From Anaerolineae bacterium (lineage in GTDB: Bacteria; Chloroflexota; Anaerolineae; Anaerolineales; Villigracilaceae): a stretch of DNA of 58,269 nucleotides. Positions 1 to 58,269 of this stretch are shown one piece after another. The translations under genes were made by a program, and so were the position numbers. Positions within the stretch are counted from its first letter, which is position 1, and each line of letters starts with the position of its first letter. The notes below the pieces were generated by a model. The model made no database searches. It worked only from the letters and a program-made list of their open reading frames with translations, and had not been told where the DNA came from. The stretch covers positions 1 through 58,269 of the forward strand of contig JAFLCE010000014.1 of the NCBI GenBank assembly GCA_017303655.1, in the 5' to 3' direction.

Positions 1-3000
1 ACATCATAGCGGCGCAAGAAGTTCAATGCGATCTGAATTTCAGTGGTGGTATAGAAAGATAGAACCTCATCCACCCGCGTTTGCACCTGCGGAGCAAAGA
101 TGCCGCGCTGTTGACGCTGATGCCAGTTCCAACCCACCACACCCGGCAAACCGGTATAAATCGTAAAGCGTGTACACCAGCGATACTCGGTGCAATTCGC
201 TTCCACGATCACAGGCGAGCCTTCAACATTATCCTGCATCCAGCGGATGGCGCGATAGTCTTCGCTTAAGTCCATGACCTGCCCATCCCACAATTCGGAA
301 TGTGCCATGAACTCCATGCCATCCAGTGAAAGTGGCGCTTCTGGGTTCATGCGGTCACTGACCTTATCCATAGAACCGGTCATGGTGAACATGAAGGCAC
401 ATGCCGCCAACACAATCACACCAGTTTGATAGGTGAGGCGCCACTTGGGGAGCCAGGCATTAAAGACCGGCAGTAACCAACCAAAAGCCGCCGCCGCACT
501 GACCGCGAACATCATCCACGCCTGTAGATACAATTTGAAGATTGTATTCATACGTCCGATATCACCGACCAAAGCAATGAATTCAACGGCAATCGTAATG
601 GTCAATGCCGTACCGATCAGGAACAAGATAAAGCGTTTTGAGTCGGGCAAGTCTGCGCGCAGCATAAGAGTCGCTGCCCAGAGAGCAAGCGGCAACGCAA
701 TAAAACCAACCCCGGCACCTTCCACCAGGAAGAAGACAAGGAAGGCAATAAATGCCGCGAGAGCGACCTCGAACCAAATTACATAGTTGCGCAAATGACT
801 CAAACGCGAGACCGGCGTTGCCGCCATCCATTCGCGGGTTTCCCAAATCAGCCAGGCGGTGATGATGAAGAGGAACAAGCCCCATTGTGTGAAGTAAGAA
901 GAAAGCGGAGTCCGCGTTGCCTGCCAGAAAGAGACCGAGTTATACGCCTGCCCAAAGGATTGCGAGAAAGGCAGGTAGAACAGCGCGCCTAAAATATAGA
1001 GCAACGCCATGGCTCCAACTGCCAAACCGGTCTTCCCCACCCAGGCGGGCAACCCAAAATAATCTTTCCACTCGAAGTAACGGAAGAGAGTGTAGGCTGT
1101 TGCAATCGCAGCAAGCAGATAGTAGGTGTATAAGTCCCAAGTGTTGGTCGGCTTTAACGTGCCGATCATCAAACCACCAATAGCAAACGAAGCAATCCAT
1201 TCACCGAGAGTTAACTTGGCGCGCGCACGCACGAATGCCAACGCCCAGGCAATGATGAACAATGCCAAAGGCATGACCAACATGTGCGCATGCAAGTCGC
1301 TATATAAGAATGTGAATAAGGGGAACTCGGTGATCTCATTCCCCGGTCCCGGCGGAATCACACGGCTTGGGAACCAGTACCAATCTCCGCGCCCGAGTGG
1401 AAGCGTGACCTGTTGCGAGAACATCATCCACAATCCCTGAAACGCCCACGCCCAATGTTGGAAGAAGCCCGTATCCGCAGGCACCAAACCACCCGGCGCG
1501 GCGATGCGTTGTAAGGCATTGAAGATCGCCTGAATGGTTCCCAGATTGCCAAGCAAGATCGCCATGACCGAAGCCGTCAACCCGGAGAGCAATTGCAGGT
1601 TGAACGACAGCGGTTGTCCAGCTTCGTTCTTTTGTTTGTACGTATCGACCGCATTAAAGCCAATGGTAAACGCGCCAACTGCCACCAAGGCAAACCAAGT
1701 AGGCAAAATAAAGTTATATGCAATCGAAGGCACAATGCCCAAAAGTTTCACCGGCGTACCCGCCAGCACAAAACCGTAATAGTAATAATTGATATATCCG
1801 CCCGCATACCAGGGATCATAGGGCGGGAAGCTGGTGCTCTTTAAGACCGCATTGAAATACGAAAAATCCATGGGGCGTTCGCCGCCTTTGGCAGGGTGCC
1901 ACATATCGGCATTGCCAAAACGGATCAACAGATCGATCAGGAAGAATGCTAGGAAGACCAGCTCTGCCATCACGAAGAAGCGACGATGCTCCCAATCGTC
2001 CCTAAATTGCTGCTTTCGCCTCAACCACAAGCCGACGCCTGTCACTGCAACCAAAGCGAATGCCACGCCGATACTGACTCGCGTATACGGCACACCGACC
2101 GAACCACCCATCCATGAGATCCATGCCAACAGAACCAAGCCGACGATCCTGCCCAAAGGATAGGCGTACTGCTTCAAGCCCGGCAATGCCAGCCGTGCAA
2201 TCGGGTAAGCAAACAAACCCAGCACAAAGATGAAGGCATACCAAAGCAACCCACCCAAAGCCGGATATTTATTTTGAAGCCAGTCATAATCGAATAAGTC
2301 TGACCAGGTGCCACCTGCTCGCTGCGTTGCCAGCGTTTCTTCAGGCAGCATCAAGGTCTTATAGTCGTTGAATTGTGTGGGTGCTAACTGCACGACCTTG
2401 CTTAAGTCCACAGTGTTGAGCACCACGCGCAATTTTTCAGCATCAAAATCTGCGGTCTTTTTGAAGATCAACACTTTGGGATGATCGTAGAAGGTGAAAG
2501 CTTCTTCTGCTGATTGATCGTTGATAACGATCGGTCCGAGGGTGGGATACGACTCGAAGGTCTGTACCAACTCAAACCCAAGCCTGCCTTCATAACTCCC
2601 CAGTTCTGCCAGGCGGTAGCACTGAATGATGTCTTCATTTTCAGGACAGCCGATCAGCTCGCGATAATACAAAGTCGTGAGCGGATAGCGTTCTGGCAGG
2701 CGCGTGATCTGTGCATATTGATGATTGGTGGGAACGACGATGTAATCTGCCCGTGAGAGAATATCAATGTAGCGGTTGAGCTTATTGAAGTCTTCCCCCC
2801 AATAAACCTGCAAGACAAGGTCATCATTGCTATACAAACCGCTCAAACCGCTGTATGGGTCGTACCCGTCAATGCGGAAGGGCAAGCCCCAGTCGTAGTC
2901 CGTTTCGTTGGCAATGGCTGAGCCTTCAATGCTGAGGGCAGCGCTGGTCGTTTCGATGGTCAGTGTATACGACTCCCCTTTTTTAAGAGGGACAAGCGTA

Positions 3001-4823
3001 TCAAGGCTGAAGATCAGCGGCGCGCCGCGCGGATCCGCATTCGGCGAAGCCTCAAGCAAGGTGGAAGCCCGAGCAAGCACGAGGTCTGGTTGAGCCGCAG
3101 CGGAGATGGAGATGTTGACAGGTCCCGTGGCTCCAGCCGCGTCACGCGCAAAGCCAAAGGTCACCTCGCTTAACATCCCATCTTGATTGGGAACAAAGCT
3201 GGTGATGTAGGGAGCACCGCCGGTGATGAGCAATTCAGACGGAATACCAACCGGTTGCCTGTATGTGCCAGTTTGAGTTTGAATGGAGAGATTGACTCCA
3301 GCAGGTGCATTCTCGAACAACCAGCGCGTTGCCGCCATGCGAGTCTCGGGTCGCAGGTAAATGCTTTGAAAGGCGAACGCCCAAACCGTTGTAGCAATAA
3401 GAACAGCAATGCCCAACACTCCACCGGCAAGACTGATGAAGTTAAAGCGCGTAATGGGTTGCGGTTTGGAACGTAGTAGTTCAAAAATAAACCAGGCAGC
3501 CATCATGCACAAAAGCGGATAGACCGGCAGTTGATAACGCATGGTGGGGTTGAATTGCAAAGACTGCCAGCCGAAGTAAAAAGCTGTCCAGCCCCACAAG
3601 AGGAGGTGTTTGTATTCGCCTTTGAGAATACGCCAGCCCATGAGCAGGAAGCCCGCCCAGGCAAGTAAGCCAAGCGGAAGCCCAAGCCCCCACACAGTGA
3701 GATTCTCGAAAGAATACAAATGCGTGCGGCGTGCCCACTGCAAATTCCAAGGCAGGTCTGAGAGACCGGTTGCCTGCAAGCGTTGTTCGGCAATGCCTTT
3801 GATCCAACCTTCATCTAATAGAAGTCCATTGAAGGCATAGGGTTGAAAGATACGAAAAGAAATCAACGTGGCAAGCCCACCCGCCACAAGAAAAGCCAAG
3901 ACCTCAAGGAAGTAATTCACATCCAGTTTGCGCGCACGATCATAGACGAGCCAGCGCACGAAAAATGCAAAAGGCAAAACAATCGCCATGGCTGCCGCAT
4001 TGATCTTGGATGCCATCGCCATGCCCAGCGCCAACCCAAAGGCTATGCTGAAAAAGAAAAGCGGAGATTTAAAGATTTGAGTTATGAGTAATGAGTTGCC
4101 AGCAACGAGTTCTTCCTCGTTACTCGGATCTTGTCCCTCGTCACTCTCCTCATCTTCTACTTTAATGATCGCCGCATCAGATTCATCCACGGCTTCTTTT
4201 TTCTTTGCCTGCCATTCCAAAATTTCAACGGCAAAGATCAACCCGAGGAACAGGAAGGTATTCACGAACAGATCTGATGTGAAAAAATGCGATTGCTGGA
4301 TCTGCATCACTGCCAGCGATGAGAACGCTGCGGCAAAAACACCCACCTTACGACCATACAAACGCGAAACAATCAAATACAAAAAGAAGATCGCGAACAA
4401 GTCTGCAACAGCAGAGACTTGCCGCGCAAAGTACTTGGAAGCACCGAGGGCACTCTGGTCACTCGCTTCCATCAGCACGCGGGTCAACGTCATTGGCAGG
4501 TTGCCGTAGACAAAGAAACCGTATCCGCGCACAGCCGGGTTGAGTGTGGAAGTGGAACTATTGAAGTATTCGCCAATCGTCATCCAACGACGGTTCTCGG
4601 GCAAACAGCCATCCACTGGAATTGCCGGGTCTTCACAGGCTTGTGCCCGCAGATTATCCAACACACCGGAGAGGAACAACTCATCGGGATGTTGATGATA
4701 GCCTTCGCCCCAGTCGTATCCGCCAATGCGTAAATAGCCCGCCATGAGCAGAATGAAGATGAAAAGAATATCGTAAAGCCAGGCGCGTTTTTCGTTGTTC
4801 ATATTTTGTTGTTTACTTGGCAT
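1..4823 (-). CDS. DUF2298 (Chlor_Arch_YYY) giant membrane protein with GT39-like N-terminus, partial
   Basis: The reading frame is open from an ATG at 4823 to the left edge, giving about 1607 codons with the C-terminus missing. The start at 4823 lies 9 bp after the preceding stop; an in-frame ATG at 4802 is the alternative. The N-terminal part (about residues 1-560) has many hydrophobic helices and GT39-like motifs, including HPDELF near residue 40 and a QQSHFFTSDLF stretch. A soluble domain follows. The second half shows the DUF2298 hallmarks: a YINYYYYGF tyrosine run near residue 1011 and SDLHAHM near 1176. The family is known from Chloroflexota and archaea and its biochemical role is not established; membrane glycan transfer is an inference from the GT39-like half and the glycan operon. 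An acidic loop near residues 224-247 is encoded by a 7-bp-phased palindrome, described separately. Confidence 0.85.
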   Translation of the reverse strand, partial: MPSKQQNMNNEKRAWLYDILFIFILLMAGYLRIGGYDWGEGYHQHPDELFLSGVLDNLRAQACEDPAIPVDGCLPENRRWMTIGEYFNSSTSTLNPAVRGYGFFVYGNLPMTLTRVLMEASDQSALGASKYFARQVSAVADLFAIFFLYLIVSRLYGRKVGVFAAAFSSLAVMQIQQSHFFTSDLFVNTFLFLGLIFAVEILEWQAKKKEAVDESDAAIIKVEDEESDEGQDPSNEEELVAGNSLLITQIFKSPLFFFSIAFGLALGMAMASKINAAAMAIVLPFAFFVRWLVYDRARKLDVNYFLEVLAFLVAGGLATLISFRIFQPYAFNGLLLDEGWIKGIAEQRLQATGLSDLPWNLQWARRTHLYSFENLTVWGLGLPLGLLAWAGFLLMGWRILKGEYKHLLLWGWTAFYFGWQSLQFNPTMRYQLPVYPLLCMMAAWFIFELLRSKPQPITRFNFISLAGGVLGIAVLIATTVWAFAFQSIYLRPETRMAATRWLFENAPAGVNLSIQTQTGTYRQPVGIPSELLITGGAPYITSFVPNQDGMLSEVTFGFARDAAGATGPVNISISAAAQPDLVLARASTLLEASPNADPRGAPLIFSLDTLVPLKKGESYTLTIETTSAALSIEGSAIANETDYDWGLPFRIDGYDPYSGLSGLYSNDDLVLQVYWGEDFNKLNRYIDILSRADYIVVPTNHQYAQITRLPERYPLTTLYYRELIGCPENEDIIQCYRLAELGSYEGRLGFELVQTFESYPTLGPIVINDQSAEEAFTFYDHPKVLIFKKTADFDAEKLRVVLNTVDLSKVVQLAPTQFNDYKTLMLPEETLATQRAGGTWSDLFDYDWLQNKYPALGGLLWYAFIFVLGLFAYPIARLALPGLKQYAYPLGRIVGLVLLAWISWMGGSVGVPYTRVSIGVAFALVAVTGVGLWLRRKQQFRDDWEHRRFFVMAELVFLAFFLIDLLIRFGNADMWHPAKGGERPMDFSYFNAVLKSTSFPPYDPWYAGGYINYYYYGFVLAGTPVKLLGIVPSIAYNFILPTWFALVAVGAFTIGFNAVDTYKQKNEAGQPLSFNLQLLSGLTASVMAILLGNLGTIQAIFNALQRIAAPGGLVPADTGFFQHWAWAFQGLWMMFSQQVTLPLGRGDWYWFPSRVIPPGPGNEITEFPLFTFLYSDLHAHMLVMPLALFIIAWALAFVRARAKLTLGEWIASFAIGGLMIGTLKPTNTWDLYTYYLLAAIATAYTLFRYFEWKDYFGLPAWVGKTGLAVGAMALLYILGALFYLPFSQSFGQAYNSVSFWQATRTPLSSYFTQWGLFLFIITAWLIWETREWMAATPVSRLSHLRNYVIWFEVALAAFIAFLVFFLVEGAGVGFIALPLALWAATLMLRADLPDSKRFILFLIGTALTITIAVEFIALVGDIGRMNTIFKLYLQAWMMFAVSAAAAFGWLLPVFNAWLPKWRLTYQTGVIVLAACAFMFTMTGSMDKVSDRMNPEAPLSLDGMEFMAHSELWDGQVMDLSEDYRAIRWMQDNVEGSPVIVEANCTEYRWCTRFTIYTGLPGVVGWNWHQRQQRGIFAPQVQTRVDEVLSFYTTTEIQIALNFLRRYD
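4084..4150. repeat. 7-bp-phased palindromic repeat inside a coding sequence
   Basis: Inside the DUF2298 gene, GAGT/CGAG cores at 4086, 4093 and 4107 are followed by inverted CTCG cores at 4116, 4123 and 4137 and a CTCT at 4144. All spacings within each arm are 7 bp or multiples of 7. Because 7 is not a multiple of 3, this periodicity cannot come from a repeated peptide. It encodes an acidic cytoplasmic-looking loop and leaves the frame open. The same CGAGTAA unit occurs between genes at 54588-54617. Confidence 0.7.
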
Positions 4824-4832
4824 GCGCTCAAT

Positions 4833-7067
4833 TTATTGTTCAACCATAAAGATGAAGAAGTCTTTGCCTTCATACACTGAAGTATAGCGGGATACGTTAC
4901 CGTTCGGGTAGAGTTCCCTAAGAATTTTCTCAGTTTCCGGATCCGTATTCCAATAGATGAACATCTTAGGCGCAGGATAATTCAAGCTATCGGTCAGGTT
5001 TTCCTTGAACATGGCAAAGTCGCGGTTTGGAATGCCTGCCCAAACACCCGGCAAGCGTGTGTCCACCCAAAATGGGAAGGGTACGATCCAGACCGTCTCG
5101 GTCTGCCCATATTTATCTTCAAAGCTGCTGATCACTTTGCCCATCTCAGAGGAGTTCCAACCCGAAAGCGCAAAGGCATTTGAGAATTTATTAAAGACCA
5201 AGTCGTAATTGAAAAAGGCGATGCCCGCAAATAAGACCGCCACCAAACTGTATGCGACGACCTTCCGCCTCAACGTGGACCCGAAGCTGGATACCCAACC
5301 ATCGAGCGCCAACGCCCCGATCACGAATACTGTGATCGATGCCCCACCGGCACGATTCATGGCTGGGTTCTCGCCCGGGAATGCCAACGACAAAACCGAT
5401 GGCAGGATCAAAATCGGGATGGAGACTAAAAGCGTTAGGTCACGCCAGTCACGCTGACGGATGTAACGCACGATCAAAAAGACAATGCCCATCAGGAACA
5501 ACGCCGCGGTGATCAAGTCCAGCGCTGGGCGATGAGTCACCGAGTGCGTGCCGATCTCACCATCATCCCAGTTGAACATCAGCAAGCCCTTATACATGTT
5601 CGAGAGGAATATCTGCCAGGCAGGTCCGGGCAATGGCGTTTCGATACTGCTCAAACGGCTAAAAGCGCGATACCCGAACAAGTCAGGGCGTTCAAGCCAG
5701 TAGCGCATGAGCGGCGAAAAGACGAAGAGTGAAAAAATAATAACAAGTAAGAGCCAGAAGAATGCCTGCTGACGATTCCCCTTGGAACCGGCATGCAGGA
5801 AGTAAATTCCAAAGACTGCCACCACCAGGATGGGCACAATTCGGAAAGGGCTGTACCCATGCAAGCCGAGCCCGAGAAAGATTCCAGCGAGGATGATGTC
5901 ATTCCGGTTTTGAGTCCGCAAGCCGCGGATGAGGAAAAGAAGCGTGGGCGCAGCAAAGAGTGGATACAGCGGAAAGCGCAATCCAATCCGCGAGATAATG
6001 TTGGGCCAGCTTGCCACTCCAAATAGAAAAAGCGCAAACAACGCCACGCGCGCATTGCCATATTCCTTGCCCAACATATACACAAAGGGGATCGTAAGAA
6101 TACCCAACAAAACCGTGCCGAGTTTCAAACTATAAAAAGAGAAGTCTGTGCCGAAGACATTCAGCACCAGCAAGGTCCAATACATTTGGATGGCTTCACG
6201 CCCGGTGTTGCGTTCGAAGAAGATATAGTTGCCGCCCTGTGTGATCTCATAGACATCGAGGATCTTTTCAGCATGGTCGCTGAAAGGTTCCACCGCAACC
6301 TGCTCCAATTGATTCAAACGGAAAAATAATGCGATCACGATGAATACAACGAAAAGCCCGCCCCCAAGCCACTTGCGTTGTATCGTGGTGAAATTGCGGA
6401 TGGTCAGTTCGACACTGCCCCAAACCCATGTCTTTGTTTTAGGCTCAACAACTTCGGTCTGTTCTTCTTCAACCGGCGGCGCTTTCGGTGCAGGCACCCA
6501 AAAACTGACGCCAAGCAATATCACTGAAAGAAGCCACAAGCTAACGTTCATGGCAGTGAATTTTCCGCCCGAAAGAGTCCACGGGCCCAGCTCGCCGTTG
6601 CCAAAATTAATGAAGGCAATGATCGCCAGGATCACAGAAAATACAAGCGGAATGAGGCGTACAGACAGCGGGTCTGCCCTTTGCCAAAGCGCAGGCATGG
6701 GCGGTAAATGCCACTCATCCGAGCGATACGACCAGAATGCCACCCCAAACGCCGCCATATACAAAACGACTGCTAACAAACCATTCCGCAACGGCGGTTC
6801 GACCAGAAATTGCGCGACCAATGCCAGGCCAAATGCCGCCACCGCCCGCCACGGAAAAGCGGTTGTACGGTCGGGCACTTCAGACGGCTTCAAAATTACC
6901 GGATGAGCCGCTTCGAGCGCAAGCGACTGATTGAACTCTTCACGTTGTCTTGCATCCCATAAAGAGCGCATGAAATTAAAGAAAGAAGCCCGATCCTTCG
7001 TGATGGTCTTGTAAAGGTCAAGGACAGTGGGTTCCTGCTCAGGCGGGGTGTTTGTCTCTGGCTGCAT
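4833..7067 (-). CDS. GT39-family (ArnT/PMT-like) integral membrane glycosyltransferase
   Basis: 744 residues from the ATG at 7067. A TTG seven codons upstream keeps the frame open, but an AAGGA sequence lies about 13 nt before the ATG, so the ATG is preferred. About 70 soluble residues are followed by four hydrophobic helices, a Pro/Glu-rich linker, and then a GT39-like core with about nine more helices. The first luminal loop of that core carries EPFSDHAEK near residue 265, the position of the acidic Asp-Glu motif in lipid-phosphosugar-dependent transferases. The C-terminal 100 residues look like a soluble extracytoplasmic domain. The gene lies between a methyltransferase and the DUF2298 giant on the same strand, which supports a role in moving a sugar from a polyprenyl carrier to a surface acceptor. 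The acceptor cannot be told from sequence. Confidence 0.8.
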   Translation of the reverse strand: MQPETNTPPEQEPTVLDLYKTITKDRASFFNFMRSLWDARQREEFNQSLALEAAHPVILKPSEVPDRTTAFPWRAVAAFGLALVAQFLVEPPLRNGLLAVVLYMAAFGVAFWSYRSDEWHLPPMPALWQRADPLSVRLIPLVFSVILAIIAFINFGNGELGPWTLSGGKFTAMNVSLWLLSVILLGVSFWVPAPKAPPVEEEQTEVVEPKTKTWVWGSVELTIRNFTTIQRKWLGGGLFVVFIVIALFFRLNQLEQVAVEPFSDHAEKILDVYEITQGGNYIFFERNTGREAIQMYWTLLVLNVFGTDFSFYSLKLGTVLLGILTIPFVYMLGKEYGNARVALFALFLFGVASWPNIISRIGLRFPLYPLFAAPTLLFLIRGLRTQNRNDIILAGIFLGLGLHGYSPFRIVPILVVAVFGIYFLHAGSKGNRQQAFFWLLLVIIFSLFVFSPLMRYWLERPDLFGYRAFSRLSSIETPLPGPAWQIFLSNMYKGLLMFNWDDGEIGTHSVTHRPALDLITAALFLMGIVFLIVRYIRQRDWRDLTLLVSIPILILPSVLSLAFPGENPAMNRAGGASITVFVIGALALDGWVSSFGSTLRRKVVAYSLVAVLFAGIAFFNYDLVFNKFSNAFALSGWNSSEMGKVISSFEDKYGQTETVWIVPFPFWVDTRLPGVWAGIPNRDFAMFKENLTDSLNYPAPKMFIYWNTDPETEKILRELYPNGNVSRYTSVYEGKDFFIFMVEQ

Positions 7068-7090
7068 GAATCTCTGTAATTCCTTCAAAG

Positions 7091-7131
7091 TACGAATTAC
7101 GGATTACGCAACTCTATACACGTAATCCGTA
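7091..7131. repeat. TACG-type 7-bp-phased inverted repeat, intergenic
   Basis: TACG cores occur at 7091, 7098 and 7105, exactly 7 bp apart, then inverted CGTA cores at 7121 and 7128, also 7 bp apart. The element fills most of the 87-bp gap between the methyltransferase stop (7155) and the GT39 start. The transcript could form a stem-loop, but neither side has a T-tract typical of a terminator. A sister copy lies at 12770-12818. Confidence 0.75.
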
Positions 7132-7154
7132 AGGGTGATTCTATACGATTTTTA

Positions 7155-7868
7155 TTATTTTTTCCTTGCAATCACGAGAACACTTTCCCCCCACCGCATG
7201 GGTAAAAAGACCAGCCCCGTAATGGCTTGAATCCCGCCCAGCGAGCCAAAAAATAATTTTTGCAGCGCCTTCGGCACCAGTGGAATATAAGGGACATCCC
7301 AGAAGCCGTCTGAAAAAACGCGGATGAACTCAAAACCCGCATCTTCGATCAAACGAAGCCATTCCTCCGGCTCTTTCAACGAGATGTGCGTCGGGTCCTG
7401 GTAACCGATCCAGCGCTCACCTTTCCACGGCTTAAGCAGCGAACCCAAGTTCGGCGTGGCGAGAATCAAGATGCCGTCTTTTTCAGTCACGCGCCCGATC
7501 TCATTGATAGCTTTCGCCGGGTCGGGCAAATGTTCCACAATATGTTTGATGATGACTACATTGAAAGCACCGTCTTGATACGGCAACTCTTGTGCGGATG
7601 CAGTTTGCAGGGATGCTTTTTCAGAATACTCTTTGGATTTATTGACCGCCCAATGATTCAAGTCCATGCCATACGCTTCGAACTCCGCTGAGAGTTGCCC
7701 CACCAAATGCCCCATGCCGGATCCCACCTCAAGCAGACGCGCTCCGCGCCGCCCGTGGCGTTTTGCCAATGTGGCAAAGAAACGGTTGGACCACCAATAC
7801 ATGCTGTATTTGGCGAAGGTGATATTGGCATACGTGTGCGTGGAGAAGTATTTTTCGTCGAAGGACAT
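7155..7868 (-). CDS. class I SAM-dependent methyltransferase
   Basis: 237 residues with ATG at 7868. Motif I reads LLEVGSGMGHLVGQL near residue 44, the glycine-rich SAM-binding loop. The acidic residue after beta-2 is in YGMDLNHWA, and FNVVIIKHIVEHLPDP gives motif II/III of the Methyltransf_11 fold. A short hydrophobic stretch near the C-terminus suggests membrane contact. Methyltransferases of this kind in glycan clusters often methylate sugars or polyprenyl-linked intermediates; here that is inferred from position only. It follows another methyltransferase after a 76-bp gap that holds a REP-like palindrome. Confidence 0.85.
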   Translation of the reverse strand: MSFDEKYFSTHTYANITFAKYSMYWWSNRFFATLAKRHGRRGARLLEVGSGMGHLVGQLSAEFEAYGMDLNHWAVNKSKEYSEKASLQTASAQELPYQDGAFNVVIIKHIVEHLPDPAKAINEIGRVTEKDGILILATPNLGSLLKPWKGERWIGYQDPTHISLKEPEEWLRLIEDAGFEFIRVFSDGFWDVPYIPLVPKALQKLFFGSLGGIQAITGLVFLPMRWGESVLVIARKK

Positions 7869-7880
7869 GGGGTTTATTTT

Positions 7881-7947
7881 GTAGGGGCGGGATTCCCCCG
7901 CCCAAATATCAGATTATTCAAAATAGGGCGAGGAGACCTCGCCCCTA
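7881..7947. repeat. REP-like GTAGGGG/CCCCTAC composite palindrome
   Basis: Outer arms GTAGGGGCG (from 7881) and CGCCCCTAC (ending 7947) enclose two smaller hairpins, one of GGCGGG/CCCGCC type and one of GGGCGAGG/CCTCGCCC type. The right end supplies the TAG stop codon (7945-7947) of the upstream methyltransferase. Related elements lie at 51199-51227 and 55402-55461. Confidence 0.8.
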
Positions 7948-8703
7948 CATTTTGCGCGCAATATAAAACGTGAACGTGCCATCCTCTACCGGTTCAGGGG
8001 AGGCATATTTTTTTACATAGGCGGTGGTGGCTGCCAGATTCCATTTTGTAGGAGAAAGGATCCACTTACCCGTCAGCACTTTGGCAACCACAGAGGGCAG
8101 ACCAAAATAGTGCCCCCATTCTAACACGCGCATAGAAGCAGGCGAAAAATAGTGCCACCATCGTTCAAGCGTAAAACCGGCGTTATTCAAGCGTTTTTCC
8201 CATACATCCGGCTCATCGGCATGATGGACACGGGAAATTTTACGAAACCAATTCTCATAGGGTTTGCCAAAGACTTTGGTAAGTGAAAGGGCAGAGAAAT
8301 AGCGCGTATTCGGCACACAGAAGTAGAAGGGCGCGCCCGGCTTCAACACGCGAGCCGTATCTTTTAAGACTGCGTCAATGTGTGGGATATGTTCGAGTAC
8401 CGAGTTGCTGAGTCCGCTGGCGAAATAATTGGAAGGGAATGGAGTCTGCGCACCATCTGCCTCAACCAATGATTTGTAGGCATTGTATTTCTTGGCTTCT
8501 TTCATCGAAAAGCGCCATGGGTCGAGACCGACATCGAGTTTATGGTCGAAGGTCAACGAAGCGAAGTGACCATCGCCGCAACCGACATCATAGACCGGAG
8601 AAGGCATAGGCAGGTCTTGATAGTAGGAAGACTCGATTGCCCGAAGAAATCCGCGAAAATATGGCAGGGAACTCAGCTGAAGAAACAGGAAATCCTTCTT
8701 CAT
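7945..8703 (-). CDS. class I SAM-dependent methyltransferase
   Basis: 252 residues with ATG at 8703, overlapping the stop of the GT4 gene in an ATGA junction, so translation is probably coupled. Motif I is YDVGCGDGHFASL near residue 40, and SNSVLEHIPHIDAVL is the conserved helix region of Methyltransf_11 enzymes. The later segment PGAPFYFCVPN is typical of the fold. The gene shares only short SAM-binding motifs with its downstream neighbour, so the two are separate enzymes rather than a recent duplication. The TAG stop lies inside a REP-like palindrome, so the original C-terminus may have been altered. The substrate is unknown; a glycan or lipid-linked sugar is inferred from the operon. Confidence 0.85.
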   Translation of the reverse strand: MKKDFLFLQLSSLPYFRGFLRAIESSYYQDLPMPSPVYDVGCGDGHFASLTFDHKLDVGLDPWRFSMKEAKKYNAYKSLVEADGAQTPFPSNYFASGLSNSVLEHIPHIDAVLKDTARVLKPGAPFYFCVPNTRYFSALSLTKVFGKPYENWFRKISRVHHADEPDVWEKRLNNAGFTLERWWHYFSPASMRVLEWGHYFGLPSVVAKVLTGKWILSPTKWNLAATTAYVKKYASPEPVEDGTFTFYIARKM

Positions 8704-9860
8704 TGTTTTGCTCCCAGCTTTGCAAATAATTTTTCATATTCCTGCGCAATCGAGTCGGGGTTGTACGCAGTCTTGATGGCAGGAATATCACCGCGATGTT
8801 CTTCTTTATGATCCAACACTTCAAGAATGGCATTTGCCAGGCTTTCAGAATTCCCGATCTCTGAGACGACACCCATATTGTGCATCTTCACTGGCTGGCG
8901 CACACCCGGCAACGCAGATGGAACGCTGGGTACGCCATTCAGCATCGCTTCGATCTGAACCAAGCCAAAGGCTTCGGTGGAATTAAGGGATGGCACGGTG
9001 ATGACATCCAAGTTGGGATAATACGCCGCCATTTGAATCGGATCGAGATTGCCCAGGAATTTCCAGTGCCCATGAATTTCATAATCATGGATGCGCGGCA
9101 TGAGCCGGTCTGAGTAGGCTTGCTCGCCCATTACGTTTTGATACGTGCCTGCGAACAAGACTTGCGCCTTCGGGTATTTCTTCAAGATGGCAGGCATGGC
9201 ATCCAGCAAAACTTCCACGCCTTTTTCAGAAGCAAAACGAGCCGCCATGCCAATGACGGGTTTGCGTTCGCGTGTGAGATTCGTTTGCGCAAAGGCAGAG
9301 ACAGCTTCCGGCGTGGCAACAGGCAACTCCACTGGAGGCAGGATCGGGGTTAGTTTGGAGGCGTAGCGTGAGAGGAAGGGCGAGTGATCCGCGTAATCCT
9401 GTGTATACGTCACGATGTGATTCGCGAGGATCCCAGCCATGTTGTTTTGAAAATCCAACACGAAGTTGACGAGGCGGTTGAAAAAGCCCAGTGGCAATTG
9501 TACATCGCAATGATAAGTAAGGACGGCGGGTTTGCCAAAGAGACGCGCGCGAAACGCCACACCGGGAGCGTCGAACTGCGGCAAGTGCATCTGCACGACA
9601 TCATGCTCCCAGGCAAGTTTGGTAGCAACGAAGCCGAACGTGGGTGCCAGCACACCCTTGCTGACCCGTGCCAAGACCGGCACACGAATCACTTTGACAC
9701 CATCCATCATCTCTTCGCGCGGGAGGGATGGGTCGTACTGTGTGGTCATCACAGTCACTTGATGCCCGCGTTTGACAAAGGCGCGCGCAAGGCGTTCGGC
9801 GTAGATGGTGAGTCCGCTCGTGTGCGGACGATAATAGGTAAGGACGGTGAGTATCTTCAT
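8700..9860 (-). CDS. GT4-family glycosyltransferase (GT-B fold)
   Basis: 386 residues from ATG at 9860, where MKILTVLTYYRPHTSGL starts the first Rossmann domain. The frame is open a further 50 codons upstream, but that part lies inside the MscS gene and has no family similarity. The start overlaps the MscS stop as ATGA. The acceptor domain contains a His-rich VLTYHCDVQLPLG segment. The donor domain has GMAARFASEKGVEVLLDA, and the retaining-enzyme motif is represented by STEAFGLVQIEAM, with the two Glu of the E-x7-E signature. Such enzymes transfer a nucleotide-activated sugar to a lipid or glycan at the cytoplasmic face of the membrane. Donor and acceptor are unknown. Confidence 0.9.
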   Translation of the reverse strand: MKILTVLTYYRPHTSGLTIYAERLARAFVKRGHQVTVMTTQYDPSLPREEMMDGVKVIRVPVLARVSKGVLAPTFGFVATKLAWEHDVVQMHLPQFDAPGVAFRARLFGKPAVLTYHCDVQLPLGFFNRLVNFVLDFQNNMAGILANHIVTYTQDYADHSPFLSRYASKLTPILPPVELPVATPEAVSAFAQTNLTRERKPVIGMAARFASEKGVEVLLDAMPAILKKYPKAQVLFAGTYQNVMGEQAYSDRLMPRIHDYEIHGHWKFLGNLDPIQMAAYYPNLDVITVPSLNSTEAFGLVQIEAMLNGVPSVPSALPGVRQPVKMHNMGVVSEIGNSESLANAILEVLDHKEEHRGDIPAIKTAYNPDSIAQEYEKLFAKLGAKQ

Positions 9861-10687
9861 TTTGTTTTCTGCTTTGCCGTTTTCCGCGTTTGCGTACGGA
9901 CGATCTGTACAGGATACGGCACTTCGATGTTTCCATTTGCGAAGGCTTGCTTGATCTTCGTCAACGCCATATCTTTGGCGGCATGTTGGTCGGCAGTGTT
10001 GCTGATCCAAAATTGGACGGTGAGGTCCACGGATGAAACGCCAAAGTTATGCGATAGAACCTGCGGCACAGGGGTTTCGACATAGCCCGGCACGGTCTTG
10101 ACCGCTTCCAGAATGAAACCTCGCACATCTTCCAAGTCTGCGTCGTAGGAAACGCTTACAGGCAATTCTACGCGGAAGTGGCTGGCACGAGTGTAGTTGA
10201 TGATAGGTTGGGCGAGCACATCGGCATTGGGCAGAAAAGCAATCAACCCATTCCGCAGTTTTATTTCAGTGGTGCGCAAACCAATCTTTTGCACGATGCC
10301 TTCAAAGCCGCTCAACTTCGCTTCGTCACCCACCTTGAACGGCTGTTGCACCAACAGGATCACCCCGGAAATAAAATTCTGCATGATGTTCTGCAGTGCA
10401 AAGCCAATGGTAAATCCGATGATCCCCAGACCCGTCAGAAATGCCGTAACGTTGAAGAAGCGCTGAAGCGCAGTAATAAAGCCAAGGGAAATGATCGTCC
10501 ATTTCAGGATTTGCGAAAGCAGGTGTGAGACGCCCGGCTCTGCATTCTGCCGCTGCAACACACGGCTCAAGAGACGGCTCAGCCAGATGCCCGCATAGTA
10601 ACTAACCGCAAAGAAAAGGACAGCTAAAAGAAAGTTGGGAAGACCGGCAAGGAACCCCTCAGCCAACGATGAAAAATATTCCTGCAT
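9857..10687 (-). CDS. MscS-family small-conductance mechanosensitive channel
   Basis: 276 residues with ATG at 10687, the usual length of a short MscS. Three N-terminal helices are followed by the pore-lining TM3 with GLGIIGFTIGFALQNIMQNF, then the beta domain signature PFKVGDEAKLSGFEGIVQKIG and RNGLIAFLPNADVLAQPIINY. These channels open under membrane tension to release solutes. The gene sits inside the glycan operon, 16 bp after the epimerase and overlapping the GT4 gene by 4 bp, so it is probably co-transcribed and translationally coupled. That placement is odd for a housekeeping osmotic valve and may tie it to envelope assembly stress; this last point is inference. Confidence 0.92.
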   Translation of the reverse strand: MQEYFSSLAEGFLAGLPNFLLAVLFFAVSYYAGIWLSRLLSRVLQRQNAEPGVSHLLSQILKWTIISLGFITALQRFFNVTAFLTGLGIIGFTIGFALQNIMQNFISGVILLVQQPFKVGDEAKLSGFEGIVQKIGLRTTEIKLRNGLIAFLPNADVLAQPIINYTRASHFRVELPVSVSYDADLEDVRGFILEAVKTVPGYVETPVPQVLSHNFGVSSVDLTVQFWISNTADQHAAKDMALTKIKQAFANGNIEVPYPVQIVRTQTRKTAKQKTK

Positions 10688-10703
10688 GAAATGCTCCAGA
10701 GCT

Positions 10704-11729
10704 CTAGAACAAAGACTTGTTCTTATTCACCCAATCGAAGAGCATGTTCACGCCTTCGTCCACATTGATCTTCGGTTCCCAGCCGAGTTCCTGTTTGGCT
10801 TTCGATACATCAGCATAAAAAACACGTTGGTCGCCGGGACGCCAATCGCCGCGAGAAACGTTAAGGGAAGAGCCGATCATCTTCTCAAGTTTTGGTCCAA
10901 ACTCTGCCCAAATAGACATGACGTTCGAAGGTCCGCCGCCGAGGTTGTAGACCTGACCTTTCGCCACATCGATCTTTTCAACAGCCAGATCGTATGCCTG
11001 AATTAAATCATTCACATGCAAAATATCGCGCACTTGTTTACCATCACCGTAGATCGTCATGGGTTTTCCCATCACAGCCGCAATGATGAACCAAGCCACC
11101 CAGCCCTGATCTTCAATACCAAATTGACGTGGACCATAAATGCAAGACTGACGGAAGACCACCGTAGGCAGGTCATACATCCGCGCATAATCGCGCACAT
11201 ACTGATCGCCTGTCCCTTTCGAGCAGCCATACGGCGAATGAAAATCAAGCGGTTGTGTTTCAGGGCAGCCACCTACCAAATCCTTGTAACGCCAGCGAGT
11301 CGGCTCCTCGAACAACTCCACATCTTCCATGCCGCCGTACACTTTATTAGTCGAAGCATACATCACGATCGGTTTACGTCCCGAAGCGCGCGCAGCTTCT
11401 AGCACATTGAAGGTTCCCAATGCATTGGATTCAAAATCATCTCTGGGATTTGTAACCGAAGTAGTCACCGCGACTTGACCCGCCAAATGCACGATCACAT
11501 CGGACTGTTGAGCGGCTTCGGTTATTCTGACGGCGTCTCTTACATCCCCAACCACCACCTCAAAAGCTTTCTCCCCAAATTCAGCCTTCAACCATTCCAA
11601 GTTTCGTGGAGCCCCGCCGCGTGAAAAATTATCGTAAATGGTCACTTTCTCGCCGCGCGCCAACAAACGATGGACATAATTTGAACCAATAAAACCAGCG
11701 CCGCCGGTGACAAGATATTGTTTGGACAT
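10704..11729 (-). CDS. extended SDR, CDP-paratose 2-epimerase-like
   Basis: 341 residues with ATG at 11729. The NAD-binding motif GGAGFIGSNY is at residues 9-18, followed by the NFSRGGAPRNLEWL segment characteristic of the CDP-tyvelose (CDP-paratose 2-) epimerase branch. The Ser/Thr-Tyr-Lys chemistry is carried by YASTNKVYGG and SPYGCSKGTGDQYVRDYA (YxxxK). RQSCIYGPRQFGIEDQGWVAW is also typical of that subgroup. The reaction would be epimerisation of a CDP- or other NDP-linked dideoxyhexose for surface polysaccharide. The dehydratases that make the precursor are not in the window, so the exact sugar is uncertain. Start and stop lie 7 and 16 bp from the neighbouring genes. Confidence 0.85.
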   Translation of the reverse strand: MSKQYLVTGGAGFIGSNYVHRLLARGEKVTIYDNFSRGGAPRNLEWLKAEFGEKAFEVVVGDVRDAVRITEAAQQSDVIVHLAGQVAVTTSVTNPRDDFESNALGTFNVLEAARASGRKPIVMYASTNKVYGGMEDVELFEEPTRWRYKDLVGGCPETQPLDFHSPYGCSKGTGDQYVRDYARMYDLPTVVFRQSCIYGPRQFGIEDQGWVAWFIIAAVMGKPMTIYGDGKQVRDILHVNDLIQAYDLAVEKIDVAKGQVYNLGGGPSNVMSIWAEFGPKLEKMIGSSLNVSRGDWRPGDQRVFYADVSKAKQELGWEPKINVDEGVNMLFDWVNKNKSLF

Positions 11730-11736
11730 AACTGAA

Positions 11737-12759
11737 CTACCTCTCTGTGGTTTCTTGCGGGTCTTTATTCCTTAAATTAATCAGTTGCTGATAAATCCCC
11801 GAAAGGGTCTGCCCCTCGCGTACTAATCCGATCCCACCAATGACTCCGCTGTTTAGGTAATTATAAATACGCATGACCAACGCCGCCGCCAGAGCAGTCG
11901 ATTCATCAGCAGTAAAGCGCGTCAACCCAAAGACTACTGCACCTTCAAAAGTACCTACGCCCCCCGGCGCCGATGGAATAGCGCCACCAAAGGCAGCCAT
12001 GCCAATCCCGAAAACCGCCCAAAGCCATTGTCCATCAGGGAAGAAGGCAAGAATCATTAGGTAATAAGCCAGCAAGGCAATTGCCCAGTTCAAGATCATC
12101 CAAAATAAAAAGCGCAGGAAAAGCCAGCCGTCTGTCAGCACGCCCAAACCTTGAAAAAAAGATTCAAGGAAGCTGCCACCCGTTTTTTGCAAAGCAGGGA
12201 AGCGCGCGCTGAGTTTATGGAATAAATCCAACGCCCATTGATTGTTATGGGCGAGGATATACATCAGCACCAGCCCAAAGAGCATCACCCCGCCCAAAAC
12301 ATACCCAAGCGTGGGTGAGCTCTCTGCATTGACAACATAAGGCAGCGCAGATAAAAAGATAATTGCAGAAATGATCAGATCCACCGAACGTTCGATGACG
12401 ATAGTGGGAATGATCTCGGCAAAGGTCAGCCCGCCCGACTTGCGGCTGAGTAAAAACGCCCGACCGATCTCGCCCAGACGAAAGGGCAAAAAGTTATTTA
12501 ACAAATACCCTTCACCCGTGGTGAAGAGCACATCTTGATAAGTAGGTTTATCGCGCAGCAAAGTGCGCCAAACAACGGCACGGACTGCCATCCAGACAAA
12601 GGACAAAATAGCGGCAATGCCGATCAAGCCGTAGTTCGCGGTTTGCAAAGCACTCAATGTGGTTTTGAAATCCACAAACGAGAGAATGACAGCGATCAAG
12701 ACAATGCTGATGAGCAAACCGGGCAGGATTCGTTTTAAGTTGTTTCGGGATTCAGACAT
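11737..12759 (-). CDS. flippase-like lysylphosphatidylglycerol synthase TM-region family protein (UPF0104)
   Basis: 340 residues with about eight predicted helices. The GAIPSAPGGVGTFEGAVVFGL segment near residue 255 is the most recognisable block of the UPF0104/LPG_synthase_TM family. These proteins are often found beside glycosyltransferases and are suspected of lipid-linked glycan translocation or of assisting glycosylation; biochemical proof is limited. The protein lacks the soluble aminoacyl-transfer domain of MprF, so phospholipid lysylation is unlikely. It appears to be the first gene of the glycan operon, 7 bp before the epimerase, and a 7-bp-phased palindrome lies just upstream. Confidence 0.85.
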   Translation of the reverse strand: MSESRNNLKRILPGLLISIVLIAVILSFVDFKTTLSALQTANYGLIGIAAILSFVWMAVRAVVWRTLLRDKPTYQDVLFTTGEGYLLNNFLPFRLGEIGRAFLLSRKSGGLTFAEIIPTIVIERSVDLIISAIIFLSALPYVVNAESSPTLGYVLGGVMLFGLVLMYILAHNNQWALDLFHKLSARFPALQKTGGSFLESFFQGLGVLTDGWLFLRFLFWMILNWAIALLAYYLMILAFFPDGQWLWAVFGIGMAAFGGAIPSAPGGVGTFEGAVVFGLTRFTADESTALAAALVMRIYNYLNSGVIGGIGLVREGQTLSGIYQQLINLRNKDPQETTER

Positions 12760-12769
12760 GAGGATTCCT

Positions 12770-12818
12770 TACGCATTACGGATTACGTAATACGAGACTT
12801 CGTAAAACGTAATCCGTA
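12770..12818. repeat. TACG-type 7-bp-phased inverted repeat, intergenic
   Basis: TACG cores at 12770, 12777, 12784 and 12791 are exactly 7 bp apart. After a short centre, inverted CGTA cores follow at 12801, 12808 and 12815, again 7 bp apart. It fills the gap between the lepA stop (12823) and the flippase-like gene start (12759). It shares the TTACGGATTACGT and CGTAATCCGTAA blocks with the element at 7091-7131. Confidence 0.8.
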
Positions 12819-12822
12819 AAAA

Positions 12823-14622
12823 TTATTCGTCGTCCAACTTCAAGACCGCCATAAAGGCTTCCTGCGGAATTTCAACATTTCCCACCATCTTCAAACGCTT
12901 CTTACCGCGTTTTTGTTTCTCGAGCAATTTCTTCTTACGTGAGATATCGCCGCCATAACATTTTGCCAACACATCTTTGCGTGTGGCTTTGACCGTGGCG
13001 CGGCTGATGATACGTCCGCCTGAAGCGGCTTGAACGGCAACATCATACAACTGGCGTGGAATCAGATCCTTAAGCTTGGTAATGAGACGCTGTCCCTTAT
13101 GGAAAGCATCCTTCTCATGGACAATGGCTGCAAGTGCATCCAGCGGATCTCCATTGACGAGGATCTCCAACTTCTGAAGTTTATCGGCGCGATATTCAAG
13201 GAATTGATAATCGAGCGAAGCATAGCCTTTGGTGCGCGATTTCAAATGATCGAAGAAATCCACAATGAGTTCAGAAAGCGGGATCTCAAAATCCAACTGC
13301 ACGCGATGTGGAGCAGGATGTCCCTGTTGCTTGAAGATACCACGCCGCTTGGTGACCAAGTCCATGATGGGACCATAATAATCAGTCGGCGTGATGATCT
13401 CGATGTTCATCCACGGTTCGCGGACTTCAATGATCTTATTTGGGTCGGGCAGTTCGGCAGGAGAGTCTACTTTGATAACCACATCGCCAATGGTCAATAC
13501 TTCATATTCCACTGAAGGAGCGGTAAATAGCACATCGAGCAAATATTCGCGTTCGATGCGTTCCTGGATGATCTCCATATGGAACAAGCCCAGGAACCCG
13601 GCACGGAAACCAAAACCTAGTGCTTGTGAGGTTTCAGGCTGATAGGTTAATGAAGCATCGTTAAGCTGCAGTTTTTCAAGCGCATCGCGCAGCTCGGTGT
13701 AATCATCCGCTTCGACGGGGTAAATGCCTGCGAAAACCATGGGCTTGGGCAGGAAGTATCCGGGGAGGGGTTCTGTTGCGGGAGCAGAGGCAAGCGTCAG
13801 CGTGTCACCGACGCGGCACTCGTGGACAGTCTTAAAGCCTGTCGCCACGTATCCCACTTCACCGGAACCGATCGTATCCACGGGTTTCATTCCCGGGGCG
13901 AAAATGCCGATCTCCACCGGGCGCAGGTCGTTGCGGGTGGAGAACATGCGCAAGACATCGGTGGATTTGATCTTGCCTTCGAACATGCGGATGTAAGCAA
14001 CCACGCCTTTGTATGAATCATAATGTGCATCAAAGACAAGCGCTCGCACGGGTTCGTTGTCTGCATCTTTCGGGGCAGGGACGCGCTCGACGATGGCTTC
14101 GAGAATGGCTTCAACGTTGATACCTTCTTTGGCAGAGACTCGCAGAACTGAATCCGGGTCAACGCCAAGCAGGGAGCCGACATCTTCAGCCACTTCGTCG
14201 GGACGAGCCGAAGGGAGGTCAATTTTATTGATAACGGGAACAAGCGTCAGGTCGGCTTCGAGCGCCTGATAAAGATTGGCAAGGGTCTGGGCTTCGATGC
14301 CCTGAGTCGCATCCACAACTAAAATCGCGCCTTCACAGGCTTTCAAGGCGCGGCTGACTTCATAACCGAAGTCCACGTGCCCGGGGGTGTCGATCAGGTT
14401 GAGTTCGTATTTCTGCCCATCTTTGGCAGTATAAAACATACGCACGGCAGAGGCTTTGATGGTGACGCCTTTTTCGCGTTCGAGATCCATCGAGTCGAGC
14501 GCCTGCTCGGTCATGTCGCGGTCAGAGACCGTGCCTGTTAATTGAAGGAGCCGGTCTGCGAGCGTGGATTTGCCATGGTCAACATGGGCGATGATGCAAA
14601 AGTTACGGATATGGTCGGTCAT
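12823..14622 (-). CDS. lepA: elongation factor 4 (LepA), ribosomal back-translocase GTPase
   Basis: 599 residues from ATG at 14622, where MTDHIRNFCIIAHVDHGKST begins; an upstream in-frame ATG would add 12 residues without family match. The P-loop AHVDHGKST, the switch II DTPGHVDFGYEV and NKIDLPSA (NKxD) identify the translational GTPase domain. The C-terminal LepA-specific domain ends with YGGDISRKKKLLEKQKRGKKR, the conserved basic tail contacting rRNA. Length matches the family. LepA binds stalled or mistranslocated ribosomes at the membrane-cytosol interface. It is transcribed toward the glycan operon, but a palindromic repeat separates them, so co-transcription is uncertain. Confidence 0.97.
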   Translation of the reverse strand: MTDHIRNFCIIAHVDHGKSTLADRLLQLTGTVSDRDMTEQALDSMDLEREKGVTIKASAVRMFYTAKDGQKYELNLIDTPGHVDFGYEVSRALKACEGAILVVDATQGIEAQTLANLYQALEADLTLVPVINKIDLPSARPDEVAEDVGSLLGVDPDSVLRVSAKEGINVEAILEAIVERVPAPKDADNEPVRALVFDAHYDSYKGVVAYIRMFEGKIKSTDVLRMFSTRNDLRPVEIGIFAPGMKPVDTIGSGEVGYVATGFKTVHECRVGDTLTLASAPATEPLPGYFLPKPMVFAGIYPVEADDYTELRDALEKLQLNDASLTYQPETSQALGFGFRAGFLGLFHMEIIQERIEREYLLDVLFTAPSVEYEVLTIGDVVIKVDSPAELPDPNKIIEVREPWMNIEIITPTDYYGPIMDLVTKRRGIFKQQGHPAPHRVQLDFEIPLSELIVDFFDHLKSRTKGYASLDYQFLEYRADKLQKLEILVNGDPLDALAAIVHEKDAFHKGQRLITKLKDLIPRQLYDVAVQAASGGRIISRATVKATRKDVLAKCYGGDISRKKKLLEKQKRGKKRLKMVGNVEIPQEAFMAVLKLDDE

Positions 14623-14677
14623 ACTGCTTTCAATATTTCTCTTTATAAAATTTCGCACGAGGCGGCAAAGCGAACGT

Positions 14678-14705
14678 AGTATAACCGATTAACTCCAGAG
14701 CAAAA
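14678..14705 (-). promoter_or_regulatory. candidate sigma-70 promoter for lepA
   Basis: On the minus strand a TATACT -10 hexamer (14678-14683) is preceded after 16 bp by TTTTGC (14700-14705). This places a transcription start about 50 nt before the lepA ATG. The -35 match is weak, so confidence is modest. Confidence 0.35.
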
Positions 14706-14808
14706 CCTGCCCCATCTTGAGGGTGGGGGAAAAACAGTCTTGTCGTATTGGGAAGAAACATCCGCAAGAAGGTACAATCTTCGAATAATCCATCTAAGAG
14801 AAGCAGGC

Positions 14809-15516
14809 ATGAATAACAAGAAATTCCCTCAAAATCTACACTTTCTGTTCTATGCGGTTGGCGCCGTCCTTGGGCTGGCAGTCACTTTTTTTGCCACCTG
14901 GGCAGACCTCGAAGCATCCTATTACGGGTTCGACCGCACTGGCGGCGCGCGGTTGGGCTCTCTCAGTTGTCCATTTTTTATGACCGAGACCGAAACCACA
15001 ACCATCTCTGTCCAGCTTAGAAACTCAACTGACAAAAAAGTATCGCCTTCCATCAAAGTTGACCTGAGCAGTCCCATCAGCCAGAACTCAACCATCGAAA
15101 AAGCTGAGCTTGCCCCCGGTGAAAGCAAATACCTGGCATGGGAGATCGGTCCTGAAAACATTGACCTCAACCGCTTCGTTTTTGCACGCATTTGGACCTA
15201 CGCCGCCTACCCCCTCAAGGATCAGGAAGCAACCTGCGGCGTGTTCGTCCTGCCATTGCCGGGCAGTGGAGTCGCCTATACCTGGAGCATGGTCATTTTG
15301 AGCCTACTCGGAATGGGCTATGGTCTCTTCATAAGGCGGGATTTAAGAACCCCGGGTCGCAACCCCGACTATGAGCGGTTCTCGTTTCTGGCAATTGTCA
15401 TTACGCTGGGGCTGGTTGTCAGTTACCTCGGCTTGTGGCTGGCAGGCGTACTTGTGCTCGTTCTGGCGTTTTTGGTCATTGTGATCTCCCTCAGCTACTC
15501 CTTCCGCACTCCATGA
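14809..15516 (+). CDS. conserved hypothetical membrane protein with extracytoplasmic beta-rich domain
   Basis: 235 residues from ATG at 14809, preceded by AAGCAGG as a plausible ribosome-binding site; an upstream in-frame TTG is not needed. One N-terminal helix (about residues 10-30) is followed by about 125 residues rich in Ser/Thr and alternating hydrophobics, resembling an immunoglobulin-like fold. The C-terminus has three helices (about 155-230). The domain contains LSCPFFMTETETTTISVQLRN and a Cys at ATCGVF, so one disulphide is possible. I do not recognise a named family. It is divergent from lepA and lies 69 bp upstream of the SPFH gene in the same direction, so a shared envelope function is possible but not shown. 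Confidence 0.75.
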   Translation: MNNKKFPQNLHFLFYAVGAVLGLAVTFFATWADLEASYYGFDRTGGARLGSLSCPFFMTETETTTISVQLRNSTDKKVSPSIKVDLSSPISQNSTIEKAELAPGESKYLAWEIGPENIDLNRFVFARIWTYAAYPLKDQEATCGVFVLPLPGSGVAYTWSMVILSLLGMGYGLFIRRDLRTPGRNPDYERFSFLAIVITLGLVVSYLGLWLAGVLVLVLAFLVIVISLSYSFRTP

Positions 15517-15585
15517 CATTGGTAGGGCTTCCATGAACGAAACCTAGATGTAAAATAAGCGTATATTCTAGGCGAAGGAGAAAAA

Positions 15586-17577
15586 ATGGAAACCTTAATT
15601 TTTTTACGTGATTGGTGGTGGCTAATTGCTCTTGCCCTGTTCTTCCTAACAGGGATCCGCTTCATCCCCAACAACCGGGTCGGTGTAGTTGAAAAACGAT
15701 TCGGGTTTAAAACGTTGAAATCTGGCTTAATCGCATTAAGCGGTGAAACCGGCTTCCAACCACAGGTCTTGCGCGGTGGTCTGCATTACCTGATGCCCAT
15801 TCAATATGCTGTGCATATGTCACCCCTGGTCACGATCACTCAGGGCAAGGTCGGTTATATATTCGCCCGCGACGGCGCTCCGCTTGAACCGTCTCAAGTG
15901 TTGGCATCCAACGTGACTGCGAATGACTTTCAAGATGTGCTTGCATTCATGAAGAATAATGGGCAAAAAGGTCCGCAGCGTTTGATTTTGCGCGAAGGTA
16001 CCTATGCCTTTAACTTGATGCAGTTCGTGGTCATCACCGAAGAGCGCGTGTACTCTCTGCCGCTCAGCCGTGACGATAGTGCCGTGATCGTGCGCATGGC
16101 AGAAGTCATCAAAGAACGTGACGGGTTCCGCCCGGTCATCATAAAGGATAATGATGATGAGATCGGTATCGTCACCGTCCACGATGGTCCTTCTCTGCCG
16201 CAAGGCGAGATCATCGCCCCCGTCGTTGGGGATAACCCCGAAACGGCGGATGAATACCATAACAAATTCCAGGATGCCGACCGCTTCTTAAAAGCAGGCG
16301 GTATGCGTGGACGTCAACTGCAAGTGTTGGTGGAAGGTACGTATTACGTCAACCGCTTGTTCGCCACGGTGGAGATGATCGAGAAAACCGTCATCGACGT
16401 AGGCAATGTAGGCGTGGTCGTTTCATATACTGGCGCGCAAGGTGTTGACCTTTCCGGCGTGGAATACCGTCACGGTGAATTGGTCACCCGTGGGCAACGC
16501 GGTGTGTGGAGTGAAGCTCTGCTGCCAGGTAAATATCCATTCAACACCTATGCGGGCAAGGTCATCCCTGTGCCCACAACCAACTTCATTTTGAAGTGGA
16601 TCAAGAACGAAGTCGGTTCGCATAACTTCGACGAGAATCTGAGCGAAGTGGCACTCATCACTAAAGATGCCTTTGAGCCGACACTTCCACTTTCGGTAGT
16701 AGTGCATATCGACTATAAGAAAGCACCGCTCGTTATCCAACGTTTCGGCGACATCAAAAAACTGGTCGAGCAAACCCTCGACCCGATGGTGGCGGCGTAC
16801 TTCAAGAACGTTGCGCAGACGCGCACCCTCATCCAGTTGTTACAGGAACGCAGTGCCATTCAACAGCAATCCAGCCTGGAGATGAGGACCAAGTTCGAGC
16901 ACTATAACCTCGAGCTTGAAGAAGTGTTGATCGGTACGCCTTCCTCACCCACAGGCGACTTGCAGATCGAAACCATCCTGACCCAGTTACGTCAGCGTCA
17001 GGTGGCAGAGGAACAGGTCGAGACCTATTCTCAGCAAGAGAAAGCTGCCGTCAAGGAACGCGAACTGCGTGAAGCGGAATCTCGCGCTGCGATGCAAGGC
17101 AAAATGACCGAAGCCGAGTTGAGCATTACTATTCAGTCGAACCAGGGTAAGGCGGAGTATGAACGCTCCATTCAGCAGGCGCAACAGATCCGCGCACTGG
17201 CTGAAGCCGAAGCCGAAAAGGTTGCTCGTGTGGGTATCGCTCAGGCGCTCGCCACCGAAGAACAGGTACGCGCATATGGTGGTCCGCAGTTCCAGGTGAC
17301 TCAGCAAGTGCTCAACCGTTTTGCCGAAGCCATTCAAGTATCCGGCGTGGACGTCGTTCCGCGTGTGGTAGTGGGCGGCGGCAACGGTGAGAAAGGCGGA
17401 GGTCAATCTGCCAACATCATGGAAGCCCTGCTGACCATGTTGCTCTCCGACCGTTTTGGTGGGCTGGCAAAGGAAGGTGATTCGACTCAACGCTCGCCCG
17501 ATGTAGAGGCGATGCGTGAGAAGATCCTGAAAGACATGCAAAAGAAAGACGATAAAGGCGAAAGTAAGAAAGCTTAA
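15586..17577 (+). CDS. SPFH/Band-7 (flotillin-like) membrane scaffold protein
   Basis: 663 residues with ATG at 15586 and GGAG 8 nt upstream. A single N-terminal helix (about residues 8-25) is followed by FIPNNRVGVVEKRFG, the usual entry to an SPFH domain. The Band-7 core spans roughly residues 230-470. Next comes a long Glu/Ala/Gln-rich coiled coil (about 470-570) with AEAEKVAR repeats, and a Gly-rich hinge. The C-terminal tail is charged and Lys-rich. Flotillin-like proteins oligomerise on the inner membrane and organise lipid domains or proteases. No NfeD-type partner is adjacent. The N-terminal region before the Band-7 core is unusually long, with two similar sub-blocks around residues 100-230, so it may be a variant subfamily. 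Confidence 0.85.
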   Translation: METLIFLRDWWWLIALALFFLTGIRFIPNNRVGVVEKRFGFKTLKSGLIALSGETGFQPQVLRGGLHYLMPIQYAVHMSPLVTITQGKVGYIFARDGAPLEPSQVLASNVTANDFQDVLAFMKNNGQKGPQRLILREGTYAFNLMQFVVITEERVYSLPLSRDDSAVIVRMAEVIKERDGFRPVIIKDNDDEIGIVTVHDGPSLPQGEIIAPVVGDNPETADEYHNKFQDADRFLKAGGMRGRQLQVLVEGTYYVNRLFATVEMIEKTVIDVGNVGVVVSYTGAQGVDLSGVEYRHGELVTRGQRGVWSEALLPGKYPFNTYAGKVIPVPTTNFILKWIKNEVGSHNFDENLSEVALITKDAFEPTLPLSVVVHIDYKKAPLVIQRFGDIKKLVEQTLDPMVAAYFKNVAQTRTLIQLLQERSAIQQQSSLEMRTKFEHYNLELEEVLIGTPSSPTGDLQIETILTQLRQRQVAEEQVETYSQQEKAAVKERELREAESRAAMQGKMTEAELSITIQSNQGKAEYERSIQQAQQIRALAEAEAEKVARVGIAQALATEEQVRAYGGPQFQVTQQVLNRFAEAIQVSGVDVVPRVVVGGGNGEKGGGQSANIMEALLTMLLSDRFGGLAKEGDSTQRSPDVEAMREKILKDMQKKDDKGESKKA

Positions 17578-17587
17578 TCGTTGAATC

Positions 17588-17624
17588 AAAAGAGGCTGAC
17601 GTTTAAAACGTCAGCCTCTTTTTT
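17588..17624. terminator. bidirectional intrinsic terminator
   Basis: A 17-bp stem AAAAGAGGCTGACGTTT with its perfect complement lies between the convergent SPFH and S9 peptidase genes, ending in a T-run on the plus strand and, by symmetry, also on the minus strand. It overlaps the TAA stop of the peptidase gene. Confidence 0.9.
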
Positions 17625-19563
17625 ACTTGACATACTTGTCCATCCACTCGATCAGCGCCTCATTATGGACCCGACGGCTGGCAAATGGACCATAGCTTGA
17701 GTCGTCGTGGAAGCTGTTTGGCATGCGGACCATTTCGACTGTGCAGCCATTGGCTTTAAGGGTAGTGTAGAACTGTTCGGCTTGTTCCGCCGGACAGCGT
17801 CGGTCTTCTTCACAGACAATCAACAATGTGGGTGTTGTGCTTTGGTGAGCATACGCGATTGGTGAGCAGCGCCGATAGCTCTCGGGCACTTCGTGCGGTT
17901 TGCCGCCCATCTCGCGCACCGCAAAAACGGGACCAATATCGCTCGTGCCATAAAAACTGACCCAGTTGGTGAGCGGGTTTTCAGGCGCAGCCGCTTTGAA
18001 GCGATTGGTGTTTGCAGCAATCCAACATGAGTGAAAGCCGCCCGCCGAAACGCCGCAGCAACCGAGTCTGTCAGGGTCGGCAATGCCCAAGGCAATGGCA
18101 TGGTCCACGCCTGCCATCAAGTCTTTATGATCGAGGTTGCCCCAATCCTGATTGATGGCTGTGGCAAAGGTATCACCATAACCGAGTGAGCCGCGATAGT
18201 TCACCAGCAAAACCGCATAGCCTGCACTAGTGAGCGCTAGAAAATCGAAGAAGAAGGAATAGCCATAAGCAGCATGCGGTCCGCCGTGGATATGCAACAC
18301 AGTTGGGAAAGGTGCTTCGCCTTGCGGCAGCATGATCCAACCTTCAACATCGGCGCCATCCATGCTTTTGAAACGGATCTCGCGCATCTCTGGCATGAGG
18401 AGTTGGTCGAGCAGGTCTTTGTTAAGCGAAGTAAGTTGATTTTCTTCCAAAGTGGAAAGATTCAACAGCGAGAGTTGCGTTGGGTCGAAAGGCGTAGCAA
18501 CCCCGAAGAACAAAGCATTGCCCACACGATTGAAAGGATTGCAGAAGCGTTTTCCGCTGGCGATGGTTTGAATAGATTCGGCTCCGTGCAGAGCAACCTG
18601 AATCATATTCACTTCGCCGCCATTCAACGTGCAAAGGATGGCTTCGCTGGAATCATCCGCTGGCAAAATGCGGGCGGGACCAAACGCCCACGGGACAGGG
18701 AAGTCGTCGTGCAGGCGTCCATCAATGATGTTGGGCAGGGATGCGGTGCGGCATTCAATGTCGCTGCCGTCGGAGTTCATCACGAATAAGTCATTTTTAC
18801 TGCCATAAATTTTTCCAGCGGGTACACCGGCAAAGGCAATTCTGCCATCTTTGAGCCATGCGGCATTTTGAATGATGCCCCATTCGTTCGAGAGGATCAG
18901 GCGTGAGTTGCCGTGTAGATCAACTGCGTGGATGTTGGCAGAGGTGAAGATCGAATCAGGGTCAAAGTTGGCAAGGTAGAGCAACTCGTTTCCAGCGGGT
19001 GACCAGGCTAGGGGCGAATGATTCCACTCTCCCTGAGTCAGAGGCGTGGTTTGTCCGCTTTCTACATCCAGGATATGAATCTGCTTAACGAAAGAGTCCA
19101 CATATCCGATGGCGTCGAAGCGATAGATGGGGCGGGTGATGCGGCGGGGCTGGGAGAGGTCGGGCAAGTTTTCTTTTTTTGCAGAGAAGGCGAGGCGTTT
19201 GGCATCAGGCGACCAGACCAACGCGCCAGCGCAGCCTTGCGAAAAGTTCGTGAGTTGGCGGGTTTGATCGTCGGCAAGCGAGAATAAAAAGATCTGCGGC
19301 TTTTTCTCGCGGGTGGAGAGGAAAGCGATGCTCGCGCCATCATGCGACCAGACTGGTGAGTTATCCGTCCATTCGCCATTGGTTAGTTGAGTCGTCGTTT
19401 TGCTTTGTATATCCATCAGCCACAGATTGGAAAACTCAGAGTCTTTGGCTTCATCGGTGCGCAATAAAACGTAAACGATCTTTGTTCCATCGGGCGAAAG
19501 CTGGGCTTCGGGCATGTATTCAAAGCGGAACATGTCGGCAGCTTCAAACAGGCGTTTGGTCAT
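17623..19563 (-). CDS. S9-family prolyl oligopeptidase-like serine peptidase
   Basis: 646 residues from ATG at 19563, which has GGGAG five bases upstream; an earlier in-frame ATG lacks this spacing. The N-terminal 380 residues form a WD40/PD40-like beta-propeller with repeated SPDG, WSHDGASIAF and WSPDAKRLAF blades. The C-terminal alpha/beta-hydrolase domain has the oxyanion HGGPHAAYGYSF block, the nucleophile elbow GVSAGGF (Ser near residue 500), Asp in CEEDRRCP and His in NSFHDD. No signal peptide is visible, so it is probably cytosolic and degrades short peptides or acylated peptides. It starts 11 bp after the alpha/beta hydrolase and shares an operon with it. Confidence 0.9.
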   Translation of the reverse strand: MTKRLFEAADMFRFEYMPEAQLSPDGTKIVYVLLRTDEAKDSEFSNLWLMDIQSKTTTQLTNGEWTDNSPVWSHDGASIAFLSTREKKPQIFLFSLADDQTRQLTNFSQGCAGALVWSPDAKRLAFSAKKENLPDLSQPRRITRPIYRFDAIGYVDSFVKQIHILDVESGQTTPLTQGEWNHSPLAWSPAGNELLYLANFDPDSIFTSANIHAVDLHGNSRLILSNEWGIIQNAAWLKDGRIAFAGVPAGKIYGSKNDLFVMNSDGSDIECRTASLPNIIDGRLHDDFPVPWAFGPARILPADDSSEAILCTLNGGEVNMIQVALHGAESIQTIASGKRFCNPFNRVGNALFFGVATPFDPTQLSLLNLSTLEENQLTSLNKDLLDQLLMPEMREIRFKSMDGADVEGWIMLPQGEAPFPTVLHIHGGPHAAYGYSFFFDFLALTSAGYAVLLVNYRGSLGYGDTFATAINQDWGNLDHKDLMAGVDHAIALGIADPDRLGCCGVSAGGFHSCWIAANTNRFKAAAPENPLTNWVSFYGTSDIGPVFAVREMGGKPHEVPESYRRCSPIAYAHQSTTPTLLIVCEEDRRCPAEQAEQFYTTLKANGCTVEMVRMPNSFHDDSSYGPFASRRVHNEALIEWMDKYVK

Positions 19564-19574
19564 TTTGACTCCCA

Positions 19575-20447
19575 TCATTCAGAAAAGAATTTTTGTAACG
19601 CTTGCAGGGTTTGTTCGGGCGCTTCTTCGGGCAGGTAATGTCCGCAAGGCAAGCCATAGCCTTGCACATTCTCTGCGCGTTCTTTCCATACGTTCACAAG
19701 ATCATACTTTTTACCAACAAACCCTTTTTCACCCCACAGCACCAGCAATGGCGCAGAAACTTTTTTATGCATATCCTGCTCGTCGTGCTGCAGGTCAATG
19801 CCTGCCGAGGCGCGATAATCTTCACAACTGGCGTGGATGGCGGCGAAGTCTTTGAAACAGCGCAGATATTCGGCATAGGCTTCCTCGGTGATGGCTTGTT
19901 TATCCCGCCCCCATTGACCGAACTTGGAGCGCAGCCAATGCTCCACATCGGCGGCGATCATTTTCTCCGGCAGGTCATAGGGCTGGATGAGAAAGAACCA
20001 GTGATAGTAACCGCGCGCGAATTCAAGGTCGGTGGTGGTGTACATCCAATGCGTGGGGGCGATATCGAGCACGGCTATTCTTTGCACTCGCTTAGGATGG
20101 TCGAGCGCCATGCGATGCGCCACCCTGCCACCGCGGTCATGCCCTGCTATATAAAAATGCTCAAACCCAAAATGACGCATCACTGTAACTTGATCGTTTG
20201 CCATTTCACGCTTGGAATAGGCGATGTGATTCTCGCCGCCATTGGGCTTGCTGCTGTCACCGTATCCGCGCAGGTCTGTGGCGATGACAGTGAATTGCTC
20301 CGCCAGTTTCGGCGCGATCTTGTGCCAGATGACATGCGTTTGAGGGTATCCGTGCAGCAATAAGAGCGGCGCGCCGCTGCCTTTCTTCACCCCGTGGATC
20401 GTGGCTGCGCCTGTTTGAATATCAAACGGTTCAAAATCTTCGAACAT
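19575..20447 (-). CDS. alpha/beta hydrolase, haloacetate-dehalogenase-like
   Basis: 290 residues with ATG at 20447. The oxyanion HGYPQTHVIW, the nucleophile elbow GHDRGGR with Asp104 in place of Ser, and His270 in CGHYLP give an Asp-based triad. The residues known from fluoroacetate dehalogenase for carboxylate and halide binding are all found: Arg105 and Arg108, Asp128 in VLDIAP, His149-Trp150 and Tyr211. This would fit hydrolysis of a 2-halocarboxylate to the hydroxy acid. Epoxide hydrolases share the Asp nucleophile but not this His-Trp/Tyr halide pocket, so a dehalogenase-type activity is favoured. No signal peptide is visible. It lies between GNAT and S9 genes in a minus-strand operon. 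Confidence 0.85.
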   Translation of the reverse strand: MFEDFEPFDIQTGAATIHGVKKGSGAPLLLLHGYPQTHVIWHKIAPKLAEQFTVIATDLRGYGDSSKPNGGENHIAYSKREMANDQVTVMRHFGFEHFYIAGHDRGGRVAHRMALDHPKRVQRIAVLDIAPTHWMYTTTDLEFARGYYHWFFLIQPYDLPEKMIAADVEHWLRSKFGQWGRDKQAITEEAYAEYLRCFKDFAAIHASCEDYRASAGIDLQHDEQDMHKKVSAPLLVLWGEKGFVGKKYDLVNVWKERAENVQGYGLPCGHYLPEEAPEQTLQALQKFFSE

Positions 20448-20467
20448 GGCGCGATTGTAACATCGGC

Positions 20468-21016
20468 TTATGTCTTTACGATCGCATACATTTCCAAGTC
20501 GCTGGGCTTACCTTTCCAGACTTGATAACTGCGCAATAAACCTTCAAACTGCATCCCTGCTTTGAGTAGGACTTTTGAAGACGCTTTATTTTCAGGAAGG
20601 ACAACCGCCTCAATCCGCGCCACGTCCAGTTTCTCGAACCCATACCGAATCAACACCTGAAGCGCTTCGGTAGCGAGTCCCTGTCCCCAATATTTGCGAG
20701 CAATGGTGTAACCCACCTCCACCTTGCGGTCGTATCCCGGTTTGTTGATATTGATGATGCCGATCAATTTCTTGTCTGCCCGGTGTTCGATGCCCCATAC
20801 CCAAAACCCATGTTTTTCATATGCTTCTAGAAAATCATTTAAATTTTCACGAGCTTCTTCAATATTTTTATAATGATCCCATGGAGTGTAACGGTCAATT
20901 TCCAGGTCGGAGGCGTACTCGTACAAATCGTCGAGGTCGGTGAGGGCTAGGGCACGCAGAATCAGGCGCGGGGTAGAAAGAAGCGGGAAGGAGTCGAATA
21001 AAGGTTTAGAATCCAT
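20468..21016 (-). CDS. GNAT-family N-acetyltransferase (RimJ/RimL type)
   Basis: 182 residues with ATG at 21016. The N-terminal TPRLILRALALTDLDDLYEYA is typical of Acetyltransf_3 enzymes, and ARKYWGQGLATEALQVLIRYGF is the acetyl-CoA pyrophosphate-binding block (Q/RxxGxG/A-like) before helix 3. ARIEAVVLPENKASSKVLLKAG is the conserved C-terminal strand-helix. Substrates of such enzymes range from ribosomal-protein N-termini to small amines and cannot be chosen here. The -10 box TATAAT ends six bases before the ATG, so the mRNA is probably leaderless. It is divergent from the MerR gene and heads an operon with two hydrolases. Confidence 0.88.
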   Translation of the reverse strand: MDSKPLFDSFPLLSTPRLILRALALTDLDDLYEYASDLEIDRYTPWDHYKNIEEARENLNDFLEAYEKHGFWVWGIEHRADKKLIGIININKPGYDRKVEVGYTIARKYWGQGLATEALQVLIRYGFEKLDVARIEAVVLPENKASSKVLLKAGMQFEGLLRSYQVWKGKPSDLEMYAIVKT

Positions 21017-21022
21017 GTTTCG

Positions 21023-21028
21023 ATTATA
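21023..21028 (-). promoter_or_regulatory. -10 box giving a leaderless GNAT transcript
   Basis: TATAAT on the minus strand ends six bases before the GNAT ATG, so transcription should begin at or next to the start codon. No ribosome-binding site could fit. A 19-bp perfect palindrome covers the upstream region where the -35 element would lie. Confidence 0.55.
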
Positions 21029-21037
21029 TAATGCCCA

Positions 21038-21086
21038 CGGTCACAAATTGCGCTTTCCCCTTCTAAAAAAGCGCAATTTGTGACCG
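21038..21086. repeat. 19-bp perfect inverted repeat between divergent genes
   Basis: Arms at 21038-21056 (CGGTCACAAATTGCGCTTT) and 21068-21086 are perfect complements around an 11-base loop. It is not followed by a T-run, so it is not a simple terminator. It covers the -35 region of the leaderless GNAT promoter and could act as an operator, cruciform or small REP-type element. Confidence 0.85.
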
Positions 21087-21131
21087 CGCTGGGTATAGAA
21101 TATCCGCAATAAAACTGCCAGAAATTGAACC

Positions 21132-21162
21132 TTGACTCTCCCGTGACTGGAGAGTGTATAAC
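21132..21162 (+). promoter_or_regulatory. MerR-type promoter/operator with 19-bp spacer
   Basis: TTGACT (21132-21137) and TATAAC (21157-21162) are separated by exactly 19 bp, the over-long spacer that MerR-family activators correct by DNA distortion. A dyad ACTCTCC-N7-GGAGAGT (21135-21141 and 21149-21155) lies between the two boxes. A GGAGG ribosome-binding site follows at 21168-21172, 8 bases before the ATG at 21181. The gene therefore probably controls its own transcription. Confidence 0.88.
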
Positions 21163-21180
21163 ATACTGGAGGCGCCTACC

Positions 21181-22002
21181 ATGATCCGGATCGGAGACTT
21201 TTCCAAACTTAGCCGTGTTTCCATTAAGACCTTGCGGTACTACGACGAGATGGGTTTACTCAAGCCCGTTGAGGTAGACCGTTTCACTGGCTACCGTTTT
21301 TATGATTTCAACCAACTGCCGCGTTTGTATCGCATTCTGGCATTGAAAGAGTTGGGATTCACTTTAGAGGAGATCGGTCGCTTTCTCGAAGAGAATCTTT
21401 CAACAGAAGAATTACGCGGAATGCTGAAGCTACGTCAAGCCGAGATCCGGCAGCGGGTTGAAGAAGAAACGGTAAGGCTAGAGCAGGTGGAACACTGGCT
21501 GAGACAAACCCAACAGGAGAATTTTATGTCTAAGTATGATGTCGTATTAAAGAAAATCGAAGCGATGAAAGCCGCCACAGTAAGAGGCGTGGTCGCCAAC
21601 CCACCCGCGCAACGCCCGCTTTGGGATGAGCTGCTGAACTTTATTTATCAAAATAATATCCGCATGAACGGCACGCCGATGGCGATCTATCATGATGCGG
21701 ATGCGCGCGAAGGCGACTGGGATATTGAAGTTGCCATGCCCATCGCCGGTGACCCGACTCCCGTCGGGCAAGTCAAAGTGTATGAACTGCCTGCGGTCGA
21801 GACGATGGCGTGTGTGGTCCATGCCGGGTCGTTTGCCACCATCGGTGAAGCCTACGACGCCCTCGCCAAATGGATCGATGTGAATGGGTATCAGATCGTA
21901 GGTCCCAGCCGCGAGTTGAACCTCAAGTTGCCGGAAAAACAGGAAGATCAAAACGACTCAAACACTGTCAACGAGATACAGTTCCCCGTTCAAAAGATAT
22001 AG
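21181..22002 (+). CDS. MerR-family regulator with GyrI-like effector domain
   Basis: 273 residues from ATG at 21181 behind a GGAGG site. The winged-helix HTH is at residues 1-70 (MIRIGDFSKLSRVSIKTLRYYDEMGLLKP). A coiled-coil dimerisation helix (about 75-115) follows, rich in Arg/Glu/Gln. The C-terminal 150 residues match the GyrI-like/BmrR-type small-molecule-binding fold, ending in REL-N-LKLPEKQ with the acidic residue that usually meets cationic drugs. The architecture is that of BmrR-type multidrug sensors. No efflux gene is adjacent, so the operator just upstream suggests autoregulation and the regulated target may lie elsewhere. Confidence 0.9.
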   Translation: MIRIGDFSKLSRVSIKTLRYYDEMGLLKPVEVDRFTGYRFYDFNQLPRLYRILALKELGFTLEEIGRFLEENLSTEELRGMLKLRQAEIRQRVEEETVRLEQVEHWLRQTQQENFMSKYDVVLKKIEAMKAATVRGVVANPPAQRPLWDELLNFIYQNNIRMNGTPMAIYHDADAREGDWDIEVAMPIAGDPTPVGQVKVYELPAVETMACVVHAGSFATIGEAYDALAKWIDVNGYQIVGPSRELNLKLPEKQEDQNDSNTVNEIQFPVQKI

Positions 22003-22007
22003 ATATG

Positions 22008-22038
22008 AAAAGAGACTGGCGTGAGTCAGTCTCTTTTT
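22008..22038 (+). terminator. intrinsic terminator after the MerR gene
   Basis: An 11-bp stem AAAAGAGACTG / CAGTCTCTTTT with an 8-base loop and a T-run starts 6 bp after the MerR stop. The convergent TIR gene ends 28 bp further on and may use the same hairpin in the other direction. Confidence 0.88.
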
Positions 22039-22065
22039 GTATTCTTATCACAGAACTTATATTTT

Positions 22066-23652
22066 TTATTTTTTCTCAGGGAACCAGAACATCAGGTCTC
22101 GGCGCTTGAACCAAAGATAAACCAGCATCACCAGGCTGCCTGCCATATAGATCACACGCGGATAGTAAGCAGAATAGCCGCGATATTCTACATTCGTATT
22201 CAATAAGTCAAAGACCATGTTATCGATCTCTATCTGCCAGAGAATGATTCCGCCCAGTATAAGCATGCCGAGGATCAATCCGAGTAGAGAAGCGAAGAAG
22301 CCTTTTCGGTCTACAATGTTTTTCACCATTAGATAAGACAGACCGCCAAACAAGATCAGGCTGGCTGCCAACTGACCGATCACAACCGTAAAGCCCGTAT
22401 CGTAGATGAACTCATCGGCATATTGAAGAATATAGGGCAGCCAACTGCCAATGCAAACAACTGCTAGGAAAGCAATGAAATACGTCAGGTACATAATTAC
22501 AGAAGGCAGAACCGTTTGGTTCCCCATCGGGCGGATGCCAACACTGCGTAAGAGCCGTGCGGGTTCTGGCAGCAGCCTAGCGACCACGTTCAGGTTGCGC
22601 ACGCCAGTCCGCAGGTCCAGCCATTGAACGCGGGATAATGGCTTCGAAATCTTATCGTTGGATTGGATAATAACGGGATAGACCATCTGTTTCTGGCTAT
22701 CCACAATGCTGTCCCCTTTAAAGCGCGAGACCAACGTAAAGACCGCATCCGCAGAAGCAGGGTCGATCTCCTCAATATGACCGATCTCTTTAAATACCTT
22801 TCTCGTATGTTCGGCGATCTTCTGATCTTGCGGGGCATGGTCTATAAAAAAAGATGCAGCCTTAAAATCAGGGTATGCCATCTTTTTATTATTTGCCGAT
22901 GGCGGCGCAACCGCTTCGGGCTTGCCCCAGCGTTGCATACCTTCTGAGCGCAGGACAAATATCAGTCCGATCACAAAAGGAATGCTTGCGTAGGTCAGAA
23001 AGTCGACAATATCGCTCACATCCGGATCGGTGGAAAAACTCACCGTCAGGAAAAGCGCAAAAGGCAGCATGAAAAGAGATGCCTGCACCAACATGTAAGT
23101 GAACGTGCGTTTGAGAATACCCAGCGGCAATCGAATCAGGAAGAAGGGAATGAACAACGTCCATACGGCGCCGATGGAAATAATGGAAACGATCAAACTC
23201 AAGAAAAAAGCCAGCCACACAATGGAAGGGATCTTGAAGCCCGCCTCAGGCACAGAATGTTTTTCCTGTTCGGGCATCTTAAGTTGACGGTCTAATTCCT
23301 TCAATGCATTTTTGTAGTTTCCCCGAAAATCCACCCATTCATATTTTTCCAATTCAGGCGGCAGGTCCACGGCTTCAAAGACAAGCAGAATAATTCGTTT
23401 CTTTTCCTCTTTGAGAACCTGCCTCCATTCAAACTCTACATTATCAGAGGCGACGGAAGCCTTTGAAACAACCAGCAGGATGATGTTTGAATTCTTGATG
23501 CCGTCATTGATCTGCTCTTCCCAGGGTTTTCCCGGTACAAGACTGCGATAATCTAGCCAGACGTTGAACGTCTCTTCTTCAAGGTGATCAACAAGCTTAT
23601 CCACAAAACCCACTTCACGGCGCGAGTAACTGATGAAAATATTTTGAGTCAT
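22066..23652 (-). CDS. TIR-domain polytopic membrane protein with a second, degenerate TIR-like region
   Basis: 528 residues with ATG at 23652. Residues 1-125 are a TIR_2-type domain: NIFISYSRREVGFVDKL, VWLDYRSLVPGKPW, and the S-x-x-V-x-x-E pattern that puts the likely catalytic Glu at residue 75. After about three helices a cytosolic segment (about 250-340) repeats the same order: FFIDHAPQDQKIAEHTRKVF, AVFTLVSRF, then VQWLDLR. These align with FISYSRREVGFVD, IILLVVSKAS and YEWVDFR of the first domain, but the Glu motif is missing. About four more helices follow. TIR domains with this Glu are often NAD-consuming or signalling modules. No partner such as a SIR2, TPR or nuclease gene is adjacent. 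A defence or stress-signalling role is inference. Confidence 0.8.
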   Translation of the reverse strand: MTQNIFISYSRREVGFVDKLVDHLEEETFNVWLDYRSLVPGKPWEEQINDGIKNSNIILLVVSKASVASDNVEFEWRQVLKEEKKRIILLVFEAVDLPPELEKYEWVDFRGNYKNALKELDRQLKMPEQEKHSVPEAGFKIPSIVWLAFFLSLIVSIISIGAVWTLFIPFFLIRLPLGILKRTFTYMLVQASLFMLPFALFLTVSFSTDPDVSDIVDFLTYASIPFVIGLIFVLRSEGMQRWGKPEAVAPPSANNKKMAYPDFKAASFFIDHAPQDQKIAEHTRKVFKEIGHIEEIDPASADAVFTLVSRFKGDSIVDSQKQMVYPVIIQSNDKISKPLSRVQWLDLRTGVRNLNVVARLLPEPARLLRSVGIRPMGNQTVLPSVIMYLTYFIAFLAVVCIGSWLPYILQYADEFIYDTGFTVVIGQLAASLILFGGLSYLMVKNIVDRKGFFASLLGLILGMLILGGIILWQIEIDNMVFDLLNTNVEYRGYSAYYPRVIYMAGSLVMLVYLWFKRRDLMFWFPEKK

Positions 23653-23737
23653 GTCTCTCTCTCCTTGATTGACTTCATTATATTCGCGAAAAACAAAGGT
23701 GACCCGTTTTCAGCATGCCACTTTTTACGAATTACGC

Positions 23738-23818
23738 TTACTTCACTAAATTTCTCAGCACCGTGTGCAGAATGCTGCCTCTGTGGTGGTAGTTCGCTTT
23801 CGTCCGCTTCAATAAAGT
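23738..23818 (-). pseudogene. aconitase C-terminal gene remnant
   Basis: A 26-codon stretch ending in TAA encodes [14 protein letters not shown] at its end, closely matching the C-terminus [13 protein letters not shown] of the intact aconitase at 29911. The preceding residues (TLLKRTKANYHH) also align with the real protein ([12 protein letters not shown]), allowing one missing codon. There is no start codon or upstream aconitase sequence; the remnant abuts the stop of the monooxygenase gene. The sequence just past the TAA also resembles that after the intact gene. It is the 3' scar of a second aconitase copy or of a recombination event. Confidence 0.8.
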
Positions 23819-23822
23819 GATT

Positions 23823-25130
23823 CTATAAGGGTTTCATCTGGAGTAGTACGATCAATATTAGTAATAGTATGGGAATACTTAAAGCAAGCAATCTGGCTTT
23901 ATGGATATCTTGTTTATAGGCTTTCATGTAACTAGAAAATTCAAAACCGTCTTCATAGATCCCGAATAAAGTGGGATGACGTTTCGTAAGCCCCAGCCTC
24001 GCTGCAAACTCGATCGATGCCACTTCAAAGGATATCTTTTCTTTACTTCTGCGATAGGAGAAGCCTGCATAGAAGCGCAGGTCTTCACCAACCGTGTCAT
24101 CATATTCTTTTAGAGCAGCATTCAGGTCCAATTGCCGGATGAAGATATCGTAAAACGATCCAACGGAGGCGATGCCAAGATTGATCAAATCGCCAGTACT
24201 CTCAAACCCATGCGCCGCATCCCCTAGAAGCAGCACATTGTTTAAATAGAATGTCGGCGCACGAACTTGTTCGAACCTGCCTGCATATCCAGCCTCCCAG
24301 GCTGCATCCAGTTGCTGTTTTGATTCCACAAACTGACCGAAATAACTCTCGTTCAAAACCTTCAGGCGCGGCAAATCCACCTCTGCGCTGTGCTTGATAA
24401 GGATGCTGATCTCTTCCATGGGTTGACGCATCCCCGTGGTAACAATGCGAAATTTTTCAGATGGGTGATCAGCCAGATTATCGACAAAGACATTCGATGC
24501 CCAAAAACGATCACCCCCCGCAAATTTTTCACGCAAGGCGCCCTTGGACGGCAGGCGATAAGCATACCAGTTGTCCAAAAACGTCAGACCAAACTCATTT
24601 TCATCAAAATCGGGATGCGCCTTGGACATAAGTCTGCGGGTTTGGCTGTTGATACCATCCGCACCCAGCAGGAGATCGAACGGTACATCTCCCATATCTG
24701 ACACTTTGCAAACACTATTTTTGAAATCGATATCCTCAACACGGGCATTGAAATAAATAGGAATTCCTTCTTCAATCACCCGCTCATAAAGTTTTGTAAT
24801 GGCATGGTTTCTCCAGTGAGAATACACACCTTTCTGAGAAGAGGAGAATTCGAATTCTTTCCTAAAGATGCGTTTGTGAACAACCACGCCAAAGAATTCG
24901 GACCGCTGTGAACTGATCCCTTCCCATACTCCAATGTTTTTTAGAATTTTGATCGAAGCAGGAGTAAATACGATCGGAAATGTAAAACCGTGGGTCTGGA
25001 GGAATCCCTCCTTCGACTGACGTTCGAGCAAGATGATCTTCTCGAAATGTTCCTTGAATATCAACGCTGCAACCATTCCCACCGGACCTGACCCGATAAT
25101 TACCAGACTAGCTCGCTTTTTTGTTGTCAT
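23823..25130 (-). CDS. FAD-dependent monooxygenase with C-terminal membrane anchor
   Basis: 435 residues from ATG at 25130, which has GAGG 9 bases upstream; a longer frame adds 24 residues that overlap the divergent promoter. The FAD Rossmann motif VIIGSGPVGMVAALIF is at residues 10-25. The DG motif appears as DLLLGADGINSQTR and the GD motif as LLLGDAAHGFESTGD, the group A flavoprotein monooxygenase pattern shared by UbiH, kynurenine 3-monooxygenase and squalene epoxidase. A hydrophobic C-terminal helix of about 18 residues (LSIPILLLILIVLL) should anchor it in the membrane, suggesting a lipophilic substrate. It diverges from a PlsY-like acyltransferase, so a lipid-modifying role is plausible but unproven. 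Confidence 0.85.
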   Translation of the reverse strand: MTTKKRASLVIIGSGPVGMVAALIFKEHFEKIILLERQSKEGFLQTHGFTFPIVFTPASIKILKNIGVWEGISSQRSEFFGVVVHKRIFRKEFEFSSSQKGVYSHWRNHAITKLYERVIEEGIPIYFNARVEDIDFKNSVCKVSDMGDVPFDLLLGADGINSQTRRLMSKAHPDFDENEFGLTFLDNWYAYRLPSKGALREKFAGGDRFWASNVFVDNLADHPSEKFRIVTTGMRQPMEEISILIKHSAEVDLPRLKVLNESYFGQFVESKQQLDAAWEAGYAGRFEQVRAPTFYLNNVLLLGDAAHGFESTGDLINLGIASVGSFYDIFIRQLDLNAALKEYDDTVGEDLRFYAGFSYRRSKEKISFEVASIEFAARLGLTKRHPTLFGIYEDGFEFSSYMKAYKQDIHKARLLALSIPILLLILIVLLQMKPL

Positions 25131-25267
25131 TTTCTCAACCTCTTCACATACTTTCTGAAAATCCCTTAATAAAGATGCTAAAACCCTATCAACTACTATC
25201 ACTTTACATTTGGCAACTAGGCAATCGTGATATAAACAGTAAAAATTTATCTGTATTGGAGCGTCTC

Positions 25268-25990
25268 ATGAGTTTCTATCTTGAAATAATAAGCGCCGCT
25301 GTCGCATATCTACTTGGCTCTATCTCATTTGCCCGAATCGTTACGTATATTTCAACCTCAGGAAAAGATATCACCAAACACGAGATCCCTGTTGATGGAA
25401 CAGATGAGAGCTACAAGGTACTATCCATCGGGGCTAATTCTGTCAGTTCCCTGCTTGGGGCAAAATTTGGAATGCTTGTGAGTATCTTCGATATTCTGAA
25501 AGTATTCCTTCCAACACTATTCTTCAAACTTTCCTATCCCGAACAACCCGCTTTGTATTTGATCGCTGCCACATTTGGCGTCATCGGTCACATCTGGCCC
25601 ATTTATTACCGATTTCATGGCGGTTCCGGGTTTACAGCAATTATGGGCGGATTATTCGTCATTGACCCAATCGCAATCTTCATCACATCCATCGTTGGGT
25701 TGTTTTTGGGCATGGTCGTATTCCGCAACATGGTCGTTGCCACCCTGTCATGGATCTGGCTGCTCATCCCATGGCTATGGTGGCGCACAAATGGAAGTTG
25801 GGAGCATATTCTCTACAGCATTGCTATCAACATTTTGTTTATACTGGCAATGATCCCAGAAATACAAAATGTAATGACATACAAGGAAAAAGGTAAAACC
25901 CTCGAATATGCGATGGGTAATTTGAAATCAAACCCGATGGGGCGGGGAATGCTAAAAATGGCAAAGTTCTTTAAAGTAGAGATCAAGTAA
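25268..25990 (+). CDS. divergent PlsY-like acyl-phosphate:glycerol-3-phosphate acyltransferase paralogue
   Basis: 240 residues from ATG at 25268 with GGAG 6 bases upstream. The N-terminal helix contains YLLGSISFARIV, matching the first PlsY loop signature. The third signature is GHIWPIYYRFHGGSGFTA, where PlsY normally has GHxFPVF-FKGGKGV. Between them the GSGN-GATN block is replaced by an insertion and SIGANSVSSLLGAKFG, and Lys in GGKG is Ser. Five or six helices are predicted. True PlsY is near 200 residues, so this is a longer, altered paralogue that may use another acyl acceptor. It is transcribed away from the monooxygenase and ends at a strong terminator. Confidence 0.78.
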   Translation: MSFYLEIISAAVAYLLGSISFARIVTYISTSGKDITKHEIPVDGTDESYKVLSIGANSVSSLLGAKFGMLVSIFDILKVFLPTLFFKLSYPEQPALYLIAATFGVIGHIWPIYYRFHGGSGFTAIMGGLFVIDPIAIFITSIVGLFLGMVVFRNMVVATLSWIWLLIPWLWWRTNGSWEHILYSIAINILFILAMIPEIQNVMTYKEKGKTLEYAMGNLKSNPMGRGMLKMAKFFKVEIK

Positions 25991-26011
25991 CAGGAACAAA
26001 CTCAGATTATG

Positions 26012-26052
26012 AAATCCGCCTCATCCTACGATCGAGGCGGATTTCTTTTTTT
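26012..26052. terminator. intrinsic terminator after the PlsY-like gene
   Basis: An 11-bp stem AAATCCGCCTC / GAGGCGGATTT (26012-26022 and 26034-26044) is followed by a C-interrupted T-run on the plus strand. The convergent PEP-synthase-like gene stops at 26067. Confidence 0.9.
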
Positions 26053-26066
26053 CCCAGAGTTGAAAT

Positions 26067-28406
26067 TTACTCGACGATAAGAACCGCGCCCTGATAGCCG
26101 TCCACGATCACTTCGCAGTTTTCGGGCAGGTTGCATGCGCCATTGACCGAAACGACGCAGGGAATGCCATACTCACGCGCCACAATGGAACTGTGCGAAA
26201 GGATCCCGCCGGATTCGGCGATCACGGCTCCCGCCTTTGCAAAGAGCGGGGTCCATGCCACGTCAGAAAATGGAATGGCGATAATATCGCCTTTAACCAC
26301 GCGCCCGAAATCATCCGTCGAGCGAACGACCTTCACCCGTCCTTGATAGTAACCCGACGAAGTAGGAATGCCCATTAATTTTTTTGCATCGCTTTTCATC
26401 AAGTCGATGGGGGGAGCGGCGTTTCCGTAAATGATCTCCGGCATGACGATATCGCGGCAGCGTTCGATGCTGTCTTTGTGCGCCTGTATCTTGGCTTTCA
26501 ACTCGTCCGCCTTGGCAGAGCCTTCCACCAACCCGCGGACTTCTCCCCAAGTCAGATAATAAATATCGTCCCGGGTTCCAAGCGTCCCTTGCTGCACCAG
26601 TCGATCTGCCAGCGTATTGAAATACACACGGAACCATCCATAGGAAGAGGTATACATCGAGCTGATCTGCTCACGCATCATGCGGAAGGTACGCGCACGC
26701 TGATAAAAAGGCTTCATTCGCATCCGCAGAAAAGGAGATGCCTTCATCGTCGCCCAGGTAGCCTTCTGGCTATTTTTCGAGTTCGAGGCATGATTCAATG
26801 CCATGTGAATGATCTTATCCGGGTCTTCGCGCCAGGGTGTTTTCGAGAAGTCGTTTCCGCTTTCGCTGAAATGCCCAAAACGTTTTATGAACTCATCCAC
26901 CCGTTGCATGAAAGGCGCCGCTTCGGGTACCTGCTTCAATTGCGAATAATCCAGTGTGCGTATGCTTTCCTGCACACTCTGCGGCAGGTCGTTGAACTTC
27001 TTATGGATCTCATCCAAATGATGATTCGGATCAAAGTCCTCAACATCCCGCATGCCGTCGGTCAGGTTGAAATCGACAAATTCGATGTTTACCCGCTTGA
27101 GCTGCGATCTCAACATTCCGTTATATACGCTCATCAGAATGGGGATGACAATATTCTGATATGCCACCAACGTATTGAACTTGAAATGTTCGTCGATTTT
27201 CGCGAGCAATTCCATTGAACTCAACGATGAGACATCCTCTGTTTGAGCTTTACCGATGTGCAAAGCGAAATCGGCAAGTTCATTCTTCACTCGGCGATCA
27301 TACGTCCAGGCACGGGTGGCAAACCCAAGGATGCGTGGAATATGCCGAAACGTTTTCAAAGATGGGCTGAATGGCGGGCGCTTGCTCTCGCGCTTGAAGC
27401 CGAGCAGCATCTCCAAGCCTTCACGCGGAAAGCCAAGGATCTCAAAGATGGTGCCAATTGAGCCCATATTAAAATAAGCGCGGTAATGAAAAAGCTTGGT
27501 CAGGTCTTCGGGTTTGAGGTTGGTCGTGCCCATCAACGAGTCGAACAGACGGATCCAGCCAGTGTTGACCAGCGGAATATTAACCGACGCGATCAGCGGT
27601 TTGATAATGCCCGGCAGCACCTCGCGCGAGATGCGGTTCGAGTAGAGCGGTACATTCGTCAGCGCGGTGATGGGGCGAATTTGCAGCCAGTACACTTTCG
27701 ACCCGTCGTACGCCCATTCCAGGTCGACGGGAGAGCCGTAGATCTTTTGGATGCGGCGAGTCTCATTGGCGATCTCACGGATGACCGATTCAAATTCCGC
27801 TTCCGACTCCGGTTTGGCTGTGAACTGACCCCAGCGATAGATCCAACGCTCGGGCGTGACTCCATCCTGCATCAGCGTCTCACCCAACCCATGCACGGCT
27901 TCGATCACCACCTCATCCAAACCGGTGGTGGGATTTTTACTGAACGCCACACCTGAGATCACCGGCGTGACCATCTCCTGGATCAAGACCGCCATCTTTA
28001 ACTGCCTGCCCGCTTCGCCAAGTTTTTTCAAGTACGGCTGGAGCGTTTCAGACCGGCTGGAATTAAGCACCTCGCGCACGGCACTCATTACCTGGTCCAA
28101 TCCCTGCATGTTCGTGCGGCTCAAAAATTGACCCGCAAACGAAAGTTCCTTGTCATCTTCGAGGTTGGCGGATGAGCGCACAGCGTATAACGTCTCAGCA
28201 CGGATCTTATCCTTCAACTGATCGCGCAATAGAGCAAACCCTGCCTCCGATTCGCGTTCGATCATTTCGCTCGCGGAATATGTTACGACCAACGTGTGCG
28301 GAATTGGAAGGTGATGTTTGGCAAGCCAGTGCAGCCCGCCGCCTTTTTTGCCAAAAATTTCCAGGTGGCGCGGCTCGGTGATATTTGCAAGTGTTGGATG
28401 ATCCAT
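26067..28406 (-). CDS. PEP-synthase/rifampin-phosphotransferase-like dikinase without the PEP barrel
   Basis: 779 residues from ATG at 28406 with GGAG upstream; a TTG one codon earlier is not needed. Residues 1-260 are the PPDK/PpsA ATP-grasp domain (FGKKGGGLHWLAKHHLPIP, LYAVRSSANLEDDKELSFAG, DLEWAYDG). The middle 400 residues do not match the PEP/pyruvate TIM barrel. The C-terminal phospho-carrier domain contains GAVIAESGGILSHSSIVARE with the swivelling His and GIPCVVSV. ATP-grasp, unique middle domain and His domain is the layout of rifampin phosphotransferase (Rph), which moves the beta-phosphate of ATP via His to a small-molecule hydroxyl. Substrate identity is unknown, and PEP synthesis is unlikely without the barrel. 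Confidence 0.8.
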   Translation of the reverse strand: MDHPTLANITEPRHLEIFGKKGGGLHWLAKHHLPIPHTLVVTYSASEMIERESEAGFALLRDQLKDKIRAETLYAVRSSANLEDDKELSFAGQFLSRTNMQGLDQVMSAVREVLNSSRSETLQPYLKKLGEAGRQLKMAVLIQEMVTPVISGVAFSKNPTTGLDEVVIEAVHGLGETLMQDGVTPERWIYRWGQFTAKPESEAEFESVIREIANETRRIQKIYGSPVDLEWAYDGSKVYWLQIRPITALTNVPLYSNRISREVLPGIIKPLIASVNIPLVNTGWIRLFDSLMGTTNLKPEDLTKLFHYRAYFNMGSIGTIFEILGFPREGLEMLLGFKRESKRPPFSPSLKTFRHIPRILGFATRAWTYDRRVKNELADFALHIGKAQTEDVSSLSSMELLAKIDEHFKFNTLVAYQNIVIPILMSVYNGMLRSQLKRVNIEFVDFNLTDGMRDVEDFDPNHHLDEIHKKFNDLPQSVQESIRTLDYSQLKQVPEAAPFMQRVDEFIKRFGHFSESGNDFSKTPWREDPDKIIHMALNHASNSKNSQKATWATMKASPFLRMRMKPFYQRARTFRMMREQISSMYTSSYGWFRVYFNTLADRLVQQGTLGTRDDIYYLTWGEVRGLVEGSAKADELKAKIQAHKDSIERCRDIVMPEIIYGNAAPPIDLMKSDAKKLMGIPTSSGYYQGRVKVVRSTDDFGRVVKGDIIAIPFSDVAWTPLFAKAGAVIAESGGILSHSSIVAREYGIPCVVSVNGACNLPENCEVIVDGYQGAVLIVE

Positions 28407-28420
28407 CAAATCTCCAGCGG

Positions 28421-29011
28421 TTATGGACTTGGCGTTGGGGCGGATAGATAGCGAATGTTTTCTTCCATCGGAAGGATGCCGTACAACCCGGTATCTTTCA
28501 GATCAAGGTGCTCGAACAGGAATATGTTCGGCGGGAAAAAGGTGAAGGTCGAAAAAGCTACGAACATAACCAGAAAAACACCGATGGCATATTGGGTATA
28601 TTTCTTTTCCAACGGCGCATGGGTCAACAGCTTATAGCTCGCCCATTGCCCAACAAAGACCGCCAGATAAAAGAGGAAAAGGTCAGCCGGGAAATAACTG
28701 CGCCCAAGGATCGGAGCGTAGATGTACCAGCCGACTGCGATCACCAAAGGCATGATGACAAGACCTGCAACCTTGGCAAAAACGTAATTATTCACTTCAT
28801 CCCGCACATAGGTGTACTGGATCAGAGCAAAGACCAACCCGGGGAAGAAGACCATTTTGAGATGCTCCCAGGTACTTTCATTGACCGCTGAAAAATATGC
28901 AACCTCCATACTGGAGAAATTACTCATTTCAAAGGTGAAGTGCAACGCCGCACCGATCAAGCCAATAAAAAGGAATCCCCCGATTTCCCAGATCAAAACT
29001 TTATTCTTCAT
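28421..29011 (-). CDS. DUF6512-like six-helix membrane protein
   Basis: 196 residues from ATG at 29011, preceded by GGGAA; an upstream in-frame ATG would add 8 residues. Six predicted helices with a conserved-looking NESTWEHLKMVFFPGL segment between the first and second. The family is annotated in Firmicutes and Chloroflexota as a domain of unknown function, and nothing in the sequence shows an active site. It starts 10 bp after HupE, so the two are co-transcribed, and it ends 14 bp before the dikinase gene. A link to metal uptake through HupE is inferred from the operon only. Confidence 0.7.
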   Translation of the reverse strand: MKNKVLIWEIGGFLFIGLIGAALHFTFEMSNFSSMEVAYFSAVNESTWEHLKMVFFPGLVFALIQYTYVRDEVNNYVFAKVAGLVIMPLVIAVGWYIYAPILGRSYFPADLFLFYLAVFVGQWASYKLLTHAPLEKKYTQYAIGVFLVMFVAFSTFTFFPPNIFLFEHLDLKDTGLYGILPMEENIRYLSAPTPSP

Positions 29012-29021
29012 GATCAGTTCC

Positions 29022-29624
29022 CTATAGAACGCCAAAGATAAACAACAGACCGACCAAAGCGATCAAGGCACCACCAACACGCAGAGCAACTTTTCCGCGT
29101 TCATAGTGGCGGGAAATATCACCGATCACCACCCCAGCAATATGGATCAAGGCGGTCCCAACCAAAAAGCCCAACGCATATAAGAATGGCTCAGCGGTAT
29201 CAGGCATTTCCGCCCCATGAGCGTACCCATGGAATATGGCGAAGAACCCCACACCGATCATGACGATCAAAGTGGGAATCTTGCGCTCAGCGGCAATGAC
29301 CAATCCTAGAATCACGAGCGAAACCGCAATCCCCAACTCGGTGACGTTCAATCCTATGTTGATCAGCCCCAAAACACCTCCGATCGCCATCACAGATACA
29401 AAGGTAGCGGGAACTGTCCAAATCGCACGCCCACCGATCTGCGCACTGATAATACCAACACTGAGCATGGCAAGCAGATGGTCATAGCCTAGCACCGGGT
29501 GGACCATTCCGCTTAAGAAACCGCCCAAGCCCAAATTTGTACCGTCATGAGCATAGGCAACCCCGGGAATAGCCGCAAACAGGAGCGCCATTAAGAAAGC
29601 CTTAAGATATCTATTTTTTAACAT
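29022..29624 (-). CDS. HupE/UreJ-family nickel/cobalt transporter
   Basis: 200 residues with ATG at 29624 and an AAGGAT site upstream. An N-terminal signal sequence ends near AYAHD at residues 24-27. The mature N-terminus keeps a His, and the metal-binding signature HPVLGYDHLLAMLSVG lies in the first helix pair. A second conserved block FHGYAHGAEMP follows in a later helix. Six or seven helices are predicted. HupE/UreJ proteins bring Ni2+ (sometimes Co2+) into cells for hydrogenase, urease or cobalamin enzymes. None of those is in the window, so the metal target is unknown. The DUF6512-like gene follows directly. Confidence 0.9.
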   Translation of the reverse strand: MLKNRYLKAFLMALLFAAIPGVAYAHDGTNLGLGGFLSGMVHPVLGYDHLLAMLSVGIISAQIGGRAIWTVPATFVSVMAIGGVLGLINIGLNVTELGIAVSLVILGLVIAAERKIPTLIVMIGVGFFAIFHGYAHGAEMPDTAEPFLYALGFLVGTALIHIAGVVIGDISRHYERGKVALRVGGALIALVGLLFIFGVL

Positions 29625-29673
29625 ATATGTAATCCTTTCACAGGTAATAAAGATTTATCACAAAACCTTCACA

Positions 29674-29747
29674 ATTATAGGCAAGGATTCCCAAATCCCC
29701 GCCAAAATTACGACTTGAGTCACTATCAATAGCTATCAACTATTGAG
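29674..29747 (-). promoter_or_regulatory. hupE promoter region with dyad
   Basis: A minus-strand TATAAT (29674-29679) lies 50 bp before the hupE start, without a clear -35 box. A CAATAG/CTATTG dyad lies upstream near 29728-29747. It does not match the E. coli NikR operator, so regulation by nickel is only a possibility. No gene was seen in 29625-29855. Confidence 0.4.
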
Positions 29748-29855
29748 CTTGTGCCGGATGAAATTTGTATGAGAATCTCTGTACAGAAACAAGAGCGGCG
29801 CATCGTCGCTATTCTTCACCCTATGGAGATTTTCGAACACAGCATTGGCAAAACA

Positions 29856-29886
29856 AAAAGCGACTCGCTTTCACGAGTCGCTTTTC
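29856..29886 (-). terminator. intrinsic terminator after acnA
   Basis: A 12-bp stem AAAAGCGACTCG / CGAGTCGCTTTT with a 6-base loop lies about 25 bp after the aconitase stop. The A-run on the plus strand reads as a T-run for the minus-strand transcript. Confidence 0.85.
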
Positions 29887-29910
29887 TGCATTATGAATTA
29901 CGGTTTACTT

Positions 29911-32607
29911 TTACTTCACCAAATTCCGCAGCACCGTGTGCAGGATGCCGCCGTTGCGGTAGTAGTTCACTTCCACATCGGTGTTCAACAGCGCGGTGGC
30001 TTTGAACTCGATCACCTTGCCGTCGGCTTTCTTGGCTTTGACGGTGAGTTCAGCTTTGGGTTGGATGTTGTCATCCAAGCCTTCGATGTCAAACACTTCG
30101 CTGCCATCGAGCCCGAGCGACTCGGCATTTTGTCCTTCAGCGAATCTCAATGGGAGCACACCCATGCCCACCAAGTTGGAGCGGTGGATGCGTTCGAAGG
30201 ATTCGGCGATGACGGCTTTCACACCCTGCAGCATGGGACCCTTCGCCGCCCAGTCGCGGCTCGAACCGGTGCCATACTCTTTGCCTGCGAGGACGATGCT
30301 TGCCACGCCTTCAGCTTGATACTTCATCGCCGCATCAAAGATGGACATGACTTCACCCGTGGTGTGATGCTTGGTCCAGTTTCCTTCTTTGGGTGCAACC
30401 AGTTGATTCTTTAGGCGGATATTGGCGAAGGTACCGCGTGCCATCACCTGGTCATTGCCGCGGCGTGCGCCATAGGAGTTGAAATATGTAGGCGCCACAT
30501 CTTTTTCCTGAAGGAATTTACCAGCCGGGCTATCAGCAGCAATGTTACCCGCGGGAGAGATGTGATCGGTAGTAATGGAGTCGCCGAACATGCCGAGCAC
30601 ACGTGCGCCATTAATGCCTTTGATGGAATCGACAGCCAATGAAACGGTTTGGAAGTAAGGCGGGTGATGAATGTAGGTGGAATTCGCATCCCATTCATAT
30701 AGATCACCGCCAGAGACTTTGATATCCTGCCACATATCCGAGCCAGTGAAGACATCGGCATATTTATCTTTGAACATCTCCGCCTTTACACTAGAGGCGA
30801 TCACATCGCTGACCTCTTTTTGGGTGGGCCAGAGATCCTTGAGATACACGGGTTGACCATTTTGGTCGGTACCGAGCGGTTCATTGTTCAGGTCAATATC
30901 CACTGTGCCAGCGAGGGCATACGCCACCACTAACGGAGGTGACGCCAGGAAGTTGGCTTTCACCAACGGATGCACGCGTCCTTCGAAGTTACGGTTGCCA
31001 GAGATGACCGCCGCAGCGACCAAGTCACCGCCGGTCACGGCTTTGGCAACTTCACCAGGCAGCGGACCGGAGTTACCGATACAAGTGGTGCAGCCATATG
31101 CAATGACGTTGAAACCAAGTTTGGAAAGCGGGTCGATCAGACCAGCCTTGTTGAGATATTCCGTCACTACACGAGAGCCGGGCGCGAGGGAGGTTTTCAC
31201 ATACGGCTTGACGTTCAAGCCTTTCTCCACGGCTTTCTTGGCGACAAGTCCCGCCGCGACGAGCACGGAGGGGTTGCTGGTGTTGGTACAAGACGTAATG
31301 GCAGCGATCACCACCGCGCCATGCTTCATCTTCTGTGAACCACCGTTGGTGCCGAAGGTGGCTTCACGGGTCAATGCCTCGCCGGAGAGTTCATAGCCGC
31401 GATCCTTTACCGGGGCGGTTAAGGCTTTTTGGAATGTATCCTTCATATCGGTAAGTGCGACGCGGTCTTGCGGTCGCTTGGGTCCAGCCAATGAAGGCAC
31501 AACCGTTCCAAGATCCAGTTCGAGCGTATCGGTGAATTCCGGTTCAGGGCTGTTCGCATCGCGGAAGAGTCCCTGCGCGCGGGTATAGGCTTCGGTGCGG
31601 GCAACGACTTCTTCAGAGCGACCCGTGAGCCGCATATAACGCAGCGTTTCTTCATCCACAGGGAAGTAGCCCATGGTCGCGCCATATTCGGGAGCCATAT
31701 TGGCAATGGTGGCACGATCAGTCAGTGACATGTTATCGAGCCCGGGACCATAGAACTCGACAAATTTATCCACTACACCTTTTTTACGCAGCATCTGTGT
31801 GACGGTGAGGACGAGGTCAGTGGCAGTGACGCCTTCGCTGAGTTTGCCGGTTAATTTGAAACCGATCACATCCGGCAACAACATATCCATTGGTTGACCG
31901 AGCATCACGGCTTCGGCTTCGATGCCGCCCACGCCCCAACCCACCACGCCCAAACCATTGATCATAGTGGTGTGCGAGTCGGTACCGACGAGGGTATCGG
32001 GGAAGGCAAGGACATCATTGCCATCGACCTTGGTCATAACCACTTCGGCAAGGTTTTCAAGGTTAACCTGATGCACGATGCCAGTCATCGGGGGCACAAC
32101 GCGGAAGTTGGTGAAGGCTTTTTGTCCCCACTTGAGGAACTCATAGCGTTCCTTGTTGCGGACGAATTCCATTTCGGTGTTGCGATTGAGGGCATCGGCT
32201 GTGGCGAAGAAATCGATCTGCACCGAGTGGTCAATGACCAGGTCTACGGGCACGAGCGGATTGATCTTCTTCGGGTCACCGCCCAAACGGGCAACGGCAG
32301 CACGCATTGCGGCGAGATCCACTACGGCGGGTACGCCGGTGAAGTCTTGCATCACCACGCGACCCGGCAGAAACGGAATGCCCGGGCGGGCGCCTTTAGG
32401 AGTCCACGAGGCGATGTTCTTCACATCTGCCTGGGTGATTTCCTTATCGTTACACTGACGAAGCGCGGCTTCGAGGACGATACGAATGGAGTAGGGAAGT
32501 TTGCTGAGTTGGGTCAGCCCGGCTTTTTCAAGCGCATCGAGCCGGAAGTAGACGTATTGTTTCTTGCCCACGGTTAATACGTCACGGGACTTAAATAAAT
32601 CGTGCAT
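29911..32607 (-). CDS. acnA: aconitate hydratase A
   Basis: 898 residues with ATG at 32607 and GGAG 9 bases upstream, the normal length for AcnA/IRP-type aconitase. The 4Fe-4S ligands are the Cys in [12 protein letters not shown] and the two in [39 protein letters not shown] and the C-terminal swivel domain with [13 protein letters not shown] and [14 protein letters not shown] are all intact. It interconverts citrate and isocitrate in the TCA cycle in the cytosol. It appears monocistronic: it has its own terminator, and its upstream region holds a hairpin at 32681-32702. A short 3' relic of another aconitase copy lies 6 kb away. Confidence 0.97.
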
Positions 32608-32680
32608 GGTTGTGTCTCCTTTGGAGTGTGATTTTTCCCGATCCTTTGAAAGGGATGGGGCTCACACCACAAAACTACGA

Positions 32681-32702
32681 CACTTGCACCTGTGTGCAAG
32701 TG
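32681..32702. promoter_or_regulatory. hairpin in the acnA upstream region
   Basis: A 9-bp stem CACTTGCAC / GTGCAAGTG with a 4-base loop lies 74-95 bases before the acnA start. The minus-strand TATAAT box at 32779-32784 lies upstream, so the hairpin would be in the 5' leader. It has no T-run and no recognised riboswitch motif; a regulator-binding dyad is equally possible. No gene was seen in 32608-32837. Confidence 0.4.
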
Positions 32703-32837
32703 CAGGTGAGAACACAAAGGAGCGCCTTTGATATCCTCTTGCTAATGTGGTGGGGTAAATAAGAGAAATTCAGACCGGATTATACTGATTTAAGGACAGA
32801 GATGGAAGAGGTCTGATGACGATGTACCGGAAAGGCA

Positions 32838-33905
32838 TTATCGCAGGTTCATTTGCTTCTTGAGCGACTGTAGCAATTCCGCCTTTTCAGCGTCTGCCAA
32901 AAAGGAAGACTCCGCCGCTAGGAGAATGGATTGCTTCAAAGCATCCATTGGAACATTCAATTTTTCATGAGCGATCTGGAATTCATTAGAAAGAGTGATA
33001 CGCGACACACTGGGGTCATCGGTATTGACAGTAACCTTCAAACCGTGTGCGATCATCTGCGGCAAGGGATGTTCTTCCATCGTCGTCACCACCCCAGACT
33101 GGAAGTTACTGGTTGGGCATACTTCAAAGACCACGCCGCGTTCTTTTGCCAGAGCTACCACTGCTTCATCTTCCAAAACACGCACACCGTGACCAATCCG
33201 TTCCGCGCCTAAATTCTCGATGGCATCGCGCACATTCTCGGCGGGTCCCCACTCCCCGGCATGGATCGTGAGATGCAAGCCCGATTGCTTGGCTTCTTTG
33301 AAAATATCGTGAAACGGATTCGACTTGAACTCGGCTTCATTGCCAGCCAGATCCAGCCCGAACAATCCGCGTTTCTGATGATCCACTGCCAGCCAAGCCA
33401 CCTGCTCGGCAAGCTCAGGGCTCTCGTGTCGGTTCACCGAAGCGATCAAGCCAACTTTAATGCCAAAGGTCTTGGCGGCATCTTGTGCGCTGGTAATGAC
33501 CCAATCCATCACATCATGCAAAGGGAAGCCTTCGGCGCGGCTCAAAGCCACCGGAGTAAAACGCAGTTCAAGATAATGAACATTATCCTTCGCAGCATCT
33601 TCCACGGCTTCACGCGTCACACGATGGATCACATCCGGCGAACGATAGAAAAGGCGCAGGGTTTTGAACTTATCCAAAAAGTTCGAGAAGGTCATCGGGT
33701 CTTTATCTTGCACCTGCACCAACCCGCTCAAATTCAACATCGAAACCGGCACCGTCACTCCATGCTTTCTGGCAATATCCAGCATGGTCGATAGACGCAA
33801 TGACCCTTCCAAATGGCGGTGAAGTTCCACCTTTGGAAGGGCAAGGTATCGGTTTAAGGGGACGGTTTCGTCTGCCAAACTCTTCCTCTTTTTTGTGAAA
33901 GCCAA
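32838..33905 (-). CDS. add: adenosine deaminase
   Basis: 355 residues with ATG at 33905. The zinc ligands His29 and His31 lie in ELHRHLEGS. The catalytic Glu and His follow in LTIHAGEWGP, the substrate-site His in RIGHGVR, and the terminal metal Asp in TVNTDDPSVS. The enzyme hydrolyses (deoxy)adenosine to (deoxy)inosine in purine salvage; the length fits. A related subgroup deaminates N6-modified adenines or aminodeoxyfutalosine, so the exact substrate is not certain. It begins 9 bp after the secA stop and is probably translated from the same transcript. Confidence 0.92.
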   Translation of the reverse strand: MAFTKKRKSLADETVPLNRYLALPKVELHRHLEGSLRLSTMLDIARKHGVTVPVSMLNLSGLVQVQDKDPMTFSNFLDKFKTLRLFYRSPDVIHRVTREAVEDAAKDNVHYLELRFTPVALSRAEGFPLHDVMDWVITSAQDAAKTFGIKVGLIASVNRHESPELAEQVAWLAVDHQKRGLFGLDLAGNEAEFKSNPFHDIFKEAKQSGLHLTIHAGEWGPAENVRDAIENLGAERIGHGVRVLEDEAVVALAKERGVVFEVCPTSNFQSGVVTTMEEHPLPQMIAHGLKVTVNTDDPSVSRITLSNEFQIAHEKLNVPMDALKQSILLAAESSFLADAEKAELLQSLKKQMNLR

Positions 33906-33914
33906 GAGCGGGCT

Positions 33915-36900
33915 TTAATTGCGGCGGCGTCTCTTTTTCTTGCTATCAGACGCACCGCCGATCTGTACTGAAGATGCATCGCCCGGCTCAGCGGCTGTCT
34001 CCGTAGTCTCGATCGGAGTGATCTCAACCCGGCGTGGACGTGCCGCAAACGCACGACTAATTACAATTCCACGAACTTCTTCAAGCAACTGTTGGAACAT
34101 TACAGAAGCTTGTCCTTTGTATTGTACCAGCGGGTCACGTTGGGCGTAAGCCTCGAGACCTATCGAAACTCTTAAGGCTTCCACTTTTGTTAAATATTCC
34201 ACCCACAACTCGCTGAAGGCACTCAACAACAACTGGCGATGGACTTCATTCAAAACATACTTCCCAATTGCAGAGGAAAGCTGCGCCGCCTCATCCGCGC
34301 TCATGCTTGAGAAAGCGTCATTGAGTCTCGCCTCACCGAAAGCGATTCGCGCCGCCGGACCAAAATCTGCGAGCTTGTTGGCGTTTTGGCTCAAACGCGT
34401 GAACTCGCTTTGTCCCCAAGTTTCACGCAAAGCTTCTTCTGCCGCCTCAAGATGATTCATCACATCATCAGCGATCTCTTCCGCTTCACGCCCATCTAGC
34501 AATTGTGCAGCATGGAAGGCATACGCAAAACGCGTAAACAGTTGTTTTACCTGCTTGTGAGTCTTCTGGTCAAAGGCAGTACGCGTTCCTTGAGCAAGCG
34601 TAATCAACAAACGCAGCTTGCCAGAGTCGGTTGAAACATCTTCACGCTGCAACAACATATCGAGGTCGCGTGCGATCTGAGCATTCAAGCGTTCGCGCTT
34701 TTTATCAAAGGCTTCTCGCGAGGTCTGCACCAAAATATCTGCGAGATCTTCCCAATCAGAAGGCAGCGGACTCTGCCACTGAATCTGTTCACCGAGGCGG
34801 TTTTGAATGGCACCGATCACACGGGTCGCGCTGATCACGGTCAACTGTGCGGCGACCAGTTCTTGAATATCATCCTTGGCATCTTCTGGGTCATCGCCGA
34901 GTTGCTTCAAAAGATCATTGCTTGGGCGCAGACTGAGGCGCATCAGCCCGTTGATCTCTTCCATTAACTTCTGCGGCTTCGGCGCATCTTCACGGTCACG
35001 CAGACCCTGGAAGAAAGCATCCAATGTATCTTCACGATCAGAGATCTGCGTTTCGAGGGTCTCGCCGGTTTTCTCGATCAGTGTCTCGATGGCACGCAAG
35101 GCATGAACATATTCGGCTTCGATAGACTTCGAGATAAGATCCAAGGTTGCAGGTCGCAAGTCTTTGTTCTTGATTTCATCAAGAAGTAATTTAAAACCAT
35201 AAGACGGATACAAGCCATTCTTTGAATCGAAGGCGGGCTGCACTTGGTCTAGCCAAGCCAGCAAACGCCAGGGACCTTCTTCGTCTGCCAGACCGAGCTC
35301 CACGCGTTTGGTGACTTCATTATCGAGCATCTCTGCCACGTCAACGCTCAAGTCTTCTTTTAGGAAGATGCGGTCGCGTTGGCTGTAGATCTGCTGACGT
35401 TGTGCATTCAAAACATCATCATATTCCAGCAAATGCTTGCGGACGTCGAAGTTGGCGCCTTCAATGCGATGTTGTGACTGTTCGATGACGCTTGCAACCA
35501 AGCGCGCTTCCAGCGGTAGGGAGTCGTCCACTTTGAGGCGTTCCATCAAGGCGCTGACTTGCGCCCCACCCTGCACACGCATCAAGTCATCTTCAAGCGA
35601 GAGATAAAAGCGGGAAGAGCCAGGGTCACCCTGACGAGCCGCACGACCTCGCAACTGATTGTCGATACGGCGAGCTTCATGGCGCTCTGAGCCGAGCACG
35701 TGCAGACCGCCCAATTCTTTCACGCGTTCCATATCTTCAAAATAACCAAGGAAGTTCTTAACCTCGGCTTCATACAAACCAAAATGTGACGAGTCAGTCT
35801 GCTTCAAGGCAGCGCGACGTTCTTCGTGAGTCATGTCGAAGGGATCTTTGAACCCTGCTTTGCCTAACACGCGGTTAACCGCTGTGATAACTTCTTCTGC
35901 CAACTCGCCGCCGAGTTTAATATCGACACCACGACCTGCCATGTTAGTAGCGATGGTCACCGCGCCAAAAGCACCCGCGCCCGCAATGACTTGCGATTCT
36001 TCGGTATGACGACGCGCATTCAAAACCTGATGCACCACGCCGCCCTGAAAGATCTTCTTCAAACGGTCTTTGGTATTTTCTGGCAGGCGTAAAAGTTCAA
36101 GCAAGGTATTGAGGTTGGTATCGTCGTCGAGACTAATATTGGTCATACCATGCGGCTTGATGAACGTGCGCAAAGCATCCGGGGTGATGCGGTCGATGGG
36201 CTCGTTAAAAGGCAAGAGGTCCGCAATGAGCCGCCCGTCTTCTTCCAATTTATTAGCGCGGATGTAATGATCGCGCACCAGCATGTATTGCATCAAACGG
36301 CGCACGGGCTCAGCTTTGAGTCGATTCGAAAGCCGTTCAGACGATTCCACCGACGTGGTACCCACCAACAACGGACGACCCAACGCATTGAAGCGCACGA
36401 TCTCCTGCACAATGGCGCGCAGTTTGGCTTCGACCGTGCGATAGATGACATCGGGATAATCTTTACGGCGGAAGAACAAGGCTGCCGTATCGCCTGCCTT
36501 GGCGAAGTACGAATAGGCGTAGCCATCTTCGTCCTTCGTCTTGATCTCGGTCAGCGGCGCATCTTTGCCGAAGGATTGATATTCCAAATTTGGTGAGATC
36601 GGCGCGACTTCGAGCTTGTAAATTTTATTGAACTCTTCGGCTTCGGTCAGCGCGGTACCGGTCATGCCTGCCAGCTTTTGATACATGCGATAGTAGTTCT
36701 GCAAGGTGACCGTGGCATAGGTGACCGACTCGGGCTCGACCTTCACGCCTTCTTTGGCTTCCACGGCTTGATGCAGACCATCGCTCCAACGCCGCCCAGG
36801 CATGAGCCGCCCCGTCGACTCATCCACGATGACAACTTTGCCTGCCTGCACGAGATAATCTTTGTTGCGATTAAAAAGGAATTGCGCGCGTAGTGACTGC

Positions 36901-37940
36901 TGTAAATAACCCAACAAACGTGCCTGTTCAGGATTCGGTTCTTCGGGGCGATTGGGGTCGAGCAATTGAATGCCCAGCAAAGACTCAACGCGGCTCAACC
37001 CGATCTCGGTCAGGTTGATCGAGCGGGACTTTTCTTCCATCTCGTAATCTTCGGGCTTGAGCTGTTTTACGATCTGCGCCATGCGACCATACCATTCCAA
37101 ATCCCCAGAGGCGGGACCAGAAATGATGAGCGGCGTACGCGCTTCATCGATCAGCACGTTATCGACTTCATCGACCATGGCGAAGTAATGTCCGCGTTGC
37201 ACGCGATTCTCAAGACGCATTGCCATGTTGTCACGCAGGTAATCGAAACCAAATTCAGAGTTGGTGCCGAAGGTGACATCCGCACGATAGGCTTCGACGC
37301 GGTCCACCATCCTTAAGTGACGTTGATCTTCCTGCGGCGACTCACGCTCGAAATCAACGATGAAGGCTTTCTTGCCATTCTCGGTGACCGCCGCCATTTG
37401 CAACACACCCACGCTCAAACCGAGCGCATGGTAAATGGGAGCCATCCAACGCGCATCACGCCGCGCCAAATAATCATTGACTGTAATCAGGTGAACGCCA
37501 CGCCCGGTCAGCGCATTAAGGTAGATCGGCATGGTCGCTACGAGTGTCTTGCCTTCACCCGTGCGCATCTCAGAAATCGAGCCGCCATGCAACGCCGCCC
37601 CGCCAATGATCTGCACATCGTAATGGCGCAGTCCGATCGTGCGTTTTGAGGCTTCGCGCACTGCAGCAAAAGCTTCAGGCATCAGTTCATTTAAAGCATC
37701 CTGTTCGGCTTTCTGAAATTCGCCATTGTTCACCCGCCCGCCTTCGGGCAGGGGATCCAAGCCCGCTGTCGCCGCCTTGACGCGCGCCTTGAACTCCTCG
37801 GTCTTGGCACGCAGTTCATCGTCGCTCAACGCCGCGAATTGGGCTTCGAGCGCATTCACCTGCTCCACCAGCCCGCGGAATTGTTCAACCGTCTTCTTTG
37901 TGGGGTCACCACTGAATAGTTTTACGAAGTTTTTAAGCAT
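33915..37940 (-). CDS. secA: preprotein translocase subunit SecA, oversized
   Basis: 1341 residues with ATG at 37940, against about 840-960 for common SecA. The Walker A MRTGEGKT is at residues 125-132. The DEVD box is in VDEVDNVLIDEARTPLI, the second motor in NMAGRGVDIKLGGELAEE, and the QRGRxGRQGDPG equivalent is LRGRAARQGDPGSSRFYLSLED. Two additions are visible: about 80 residues between LSNRLKAE and HQVLNARRH in the second motor domain, and a helical, coiled-coil-rich extension after about residue 870. The C-terminal tail ends KKKRRRRN and has no CxCx8C(H/C) zinc motif. SecA drives export through SecYEG at the inner membrane. The adenosine deaminase gene follows in the same direction. Confidence 0.95.
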   Translation of the reverse strand: MLKNFVKLFSGDPTKKTVEQFRGLVEQVNALEAQFAALSDDELRAKTEEFKARVKAATAGLDPLPEGGRVNNGEFQKAEQDALNELMPEAFAAVREASKRTIGLRHYDVQIIGGAALHGGSISEMRTGEGKTLVATMPIYLNALTGRGVHLITVNDYLARRDARWMAPIYHALGLSVGVLQMAAVTENGKKAFIVDFERESPQEDQRHLRMVDRVEAYRADVTFGTNSEFGFDYLRDNMAMRLENRVQRGHYFAMVDEVDNVLIDEARTPLIISGPASGDLEWYGRMAQIVKQLKPEDYEMEEKSRSINLTEIGLSRVESLLGIQLLDPNRPEEPNPEQARLLGYLQQSLRAQFLFNRNKDYLVQAGKVVIVDESTGRLMPGRRWSDGLHQAVEAKEGVKVEPESVTYATVTLQNYYRMYQKLAGMTGTALTEAEEFNKIYKLEVAPISPNLEYQSFGKDAPLTEIKTKDEDGYAYSYFAKAGDTAALFFRRKDYPDVIYRTVEAKLRAIVQEIVRFNALGRPLLVGTTSVESSERLSNRLKAEPVRRLMQYMLVRDHYIRANKLEEDGRLIADLLPFNEPIDRITPDALRTFIKPHGMTNISLDDDTNLNTLLELLRLPENTKDRLKKIFQGGVVHQVLNARRHTEESQVIAGAGAFGAVTIATNMAGRGVDIKLGGELAEEVITAVNRVLGKAGFKDPFDMTHEERRAALKQTDSSHFGLYEAEVKNFLGYFEDMERVKELGGLHVLGSERHEARRIDNQLRGRAARQGDPGSSRFYLSLEDDLMRVQGGAQVSALMERLKVDDSLPLEARLVASVIEQSQHRIEGANFDVRKHLLEYDDVLNAQRQQIYSQRDRIFLKEDLSVDVAEMLDNEVTKRVELGLADEEGPWRLLAWLDQVQPAFDSKNGLYPSYGFKLLLDEIKNKDLRPATLDLISKSIEAEYVHALRAIETLIEKTGETLETQISDREDTLDAFFQGLRDREDAPKPQKLMEEINGLMRLSLRPSNDLLKQLGDDPEDAKDDIQELVAAQLTVISATRVIGAIQNRLGEQIQWQSPLPSDWEDLADILVQTSREAFDKKRERLNAQIARDLDMLLQREDVSTDSGKLRLLITLAQGTRTAFDQKTHKQVKQLFTRFAYAFHAAQLLDGREAEEIADDVMNHLEAAEEALRETWGQSEFTRLSQNANKLADFGPAARIAFGEARLNDAFSSMSADEAAQLSSAIGKYVLNEVHRQLLLSAFSELWVEYLTKVEALRVSIGLEAYAQRDPLVQYKGQASVMFQQLLEEVRGIVISRAFAARPRRVEITPIETTETAAEPGDASSVQIGGASDSKKKRRRRN

Positions 37941-37963
37941 GAAATCCCTTTCAACGAGAAGGG

Positions 37964-37972
37964 ATTATAGCA
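37964..37972 (-). promoter_or_regulatory. extended -10 promoter for secA
   Basis: On the minus strand TGC-TATAAT forms an extended -10 box, about 24 bp before the secA ATG. The AAAGGGA site then precedes the start. This promoter is downstream of the terminator of the candidate RNA, so secA need not depend on that transcript. Confidence 0.6.
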
Positions 37973-38014
37973 TGTGGGATATTGGAGGAATGTTAGAGAA
38001 AAAGCTTGGAAAAT

Positions 38015-38252
38015 AAAAAACACACGCCATCCCAAGCGGACGGCGTGTGCCCCATGATTTCGCATCGGGTGTCCCCTCCCCTTGCGCCGATGCGCCGGTG
38101 AGTAAAGAAGACGACCCCTTGGCGCGCTCAGCCTCCTCCGCCAGTTCACTGACGTTCGAGCCACCCAGAGGCTGAGCCGCACCCTGTTGCCCCCATGTGC
38201 CTTGCGGAATTAGGAGCAATGTCCCATTCCATTTAAGTGTAAAACGATTACG
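38015..38252 (-). ncRNA. candidate structured small RNA of unknown family
   Basis: No gene covers this GC-rich block between secA and the divergent response regulator. The minus transcript can form four nested or successive stems: 38178-38181/38204-38207 (CCGC/GCGG type), 38126-38135/38168-38177 (10 bp, CTCAGCCTC), 38061-38068/38087-38094 (8 bp, CGCATCGG), and a final 12-bp hairpin 38021-38032/38038-38049 with a U6 tail. In the last stem one pair is G-U on the minus RNA but A-C on the plus strand, which fixes the orientation. A TTGACG-16-TACAAT promoter lies just upstream. I could not find the SRP GGAAG loop, the tmRNA tag region or the RNase P core; a divergent 6S RNA is possible. Length would be about 235 nt. 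Confidence 0.6.
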
Positions 38253-38258
38253 CTGATG

Positions 38259-38286
38259 ATTGTATCTACTCTATTTGCACCGTCAA
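38259..38286 (-). promoter_or_regulatory. sigma-70 promoter of the candidate RNA
   Basis: TTGACG (38281-38286) and TACAAT (38259-38264) are separated by 16 bp on the minus strand. The predicted start is near 38252, upstream of the GC-rich structured block. Confidence 0.6.
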
Positions 38287-38415
38287 TGAAATCGATACAG
38301 GCATTTGTACTGTATGGCTTGAAACTGGCTTATCTTTCTGCTACCCTTTTTATAAGGGAAACTTTCAGACCTTCTGAAACAACTTATTGAAAAAAATAAA
38401 GAGGGAGTGTAATGT

Positions 38416-39090
38416 ATGCAACCGAAAATACGCGTGGCAATCCTGGACGATCATCCTATGATGTTGGAAGGTTATCTTTCAAAACTCAGGCATGACCCCC
38501 AGATCGAAGTGACCGCCACCATGAGCGTCGCTGACTTATTGGAGCCGGTGCTGCAAACAGCGGAAGTGGATGTTCTGATTCTGGATGTCAGCGTGCCAAC
38601 CTCGGCGGAGAATCGCAATCCATACCCGATCCTGCATGTCATTCCAAAACTGCTGGAAGAATACCCCAACCTGAACATTCTGGTCATCAGTATGCGCATC
38701 GAACGCGGGCTGATTCGTGAAGTGATGGCGGCAGGTGCGAACGGCTACATTCTCAAAGACGATCCGCTCGCCAATGCCAACCTGCTCGCGATCATCAAAT
38801 CTGTGGCAGAGGGCGGGGTATACCTAAGTGAAGAAGCTGGCGCGTTATATGGCAAACATCTTGCCAACGAAGGCGGCAAGCAGCTCAGTCCACGTCAACT
38901 CGAAGCGTTATCGTTGTGCGCTTCACAACCGGGAGCCAAAAGCGTCGTCCTCGCCAAAAAGATGTGCATCACGCATTCAGCCTTCCGTACCTTACTTTCC
39001 GGCGCGTATATCAAATTGAAGGCAGCCAACCGAACAGAAGCCATCGCGAAGGCAAGGCAAATGGGGCTGATCACGCCCGATCAAGATTGA
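38416..39090 (+). CDS. NarL/FixJ-type response regulator
   Basis: 224 residues with ATG at 38416 behind an AGGGAG site. The receiver domain has the acidic pair in ILDDHPMM, the phospho-acceptor Asp in DVLILDVSVP (near residue 54-58), and Lys in GYILKDD. A LuxR-like HTH follows from about residue 155 (QLSPRQLEALSLCASQPGAKS ... FRTLLSGAYIKLKAANRTEA). The HTH is somewhat divergent from the usual ExxVLxLxAxGxSNxEIA pattern. It precedes a histidine kinase of the NarX/HisKA_3 class on the same strand, the natural partner. The 257-bp gap to that kinase holds a 19-bp perfect inverted repeat. Confidence 0.88.
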   Translation: MQPKIRVAILDDHPMMLEGYLSKLRHDPQIEVTATMSVADLLEPVLQTAEVDVLILDVSVPTSAENRNPYPILHVIPKLLEEYPNLNILVISMRIERGLIREVMAAGANGYILKDDPLANANLLAIIKSVAEGGVYLSEEAGALYGKHLANEGGKQLSPRQLEALSLCASQPGAKSVVLAKKMCITHSAFRTLLSGAYIKLKAANRTEAIAKARQMGLITPDQD

Positions 39091-39173
39091 GGCGTTACTG
39101 CGTCGCATCCGCTTCGTCGAGCAGACGAAGCGCCCGCCGAATCACATCCTCAAAAATAGTTTCGATCATGCCA

Positions 39174-39217
39174 GCAGTTCCCATACGGTTGAGCTTGGTC
39201 AACCGTATGGGAACTGC
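39174..39217. repeat. 19-bp perfect inverted repeat between response regulator and kinase
   Basis: Arms at 39174-39192 (GCAGTTCCCATACGGTTGA) and 39199-39217 are exact complements with a 6-base loop. No T-run follows in either direction. The remaining gap 39091-39347 contains no convincing gene, but a TATAAT at 39289-39294 may serve the kinase. Confidence 0.85.
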
Positions 39218-39347
39218 ATCATTTCATCTTCTCCCTCTGATTTGATCGATTTAACAACGTAAATGTACGGGGACAGAAGTACTCGGCTATAATCGAACCA
39301 CCTCCTTTCAAAACAATAATCAGATCAGTATTCACAGGATAACGAGT

Positions 39348-41555
39348 ATGAAGACAATCTCGAACAATCGTAGTGAGTTCATCGAATCCCTTTTCTCATT
39401 AGGGGTACTGTTTGTGCTGCTCATATTCACTTTTGGAATTCTGGTTACCGCCCCTTATTCAGGGTTTTATTTCAACCCCATAAATGGGCAGATCGAAGTT
39501 GTATTCGCCGACGATGAATCACTCTTGAAAATGGGAGATAGCATCGAACAGATCGGCGATATTTCGTTTACGCAATTCAAATCCGATAGAAGGTTGGTGT
39601 TATTTCAAGAAGCTATCAAGGGGGAAGTCATCCAAATTAAGGTAATAAGGGAGGGAGAACCCATCACCGTTTCATGGGTTTTCCCAGGCTTCACGTTGCA
39701 AGAGTTTTCCAATCGGCTGTTCAACGCCTGGATATTGGGCTACGCCTTTTGGCTGGCGGGGTTTACAGCGCAGCTTTCCATCCGCCCACGCGATGTACGC
39801 AGAAGATTATTCATTGCCGCCAATTACCTGATCGCCATTTTTTTGGTATCCGGCAGCCTTTCCTCCTTCCATCTTTGGGAAAGCTCCACCTTCCTCCACA
39901 TCTCCGCATGGCTCGTGATGCCTATCTTCCTGCAACTGCATTGGGAATTTCCGCGCCTGCTGGGGAAAACCTCAAAATTATTTTGGGGCGCTCTTTATAC
40001 AATCGCTTCTCTGCTTGCTTTAGGAGAGTTAGCCCATGTATTACCAAGAAATCTGTATGCATTCGGTTTCCTTGTGGCAATATTGGGCAGCGTCATTCTC
40101 TTACTCGCCCACCTTCTCATTCAAAAAGAAGAACGCCAGACCGTCAGCCTGCTTTTGTTCTCGATCTTCATTGCCTTTTCATTCTTCATTGTTGCAGTCG
40201 TGGCAGTGGCATTTGGAAACGTTATTTATGTTGGCTGGTTCTCCATCTTCTCCATGCCATTTATGCCGCTGGCATATTTCTACCTGATCTACCGCCGTCA
40301 ACTGGGCGGCATGGAAACACGCGTCAATCGCATCATCTCCACATATACCTTCCTCATCATCCTTGGACTGGTACTCTTCGTCATCGTCATCAGCCTATTG
40401 CAAACTCAGATCGCTCTTGAATTCTGGTCTTTCATCGCCGTCGGCAGCGCATTCCTCACCAGCCTGAGCACCATCGCATTTCTGCCGCGCTTTCAAGCCT
40501 TTGTAGACCAGCGTCTTTTCGGCATCAAACTCCCCTATCAAGGCTTGCCCGAAATCTACTCCAGCCGCATCGCCACCTGCGAGAACCTCCCCAACCTGCT
40601 CGCCCTGCTTGAAAACGAAGTTTTCCCCAGCTTACTCGTCCGCCAATATGCCTTCGTGCAATCGAACGATCAACACCTCAAAGCGTTGCTTACTAAAGGC
40701 ATTCCGAGTGATTTATTCGACACCCAAAACGCCGGACGTACCCTTCCCAGCCAGCCACAAGAGGATTGGATACGCCTCACCCTTCCGCTCAAAGTGGGTG
40801 ACACCATCCTTGGCTTTTGGTTACTTGGCAAGCGTGACCCGGATGATCTGTATCCACAGGTTGAAATCCCTATCCTGCAATCGCTCGCCAACCAGACCTC
40901 CATCGCCTTCAGCAACATCCTTCAAACCGATCAGATCCTCAGCATCTACCAGATCGACCTCGAAAAGATCGAAAATGAACGCAAACGCATCGCACGCGAC
41001 CTGCATGACCATGTGTTGAACCAAATCGCCGCCATGCGCAACAGCCTTGACCCCAAAACCCTCCCGCCCACATTCCTCGAAACGTACGAAGACATCAAAC
41101 TCCGTGTGCGCGAGATCATCAACGACCTGCGTCCAACCGTCCTCGATCACGGACTGGCTTTTGCGCTCAGGGAATATATCGAAGACCTCCGGGAAAAGCA
41201 TCCAAACATCAATATCATCTTCAATATCCAAGCCAGCGAAGAGAGAATTCCCGAAAAGATGGAAGAACATATCTACTATATCGTGCGTGAAGCCTGCGAG
41301 AATGCTTTACGGCATGCCAATGCCCGCACCGTAGAGCTTTCTGGCGTCATCACTCCCGGGCAGGTCAGCCTCGCCATACAAGACGATGGTGATGGATTTG
41401 CTTCGACGGGCGAGATCAATGATTTGATCGCCAACCGTCACTTTGGGTTAGCCACCATGAAAGAACGCGCTCACCTAGCCGGGGCAACCCTTGAGCTACA
41501 TTCCCAGCTACAAGCAGGTACCCAAGTCAAAGTCATATGGATTGATAAAGAATAA
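39348..41555 (+). CDS. membrane sensor histidine kinase (NarX/HisKA_3 class) with GAF and PDZ-like sensor
   Basis: 735 residues with ATG at 39348, preceded by AGGA. One N-terminal helix is followed by about 80 extracytoplasmic residues (DDESLLKMGDSIEQIGDISF ... EAIKGEVIQIKVIREGEPITVSW) resembling a PDZ-type fold. Seven or eight helices follow (about 125-350), then a GAF-like region (about 420-530). The HisKA_3 box ERKRIARDLHDHVLNQIAAM puts the phospho-His near residue 553. The ATPase has the N box REACENALRHANA, G1 DDGDGF and HFGLATMKERAHLAGA. It should phosphorylate the adjacent response regulator in response to a membrane or envelope signal. The PDZ-plus-polytopic sensor is less common than simple periplasmic sensors. 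Confidence 0.9.
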   Translation: MKTISNNRSEFIESLFSLGVLFVLLIFTFGILVTAPYSGFYFNPINGQIEVVFADDESLLKMGDSIEQIGDISFTQFKSDRRLVLFQEAIKGEVIQIKVIREGEPITVSWVFPGFTLQEFSNRLFNAWILGYAFWLAGFTAQLSIRPRDVRRRLFIAANYLIAIFLVSGSLSSFHLWESSTFLHISAWLVMPIFLQLHWEFPRLLGKTSKLFWGALYTIASLLALGELAHVLPRNLYAFGFLVAILGSVILLLAHLLIQKEERQTVSLLLFSIFIAFSFFIVAVVAVAFGNVIYVGWFSIFSMPFMPLAYFYLIYRRQLGGMETRVNRIISTYTFLIILGLVLFVIVISLLQTQIALEFWSFIAVGSAFLTSLSTIAFLPRFQAFVDQRLFGIKLPYQGLPEIYSSRIATCENLPNLLALLENEVFPSLLVRQYAFVQSNDQHLKALLTKGIPSDLFDTQNAGRTLPSQPQEDWIRLTLPLKVGDTILGFWLLGKRDPDDLYPQVEIPILQSLANQTSIAFSNILQTDQILSIYQIDLEKIENERKRIARDLHDHVLNQIAAMRNSLDPKTLPPTFLETYEDIKLRVREIINDLRPTVLDHGLAFALREYIEDLREKHPNINIIFNIQASEERIPEKMEEHIYYIVREACENALRHANARTVELSGVITPGQVSLAIQDDGDGFASTGEINDLIANRHFGLATMKERAHLAGATLELHSQLQAGTQVKVIWIDKE

Positions 41556-41582
41556 AAAACACGCCGCTCCCTTTGCGGCGTG
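41553..41582 (-). terminator. intrinsic terminator after the HD-GYP gene
   Basis: An 8-bp GC-rich stem CACGCCGC / GCGGCGTG (41560-41567 and 41575-41582) ends in six Ts when read on the minus strand. It immediately follows the histidine kinase stop, so it serves the convergent HD-GYP operon. Confidence 0.85.
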
Positions 41583-41639
41583 CACCCCCATATTCGCATT
41601 GACTTTCCCCTCGGAATTTCAACGCGCCAAGTAGAAAAA

Positions 41640-42674
41640 TTATTCCAGCATCAAACGGATAAATTCAGGGGCAATCGCAGGGTCAAAATGCTTCCCGATC
41701 TCACTGCGAATGTAGCGTAGCGCATCTGCGCGCGACCATGCTTTTCGATATGGGCGATCAGAAGTCAGGGCATCATAGACATCGGCGAAGGCGAAGATAC
41801 GTGCCGCGAGCGGAATGTCCTCGCCAGCCAGCCCATCGGGGTAGCCGGAGCCATCCCATTTTTCATGATGCGAACGCGGAATGAACAACGCCGGTGAGAT
41901 CTGCGGCACCTGTTCCAGCAGGTCTACTGCAATGGTAGGGTGCAGGCGCATCAACTGCCATTCTTGCGGGGTGAGCGAACCCGTCTTCAATAAAATCTCA
42001 TCAGGGATGGCGATCTTGCCAATATCATGCACTTCCGCGCCGCGTTGAATATGCAACAGCTCTTCTTCTGGAATGCCCAGCCGCCGCGCAAGTTGAACGG
42101 TCATTTCTGCCACACGGCGGGTGTGGTCTTCGGTTTCAAAATCACGCAGATACAAGGCATGTGACCAGCCTTCGATCATCTTATTAATGGAGATAGGCAG
42201 GTTGGCAATGGTGCGGGAAATAGCCTTGTATCGATTGACATTCCAAATGAACAGCACCCATTGATTCCCAAGAACAGGGATCAAGCGAAACTCATACCAG
42301 GAAGCTCTATTTGGCGACGACGCCAACATGCTCTCGAACAGAATAAAACGTCGCGAGTTTCGAATTTGCTCCAGGGCTTGCTCATATTTCTTGAGTGCGA
42401 GCGTGGGCAATACGTTTTGAATGAAGAGCTCATTCGGCTCGAAAGAAAATATCGTAGACCGGGAACCCGCCTGCGCCTTGCAGTTAATCACCCTACCACG
42501 TTCATCCAACACCAAGAGAATATCGTCCAACTCCTTTAGCATGGCTAACAAGCCTTGCTCAGGACCCGTGGGAGCAAAACAAGCACTCGCCGAAACATGG
42601 ATGCCCACACTCTTTTGCCTTCCGATGTTTTCGGTTTGCTCCGTATTGGAAGCGATAGAGAAACGAGATACCAT
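41640..42674 (-). CDS. HD-GYP-domain phosphodiesterase with N-terminal PAS-like domain
   Basis: 344 residues from ATG at 42674, 2 bp after the stop of the small NHLP-like gene; a longer frame would overlap that gene. A PAS-like region (about 35-155: LDDILLVLDERGRVINCKAQ ... WYEFRLIPV) precedes the HD-GYP domain. The metal ligands are in EDHTRRVAEM, the HD pair in EVHDIGKIAIPD, and HHEKWDGSGYPDGLAGEDIP gives the GYP signature. AFADVYDALTSDRPYRKAW is the last conserved block. It likely hydrolyses cyclic di-GMP or cGAMP-type second messengers. No GGDEF partner is present. It is the last gene of a four-gene operon with a 49-residue peptide, DUF5317 and an NHLP-like protein. Confidence 0.9.
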   Translation of the reverse strand: MVSRFSIASNTEQTENIGRQKSVGIHVSASACFAPTGPEQGLLAMLKELDDILLVLDERGRVINCKAQAGSRSTIFSFEPNELFIQNVLPTLALKKYEQALEQIRNSRRFILFESMLASSPNRASWYEFRLIPVLGNQWVLFIWNVNRYKAISRTIANLPISINKMIEGWSHALYLRDFETEDHTRRVAEMTVQLARRLGIPEEELLHIQRGAEVHDIGKIAIPDEILLKTGSLTPQEWQLMRLHPTIAVDLLEQVPQISPALFIPRSHHEKWDGSGYPDGLAGEDIPLAARIFAFADVYDALTSDRPYRKAWSRADALRYIRSEIGKHFDPAIAPEFIRLMLE

Positions 42675-42676
42675 TT

Positions 42677-42967
42677 TTAGTCGGCAGTGCCTAAGGTGTA
42701 TACCTGCCGCGCCAGATCGGAAAGCGTTTCGGCGTGGATGGAGGCGATCAACTCCCATTCTTCGGAAGTGAGCGTAAAGGTTTCACCGAGGTAGCCATTC
42801 TTAAGCGCCTCGCGCGGATTCTTGAGGAGCATGTCACAAAATTGACGGTTGACCACGGCTGCGGCAAAAACTCGATTCAACCCATTGGAGCGAGTGCGCT
42901 GAGGCTGGGTCTGAGTCTGAGGTTGTAAAGAACGTTTCGTAATAGAGCGAGGCGAAGCAGCTAGCAT
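42677..42967 (-). CDS. small NHLP-clan-like protein of unknown function
   Basis: 96 residues with ATG at 42967. The first 28 residues are Arg/Gln/Thr-rich and probably disordered. The rest is helical with the pattern FCDMLLKNPREALKNGY, then LTSEEWELIASIHAETLSDL. This resembles the NHLP clan of RiPP leader-like proteins (Os1348 or franean1_4349 type), where a helix with F-x-x-x-L-L-x-x-P-x-x-A-L is conserved. A classical GG cleavage site and a core rich in Ser/Thr/Cys are not seen, so it may be a standalone helper rather than a precursor. It lies 10 bp after DUF5317 and 2 bp before HD-GYP. Confidence 0.6.
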   Translation of the reverse strand: MLAASPRSITKRSLQPQTQTQPQRTRSNGLNRVFAAAVVNRQFCDMLLKNPREALKNGYLGETFTLTSEEWELIASIHAETLSDLARQVYTLGTAD

Positions 42968-42977
42968 GATGAGTCTC

Positions 42978-43508
42978 CTAAGGTTGAGGTTTGAGTTTGG
43001 GCTGCCAGGCTAACAGCCAAAAGGCACCGATAGCGATAAAAACGTCACCCAGGCTAAAAGCCACCTGGTAGAAGAACCAGCTCGGAGTGAGGAAACGATC
43101 CGCGAGCCACTCGAAGCGCGTCCCTTCTGGCGGCAGGAGAATGTCTTTTGCGCCGAATAAGGTTCCGGCGGGGTAATCCAAAAGATTTACCTGCGTGAGC
43201 CTGCCTGCTGTTTCAAAACTAATGGGCATAAAACCACCGTTGGCAAGCATGACGATAAAATTCAACGCTGCGCCAACCAGCAAGATCTTCATGCCCAGAT
43301 GAGAACTGTTTAGAAGCACAAACCCGATGAAAAGCAGTTGCGAAGCGAGGATCGGGAGGCGGTTAGCTTGCTCGATATATTGCAGGATGAATGCCACCAA
43401 GACCAGCCACAAGGTACGAAGTTTGGGCGCTTCATACGGGACCTGATGCTTGCCAGCCCACCCCAAGCCGACCAGCAGCCCGAGGGCGACTCCTGCCAAT
43501 AAGATCAT
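42978..43508 (-). CDS. DUF5317-family membrane protein
   Basis: 176 residues with ATG at 43508, 2 bp after the stop of the 49-residue peptide gene. Five or six helices are predicted. A loop reads LANGGFMPISFETAGRLTQ, the recognisable block of DUF5317. No enzyme motif is seen. DUF5317 genes are mostly known from Actinobacteria and Chloroflexota and are reported without a function. The tight spacing with the peptide gene and the NHLP-like gene suggests it could be a transporter, receptor or processing factor for the peptide; this is inference only. Confidence 0.75.
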   Translation of the reverse strand: MILLAGVALGLLVGLGWAGKHQVPYEAPKLRTLWLVLVAFILQYIEQANRLPILASQLLFIGFVLLNSSHLGMKILLVGAALNFIVMLANGGFMPISFETAGRLTQVNLLDYPAGTLFGAKDILLPPEGTRFEWLADRFLTPSWFFYQVAFSLGDVFIAIGAFWLLAWQPKLKPQP

Positions 43509-43510
43509 GC

Positions 43511-43660
43511 CTAGCGCGGACCTACCCCACCGCCATTATCCATAGGCGCACCAACGCCAATCACAAGCATGGCGAGGGTCATGAGAACCAGCGCAAGTTG
43601 AATGTGCTGGCTACTGATTTTTTGGGTGTACTGGACGAAAAGTGCGAAATTCTTATTCAT
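43511..43660 (-). CDS. 49-residue hydrophobic small protein, possible signal peptide or pheromone
   Basis: The gene is short enough to be missed by ordinary gene finders. ATG at 43660 has AAGGA 8 bases upstream and TAG at 43511. The protein has a basic and polar N-terminus (MNKNFALFVQYTQKISSQH), one hydrophobic helix (LALVLMTLAMLVIGVGA) and a short Gly-rich tail (PMDNGGGVGPR). The layout fits a single-pass peptide or a precursor whose Gly-rich tail is released; a Pro at the expected +1 position argues against ordinary signal peptidase I cleavage after GVGA. It is the first gene of the operon and is followed after 2 bp by DUF5317. Function is unknown. Confidence 0.7.
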   Translation of the reverse strand: MNKNFALFVQYTQKISSQHIQLALVLMTLAMLVIGVGAPMDNGGGVGPR

Positions 43661-43744
43661 GGGAACATCCTTTCTCTTACTTTCACGGAAACGATGCGCA
43701 TAAGATAGTCCGCCCCAGGCTTCAAAACAGGCTTCAAAAATAAT

Positions 43745-43770
43745 AAAAACAGCCGTTGTCGGCTGTTTTT
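43745..43770 (-). terminator. intrinsic terminator after the SARP/MalT regulator
   Basis: An 11-bp stem AAAAACAGCCG / CGGCTGTTTTT with a 4-base loop overlaps the stop codon of the regulator gene and gives a T-run on the minus strand. It separates that gene from the peptide operon. Confidence 0.85.
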
Positions 43771-46700
43771 AGGTAGTCAATTTACGGTAGAGCGCCTCCG
43801 TTTCTGGAGAAGGTGGCATGTTGAGGTGTTTTCGCAAAGCCGCTTTACACGCCTCGTAGGTCTGTAAGATGGCGGCACGGTTATTCATACGGTGATGGAT
43901 CTGCATCGTAAGACGGTATGCCGCTTCATAAAAAGGCTGGTATTCCACTGCCCGCTGGCAAATGGATAAGGCTTCATTTAACTTGGCTTGCTTTTGATAT
44001 AACCCCGCCAAGGCGAGTAATGCTGCCAGATACTGCTGATCCAGCCGTTCACGGTCAGCCAGGACCCCGTCCAGGTAAATATCATTGAGATATGGACCCC
44101 GGATCAAGTCTATCGCTTTACGATAAAACTCGATCTGTTCCTCTGCCTGTTGAGACGCTTGCGCGCGTGCCAGGTGTGACTCAAAGGCTTCAATATCGTA
44201 TTCATAATTGAGACTACGATTGAATGAGTATTTGTTGTTCTCAAAACGGATGGCTTCATTCCCAACCGCACGGCGCAGGCGGTACATTTCGTTCTTAAAA
44301 CGCAGACGCACCTTGGCGGAGTCATCCAGATCGGGCCAGAATTGTTCTGCCACCTGTTCTTTCGTAAGTGGGTGGGGCTGAGTGAGGAAGAAGAAAAACA
44401 ATTCACGCACCGATTGGGTTTGCCAATCGGAAAGCACCAGTTCCCTTCCACCAACGGCAACTGTTGAGTTTCCAAAGCCCTTAATAACAAGATGTGCAGT
44501 AGGCACTTCCACAACCCGTGCCTGACGGCGGATCTCGCGCCGTACAGCCGGGATATGAGCGGATAGTTTTTCGCCGCGGAGCAAAATGTCGCGCACCCCG
44601 CGCCCGACATCCGGGTCTTTTTGCAAACCTTCTAACCACTGCCTGGCTTGATGCGCCGCGAGCCAGGTAATATGCTGGGGCTTATCTAGAACCTCGCCTA
44701 TCTTTTCAACTGCATTGGCATGGCGCTTGCCCGCCATATATGCAGCAGATAACCATACCCGGGCAGAGATGGTCTCAAGTGTGAGACCATCTTGAATGAA
44801 TGCGGACTCGGCTTGTTCCAGTAGTTTTATGGATTCAGAAATATTGCCAGTAAGCAGGTGATATTTCCCGTTTAATAGATACAGGAGCCCATTATCATAA
44901 TGCGATTGGCTAGCACCAGCCATTTGCGTAAGTTCATGAATCAGTTTCTCCGTAGCGGGAAAATCCGCCTGAGCCAATGCCAGATTTGCCTGCCCAACCC
45001 GCAGAGAGAAAAGCAAAAAATAATCATGTAATTCTTGCAGCAGTTGTTCGGTACGAGCATAATTCTGTTTGGCGGTTTCCACATCCTGTAATTCTGCGTA
45101 CAAGTCTCCGATACTAATGGAGAGTAACGTTTGCAGACGAGTATGCTGGCTGCGTTGAGCGCAGAGCAGCCCGCTTTCAAAAGCGAAGGCAGCCTTCTCA
45201 TACATTCCCCTATGATGATACATATAGCCTATATTGTTTAGCAGACTGGCTTCTTCGATAAGGTTGAATTTCTCTTTATAAATATTCAAGGCTTTATTGA
45301 AGTTCTTTTCTGCTTCTTCGTACATTCCGAGATAATAATGCAGCAAACCAATATCAGCGAAAAGCCGGGGAAGTATTTTTTTTTGTTTATCCAAATGAAT
45401 ATAAATATCCAACATTTTTTCAGATACTTTCAAGGCACTGCGAATTTTCCCCAAACTCATCAAGATCGAGACTTTCCCTTGAAGAGCTTCCGCATAGAGA
45501 AATTGCAGATCATCTCGGTCTTCGATCAGCCGGATGGCGTCTTCTGTATCCTGCATAGCGGTTTGATGATCACCAAGATATCTATATCCGAAAGAACGCC
45601 GTATCAATGAAAGCGCCAGATGTGGAATATCTTCGCTCGCACGGAACAGTTCAATAGCCTTGTTGAGCTCTACCAGCCCACCTTGTGTATCGCCCTTGAT
45701 AAGTTTCAGAGTCCCTGTAGTGGAAAGGATAAACGGATGGTTCTTTAAAATAGAGGGCGGCAGGTCTTGCAACCAGATTTCAACAAGACGGGTCTTGTCG
45801 TACAGGTCGTTAAAACTTGATATGTCGATCAATTCTATCAAGGCATCCACATCGCCCAGTGTATGGATAATGGCAAACGCTCGTTCCCATTCGCTCAGCG
45901 CTTCATAGGCGCGGCTCAACCGCTCCAGAATGGGCTTGATCTCTTCTGCCTTTTCCTTTTCCATACGCTGACGGAGATAATCGCGGAATAAATGATGATA
46001 GCGTAGAGACCGCCCATCTGCACCGACGGGAATTGCAAACAAATTATTCTTCAAAATGGTCTGAATGAAAGCTTGCCAATCTTGTTTCTCAGCATACAAT
46101 GGGGCTAACACAGCTTCACACAAGGCGGCATCGAACTCTTCCATCAGCGAGGTCCGCAACAGGAACTCAAGGATGTGCGGTTGTTGTTTATCGACTACTT
46201 GTTGCCCCAGATAATCGAATAGCCCCACGCCAGTGTTTAAGATCGGTTTGGTATTATCTTTTCGGGCAATCGAATTCCCCGAGAATTGCAAACCTGTGAT
46301 CCAGCCTTCGGTTTCATCGATCAGGTGCTGGGCTTCTTCATCAGAAATATGGATGTTGTGGTTTTGCAGGAATAATGCCTGAAGCTCTTCGGTATGAAAG
46401 GCAAGGTCAGAGAAGCTCAAGCCCGTGACTTGCTCGCGTGCCACCATCAAAGGCAGGTCAGCCAGGGTGGTGAGGGTGCGCGAAGAAACGATCACATGAC
46501 AATTTTCATCCACCAGTTGGATGAAGCGGTTTAAAAAGTTGTAGATCGGTTGGGAAGTTTCCAGGATGTGAAAATCGTCGAGGATCAAAACAAAATGTTC
46601 GTGGATGGAAGCGAAGGTCTCATTGACCAGAGAGACTGCCAGCCGCTCCATATCCTCTTCAAAGGAGTTGACCGAGTCCATCACCGCCAGGGTTTGATGC

Positions 46701-46984
46701 CCAACGCCGGGGAAACGCTCTGCAATAGAGGCGACCAGATAGGCAAGGAAGCGCTGTGGGTCGCGGTCTAACTCATCGAGCGAAAGCCAACAGCATTGGT
46801 ACTCGCTTTGCAAAGCGACATCAATCAATAATGAAGTTTTGCCATACCCCGCTGGGGCAGAGACGAGCACCAGTTTGCTGTCTAGGGCGTCGAACAGAGT
46901 ATCTAACAGCCGCTTGCGCGCCAAAAGTTCGGTGCGCCTGCGAGGTGGAATGATCTTGGTTTTACTAACAGGGACTGATGCCAT
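43769..46984 (-). CDS. large STAND (MalT-like) regulator with C-terminal BTAD/SARP module
   Basis: 1071 residues with ATG at 46984. The NTPase domain has Walker A SAPAGYGKTSLL (about residue 40) and Walker B FVLILDDFHIL, with WLSLDELDRDPQRFLAYL typical of MalT. TPR-like helical repeats span about 390-830. Unlike MalT there is no C-terminal LuxR HTH. Instead an OmpR/SARP-type winged helix (about 840-930, with FWPDLDDSAKVRLRFKNEMYRLRRAVG) is followed by a BTAD bacterial transcriptional activator domain (about 940-1070). Such proteins sense a ligand through the TPRs and activate nearby or distant genes. It lies upstream of the peptide/HD-GYP operon on the same strand and is a candidate regulator of it. 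Confidence 0.9.
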   Translation of the reverse strand: MASVPVSKTKIIPPRRRTELLARKRLLDTLFDALDSKLVLVSAPAGYGKTSLLIDVALQSEYQCCWLSLDELDRDPQRFLAYLVASIAERFPGVGHQTLAVMDSVNSFEEDMERLAVSLVNETFASIHEHFVLILDDFHILETSQPIYNFLNRFIQLVDENCHVIVSSRTLTTLADLPLMVAREQVTGLSFSDLAFHTEELQALFLQNHNIHISDEEAQHLIDETEGWITGLQFSGNSIARKDNTKPILNTGVGLFDYLGQQVVDKQQPHILEFLLRTSLMEEFDAALCEAVLAPLYAEKQDWQAFIQTILKNNLFAIPVGADGRSLRYHHLFRDYLRQRMEKEKAEEIKPILERLSRAYEALSEWERAFAIIHTLGDVDALIELIDISSFNDLYDKTRLVEIWLQDLPPSILKNHPFILSTTGTLKLIKGDTQGGLVELNKAIELFRASEDIPHLALSLIRRSFGYRYLGDHQTAMQDTEDAIRLIEDRDDLQFLYAEALQGKVSILMSLGKIRSALKVSEKMLDIYIHLDKQKKILPRLFADIGLLHYYLGMYEEAEKNFNKALNIYKEKFNLIEEASLLNNIGYMYHHRGMYEKAAFAFESGLLCAQRSQHTRLQTLLSISIGDLYAELQDVETAKQNYARTEQLLQELHDYFLLFSLRVGQANLALAQADFPATEKLIHELTQMAGASQSHYDNGLLYLLNGKYHLLTGNISESIKLLEQAESAFIQDGLTLETISARVWLSAAYMAGKRHANAVEKIGEVLDKPQHITWLAAHQARQWLEGLQKDPDVGRGVRDILLRGEKLSAHIPAVRREIRRQARVVEVPTAHLVIKGFGNSTVAVGGRELVLSDWQTQSVRELFFFFLTQPHPLTKEQVAEQFWPDLDDSAKVRLRFKNEMYRLRRAVGNEAIRFENNKYSFNRSLNYEYDIEAFESHLARAQASQQAEEQIEFYRKAIDLIRGPYLNDIYLDGVLADRERLDQQYLAALLALAGLYQKQAKLNEALSICQRAVEYQPFYEAAYRLTMQIHHRMNNRAAILQTYEACKAALRKHLNMPPSPETEALYRKLTT

Positions 46985-47145
46985 ATATAAATCTTCTATC
47001 TATTATTAATACGCGGAACAGCCGTGATTATTTTATCCTGTATTCATCTGGACAAGCGTTACAGAGCAATATAAAAAGTCTTTGGCTTGTTAATATACTC
47101 AGCGGAAACTTTAAGCCGCGCGTAGGGGAATAACCTGAACATGCG

Positions 47146-47154
47146 TGCTATAAT
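47146..47154 (+). promoter_or_regulatory. extended -10 promoter for dnaE
   Basis: TGC-TATAAT forms an extended -10 box. A start about 7 bases downstream would fall at the beginning of the phased repeat array at 47161, so the array would be the entire 5' leader. Confidence 0.6.
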
Positions 47155-47160
47155 GCCATT

Positions 47161-47257
47161 TAGTTCGGTAGTTTAATAGTTCTATAGTTACATAGTTCGC
47201 TGCCGAACAGCCTACCACCTAACTACCCAACCATCAAACTATCTAACTACTAAACTA
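47161..47257. repeat. 8-bp-phased inverted repeat forming the dnaE leader
   Basis: Five units TAGTTNNN start at 47161, 47169, 47177, 47185 and 47193, exactly 8 bp apart. A 15-base centre follows. Then AACTA or near-identical cores occur at 47213, 47221, 47229, 47237, 47245 and 47253, again 8 bp apart and inverted. The RNA would form a ladder of 5-bp helices separated by 3-by-3 internal loops. The last unit ends 2 bases before the dnaE ATG, leaving no room for a ribosome-binding site. GTTCGG (47163-47168) can also pair with CCGAAC (47203-47208) as an alternative fold. Confidence 0.8.
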
Positions 47258-47259
47258 AT

Positions 47260-50200
47260 ATGTCCTTCGCCCATCTCCACGTCCATACCGAATACTCCCT
47301 GCTAGACGGCTTCTCGAATATCAAGAAGCTGGTCAAACGCGTCAAAGAGATGAACATGGACTCAGTCGCCATCACCGACCACGGCACGATGTTCGGCGTG
47401 ATCGACTTCTACAAAGCCGCTAAAGCGGAAGGCGTCAAACCCATTATCGGACTTGAAGCCTACATGGCGGCACGCGGTATGAAGGACAAGGATTCCAAGC
47501 TAGATCGCTCGTCCTTTCATTTATTACTGCTCGCCGAAAATGACACCGGCTACCGCAACCTGCTAAAGATCGCCTCCGCCGCCCAATTAGACGGCTTCTA
47601 TTACTATCCCCGCATTGACCATGATTTTCTCGCCGCACACTCCGAAGGACTGATCTGCACCTCAGGCTGTATGTCCGCGGAGATTCCGCGCGCGCTGTTG
47701 CAAGACAACCCCGAAGAAGCCCTTCGCAAATGGAACTGGTATTACGATGTCTTCGGTCCCGACCGTTTCTTTGTGGAGTTGCAGCAGCACAACATCCCTG
47801 AAATTCTCGACCTCAATAAAAAACTACTTGAACTGGGTGCGCGTTATTCCGCGAATTACATCGCGACCAATGACGTGCATTATGTGAATCAAGAAGATGC
47901 GAAACTGCAAGACGTGTTACTCGCAATCCAGACCAACTCGACTCTGGCAGACAAAGACCGCATGCGCATGACCGACGACTCGTACTTCCTGCGCTCGCCA
48001 GCGGACATGAGTCGACTCTTTGCAGAAGTCCCTTCGGCGTTGTCGAATACGTTGCTCATTGCTGAGCGTTGTAACGTAGACCTCGGCTTCAAGGGTTATC
48101 ACCTGCCCGAGTTCCCCGTCCCGGATGGGCACACGGCTGAGACTTACTTACGCGCTTTGTGCGAGGCTGGAGCGAGGAAACGCTATCAGGATGACGCGAC
48201 CAGTTCCAAAGTCCGCGAGAGACTCGATTATGAATTAAGCGTCGTCAACAGCATGGGGTTCAACGCCTACTTCCTGATCGTGTGGGACTTGTGTCGCTTC
48301 GCCCGTGAACATGGCATTTGGTACAACGCGCGCGGTTCAGCGGCGGGATCCATCATTGCTTACACGCTTGAGATCACGATGGTCGACCCGCTCGAACATG
48401 CGCTCATCTTTGAACGCTTCTTAAATCCGGGTCGTATCTCGATGCCCGATATCGACTTGGACTTCCGCGATGACCGCCGCCATGAGATGCTTGAATATTG
48501 CGCGCGCAAATACGGCGATGACAAGGTCGCACAGATCATCACCTTCGGCACGATGGGCACCAAAGCTGCCATCCGTGACGTGGCGCGTGTGATGGAAATT
48601 CCGCTTCCAGAAGTGGATCGAGTCGCCAAGCTGGTTCCTTTTTCTCCAGGCGGCACGACCATGGCAGAAGCGCTCGAGATCAAAGAGTTCAAGCAAATTT
48701 ACGACACCGACCCCAAGATGCGCGAAGTGATCGACATTGCCGCGCGCATGGAAGGCACGGTTCGCAACGCAGGCACGCATGCCGCGGGTGTGGTCATCTC
48801 GGATAAACCCATCCTTGAATATTTACCGCTGCATCGCCCGACATCCAATTCAGAAGATACGCCCATCAAGTCTGTGACCCAGTTCGAAATGGGCATTCTT
48901 GATTCGCTGGGCATGTTGAAAGTGGACTTCCTCGGTCTCATCACGTTGACCGTGATGGCGCGTGCTTGTGACCTGATCTTCAAACGCCACGGCATCAAGC
49001 TTGACCTGAGCAATATTCCGGTTGATGACCCCAAGTCATTTGAGTTGATGGGTGCCGGTCAGACGGCTGGCGTCTTCCAGGTGGAAGGCGGCGGCATGAC
49101 GCGCTGGCTCGTGCAGATGAAGCCGAAGAATCTCGATAACATCATCGCGATGGTGGCGTTGTATCGCCCCGGACCGATGGCGTTCATCCCCGATTACATT
49201 GCACGCATGCATGGCGAAGCGGAAGTGGAATATCGTCACCCTTCCATGGAGCCAATCTTCAGCGACACCTACGGCATTCCCGTCTATCAAGAACAACTGA
49301 TGCGCGCCGCTGTGGAACTCGCCGGGTACACTCCCTCCGAGTCGGATGAACTGCGTAAAGCCATCTCGAAAAAGAAAAAAGAAGATATTGAAAAGCACCG
49401 CACCAAGTTCGTGAAAGGTGCCGTTGAAAAAGGCATCGAACAATCCACTGCGGATGCGATCTATACCGACTGGGAAGAATTCGCGCGTTACGGCTTCAAC
49501 AAATCTCACGCGGCAGATTACGGTGTGATTGCCGTTCAGACCGCGTATCTCAAATCACATTACACCGCCGAGTATATGACAGCGCTCATGTCCGCTTCGG
49601 CAGGGCAGACCGAGAAGATCGCCTTCTACGTCGCGGATGCGCGTACGATGGGCGTGCCGGTTCTGCAATCGGACATCAACTCCTCGATGTGGGACTTTGA
49701 CATTGAAGATGTGGATGGCAAACCCCATATCCGCTTTGGCATGGGCGCCATCAAGAACGTCGGTGAGAACTCCGTTCAACCGATTATCGAAGAACGTACC
49801 GCCAACGGAAAATTCACAGACCTCAACGACTTCGCCCGCCGCGTGGATTTGCGCGCTGTTGGTAAACGTTCGCTTGAAAGCCTCATCAAAGTGGGTGCGC
49901 TCGATTCATTCGGCAACCGCGCATCCTTGCTCGCCTCGCTTGATCGCATCGTCGCCATCTCCAGCAATCACTTCCGCGCCGCCGATGCGGGACAAATGAG
50001 TCTCTTCGGCGCGGCAACCGGCATCATTGAAGAGATCACCTTGCCCGAAGTGAAAGACGTGGACAAGCGCGAGATGCTCAACTGGGAGCGCGAGCTGATC
50101 GGTCTTTACATCTCCGACCACCCGCTCAACGAATATCAAGCCACACTCGCAAAGATCGTCAGCTACTTCACGGGTCAACTTGGCGAAGCGAATCACGAAG

Positions 50201-51195
50201 AGAAAGTCCGCATCGCGGGTCTCATCACCGGCGTGCGCCCCTACACCACCAAAACCGGCAAGCCCATGGGTTTCGCCGCGCTCGAAGACATTCAAGGCAC
50301 CGTCGAACTCGTGCTCTTCCCCAAGACCTGGGAACAATCCAAAGAAAAACTCACCGTCGGTCAGATCGTCATCATCGAAGGCAAAGTAGACCAGGGCAGC
50401 ACCCCGCCGAAAATTTTGGTCGATACGATCAAGACCGAAATCGCTGTGACAACCGCGGCGGATGATCCCTTCATCAAAGCGGACTCGACTCCCAAGCCGC
50501 TCCTCGCCCGAACCGAAGCCCAATCTCCCCGCCGCCCCGATCAGACTCCGCCCGCGCCTGCTTCACAACCCAAACTTAATCCAACGCCGAAAGTGACTCA
50601 ACCCAGTAACGAGGTGACGAGGCAGCGAGTGGATGAAGTTAAGCCACAGGTTGCAGAAGAATCTCCAGCCTATAACGTAGACGATATGCCCCCGCCGCCC
50701 GATAACTTCCCCGACGGCTGGGACAATGAATGGCAGCCCTCTTTCGACGAAGCCGCCATCGCCGCTCAGCCTGCGCCGAAGTTCAAGAAAGATGAACCGA
50801 TCACACCTCCGCTGGTGACTCGCGCGGTGACAGCGTTGACTCAAGCCAACGTGATTGAACCCGCCGAAGACAGAGATGAAGCGTTCATTCCATCCTTGTA
50901 TGTCCCGCTTGCCAAAGAAAATAAAGATAAGGATCATCCGCCTAAACAGATCACCATCCTGCTGCGCTCCACCGGTGACAGGGACCGTGACAAGCGCCGC
51001 ATCAAGACGCTGTATGGCACGCTGATCTCATACCACGGACGCGACAAGTTTAGTTTTCAGATCTTCGAGAGCGGCAAGGGACACCTGATCGACTTCCCCA
51101 ACGACACCACGCGCATCTGCCCTGAACTGCTCGAGCGCCTGAAGAAGCTGATGGGCGAAGAGAACTGGCGCGTGGAAGAAATTACGTTTCAGTAA
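47260..51195 (+). CDS. dnaE: DNA polymerase III alpha subunit
   Basis: 1311 residues with ATG at 47260, the expected start (MSFAHLHVHTEYSLLDG). The PHP domain keeps its metal ligands: HVHTEYS, TDHGTMFG, GLEAYM, SFHLLLLA, TSGCMSAE and TNDVHYV, so it may be catalytically active. The polymerase Asp pair is in PDIDLDFRDDRR (near residues 397-399), with a further Asp in LKVDFLGL. An OB-fold follows (about 960-1060). Residues 1085-1190 are a Pro/Asp-rich linker, then a conserved C-terminal domain ending RVEEITFQ. It is the main replicative polymerase. The start lacks a ribosome-binding site because a phased repeat fills the leader. Part of the linker is encoded by 8-bp-phased CGAG repeats. Confidence 0.97.
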   Translation: MSFAHLHVHTEYSLLDGFSNIKKLVKRVKEMNMDSVAITDHGTMFGVIDFYKAAKAEGVKPIIGLEAYMAARGMKDKDSKLDRSSFHLLLLAENDTGYRNLLKIASAAQLDGFYYYPRIDHDFLAAHSEGLICTSGCMSAEIPRALLQDNPEEALRKWNWYYDVFGPDRFFVELQQHNIPEILDLNKKLLELGARYSANYIATNDVHYVNQEDAKLQDVLLAIQTNSTLADKDRMRMTDDSYFLRSPADMSRLFAEVPSALSNTLLIAERCNVDLGFKGYHLPEFPVPDGHTAETYLRALCEAGARKRYQDDATSSKVRERLDYELSVVNSMGFNAYFLIVWDLCRFAREHGIWYNARGSAAGSIIAYTLEITMVDPLEHALIFERFLNPGRISMPDIDLDFRDDRRHEMLEYCARKYGDDKVAQIITFGTMGTKAAIRDVARVMEIPLPEVDRVAKLVPFSPGGTTMAEALEIKEFKQIYDTDPKMREVIDIAARMEGTVRNAGTHAAGVVISDKPILEYLPLHRPTSNSEDTPIKSVTQFEMGILDSLGMLKVDFLGLITLTVMARACDLIFKRHGIKLDLSNIPVDDPKSFELMGAGQTAGVFQVEGGGMTRWLVQMKPKNLDNIIAMVALYRPGPMAFIPDYIARMHGEAEVEYRHPSMEPIFSDTYGIPVYQEQLMRAAVELAGYTPSESDELRKAISKKKKEDIEKHRTKFVKGAVEKGIEQSTADAIYTDWEEFARYGFNKSHAADYGVIAVQTAYLKSHYTAEYMTALMSASAGQTEKIAFYVADARTMGVPVLQSDINSSMWDFDIEDVDGKPHIRFGMGAIKNVGENSVQPIIEERTANGKFTDLNDFARRVDLRAVGKRSLESLIKVGALDSFGNRASLLASLDRIVAISSNHFRAADAGQMSLFGAATGIIEEITLPEVKDVDKREMLNWERELIGLYISDHPLNEYQATLAKIVSYFTGQLGEANHEEKVRIAGLITGVRPYTTKTGKPMGFAALEDIQGTVELVLFPKTWEQSKEKLTVGQIVIIEGKVDQGSTPPKILVDTIKTEIAVTTAADDPFIKADSTPKPLLARTEAQSPRRPDQTPPAPASQPKLNPTPKVTQPSNEVTRQRVDEVKPQVAEESPAYNVDDMPPPPDNFPDGWDNEWQPSFDEAAIAAQPAPKFKKDEPITPPLVTRAVTALTQANVIEPAEDRDEAFIPSLYVPLAKENKDKDHPPKQITILLRSTGDRDRDKRRIKTLYGTLISYHGRDKFSFQIFESGKGHLIDFPNDTTRICPELLERLKKLMGEENWRVEEITFQ
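50605..50632. repeat. 8-bp-phased CGAG repeat in the DnaE linker
   Basis: CGAG cores at 50610, 50618 and 50626 are exactly 8 bp apart inside the Pro-rich linker of dnaE, next to an AGTAACGAG block like that at 54588. Only one arm is clear, so it may be half of a phased palindrome or chance. Confidence 0.4.
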
Positions 51196-51198
51196 CCC

Positions 51199-51232
51199 GT
51201 AGGGGTGCAGCAATGCTGCACCCCTACTTTTT
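51199..51232. terminator. REP-like GTAGGGG hairpin after dnaE, possible terminator
   Basis: A 13-bp perfect stem GTAGGGGTGCAGC / GCTGCACCCCTAC with a 3-base loop (51199-51227) begins 4 bp after the dnaE stop and is followed by TTTTT. It shares the outer GTAGGGG/CCCCTAC arms of the elements at 7881 and 55402, so it is both a family member and a likely terminator. Confidence 0.75.
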
Positions 51233-51246
51233 ATTTCAGGAGGAAT

Positions 51247-52287
51247 ATGGATATTTATCAACTCGCCCGCATAAACGGAAACCCCGTCATCGAAGGGAAT
51301 CGTGTCACCTTCATATGGAAGGGCAAGTCCGCGCCGTATTATATTGACGACATTCATCAGTGGGAGGAATCTCCGCAAAAGATGAAGCGCATCGCTCCAG
51401 GCTTGTGGGCATACACACTTGAATTGGATTCCGATGCCTATCTCGAATACGCCTTTCTGGATCCGCGCACAAAGAAACGCCTCAAAGATCCCTTGAACAA
51501 AAAGACCGTCTTCAATGGCATCAAACACTACAACCATTACTTCTACATGCCCGCAGCGTCACCCACGCCGTATGCTATTAAACGTAAAGGCATCCCCAGC
51601 GGACGAGTCACCCGTCACCTCGTGGATACGTGGATGATCCAGGACGATGGCAAACGTGAATTGCATCTCTACCAGCCGCCAGTCAAAGGACCTGTGCCAT
51701 TGTTGCTCGTCTACGATGGGACGGATTATCTCAAACGCGCCATGCTCAACGTCATTGTGGATAATCTCATTCATGAGAAGCGCATCCGTCCGCTCGCGAT
51801 GGCATTTTTACAGAATGGCGACGACCGCCGCGCCGTGGAATACGCCTGCTCCGATGCGACCTTGATGACGATTCAACATTCCGTCCTGCCGTTCGCAACG
51901 AAGAAGTTGAACCTAATTGATATCAAAAAGAATCGCGGTGCGTATGGCGTGCTAGGCGCATCCTTCAGCGGATTGATGTCTGTGTACACGGGCTTGCGCA
52001 TGCCGGAAATCTTTGGCAAGGTCATTGCGCAATCGTCCGTGTTTGAATTAGAGGGAAGAGATTTTGTGGCTGTGGACCTGATCCGCGCAAAGATGTCTCG
52101 TGAAATAAAGATATGGATGGACATCGGTCACTTCGACTGGCTGTTGGAAGACAATCGAAGAGTCCAGCCGCTGTTGCAAAACAACGGCTACAATGTCACC
52201 TATCACGAAGCGCCAGCCGGTCATAATTACACGTTTTGGCAGAATGAACTTCCGCGGGCGTTGATAAATGTATTTGGTATAAAATAA
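51247..52287 (+). CDS. Fes-like esterase (esterase D fold) with N-terminal beta domain
   Basis: 346 residues from ATG at 51247 with AGGAGG 4 bases upstream. Residues 1-110 resemble the beta-sandwich (CBM48/Fes-N type) seen in enterochelin esterases: VTFIWKGKSAPYYIDDIHQW, PGLWAYTLELDSDAYLEYAFLDP. The catalytic domain has VPLLLVYDGTDYLKR, the nucleophile elbow GASFSG (Ser near residue 240), Asp in DIGHFDWLL and His in APAGHNYTFW. No signal peptide, so the enzyme is cytosolic. Siderophore hydrolysis is the family's known role, but no siderophore genes are nearby; a different ester substrate is equally likely. Confidence 0.85.
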   Translation: MDIYQLARINGNPVIEGNRVTFIWKGKSAPYYIDDIHQWEESPQKMKRIAPGLWAYTLELDSDAYLEYAFLDPRTKKRLKDPLNKKTVFNGIKHYNHYFYMPAASPTPYAIKRKGIPSGRVTRHLVDTWMIQDDGKRELHLYQPPVKGPVPLLLVYDGTDYLKRAMLNVIVDNLIHEKRIRPLAMAFLQNGDDRRAVEYACSDATLMTIQHSVLPFATKKLNLIDIKKNRGAYGVLGASFSGLMSVYTGLRMPEIFGKVIAQSSVFELEGRDFVAVDLIRAKMSREIKIWMDIGHFDWLLEDNRRVQPLLQNNGYNVTYHEAPAGHNYTFWQNELPRALINVFGIK

Positions 52288-52299
52288 TTACGAGTATTT

Positions 52300-53784
52300 A
52301 TGAAAAAAACCATCGATTTAATAAGAAAATTTACAATAGCCAACCAACACGTCCTGCTCATTACAGCTGTTACGATCATTGGTTTTTTCCTGAGGATATA
52401 CAGAGTAGGAGAAGATAGCTTTTGGTACGATGAAGCAGGGCAGGCTATGGCAGCTATGCAGCCTCGCATCTCTGACATGTTTAAAATCGTTCAGAGTCAT
52501 GCAGGCGCCATGCCGCTTGATTATTTTGTATCCCGCATCATGGCGTCAATCAGTTTACATGAAAGCATAATGAGGCTTCCATCTGTTATTTGGGGCACAC
52601 TAACTATACCCATCTGTTATCTATTATTTAATGAAATTGAAATCCCTTACAAGAAAAATGTTTCCCTCTTAACAGCTTTCTTATTGTCTATTTCCCCATT
52701 ACATATTCAATATTCTCAGGAAATGAGATTTTATGCGGCTCTTATGTTTTTTTACCTGCTTGCAACTTTGTTTTTAATAAGAGCGCTAAAAAATAGTACG
52801 GTGCTAAACTGGTCGGTATACTTTATTTCTGCCTGTATCGGAGCCTATTTCCATCCATACGTTTTAATGACAGTGCTGACCGGTTTCATTATTTTGTTCT
52901 CAAAACTATTGGAAACTCATAATATTTCGATTTTCTGGAGGGAACACAAGAATAAAATTACGGCTTATATGGCAATTAATATATTACTCGTACTTGTTTT
53001 CTTGCCAGGTTATTTTTTCTTTCATTCTCAAGACACCTACTCATACGCCTTAGATTTAAGATCAGACACAATATTATATGGTCTCGGATTAAAAGCTATA
53101 GTCACTTCCAAAAATCTTCCTCCTTTTGGAATATGGCACTTATTTCAGATCATTACGTTAGCAGGCGGCATTTTTATCTCATTAATATATCTAAAAAGAA
53201 CCCCTGTACTTGCTCATCTAACAATATCTATAATGATCCAGATCGTATCGATCATAATCCTAGATATCACCAATAATTACCCCTTCATTCCAAGGCAAAT
53301 TATTCACCTCGCGCCATTTACGCTGTTTTTATCTTCTATTGCTGTAACAACCCTGTTCTTTTCTTTCAAAAAATCAAAGCTCACGCTTTTAATTGCCATC
53401 GTCGGAATCCTGTTTCTAAGCTATTCATCTCTGCTGTATACATATGCAATGTATAATCAATCCAAAGGGAACGCGCGCGAAATTGCCAGTTTGATTGTTG
53501 ACAATTATCAAGCTGGGCAAAAAGTACTGGTATTATCTGCTCAACATGAAACTATTCTACGGTTTTATCTTACCCGTCTGGTTGGCGAGACAAACAGTAC
53601 TGAAATGACCACCAGCGTCGAAAATGATGAAGATGTCGTTTCAGAAATAAATACAAATCCTGATATCTATTTTGTGTTTGCTCCAAGAGAGACAAATTCT
53701 GAAACTCGAGCAGCAATCGAAGGACTTGGTTTTAAGCAGGTAAAAGCACCAAGAGGAACAGATTTTCTGTTTATACGCCCATGA
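52300..53784 (+). CDS. GT39-family membrane glycosyltransferase, AT-rich
   Basis: 494 residues with ATG at 52300, 12 bp after the esterase. The first luminal loop has EDSFWYDEAGQAMAAM with the Asp-Glu pair of ArnT/PMT enzymes. LSISPLHIQYSQEMRFYAALMF is the next conserved block (GT39 loop near helix 3-4). About ten helices are predicted, then a soluble C-terminal region of about 110 residues. Its codons are clearly more A/T-ending than those of dnaE or the hydrolases around it, which suggests transfer from an AT-richer donor. The last 4 bp overlap the next gene as ATGA. Confidence 0.85.
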   Translation: MKKTIDLIRKFTIANQHVLLITAVTIIGFFLRIYRVGEDSFWYDEAGQAMAAMQPRISDMFKIVQSHAGAMPLDYFVSRIMASISLHESIMRLPSVIWGTLTIPICYLLFNEIEIPYKKNVSLLTAFLLSISPLHIQYSQEMRFYAALMFFYLLATLFLIRALKNSTVLNWSVYFISACIGAYFHPYVLMTVLTGFIILFSKLLETHNISIFWREHKNKITAYMAINILLVLVFLPGYFFFHSQDTYSYALDLRSDTILYGLGLKAIVTSKNLPPFGIWHLFQIITLAGGIFISLIYLKRTPVLAHLTISIMIQIVSIIILDITNNYPFIPRQIIHLAPFTLFLSSIAVTTLFFSFKKSKLTLLIAIVGILFLSYSSLLYTYAMYNQSKGNAREIASLIVDNYQAGQKVLVLSAQHETILRFYLTRLVGETNSTEMTTSVENDEDVVSEINTNPDIYFVFAPRETNSETRAAIEGLGFKQVKAPRGTDFLFIRP

Positions 53785-54566
53785 AACTCGAAATCATCAC
53801 TCGTGTTCCAAAAACGCAAACGCATAAAACACCGCTGCTTTTCGTCCACGGCATGTGGCATGGCGCCTGGTGTTGGGATGAATTCTTCCTGCCCTTCTTC
53901 GCGGATGCTGGCTGGCACGTCACCGCCCTCAGCCTGCGTGGACATGCAAATAGCGAAGGGAAAATTACCGGAAGCAGCATCGCAGATTATGTGCAGGATG
54001 TGGAAGAAATTGCAAAGACGCTTCCGACTCCGCCGGTACTGATCGGGCACTCCATGGGCGGATTCATCGTCCAAAAATTTCTCGAACGAAACTCCACCCC
54101 GGCAGGAGTCCTGCTTGCCTCTGCGCCGCCCTATGGCGTTTGGAATGGAACCTGGCGGGTCTTCAAACATAGTCCGCTGACGTTGTTGAAGATCATGACC
54201 CGTTTTCGTTTACAGCCTGTAGTCGAAACGCCCGAGTCCACCCGTTGGGCATTCTTCTCAGAAGAGTTGCCGCGCGAACAGTTATTGAAGTATCATGCCC
54301 AAATGAATGATGAGTCCTTCCGCATGTATCTGGACTTGCTCGGCTTGAATCTAGTCCGCACGAAGAAAGTCAAAACACCCCTGCTAGTACTCGGTGCAAA
54401 AAATGACAACGTCATCTCGAATGGCGACGTGGAAAAGACTGCCCGCGCCTACAACAGCACTGCCGAAATCTTCCCGAACATGGCACACGATATGATGTTG
54501 GAAAAAGGCTGGCAGGCTGTAGCGGAAAGAATTATGAGTTGGTTGAAAGAAAAGGGGATTGATTGA
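53781..54566 (+). CDS. alpha/beta hydrolase
   Basis: 261 residues with ATG at 53781, overlapping the GT39 stop, so translation is coupled. The oxyanion region is FVHGMWHGAWCWDEF. The nucleophile elbow GHSMGGF has Ser near residue 91, the acid is in VLGAKNDNVIS, and His in AHDMMLEKGW. Trp-rich HGxWHGAWCW is common to hydrolases that act on small esters, epoxide-free lactones or MhpC-type ring products. No cofactor or signal peptide. A shared function with the preceding GT39 gene is not obvious; the operon may be recent, because base composition changes at the junction. Confidence 0.85.
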   Translation: MKLEIITRVPKTQTHKTPLLFVHGMWHGAWCWDEFFLPFFADAGWHVTALSLRGHANSEGKITGSSIADYVQDVEEIAKTLPTPPVLIGHSMGGFIVQKFLERNSTPAGVLLASAPPYGVWNGTWRVFKHSPLTLLKIMTRFRLQPVVETPESTRWAFFSEELPREQLLKYHAQMNDESFRMYLDLLGLNLVRTKKVKTPLLVLGAKNDNVISNGDVEKTARAYNSTAEIFPNMAHDMMLEKGWQAVAERIMSWLKEKGID

Positions 54567-54581
54567 TGAGCACTAAGAAAT

Positions 54582-54624
54582 AAAAAACGAGTAACGAGTT
54601 CAAATCCTCGTTACTCGTTTTTCT
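54582..54624. terminator. bidirectional terminator built from CGAGTAA 7-bp units
   Basis: A 16-bp stem of AAAAACGAGTAACGAG type pairs with CTCGTTACTCGTTTTT between convergent genes. CGAG cores at 54588 and 54595 and CTCG cores at 54607 and 54614 are 7 bp apart, so the terminator is also a 7-bp-phased palindrome like that at 4084-4150. Confidence 0.85.
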
Positions 54625-54644
54625 TTAACTCGTTGCTTCTTAAA

Positions 54645-55394
54645 TCACCCCCACCTCACAGCTTCACAGCGTTCACAGTCAGGGCGACCACATAACAACG
54701 TATATGCATCTTCGTGGATTCTATTTACCACGGCGCGCAGCAGGTCTTTGGCAGGGATGGCTTGCAACAAGACCCCGTCCACTTCGGTTTGGCGGGTGAT
54801 CGGCTTGATGGTGAGTGCAATGGCGTTGAAACCTTCCGAGTCGCCAGGGAAGTACGGACATTCAACCACGCCCTTCTCCGTCAACGCCCAGCGGATGAAT
54901 TGCATGCGCCCAGCAAGTTTCTCGCCGTAATGAATGCTGAAGTTCACACGCTGGTCCATGCCTGCCAATAAGATGACGCCCTCTTCTTCAGCAAGGGCAG
55001 CAATCGGTGCATATGGCTCGGGTAAGGTCTGAGAGTTGATCAACGCATCCGTGCCGATGCCTGCGAACGAAAGCACAGGATGCAGCGAACGTTTCGCCTT
55101 TGAATGATTGCGGACACGTTCGGCAAAGTCACCGAAGGCTTCATCCGCCGGTGTGGCTGGAGTGAAGGCTTGCGCCAGAGATGACACCTCCGCTTTGGTG
55201 TGGACGGGGTGATAGTCTAATGGCAATAGCGACTTGGGCGTGAAGGTCGGGGTGATGAATCCGCTCGTGGTTGCGAGCAGAGACTCAAGTAGGGCATCCG
55301 CATCCAGTACGGGTGAAGCGTGAACCAACACCCGGCGTTTGCTCAGGCTTAGGTCGGAGAGGGCAGATTTGAGGTTAAGAAATGAAGCGGTCAT
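54645..55394 (-). CDS. AAC(3)-fold acetyltransferase-like protein
   Basis: 249 residues with ATG at 55394. The fold markers are SGFITPTFTPKSLL, SKAKRSLHPVLSFAGIG (SxHPxxS) and VILLAGMDQRVNFSIHYGEK, equivalent to the LLGVGxxxNTxxHxAE block of AAC(3)/YokD. The last 25 residues include a Cys cluster CGRPDCERC that may bind metal. AAC(3) enzymes acetylate aminoglycosides, but many chromosomal homologues have other or unknown substrates, so resistance should not be assumed. It lies after the crotonase gene, separated by a REP-like element. Confidence 0.75.
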   Translation of the reverse strand: MTASFLNLKSALSDLSLSKRRVLVHASPVLDADALLESLLATTSGFITPTFTPKSLLPLDYHPVHTKAEVSSLAQAFTPATPADEAFGDFAERVRNHSKAKRSLHPVLSFAGIGTDALINSQTLPEPYAPIAALAEEEGVILLAGMDQRVNFSIHYGEKLAGRMQFIRWALTEKGVVECPYFPGDSEGFNAIALTIKPITRQTEVDGVLLQAIPAKDLLRAVVNRIHEDAYTLLCGRPDCERCEAVRWG

Positions 55395-55401
55395 GTTTTC
55401 C

Positions 55402-55461
55402 GTAGGGGCGACCCGTCTGGGTCGTCAAGATAATTGTATGAACTAGTAGGGTCACCCCTAC
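55402..55461. repeat. REP-like GTAGGGG/CCCCTAC composite palindrome
   Basis: Outer arms GTAGGGG (from 55402) and CCCCTAC (ending 55461) surround an inner GACCC/GGGTC hairpin. The right end supplies the TAG stop codon (55458-55460) of the crotonase, the same arrangement as at 7945. Confidence 0.78.
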
Positions 55462-56231
55462 TTCCCTTTCCAATTCGGTTTACGTTTTTCAATGAAGGCT
55501 TGCATGCCTTCCTTTTGATCTTCGGTGGCGAACAATGGATAGAAGTTGCGTTTCTCCACGGCAAGACCTTCGGTGAGCGTGGTCTCAAATGCGGCGTTGA
55601 CGGTGTCCTTCGCCATGCGAACGGCGATGGGCGCGCGCGCAGCGATCTCATCCGCGAAGGCAACGGCGGCATCGAGATACCCTTCAACGGGCACGATACG
55701 ATTCGCCAGACCAAATTGTTGCGCTTCTTGCGCATTGAGCGTGCGATTGTTGATGACCATTTCCATGGCAAGTTGCTTTCCAACCAGACGAGCCAAACGT
55801 TGTGTGCCGCCTGCGCCGGGAATGATGCCAATGGTGATCTCAGGCTGACCAAACTTGGCAGACTCGCTGGCGATGACGAGATCACACGCGAGCACGAATT
55901 CACAGCCGCCGCCTAATGCCCAGCCGGAGACTGCCGCAATGACCGGTTTGCGAATGCCGCGAATGCGATCCCACACTTTGACTCGTTCTTCGGTGAGCAT
56001 TTGCACATACGAAGCGTCTGCCATTTCTTTAATGTCGGCTCCAGCGGCAAAGGCTTTTTCATTGCCGGTCACGATGATCGCGCCGATGGCTTCGTCTTTA
56101 TCGAAAGATTCCATTGCGTCGAAGACTTCGCCGAGCATGACGAGGTTGAAGGCGTTCATCGCCTGCGGACGGTTGAGTTGCACGATGCCAACTCGTCCAC
56201 GGATTTCAGTTAAGATGGTGGTGTAGGTCAT
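55458..56231 (-). CDS. enoyl-CoA hydratase/isomerase (crotonase)
   Basis: 257 residues with ATG at 56231 behind a GGAGGAATT site. The oxyanion-hole segments are AFAAGADIKEM and SGWALGGGCEFVLACD, and the two acidic residues expected for hydration are Glu in GGGCEF and Glu in GQPEITIGIIPGAGG. The C-terminal helices end KRKPNWKGK. It hydrates trans-2-enoyl-CoA in beta-oxidation or a related degradation route. No thiolase or dehydrogenase is adjacent. A GTAGAACAAG-N8-CTTGTTCTAC dyad overlaps its promoter. The stop codon is contributed by a REP-like palindrome. Confidence 0.93.
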   Translation of the reverse strand: MTYTTILTEIRGRVGIVQLNRPQAMNAFNLVMLGEVFDAMESFDKDEAIGAIIVTGNEKAFAAGADIKEMADASYVQMLTEERVKVWDRIRGIRKPVIAAVSGWALGGGCEFVLACDLVIASESAKFGQPEITIGIIPGAGGTQRLARLVGKQLAMEMVINNRTLNAQEAQQFGLANRIVPVEGYLDAAVAFADEIAARAPIAVRMAKDTVNAAFETTLTEGLAVEKRNFYPLFATEDQKEGMQAFIEKRKPNWKGK

Positions 56232-56248
56232 AATTCCTCCGGGGTGTA

Positions 56249-56276
56249 GTAGAACAAGTTTATAGGCTTGTTCTAC
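56249..56276. promoter_or_regulatory. 10-bp dyad over the crotonase promoter
   Basis: GTAGAACAAG (56249-56258) and CTTGTTCTAC (56267-56276) flank an 8-base centre. On the minus strand the centre includes TATAAA (56259-56264), a fair -10 box 27 bases before the crotonase ATG. A TetR- or FadR-type operator is one reading; a small hairpin repeat is another. The plus-strand TATAAT at 56310-56315 may serve the divergent membrane gene. Confidence 0.55.
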
Positions 56277-56338
56277 ACGGCGATTATAAAGGAAAGAGTT
56301 TCTCTATTGTATAATTCGGCGCACTGGAGCAACCTTAT

Positions 56339-57082
56339 ATGATCTTTCCCGAATGGACAACCCTTAATACAATACTTTACTCTTTCTTCGCCCTGCTGGC
56401 ACTGGGCGTGGGTCCCGCCGAATACTTCGGCGCATCCATGATGAACTATAGCAAGTTCCGCAAAGGCACGGGCATTCCCGGGCGGGCAGGCATGGTAATT
56501 CTTTACTTTCTGCCTTTTGTTGCCATCACATGGGTGGCATGGTCTTATCTGCCAACTGCAACCCTGATGCAATGGCTGGTCTATATTGCGGTGGCATTCC
56601 ATTTCATCAAACGTGTGCTCGAGTCGCTTTTCGTGCATAAATACGCAGGCAAGATCGACCTGCCTACTACGCTGATGATCGCTTCCTTTTATTCACTCGC
56701 AGCGAGCATGCTCGGCTGGTTAAATCAAAATCCGTTTCCAGCTCCAGATGGTTGGACCTATCTTGGCATCCTGCTCTACATCGTCGGCATCATTGGGAAT
56801 TTCTACCATCACAAACTTCTCGCTGACCTGCGTAAGAACTCGCTCGATTACTTCATCCCTAAAGGCGGGCTGTTCGAGGTTGTAGTCTGTCCGCATTACT
56901 TGTTCGAGATCCTGATCTGGTTGGGCATTGCCCTGCTCTCGCGTCATCTGATGGCGTGGCTGATCTTGCTCTTCATTGTGATGTACCTGACCACCCGCAG
57001 TTGGCGCGCGCTCAAGTGGTACCACGAAAAGTTCAAAGACTTCCCCAAAGACCGCAAAGGCATTCTGCCTTTTATTCTGTAA
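56339..57082 (+). CDS. steroid 5-alpha-reductase / DUF1295-like membrane reductase
   Basis: 247 residues with ATG at 56339 and GGAG 10 bases upstream. Six or seven helices. The C-terminal third has the SRD5A signature features: IPKGGLFEVVVCPHYLFEI (G-x-F-x-x-V-x-x-P-H-Y-x-x-E), then WYHEKFKDFPKDRKGILPFIL with the basic aromatic tail. This family reduces a C=C bond of enone steroids or of trans-2-enoyl-CoA (Tsc13) using NADPH. Divergence from an enoyl-CoA hydratase fits a role on enoyl thioesters or isoprenoid lipids, but this is inference. Confidence 0.82.
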   Translation: MIFPEWTTLNTILYSFFALLALGVGPAEYFGASMMNYSKFRKGTGIPGRAGMVILYFLPFVAITWVAWSYLPTATLMQWLVYIAVAFHFIKRVLESLFVHKYAGKIDLPTTLMIASFYSLAASMLGWLNQNPFPAPDGWTYLGILLYIVGIIGNFYHHKLLADLRKNSLDYFIPKGGLFEVVVCPHYLFEILIWLGIALLSRHLMAWLILLFIVMYLTTRSWRALKWYHEKFKDFPKDRKGILPFIL

Positions 57083-57101
57083 AAATTTTAGGAGATAAAA
57101 A

Positions 57102-57500
57102 ATGGAAATCCTTCGTATCATTCACTCGCACACCCGCTGGCTCATTCTGATCGTGGCGCTCATTGCCATCGTCAAGTTCGCCATCGGCTGGCTGCGCGGC
57201 GGCTCCTTCAAAGGCATGGACCGTGGTCTCACCGCAGCATTCAGCGGTTTGATGGACTTGCAAGTGACTGTCGGCTTGATCTTCCTGATCTGGACGAGTC
57301 TCGTCGGCGTGCCCTTCACGCCTAATCGCATCGAGCATCTCACCACCATGGTCATCGCCGCCGTGGTCGCTCACCTACCCGCCATATGGAAAAAATCTGC
57401 CGATAACATTCGCTTCCGCAATACGCTCTTCTGCATCGTAGGCGCATTAGCATTGGTCTTCATGGGCGTCACTCGCTTACGCGGCGGTTGGGTCTGGTAA
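57102..57500 (+). CDS. small four-helix membrane protein
   Basis: 132 residues with ATG at 57102 and AGGAG 8 bases upstream. Four helices are predicted, beginning with ILRIIHSHTRWLILIVALIAI. Two His in HSHTRW, one in IEHLTTMV and one in VAHLPA are spaced as might suit haem or metal, but I do not recognise a named family with proven haem. It starts 19 bp after the SRD5A-like gene and is followed by a terminator, so the two genes form an operon. A redox partner role is conceivable and unproven. Confidence 0.7.
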   Translation: MEILRIIHSHTRWLILIVALIAIVKFAIGWLRGGSFKGMDRGLTAAFSGLMDLQVTVGLIFLIWTSLVGVPFTPNRIEHLTTMVIAAVVAHLPAIWKKSADNIRFRNTLFCIVGALALVFMGVTRLRGGWVW

Positions 57501-57508
57501 AAAATAAT

Positions 57509-57540
57509 ACAGCCTCGCAGGTGCGAGGCTGTTCTTTTAT
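57509..57540 (+). terminator. intrinsic terminator after the four-helix protein
   Basis: A 10-bp stem ACAGCCTCGC / GCGAGGCTGT with a 4-base loop (57509-57532) is followed by TCTTTTAT. It ends 5 bp before the ATG of the next gene, which therefore has little room for its own promoter or ribosome-binding site. Confidence 0.82.
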
Positions 57541-57544
57541 CGTT

Positions 57545-58135
57545 ATGAAAAAAATAATCCTGATCGGTCCCATACTTTTTGCAGTGGTACTTGCCACGCT
57601 TACCATCGTCAAATATGACTTTCTTCTAAGCCTCGGCTGGCATCCTATTAACGATCCTACCTTCGACTGGCCCAGTGGACTCGCCCTTGGTCCATACGGA
57701 TGGATCATGACCGCGACTTTTATCACCAGCGGACTCATCATGATCCTCTTTGCCTATCGCCTCTTTCTGGACCTCAAGCCTGGTACAGCCTCCAAACTTG
57801 GTGCCACCCTGATGGCATTCGCCGGTCTATTTCTCGCCGCCCTAGCCTTCACCACCGACCCAACAAATAGAGATTATCCCGCCACCTGGCATGGACCATT
57901 GCACGACCTGTCATTCGTTTTACTTGGTTTGACCCTCTTCCCCGCCATGATCGTACTCGGCTTCGCCTTCCGCGCCGATGAACGTTGGGAGAATCTCGCC
58001 GCCTACACCTGGGGTACGCTCGCGTTGGCAGGTCCGGCTTTCTTCATTAAAGGAGCCGCGTTCTATCTCTTTCTGCTCGCCATTTTGGTTTGGAACGAGG
58101 TCGCAGCTATCCGACTCAACCAAACCCGTAGGTGA
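57545..58135 (+). CDS. DUF998-like membrane protein
   Basis: 196 residues from ATG at 57545; the frame is open further upstream but runs through the terminator hairpin. Six helices are predicted. DWPSGLALGPYGWIMTATFITSG and a loop TDPTNRDYPATWHGPLHDLSF match the DUF998 pattern (conserved small residues after helix 1, then a D-x-x-x-x-G-x-x-H loop). The function of DUF998 is not known. No ribosome-binding site is visible, because the terminator hairpin reaches almost to the ATG, so translation may depend on read-through from upstream or on a later start. Confidence 0.72.
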   Translation: MKKIILIGPILFAVVLATLTIVKYDFLLSLGWHPINDPTFDWPSGLALGPYGWIMTATFITSGLIMILFAYRLFLDLKPGTASKLGATLMAFAGLFLAALAFTTDPTNRDYPATWHGPLHDLSFVLLGLTLFPAMIVLGFAFRADERWENLAAYTWGTLALAGPAFFIKGAAFYLFLLAILVWNEVAAIRLNQTRR

Positions 58136-58242
58136 GGCGAAATTATCATCATTTTGCACGGTTCGAGTTCCGCCGGATTCGGGCGAAGGGCGGTAAAATT
58201 TTGCAGGGTAGCACACAGTCTGCAAGTAAATAGGAACTCAAC

Positions 58243-58269
58243 ATGCGCATCACAAAAAATCTACGACAA
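58243..58269 (+). CDS. start of a gene running off the right edge
   Basis: ATG at 58243 follows an AGGA site 7 bases upstream and opens MRITKNLRQ before the window ends. Nine codons are too few to identify a product. The 107 bp before it hold no other gene. Confidence 0.4.

Follow-up and report, generated by a model that had tools for sequence, protein, structure and literature searches.

Peptide pheromones that act inside the cell are familiar mostly from Bacillota. There, in the RRNPP arrangement, the gene for a cytosolic TPR receptor stands before that for a small precursor, which combines a hydrophobic segment with a short tail at its C-terminal end. In another group of TPR-containing regulators, MalT binds DNA through a LuxR-type end, takes a sugar as its ligand, and is held at the membrane by MalK. 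RRNPP(A) propeptides that carry several pheromone units are described in PMC11343458. Sites for SARP regulators are direct repeats overlapping the −35 region (PMC10972967), and Os1348, of the NHLP clan, is linked to antibiotic activity (PMC7726476). A locus from an Anaerolineae bacterium shares features with each of these systems.

The window (the whole stretch of DNA analysed, 58,269 nucleotides) contains a conserved cassette encoded on the minus strand: a regulator that joins a MalT-like STAND-TPR part to a SARP DNA-binding end; a peptide; a DUF5317 membrane protein; and an NHLP-like protein. The 1071-residue regulator (43769..46984) belongs to the cassette because it lies on the same strand directly upstream of the peptide. 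At the end of its gene is an intrinsic-terminator-like hairpin (43744..43771; one found, against a mean of 0.6 in shuffled sequences), followed by the direct repeat TTTTGAAGCCTG-TTTTGAAGCC (43718..43739), the proposed regulator site, and by a −10-like element, TATCTT, 10 nt past the repeat (43702..43707). The 49-residue precursor (43511-43660) has a basic amino-terminal part (hereafter the N part), a hydrophobic segment, a GVGAP motif, and a Gly-rich tail; the codons for the tail APMDNGGGVGPR, residues 38-49 and the proposed signal, occupy 43514..43549. Next come the genes for DUF5317 (42978-43508), for the small, Os1348-type NHLP-like protein (42677-42967), and for an HD-GYP phosphodiesterase (41640-42674). 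The ORF map bears out the four-gene operon of an earlier, sequence-only reading, with gaps of 2, 10, and 2 bp. The peptide matched no family in the Pfam and NCBIfam profile search.

The 49-codon frame is a genuine gene under coding constraint. For 114 pairs of peptide genes at least 70% identical, the summed dN/dS comes to 0.18, with dN lower than dS in 113; these pairs share genes and include same-locus copies, and hence are not independent. Of the 75 genomes in the order that carry DUF5317, 72 have the peptide next to it, and an upstream peptide ORF was present in all 22 loci retrieved by DUF5317 alone. The lack of coding constraint that would have told against the sequence-only reading is thus not seen. 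Nor was there any clear DUF5317 plus HD-GYP locus devoid of a short peptide ORF; the near-exceptions are two loci that end at contig ends (G169 and G248) and one in which DUF5317 has decayed and a tail-only ORF is present (G296). Within the family, a peptide of this kind lies 3' of the regulator in 25 of the 26 genomes that have the regulator. In G173 the regulator and its promoter repeat (the box) precede not this peptide but a different, Cys-rich 38-residue ORF and then an ABC-transporter-like frame.

The peptide takes several forms, the shortest being bare signal-peptide-like 28-mers, and it sometimes occurs in tandem arrays. It is found also behind DUF5317 (L084, L086, L087, and L090) or without it, so a role as a leader peptide or uORF for DUF5317 was rejected; in L084 and L086 the peptide and NHLP-like genes are interleaved. 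Several counts are to be read with their sampling in mind. The figure of 87/396 includes signal peptides of lipoproteins (L196 and L197 proved to be such) and long-frame matches, and is therefore an overcount; the 20 class-level loci came from the better matches outside the order rather than from a random draw; and the 15 regulator loci of genus g3 include one that showed no peptide (L237) and one that is cut (L241). Three weak matches (L137-L139) revealed no cassette on inspection. Left out of the peptide analyses were L092 and L104 (spurious opposite-strand frames), L135 (no cassette beside it), and copies of L084 with runs of N; the tail comparison also omits L103 and one L117 copy.

The sequence-only reading had noted a SARP/MalT regulator upstream, correctly, and had missed both its place as the peptide's most constant partner and the promoter repeat. 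A MalT-like STAND ATPase is followed by a TPR superhelix and a C-terminal winged helix with BTAD (63.9 bits against a cut-off of 22.1 in Pfam, which also recognizes the TPRs). Searched with its AlphaFold2 model (pLDDT 89.5), Foldseek returned MalT (8bob_C), a STAND-TPR protein (6mfv_A), and AfsR (8hvr_I). The best of these, 8bob_C (TM 0.86 of target), belongs to an entry entitled as the structural basis for negative regulation of the maltose system; the NCBIfam MalT model scored 203.8, below its cut-off of 537. All 22 loci retrieved with DUF5317 carry the regulator ahead of the peptide in the same orientation, at a distance of up to roughly 400 nt in 21 of them and of 2.1 kb in L052; in all 20 class-level loci retrieved with the peptide it lies no more than 700 nt away. 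Where it is not adjacent, seven of eight such genomes contain one strong full-length relative elsewhere. The second regulator of the window's own assembly (C26) was rejected as a paralogue: its contig aligns in the same order as the window, over three stretches of 3451, 3975, and 1096 bases that are 85-87% identical, and is thus a homologous contig, perhaps from another strain in the bin (contamination 5.82%). For another SARP-like gene of this genome, L199, the 9 kb retrieved contain no peptide of this kind.

The repeat resembles a SARP site and lies 57 bp ahead of the peptide. At up to three mismatches the assembly holds two such sites, both just 3' of this regulator, and no site for the reversed control. 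The core dyad recurs in 25 of 25 same-family loci, and the repeat (at most five mismatches) is upstream of 68 of 119 peptide genes versus none of 119 on the opposite strand. Independently of the motif, an 8-of-9 direct repeat at 12 bp was found in 39 of 66 distant loci (shuffled mean, 0.4), and TAnnnT stands exactly 10 nt past 46 of 67 boxes. The box is not universal: 38 of the 119 genes lack one even at seven mismatches, as do many internal tandem copies, and some genomes place additional boxes ahead of unrelated genes. Direct repeats at the target promoter, as for SARP proteins, make this the putative binding site of the regulator.

DUF5317 was recognized by Pfam (88.6 bits; cut-off 25) and confidently modelled by AlphaFold2 (pLDDT 94), with no PDB fold match at E≤0.001. 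Its presence is linked to the peptide's membrane motif in the family-level set: GxGAP occurs in 105 of 107 peptides with DUF5317 versus 2 of 19 family-level loci without it, the latter count omitting the truncated locus L186 and three class-level loci (L182, L185, and L192) whose peptides carry the motif with no DUF5317 detected alongside. The third gene had been likened to the RiPP leader clan, a resemblance that holds at sub-threshold level (33.2 against a cut-off of 40 for NCBIfam Os1348; 18.3 against 48 for Pfam Frankia_peptide). Four relatives reached 26.2-31.7 bits on the Os1348 model, so that all five scanned members fall below it. With these scores the protein was rejected as a RiPP precursor. 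By eye, its C-terminal ends vary in length and sequence and show no evident core; a PDB sequence search found nothing at E≤1.

The last gene encodes an HD-GYP phosphodiesterase by domain, as previously proposed: HD_5 scores 133.5 bits (cut-off 27.2), and the translation contains HDIGK and HHEKWDGSGYPDG, which we take to be the HD...HHE..GYP motif of this type. It accompanies 21 of 22 near loci and was found in one of the 20 distant cassettes. Of these 20, at least four (L174, L178, L186, and L191) break off shortly past the final cassette gene visible, whether peptide or NHLP-like. HD-GYP therefore looks like an add-on, with c-di-GMP turnover at most one lineage's output, and a second-messenger circuit was set aside as the core. 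In the earlier idea of a peptide circuit feeding second-messenger turnover, the second-messenger half is weak, and the peptide half is favored strongly, if indirectly, by constraint, synteny, promoter repeat, and tail-only forms. The response regulator and sensor kinase on its other side (38416..41555, plus strand) are present as described and only partly conserved, in 2 and 7 of the 22 near loci, respectively, several of those loci being short.

Attention turns to the tail through seven loci of a genus branch that lacks DUF5317. Their peptides have no hydrophobic segment and keep the C-terminal tail, which in six of the seven is multiplied into three to five units spaced by arginines; in all seven, a 12-bp repeat (9 or 10 of 10) precedes the start by 45-49 nt. 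Codon differences between units, summed over five multi-unit genes, are 68 synonymous versus 2 replacing; the sixth, L228, has 24 and 33. In tandem copies, the tail is better kept than the N part in seven of eight loci when all copy pairs are used, in six when the N part is taken as the 25 residues before AP (a trimming that reverses L093), and in all eight when pairs with N parts at least 0.97 alike are excluded. L121 is a counterexample: in three copy pairs the N part is the same in both members, and the tails agree at only 0.62. Across 63 loci, the partial correlation for co-variation of tail and TPR part was 0.09, reached by 96 of 1000 permutations, and that for N part and STAND domain was 0.31, reached by none of 1000; the latter tracking perhaps reflects merely shared ancestry.

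These observations suggest, at somewhat better than even confidence, a model of an autoregulated peptide-ligand circuit, in which the tail is the ligand of a cytosolic regulator. The regulator would bind the 12-bp direct repeat and switch on the operon for peptide, DUF5317, NHLP-like protein, and, where present, HD-GYP. The hydrophobic segment would bring the precursor to the membrane, where DUF5317, the proposed handler of the peptide's membrane form, would assist its cleavage or export near the GxG-A-P motif. (The position of this presumed cut is uncertain because a proline follows it directly, which makes a poor substrate for signal peptidase I.) The C-terminal tail, about 8-12 residues from AP, would then re-enter the cytosol, probably through oligopeptide importers, and bind the TPR superhelix, closing a positive loop as in RRNPP receptor-propeptide pairs.

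The tail-only precursors carry no export signal, and in that branch the signal may therefore never leave the cell. This lends something to an unlikely though serious alternative: a cell-autonomous feedback in which the tail acts on the regulator from within, as brake or co-factor, and carries no message between cells; the hydrophobic part would keep it at the membrane, much as MalK does MalT, and DUF5317 would release it. The MalT-like fold, with a best match that concerns negative regulation, and the tracking of the STAND domain by the N part agree with such a device, whereas the bare 28-mers look like signal peptides, and tandem copies and tail multiplication fit the dosage of a released peptide. 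Arginine-spaced units can also be read as repeated cores of a split RiPP, with the NHLP-like protein supplying the leader function in trans, DUF5317 as maturase or exporter, and a modified signal or antibiotic as product. The sub-cut-off kinship to Os1348, itself tied to antibiotic activity (PMC7726476), the interleaved genes, and the RiPP-cluster look of the G173 locus are in its favor; but the Os1348 model's curated cut-off is reached by none of the five members, ORF maps of 11 loci (by eye) contain no other cassette gene between regulator and HD-GYP, and tail-only precursors survive where DUF5317 is gone. We judge this reading improbable.

Two further proposals remain. That the peptide is a small membrane partner of DUF5317 with a structural tail, and no signal, would explain the linkage of GxGAP to that protein, yet the tail outlasts both membrane segment and DUF5317, and three class-level loci have the motif with no DUF5317 detected; the idea has little to recommend it. 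A type I toxin-like membrane peptide, which would likewise be short, hydrophobic, and at times arrayed in tandem, seems scarcely credible given the fixed position 3' of the regulator and its promoter repeat and the existence of soluble forms.

The autoregulated circuit, if correct, places a TPR-domain receptor gene beside a short propeptide, as in the Rap-Phr, PlcR-PapR, Rgg-SHP, and AimR-AimP pairs, and its multi-unit tails recall the repeated pheromone units that PMC11343458 reports. The differences are considerable: another phylum; a STAND-TPR-SARP protein of 1071 residues rather than a small HTH-TPR receptor; an operon that also encodes DUF5317 and an NHLP-like protein; and arginine spacers in the repeat forms. 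No homology to Rap, Rgg, NprR, PlcR, PrgX, or AimR was found, the domains being STAND, TPR, and winged helix-BTAD and the best folds MalT, 6mfv, and AfsR; no RRNPP receptor is among the 50 listed of 196 Foldseek matches (E≤0.001). With the Streptomyces SARP and SARP-LAL regulators (AfsR, PimR, and SanG), the protein shares BTAD and winged helix, a STAND-type ATPase, TPRs, and a direct-repeat target near −35, but its DNA-binding part is at the C end, the period is 12 bp versus the classical 11 bp (PMC10972967), and the proposed target is a peptide operon rather than an antibiotic cluster. MalT, the system of its best Foldseek match, differs in its LuxR-type DNA-binding end and its sugar ligand. 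The Os1348-type domain, for its part, sits here in a regulatory cassette with no modification gene recognized beside it.

The cassette may represent a type of peptide signalling so far undescribed in Chloroflexota. A bolder claim, held tentatively and at less than even confidence, is that this is a new class of cell-cell signalling and, within the literature searched, the first peptide signalling in that phylum. It would comprise a STAND-TPR-SARP receptor, a tail that acts as autoinducer, DUF5317 as a new membrane factor for peptide processing or export, and, in one branch, a precursor turned into a soluble poly-signal protein with arginine spacers, much like a miniature prohormone. The model yields a first hypothesis, open to experiment, about DUF5317, about what large SARP regulators bind, and about a standalone NHLP-like protein. 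A different receptor family appears to reach the same pheromone logic in the Anaerolineae, bacteria that are hard to culture.

Judged from its sequence, the 49-aa peptide ORF (43511-43660, minus strand) is a gene. Peptide genes sharing 70% identity or more form 114 pairs, which have genes in common and hence are non-independent. In 113 of these, dN is smaller than dS, and the ratio of summed dN to summed dS is 0.18; the frame is under the coding constraint that the sequence-only reading had named as a check. That reading described four minus-strand ORFs with gaps of 2, 10, and 2 bp, and so they are: the peptide, DUF5317 (42978-43508), an NHLP-like protein (42677-42967), and an HD-GYP protein (41640-42674). 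DUF5317 and HD-GYP score well over Pfam cut-offs; the NHLP-like protein scores under both Pfam and NCBIfam cut-offs, and the peptide has no family match in either. The cassette is better taken as five genes, since a regulator gene (43769-46984), closed by a terminator-like hairpin, lies directly upstream on the same strand. The predicted regulator structure (pLDDT 89.5) resembles the MalT system in fold (entry 8bob_C), along with the STAND-TPR protein 6mfv_A, and part of it resembles the DNA-binding domain of AfsR (8hvr_I).

A search by DUF5317 alone yielded 22 loci (fetched loci carry L numbers, genomes G numbers). In all 22, the order is regulator, peptide ORF, DUF5317, with the regulator 2.1 kb from the peptide in L052 and within about 400 nt in the others; an NHLP-like ORF then follows in 22 and HD-GYP in 21. 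Across the order, DUF5317 occurs in 75 of 301 genomes. The peptide adjoins it in 72 (68 upstream; 4 downstream: G249, G261, G279, and G295), a count that combines position comparison in 24 genomes with reading of fetched regions in 51. Two of the remaining three, G169 and G248, are cut by contig ends; in the third, G296, DUF5317 has decayed and a 26-aa ORF carries the tail alone. (L052 belongs to a record titled uncultured cyanobacterium; its cassette is of Anaerolineae type and clusters with G605 in the regulator tree, so the record probably is misbinned or mislabelled.)

A profile search of the class matched 87 of 396 genomes at E<=0.01, some falsely. In a 301-genome draw from the phylum, class members included, all 15 matches at E<=0.001 fell within the class, and one of them (G314, L196) is a lipoprotein. 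Named records in the DUF5317 search are mostly Anaerolineales or Chloroflexi MAGs. All 20 class-level loci read have the regulator upstream of the peptide, at most 700 nt away. DUF5317 was detected in 16, an NHLP-like ORF in 14 (one further, in L185, by eye), and HD-GYP in 1. L174, L178, L186, and L191 are truncated at contig ends shortly past their final visible gene, so genes absent there may lie beyond the cut. By these gene orders, the constant element is regulator plus peptide, with HD-GYP an apparent add-on.

The regulator is present in 26 of 61 family genomes at E<=1e-150, and in 25 of these such a peptide comes next; the G167 version has no membrane segment. Eight genomes of the order show no regulator upstream of the peptide in the 3.9 to 6.6 kb read. 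Seven of these encode one full-length relative elsewhere (39-43% identity with the regulator of L088); in the remaining genome, G144, which is 80% complete, none appears at E<=1e-60. Neither a peptide of this kind nor the promoter repeat was found in the 700 nt behind these unlinked regulators. (One unlinked regulator, L245 of G297, has a single TGA within the matched stretch. In L084:7076-8352 and L086:6932-7612, NHLP-like and peptide genes alternate behind DUF5317, and the regulator is located elsewhere in the genome.)

This promoter repeat, or box, is TTTTGAAGCCTGTTTTGAAGCC, upstream of the peptide gene in the window. A core dyad is shared by all 25 loci of the same family; the commonest dyad in ten shuffles reaches 3-4 loci. 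At up to three mismatches, the 4.6-Mb assembly holds two sites, one of them in the window, both directly after this regulator, and none for the reversed box. The other site is on contig C26 (L198), colinear to the window (85-87% identity) and stopping shortly ahead of the peptide start; the bin has 5.82% contamination, and C26 probably comes from another strain within it. Among 119 peptide genes, boxes number 68 at up to five mismatches versus 0 on the opposite strand, and 81 versus 1 at up to seven. In two arrays, L121 (four distinct copies examined) and L117 (three copies), every copy carries a box of its own; internal copies of other arrays mostly have none. A motif-free test of 66 distant loci found 8-of-9 direct repeats at 12 bp in 39 (shuffled mean 0.4) and at 11 bp in 10 (shuffled mean 0.9). 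Of 67 boxes, 46 are followed at 10 nt by the element TAnnnT, and 17 have no such element. SARP sites are described as direct repeats of heptamers, spaced 4-15 nt apart and overlapping the -35 element (PMC10972967).

The tail after the AP dipeptide spans 5-19 residues (median 8) in 119 peptides, a set in which some start codons are uncertain (L113, L186). Eight loci carry non-identical copies. When every pair is counted, seven of these loci show greater similarity among tails than among whole N parts (L121 reverses); with the N part limited to the 25 residues before AP, six do (L093 and L121 reverse). Pairs of loci whose N parts are 0.5-0.8 identical have a mean tail identity of 0.41-0.52. The shortest form, a 28-mer found four times in L086, consists of a signal-peptide-like stretch plus the tail.

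One genus, with the regulator in 15 of 18 genomes, includes seven loci (L227-L233) whose ORF between regulator and NHLP-like gene lacks the hydrophobic segment. These tail-only forms contain one tail unit (L232), three (L227, L229, L231, and L233), or five (L228 and L230), separated by Arg-Arg, or Arg-Arg-Arg in L233. All seven have a 12-bp direct repeat (9 or 10 of 10) ending 45-49 nt before the start codon. Synonymous versus replacing codon differences between units are 14:2 in L227, 9:0 in L229, 28:0 in L230, 4:0 in L231, and 13:0 in L233; L228 gives 24:33 because its end units differ. Six further loci of the 15 have no GxGAP, and four of them have a hydrophobic segment weaker than that of every locus with DUF5317. 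No peptide was found in L237, and L241 is cut.

Where the locus contains DUF5317, 105 of 107 peptides carry a GxGAP-like motif, versus 2 of 19 family-level loci read without it; the two exceptions come from G236 and G930, genomes with a DUF5317 cassette at another site (L111, L219). G282 likewise has one (L126), yet the DUF5317-less second copy in that genome is without the motif. Speaking against a link between motif and DUF5317, L182, L185, and L192 at class level keep the motif with no DUF5317 detected beside the locus. The fetched stretches of all 15 regulator loci of the tail-only genus contain no DUF5317. A search covering five of the seven tail-only genomes (G943 and G946 outside) found no match in G167, G218, G258, and G274, and a remnant in G296. 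In the regulator tree, tail-only forms sit in two places (L227-L233; L130), each with DUF5317 loss or decay, so the events are few. (L131 and L132 share an identical peptide, with near-identical match statistics, in DUF5317-less cassettes of two different families, G236 and G121: recent transfer or binning error.) Within DUF5317, S152, G154, and D155 (S-x-G-D) and D137 are invariant in 70 of 70 aligned members, a pattern reminiscent of a membrane aspartyl protease motif.

We lean, by a modest margin over even, toward an RRNPP-like loop, in which DUF5317 would deal with the membrane form of the peptide and the tail would be read in the cytosol, site of the regulator; the evidence consists of sequence patterns, and binding, cutting, export, and import are inferred. 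The cytosol is favored because constraint on the tail outlived loss of the membrane segment. Were the tail to act solely outside the cell or in the membrane, constraint should have ended with that segment; it did not. The genome has 12 oligopeptide-binding protein matches, 10 above cut-off, but such proteins, present in 11 of 14 control genomes too and common in bacteria, support the loop weakly. Counting against it, no clear co-variation of tail and TPR emerged, the N part instead tracking the STAND domain; part of the peptide genes lack the box; tail-only forms have no export signal; and the L121 copies combine the same N part with different tails. A cell-autonomous form is the main rival, and rather unlikely.

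Less probable still is a RiPP-like origin, raised a little by G173, the remaining one of the 26 family genomes with the regulator. There (L222, from about 3420 to 3897) a diverged box precedes a different ORF, MNEEKLETPDEPIELTVEELPEYILTLCCGVGCGGGLK, Cys-rich and 38 aa, behind which an ABC-transporter-like frame begins; the contig stops about 460 nt past the regulator. Perhaps the same regulator drives another peptide class.

Outside most subscription journals, searches found no literature on DUF5317; no report of RRNPP systems in Chloroflexota, the one match being on Streptococcus; none of a peptide pheromone in Anaerolineae, or of SARP with quorum sensing in Chloroflexota; and, in a broader search, nothing on such a system by title. 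Three papers matched on NHLP proteins and RiPPs in Chloroflexi. Os1348, an 85-aa antibiotic-related Pseudomonas protein, has a crystal structure that was unlike any other in the PDB (PMC7726476).

Some relatives have further boxes before other genes. In G272 and G209 they lie 52-65 nt before HU-like genes: L216:4134-4526 (0 mismatches; identity by Pfam), and L218 (minus strand, from about 4263 down; 1 mismatch) and L213 (from about 3246; 0 mismatches), both identified by translation likeness. In G118 and G038 they precede small LuxR-type HTH genes (L224:4610-4813, 3 mismatches; L215, minus strand, 2 mismatches), and in G252 a response regulator (L212:2841-3284, 0 mismatches). Because these boxes precede other genes, the circuit may control more genes in those species.
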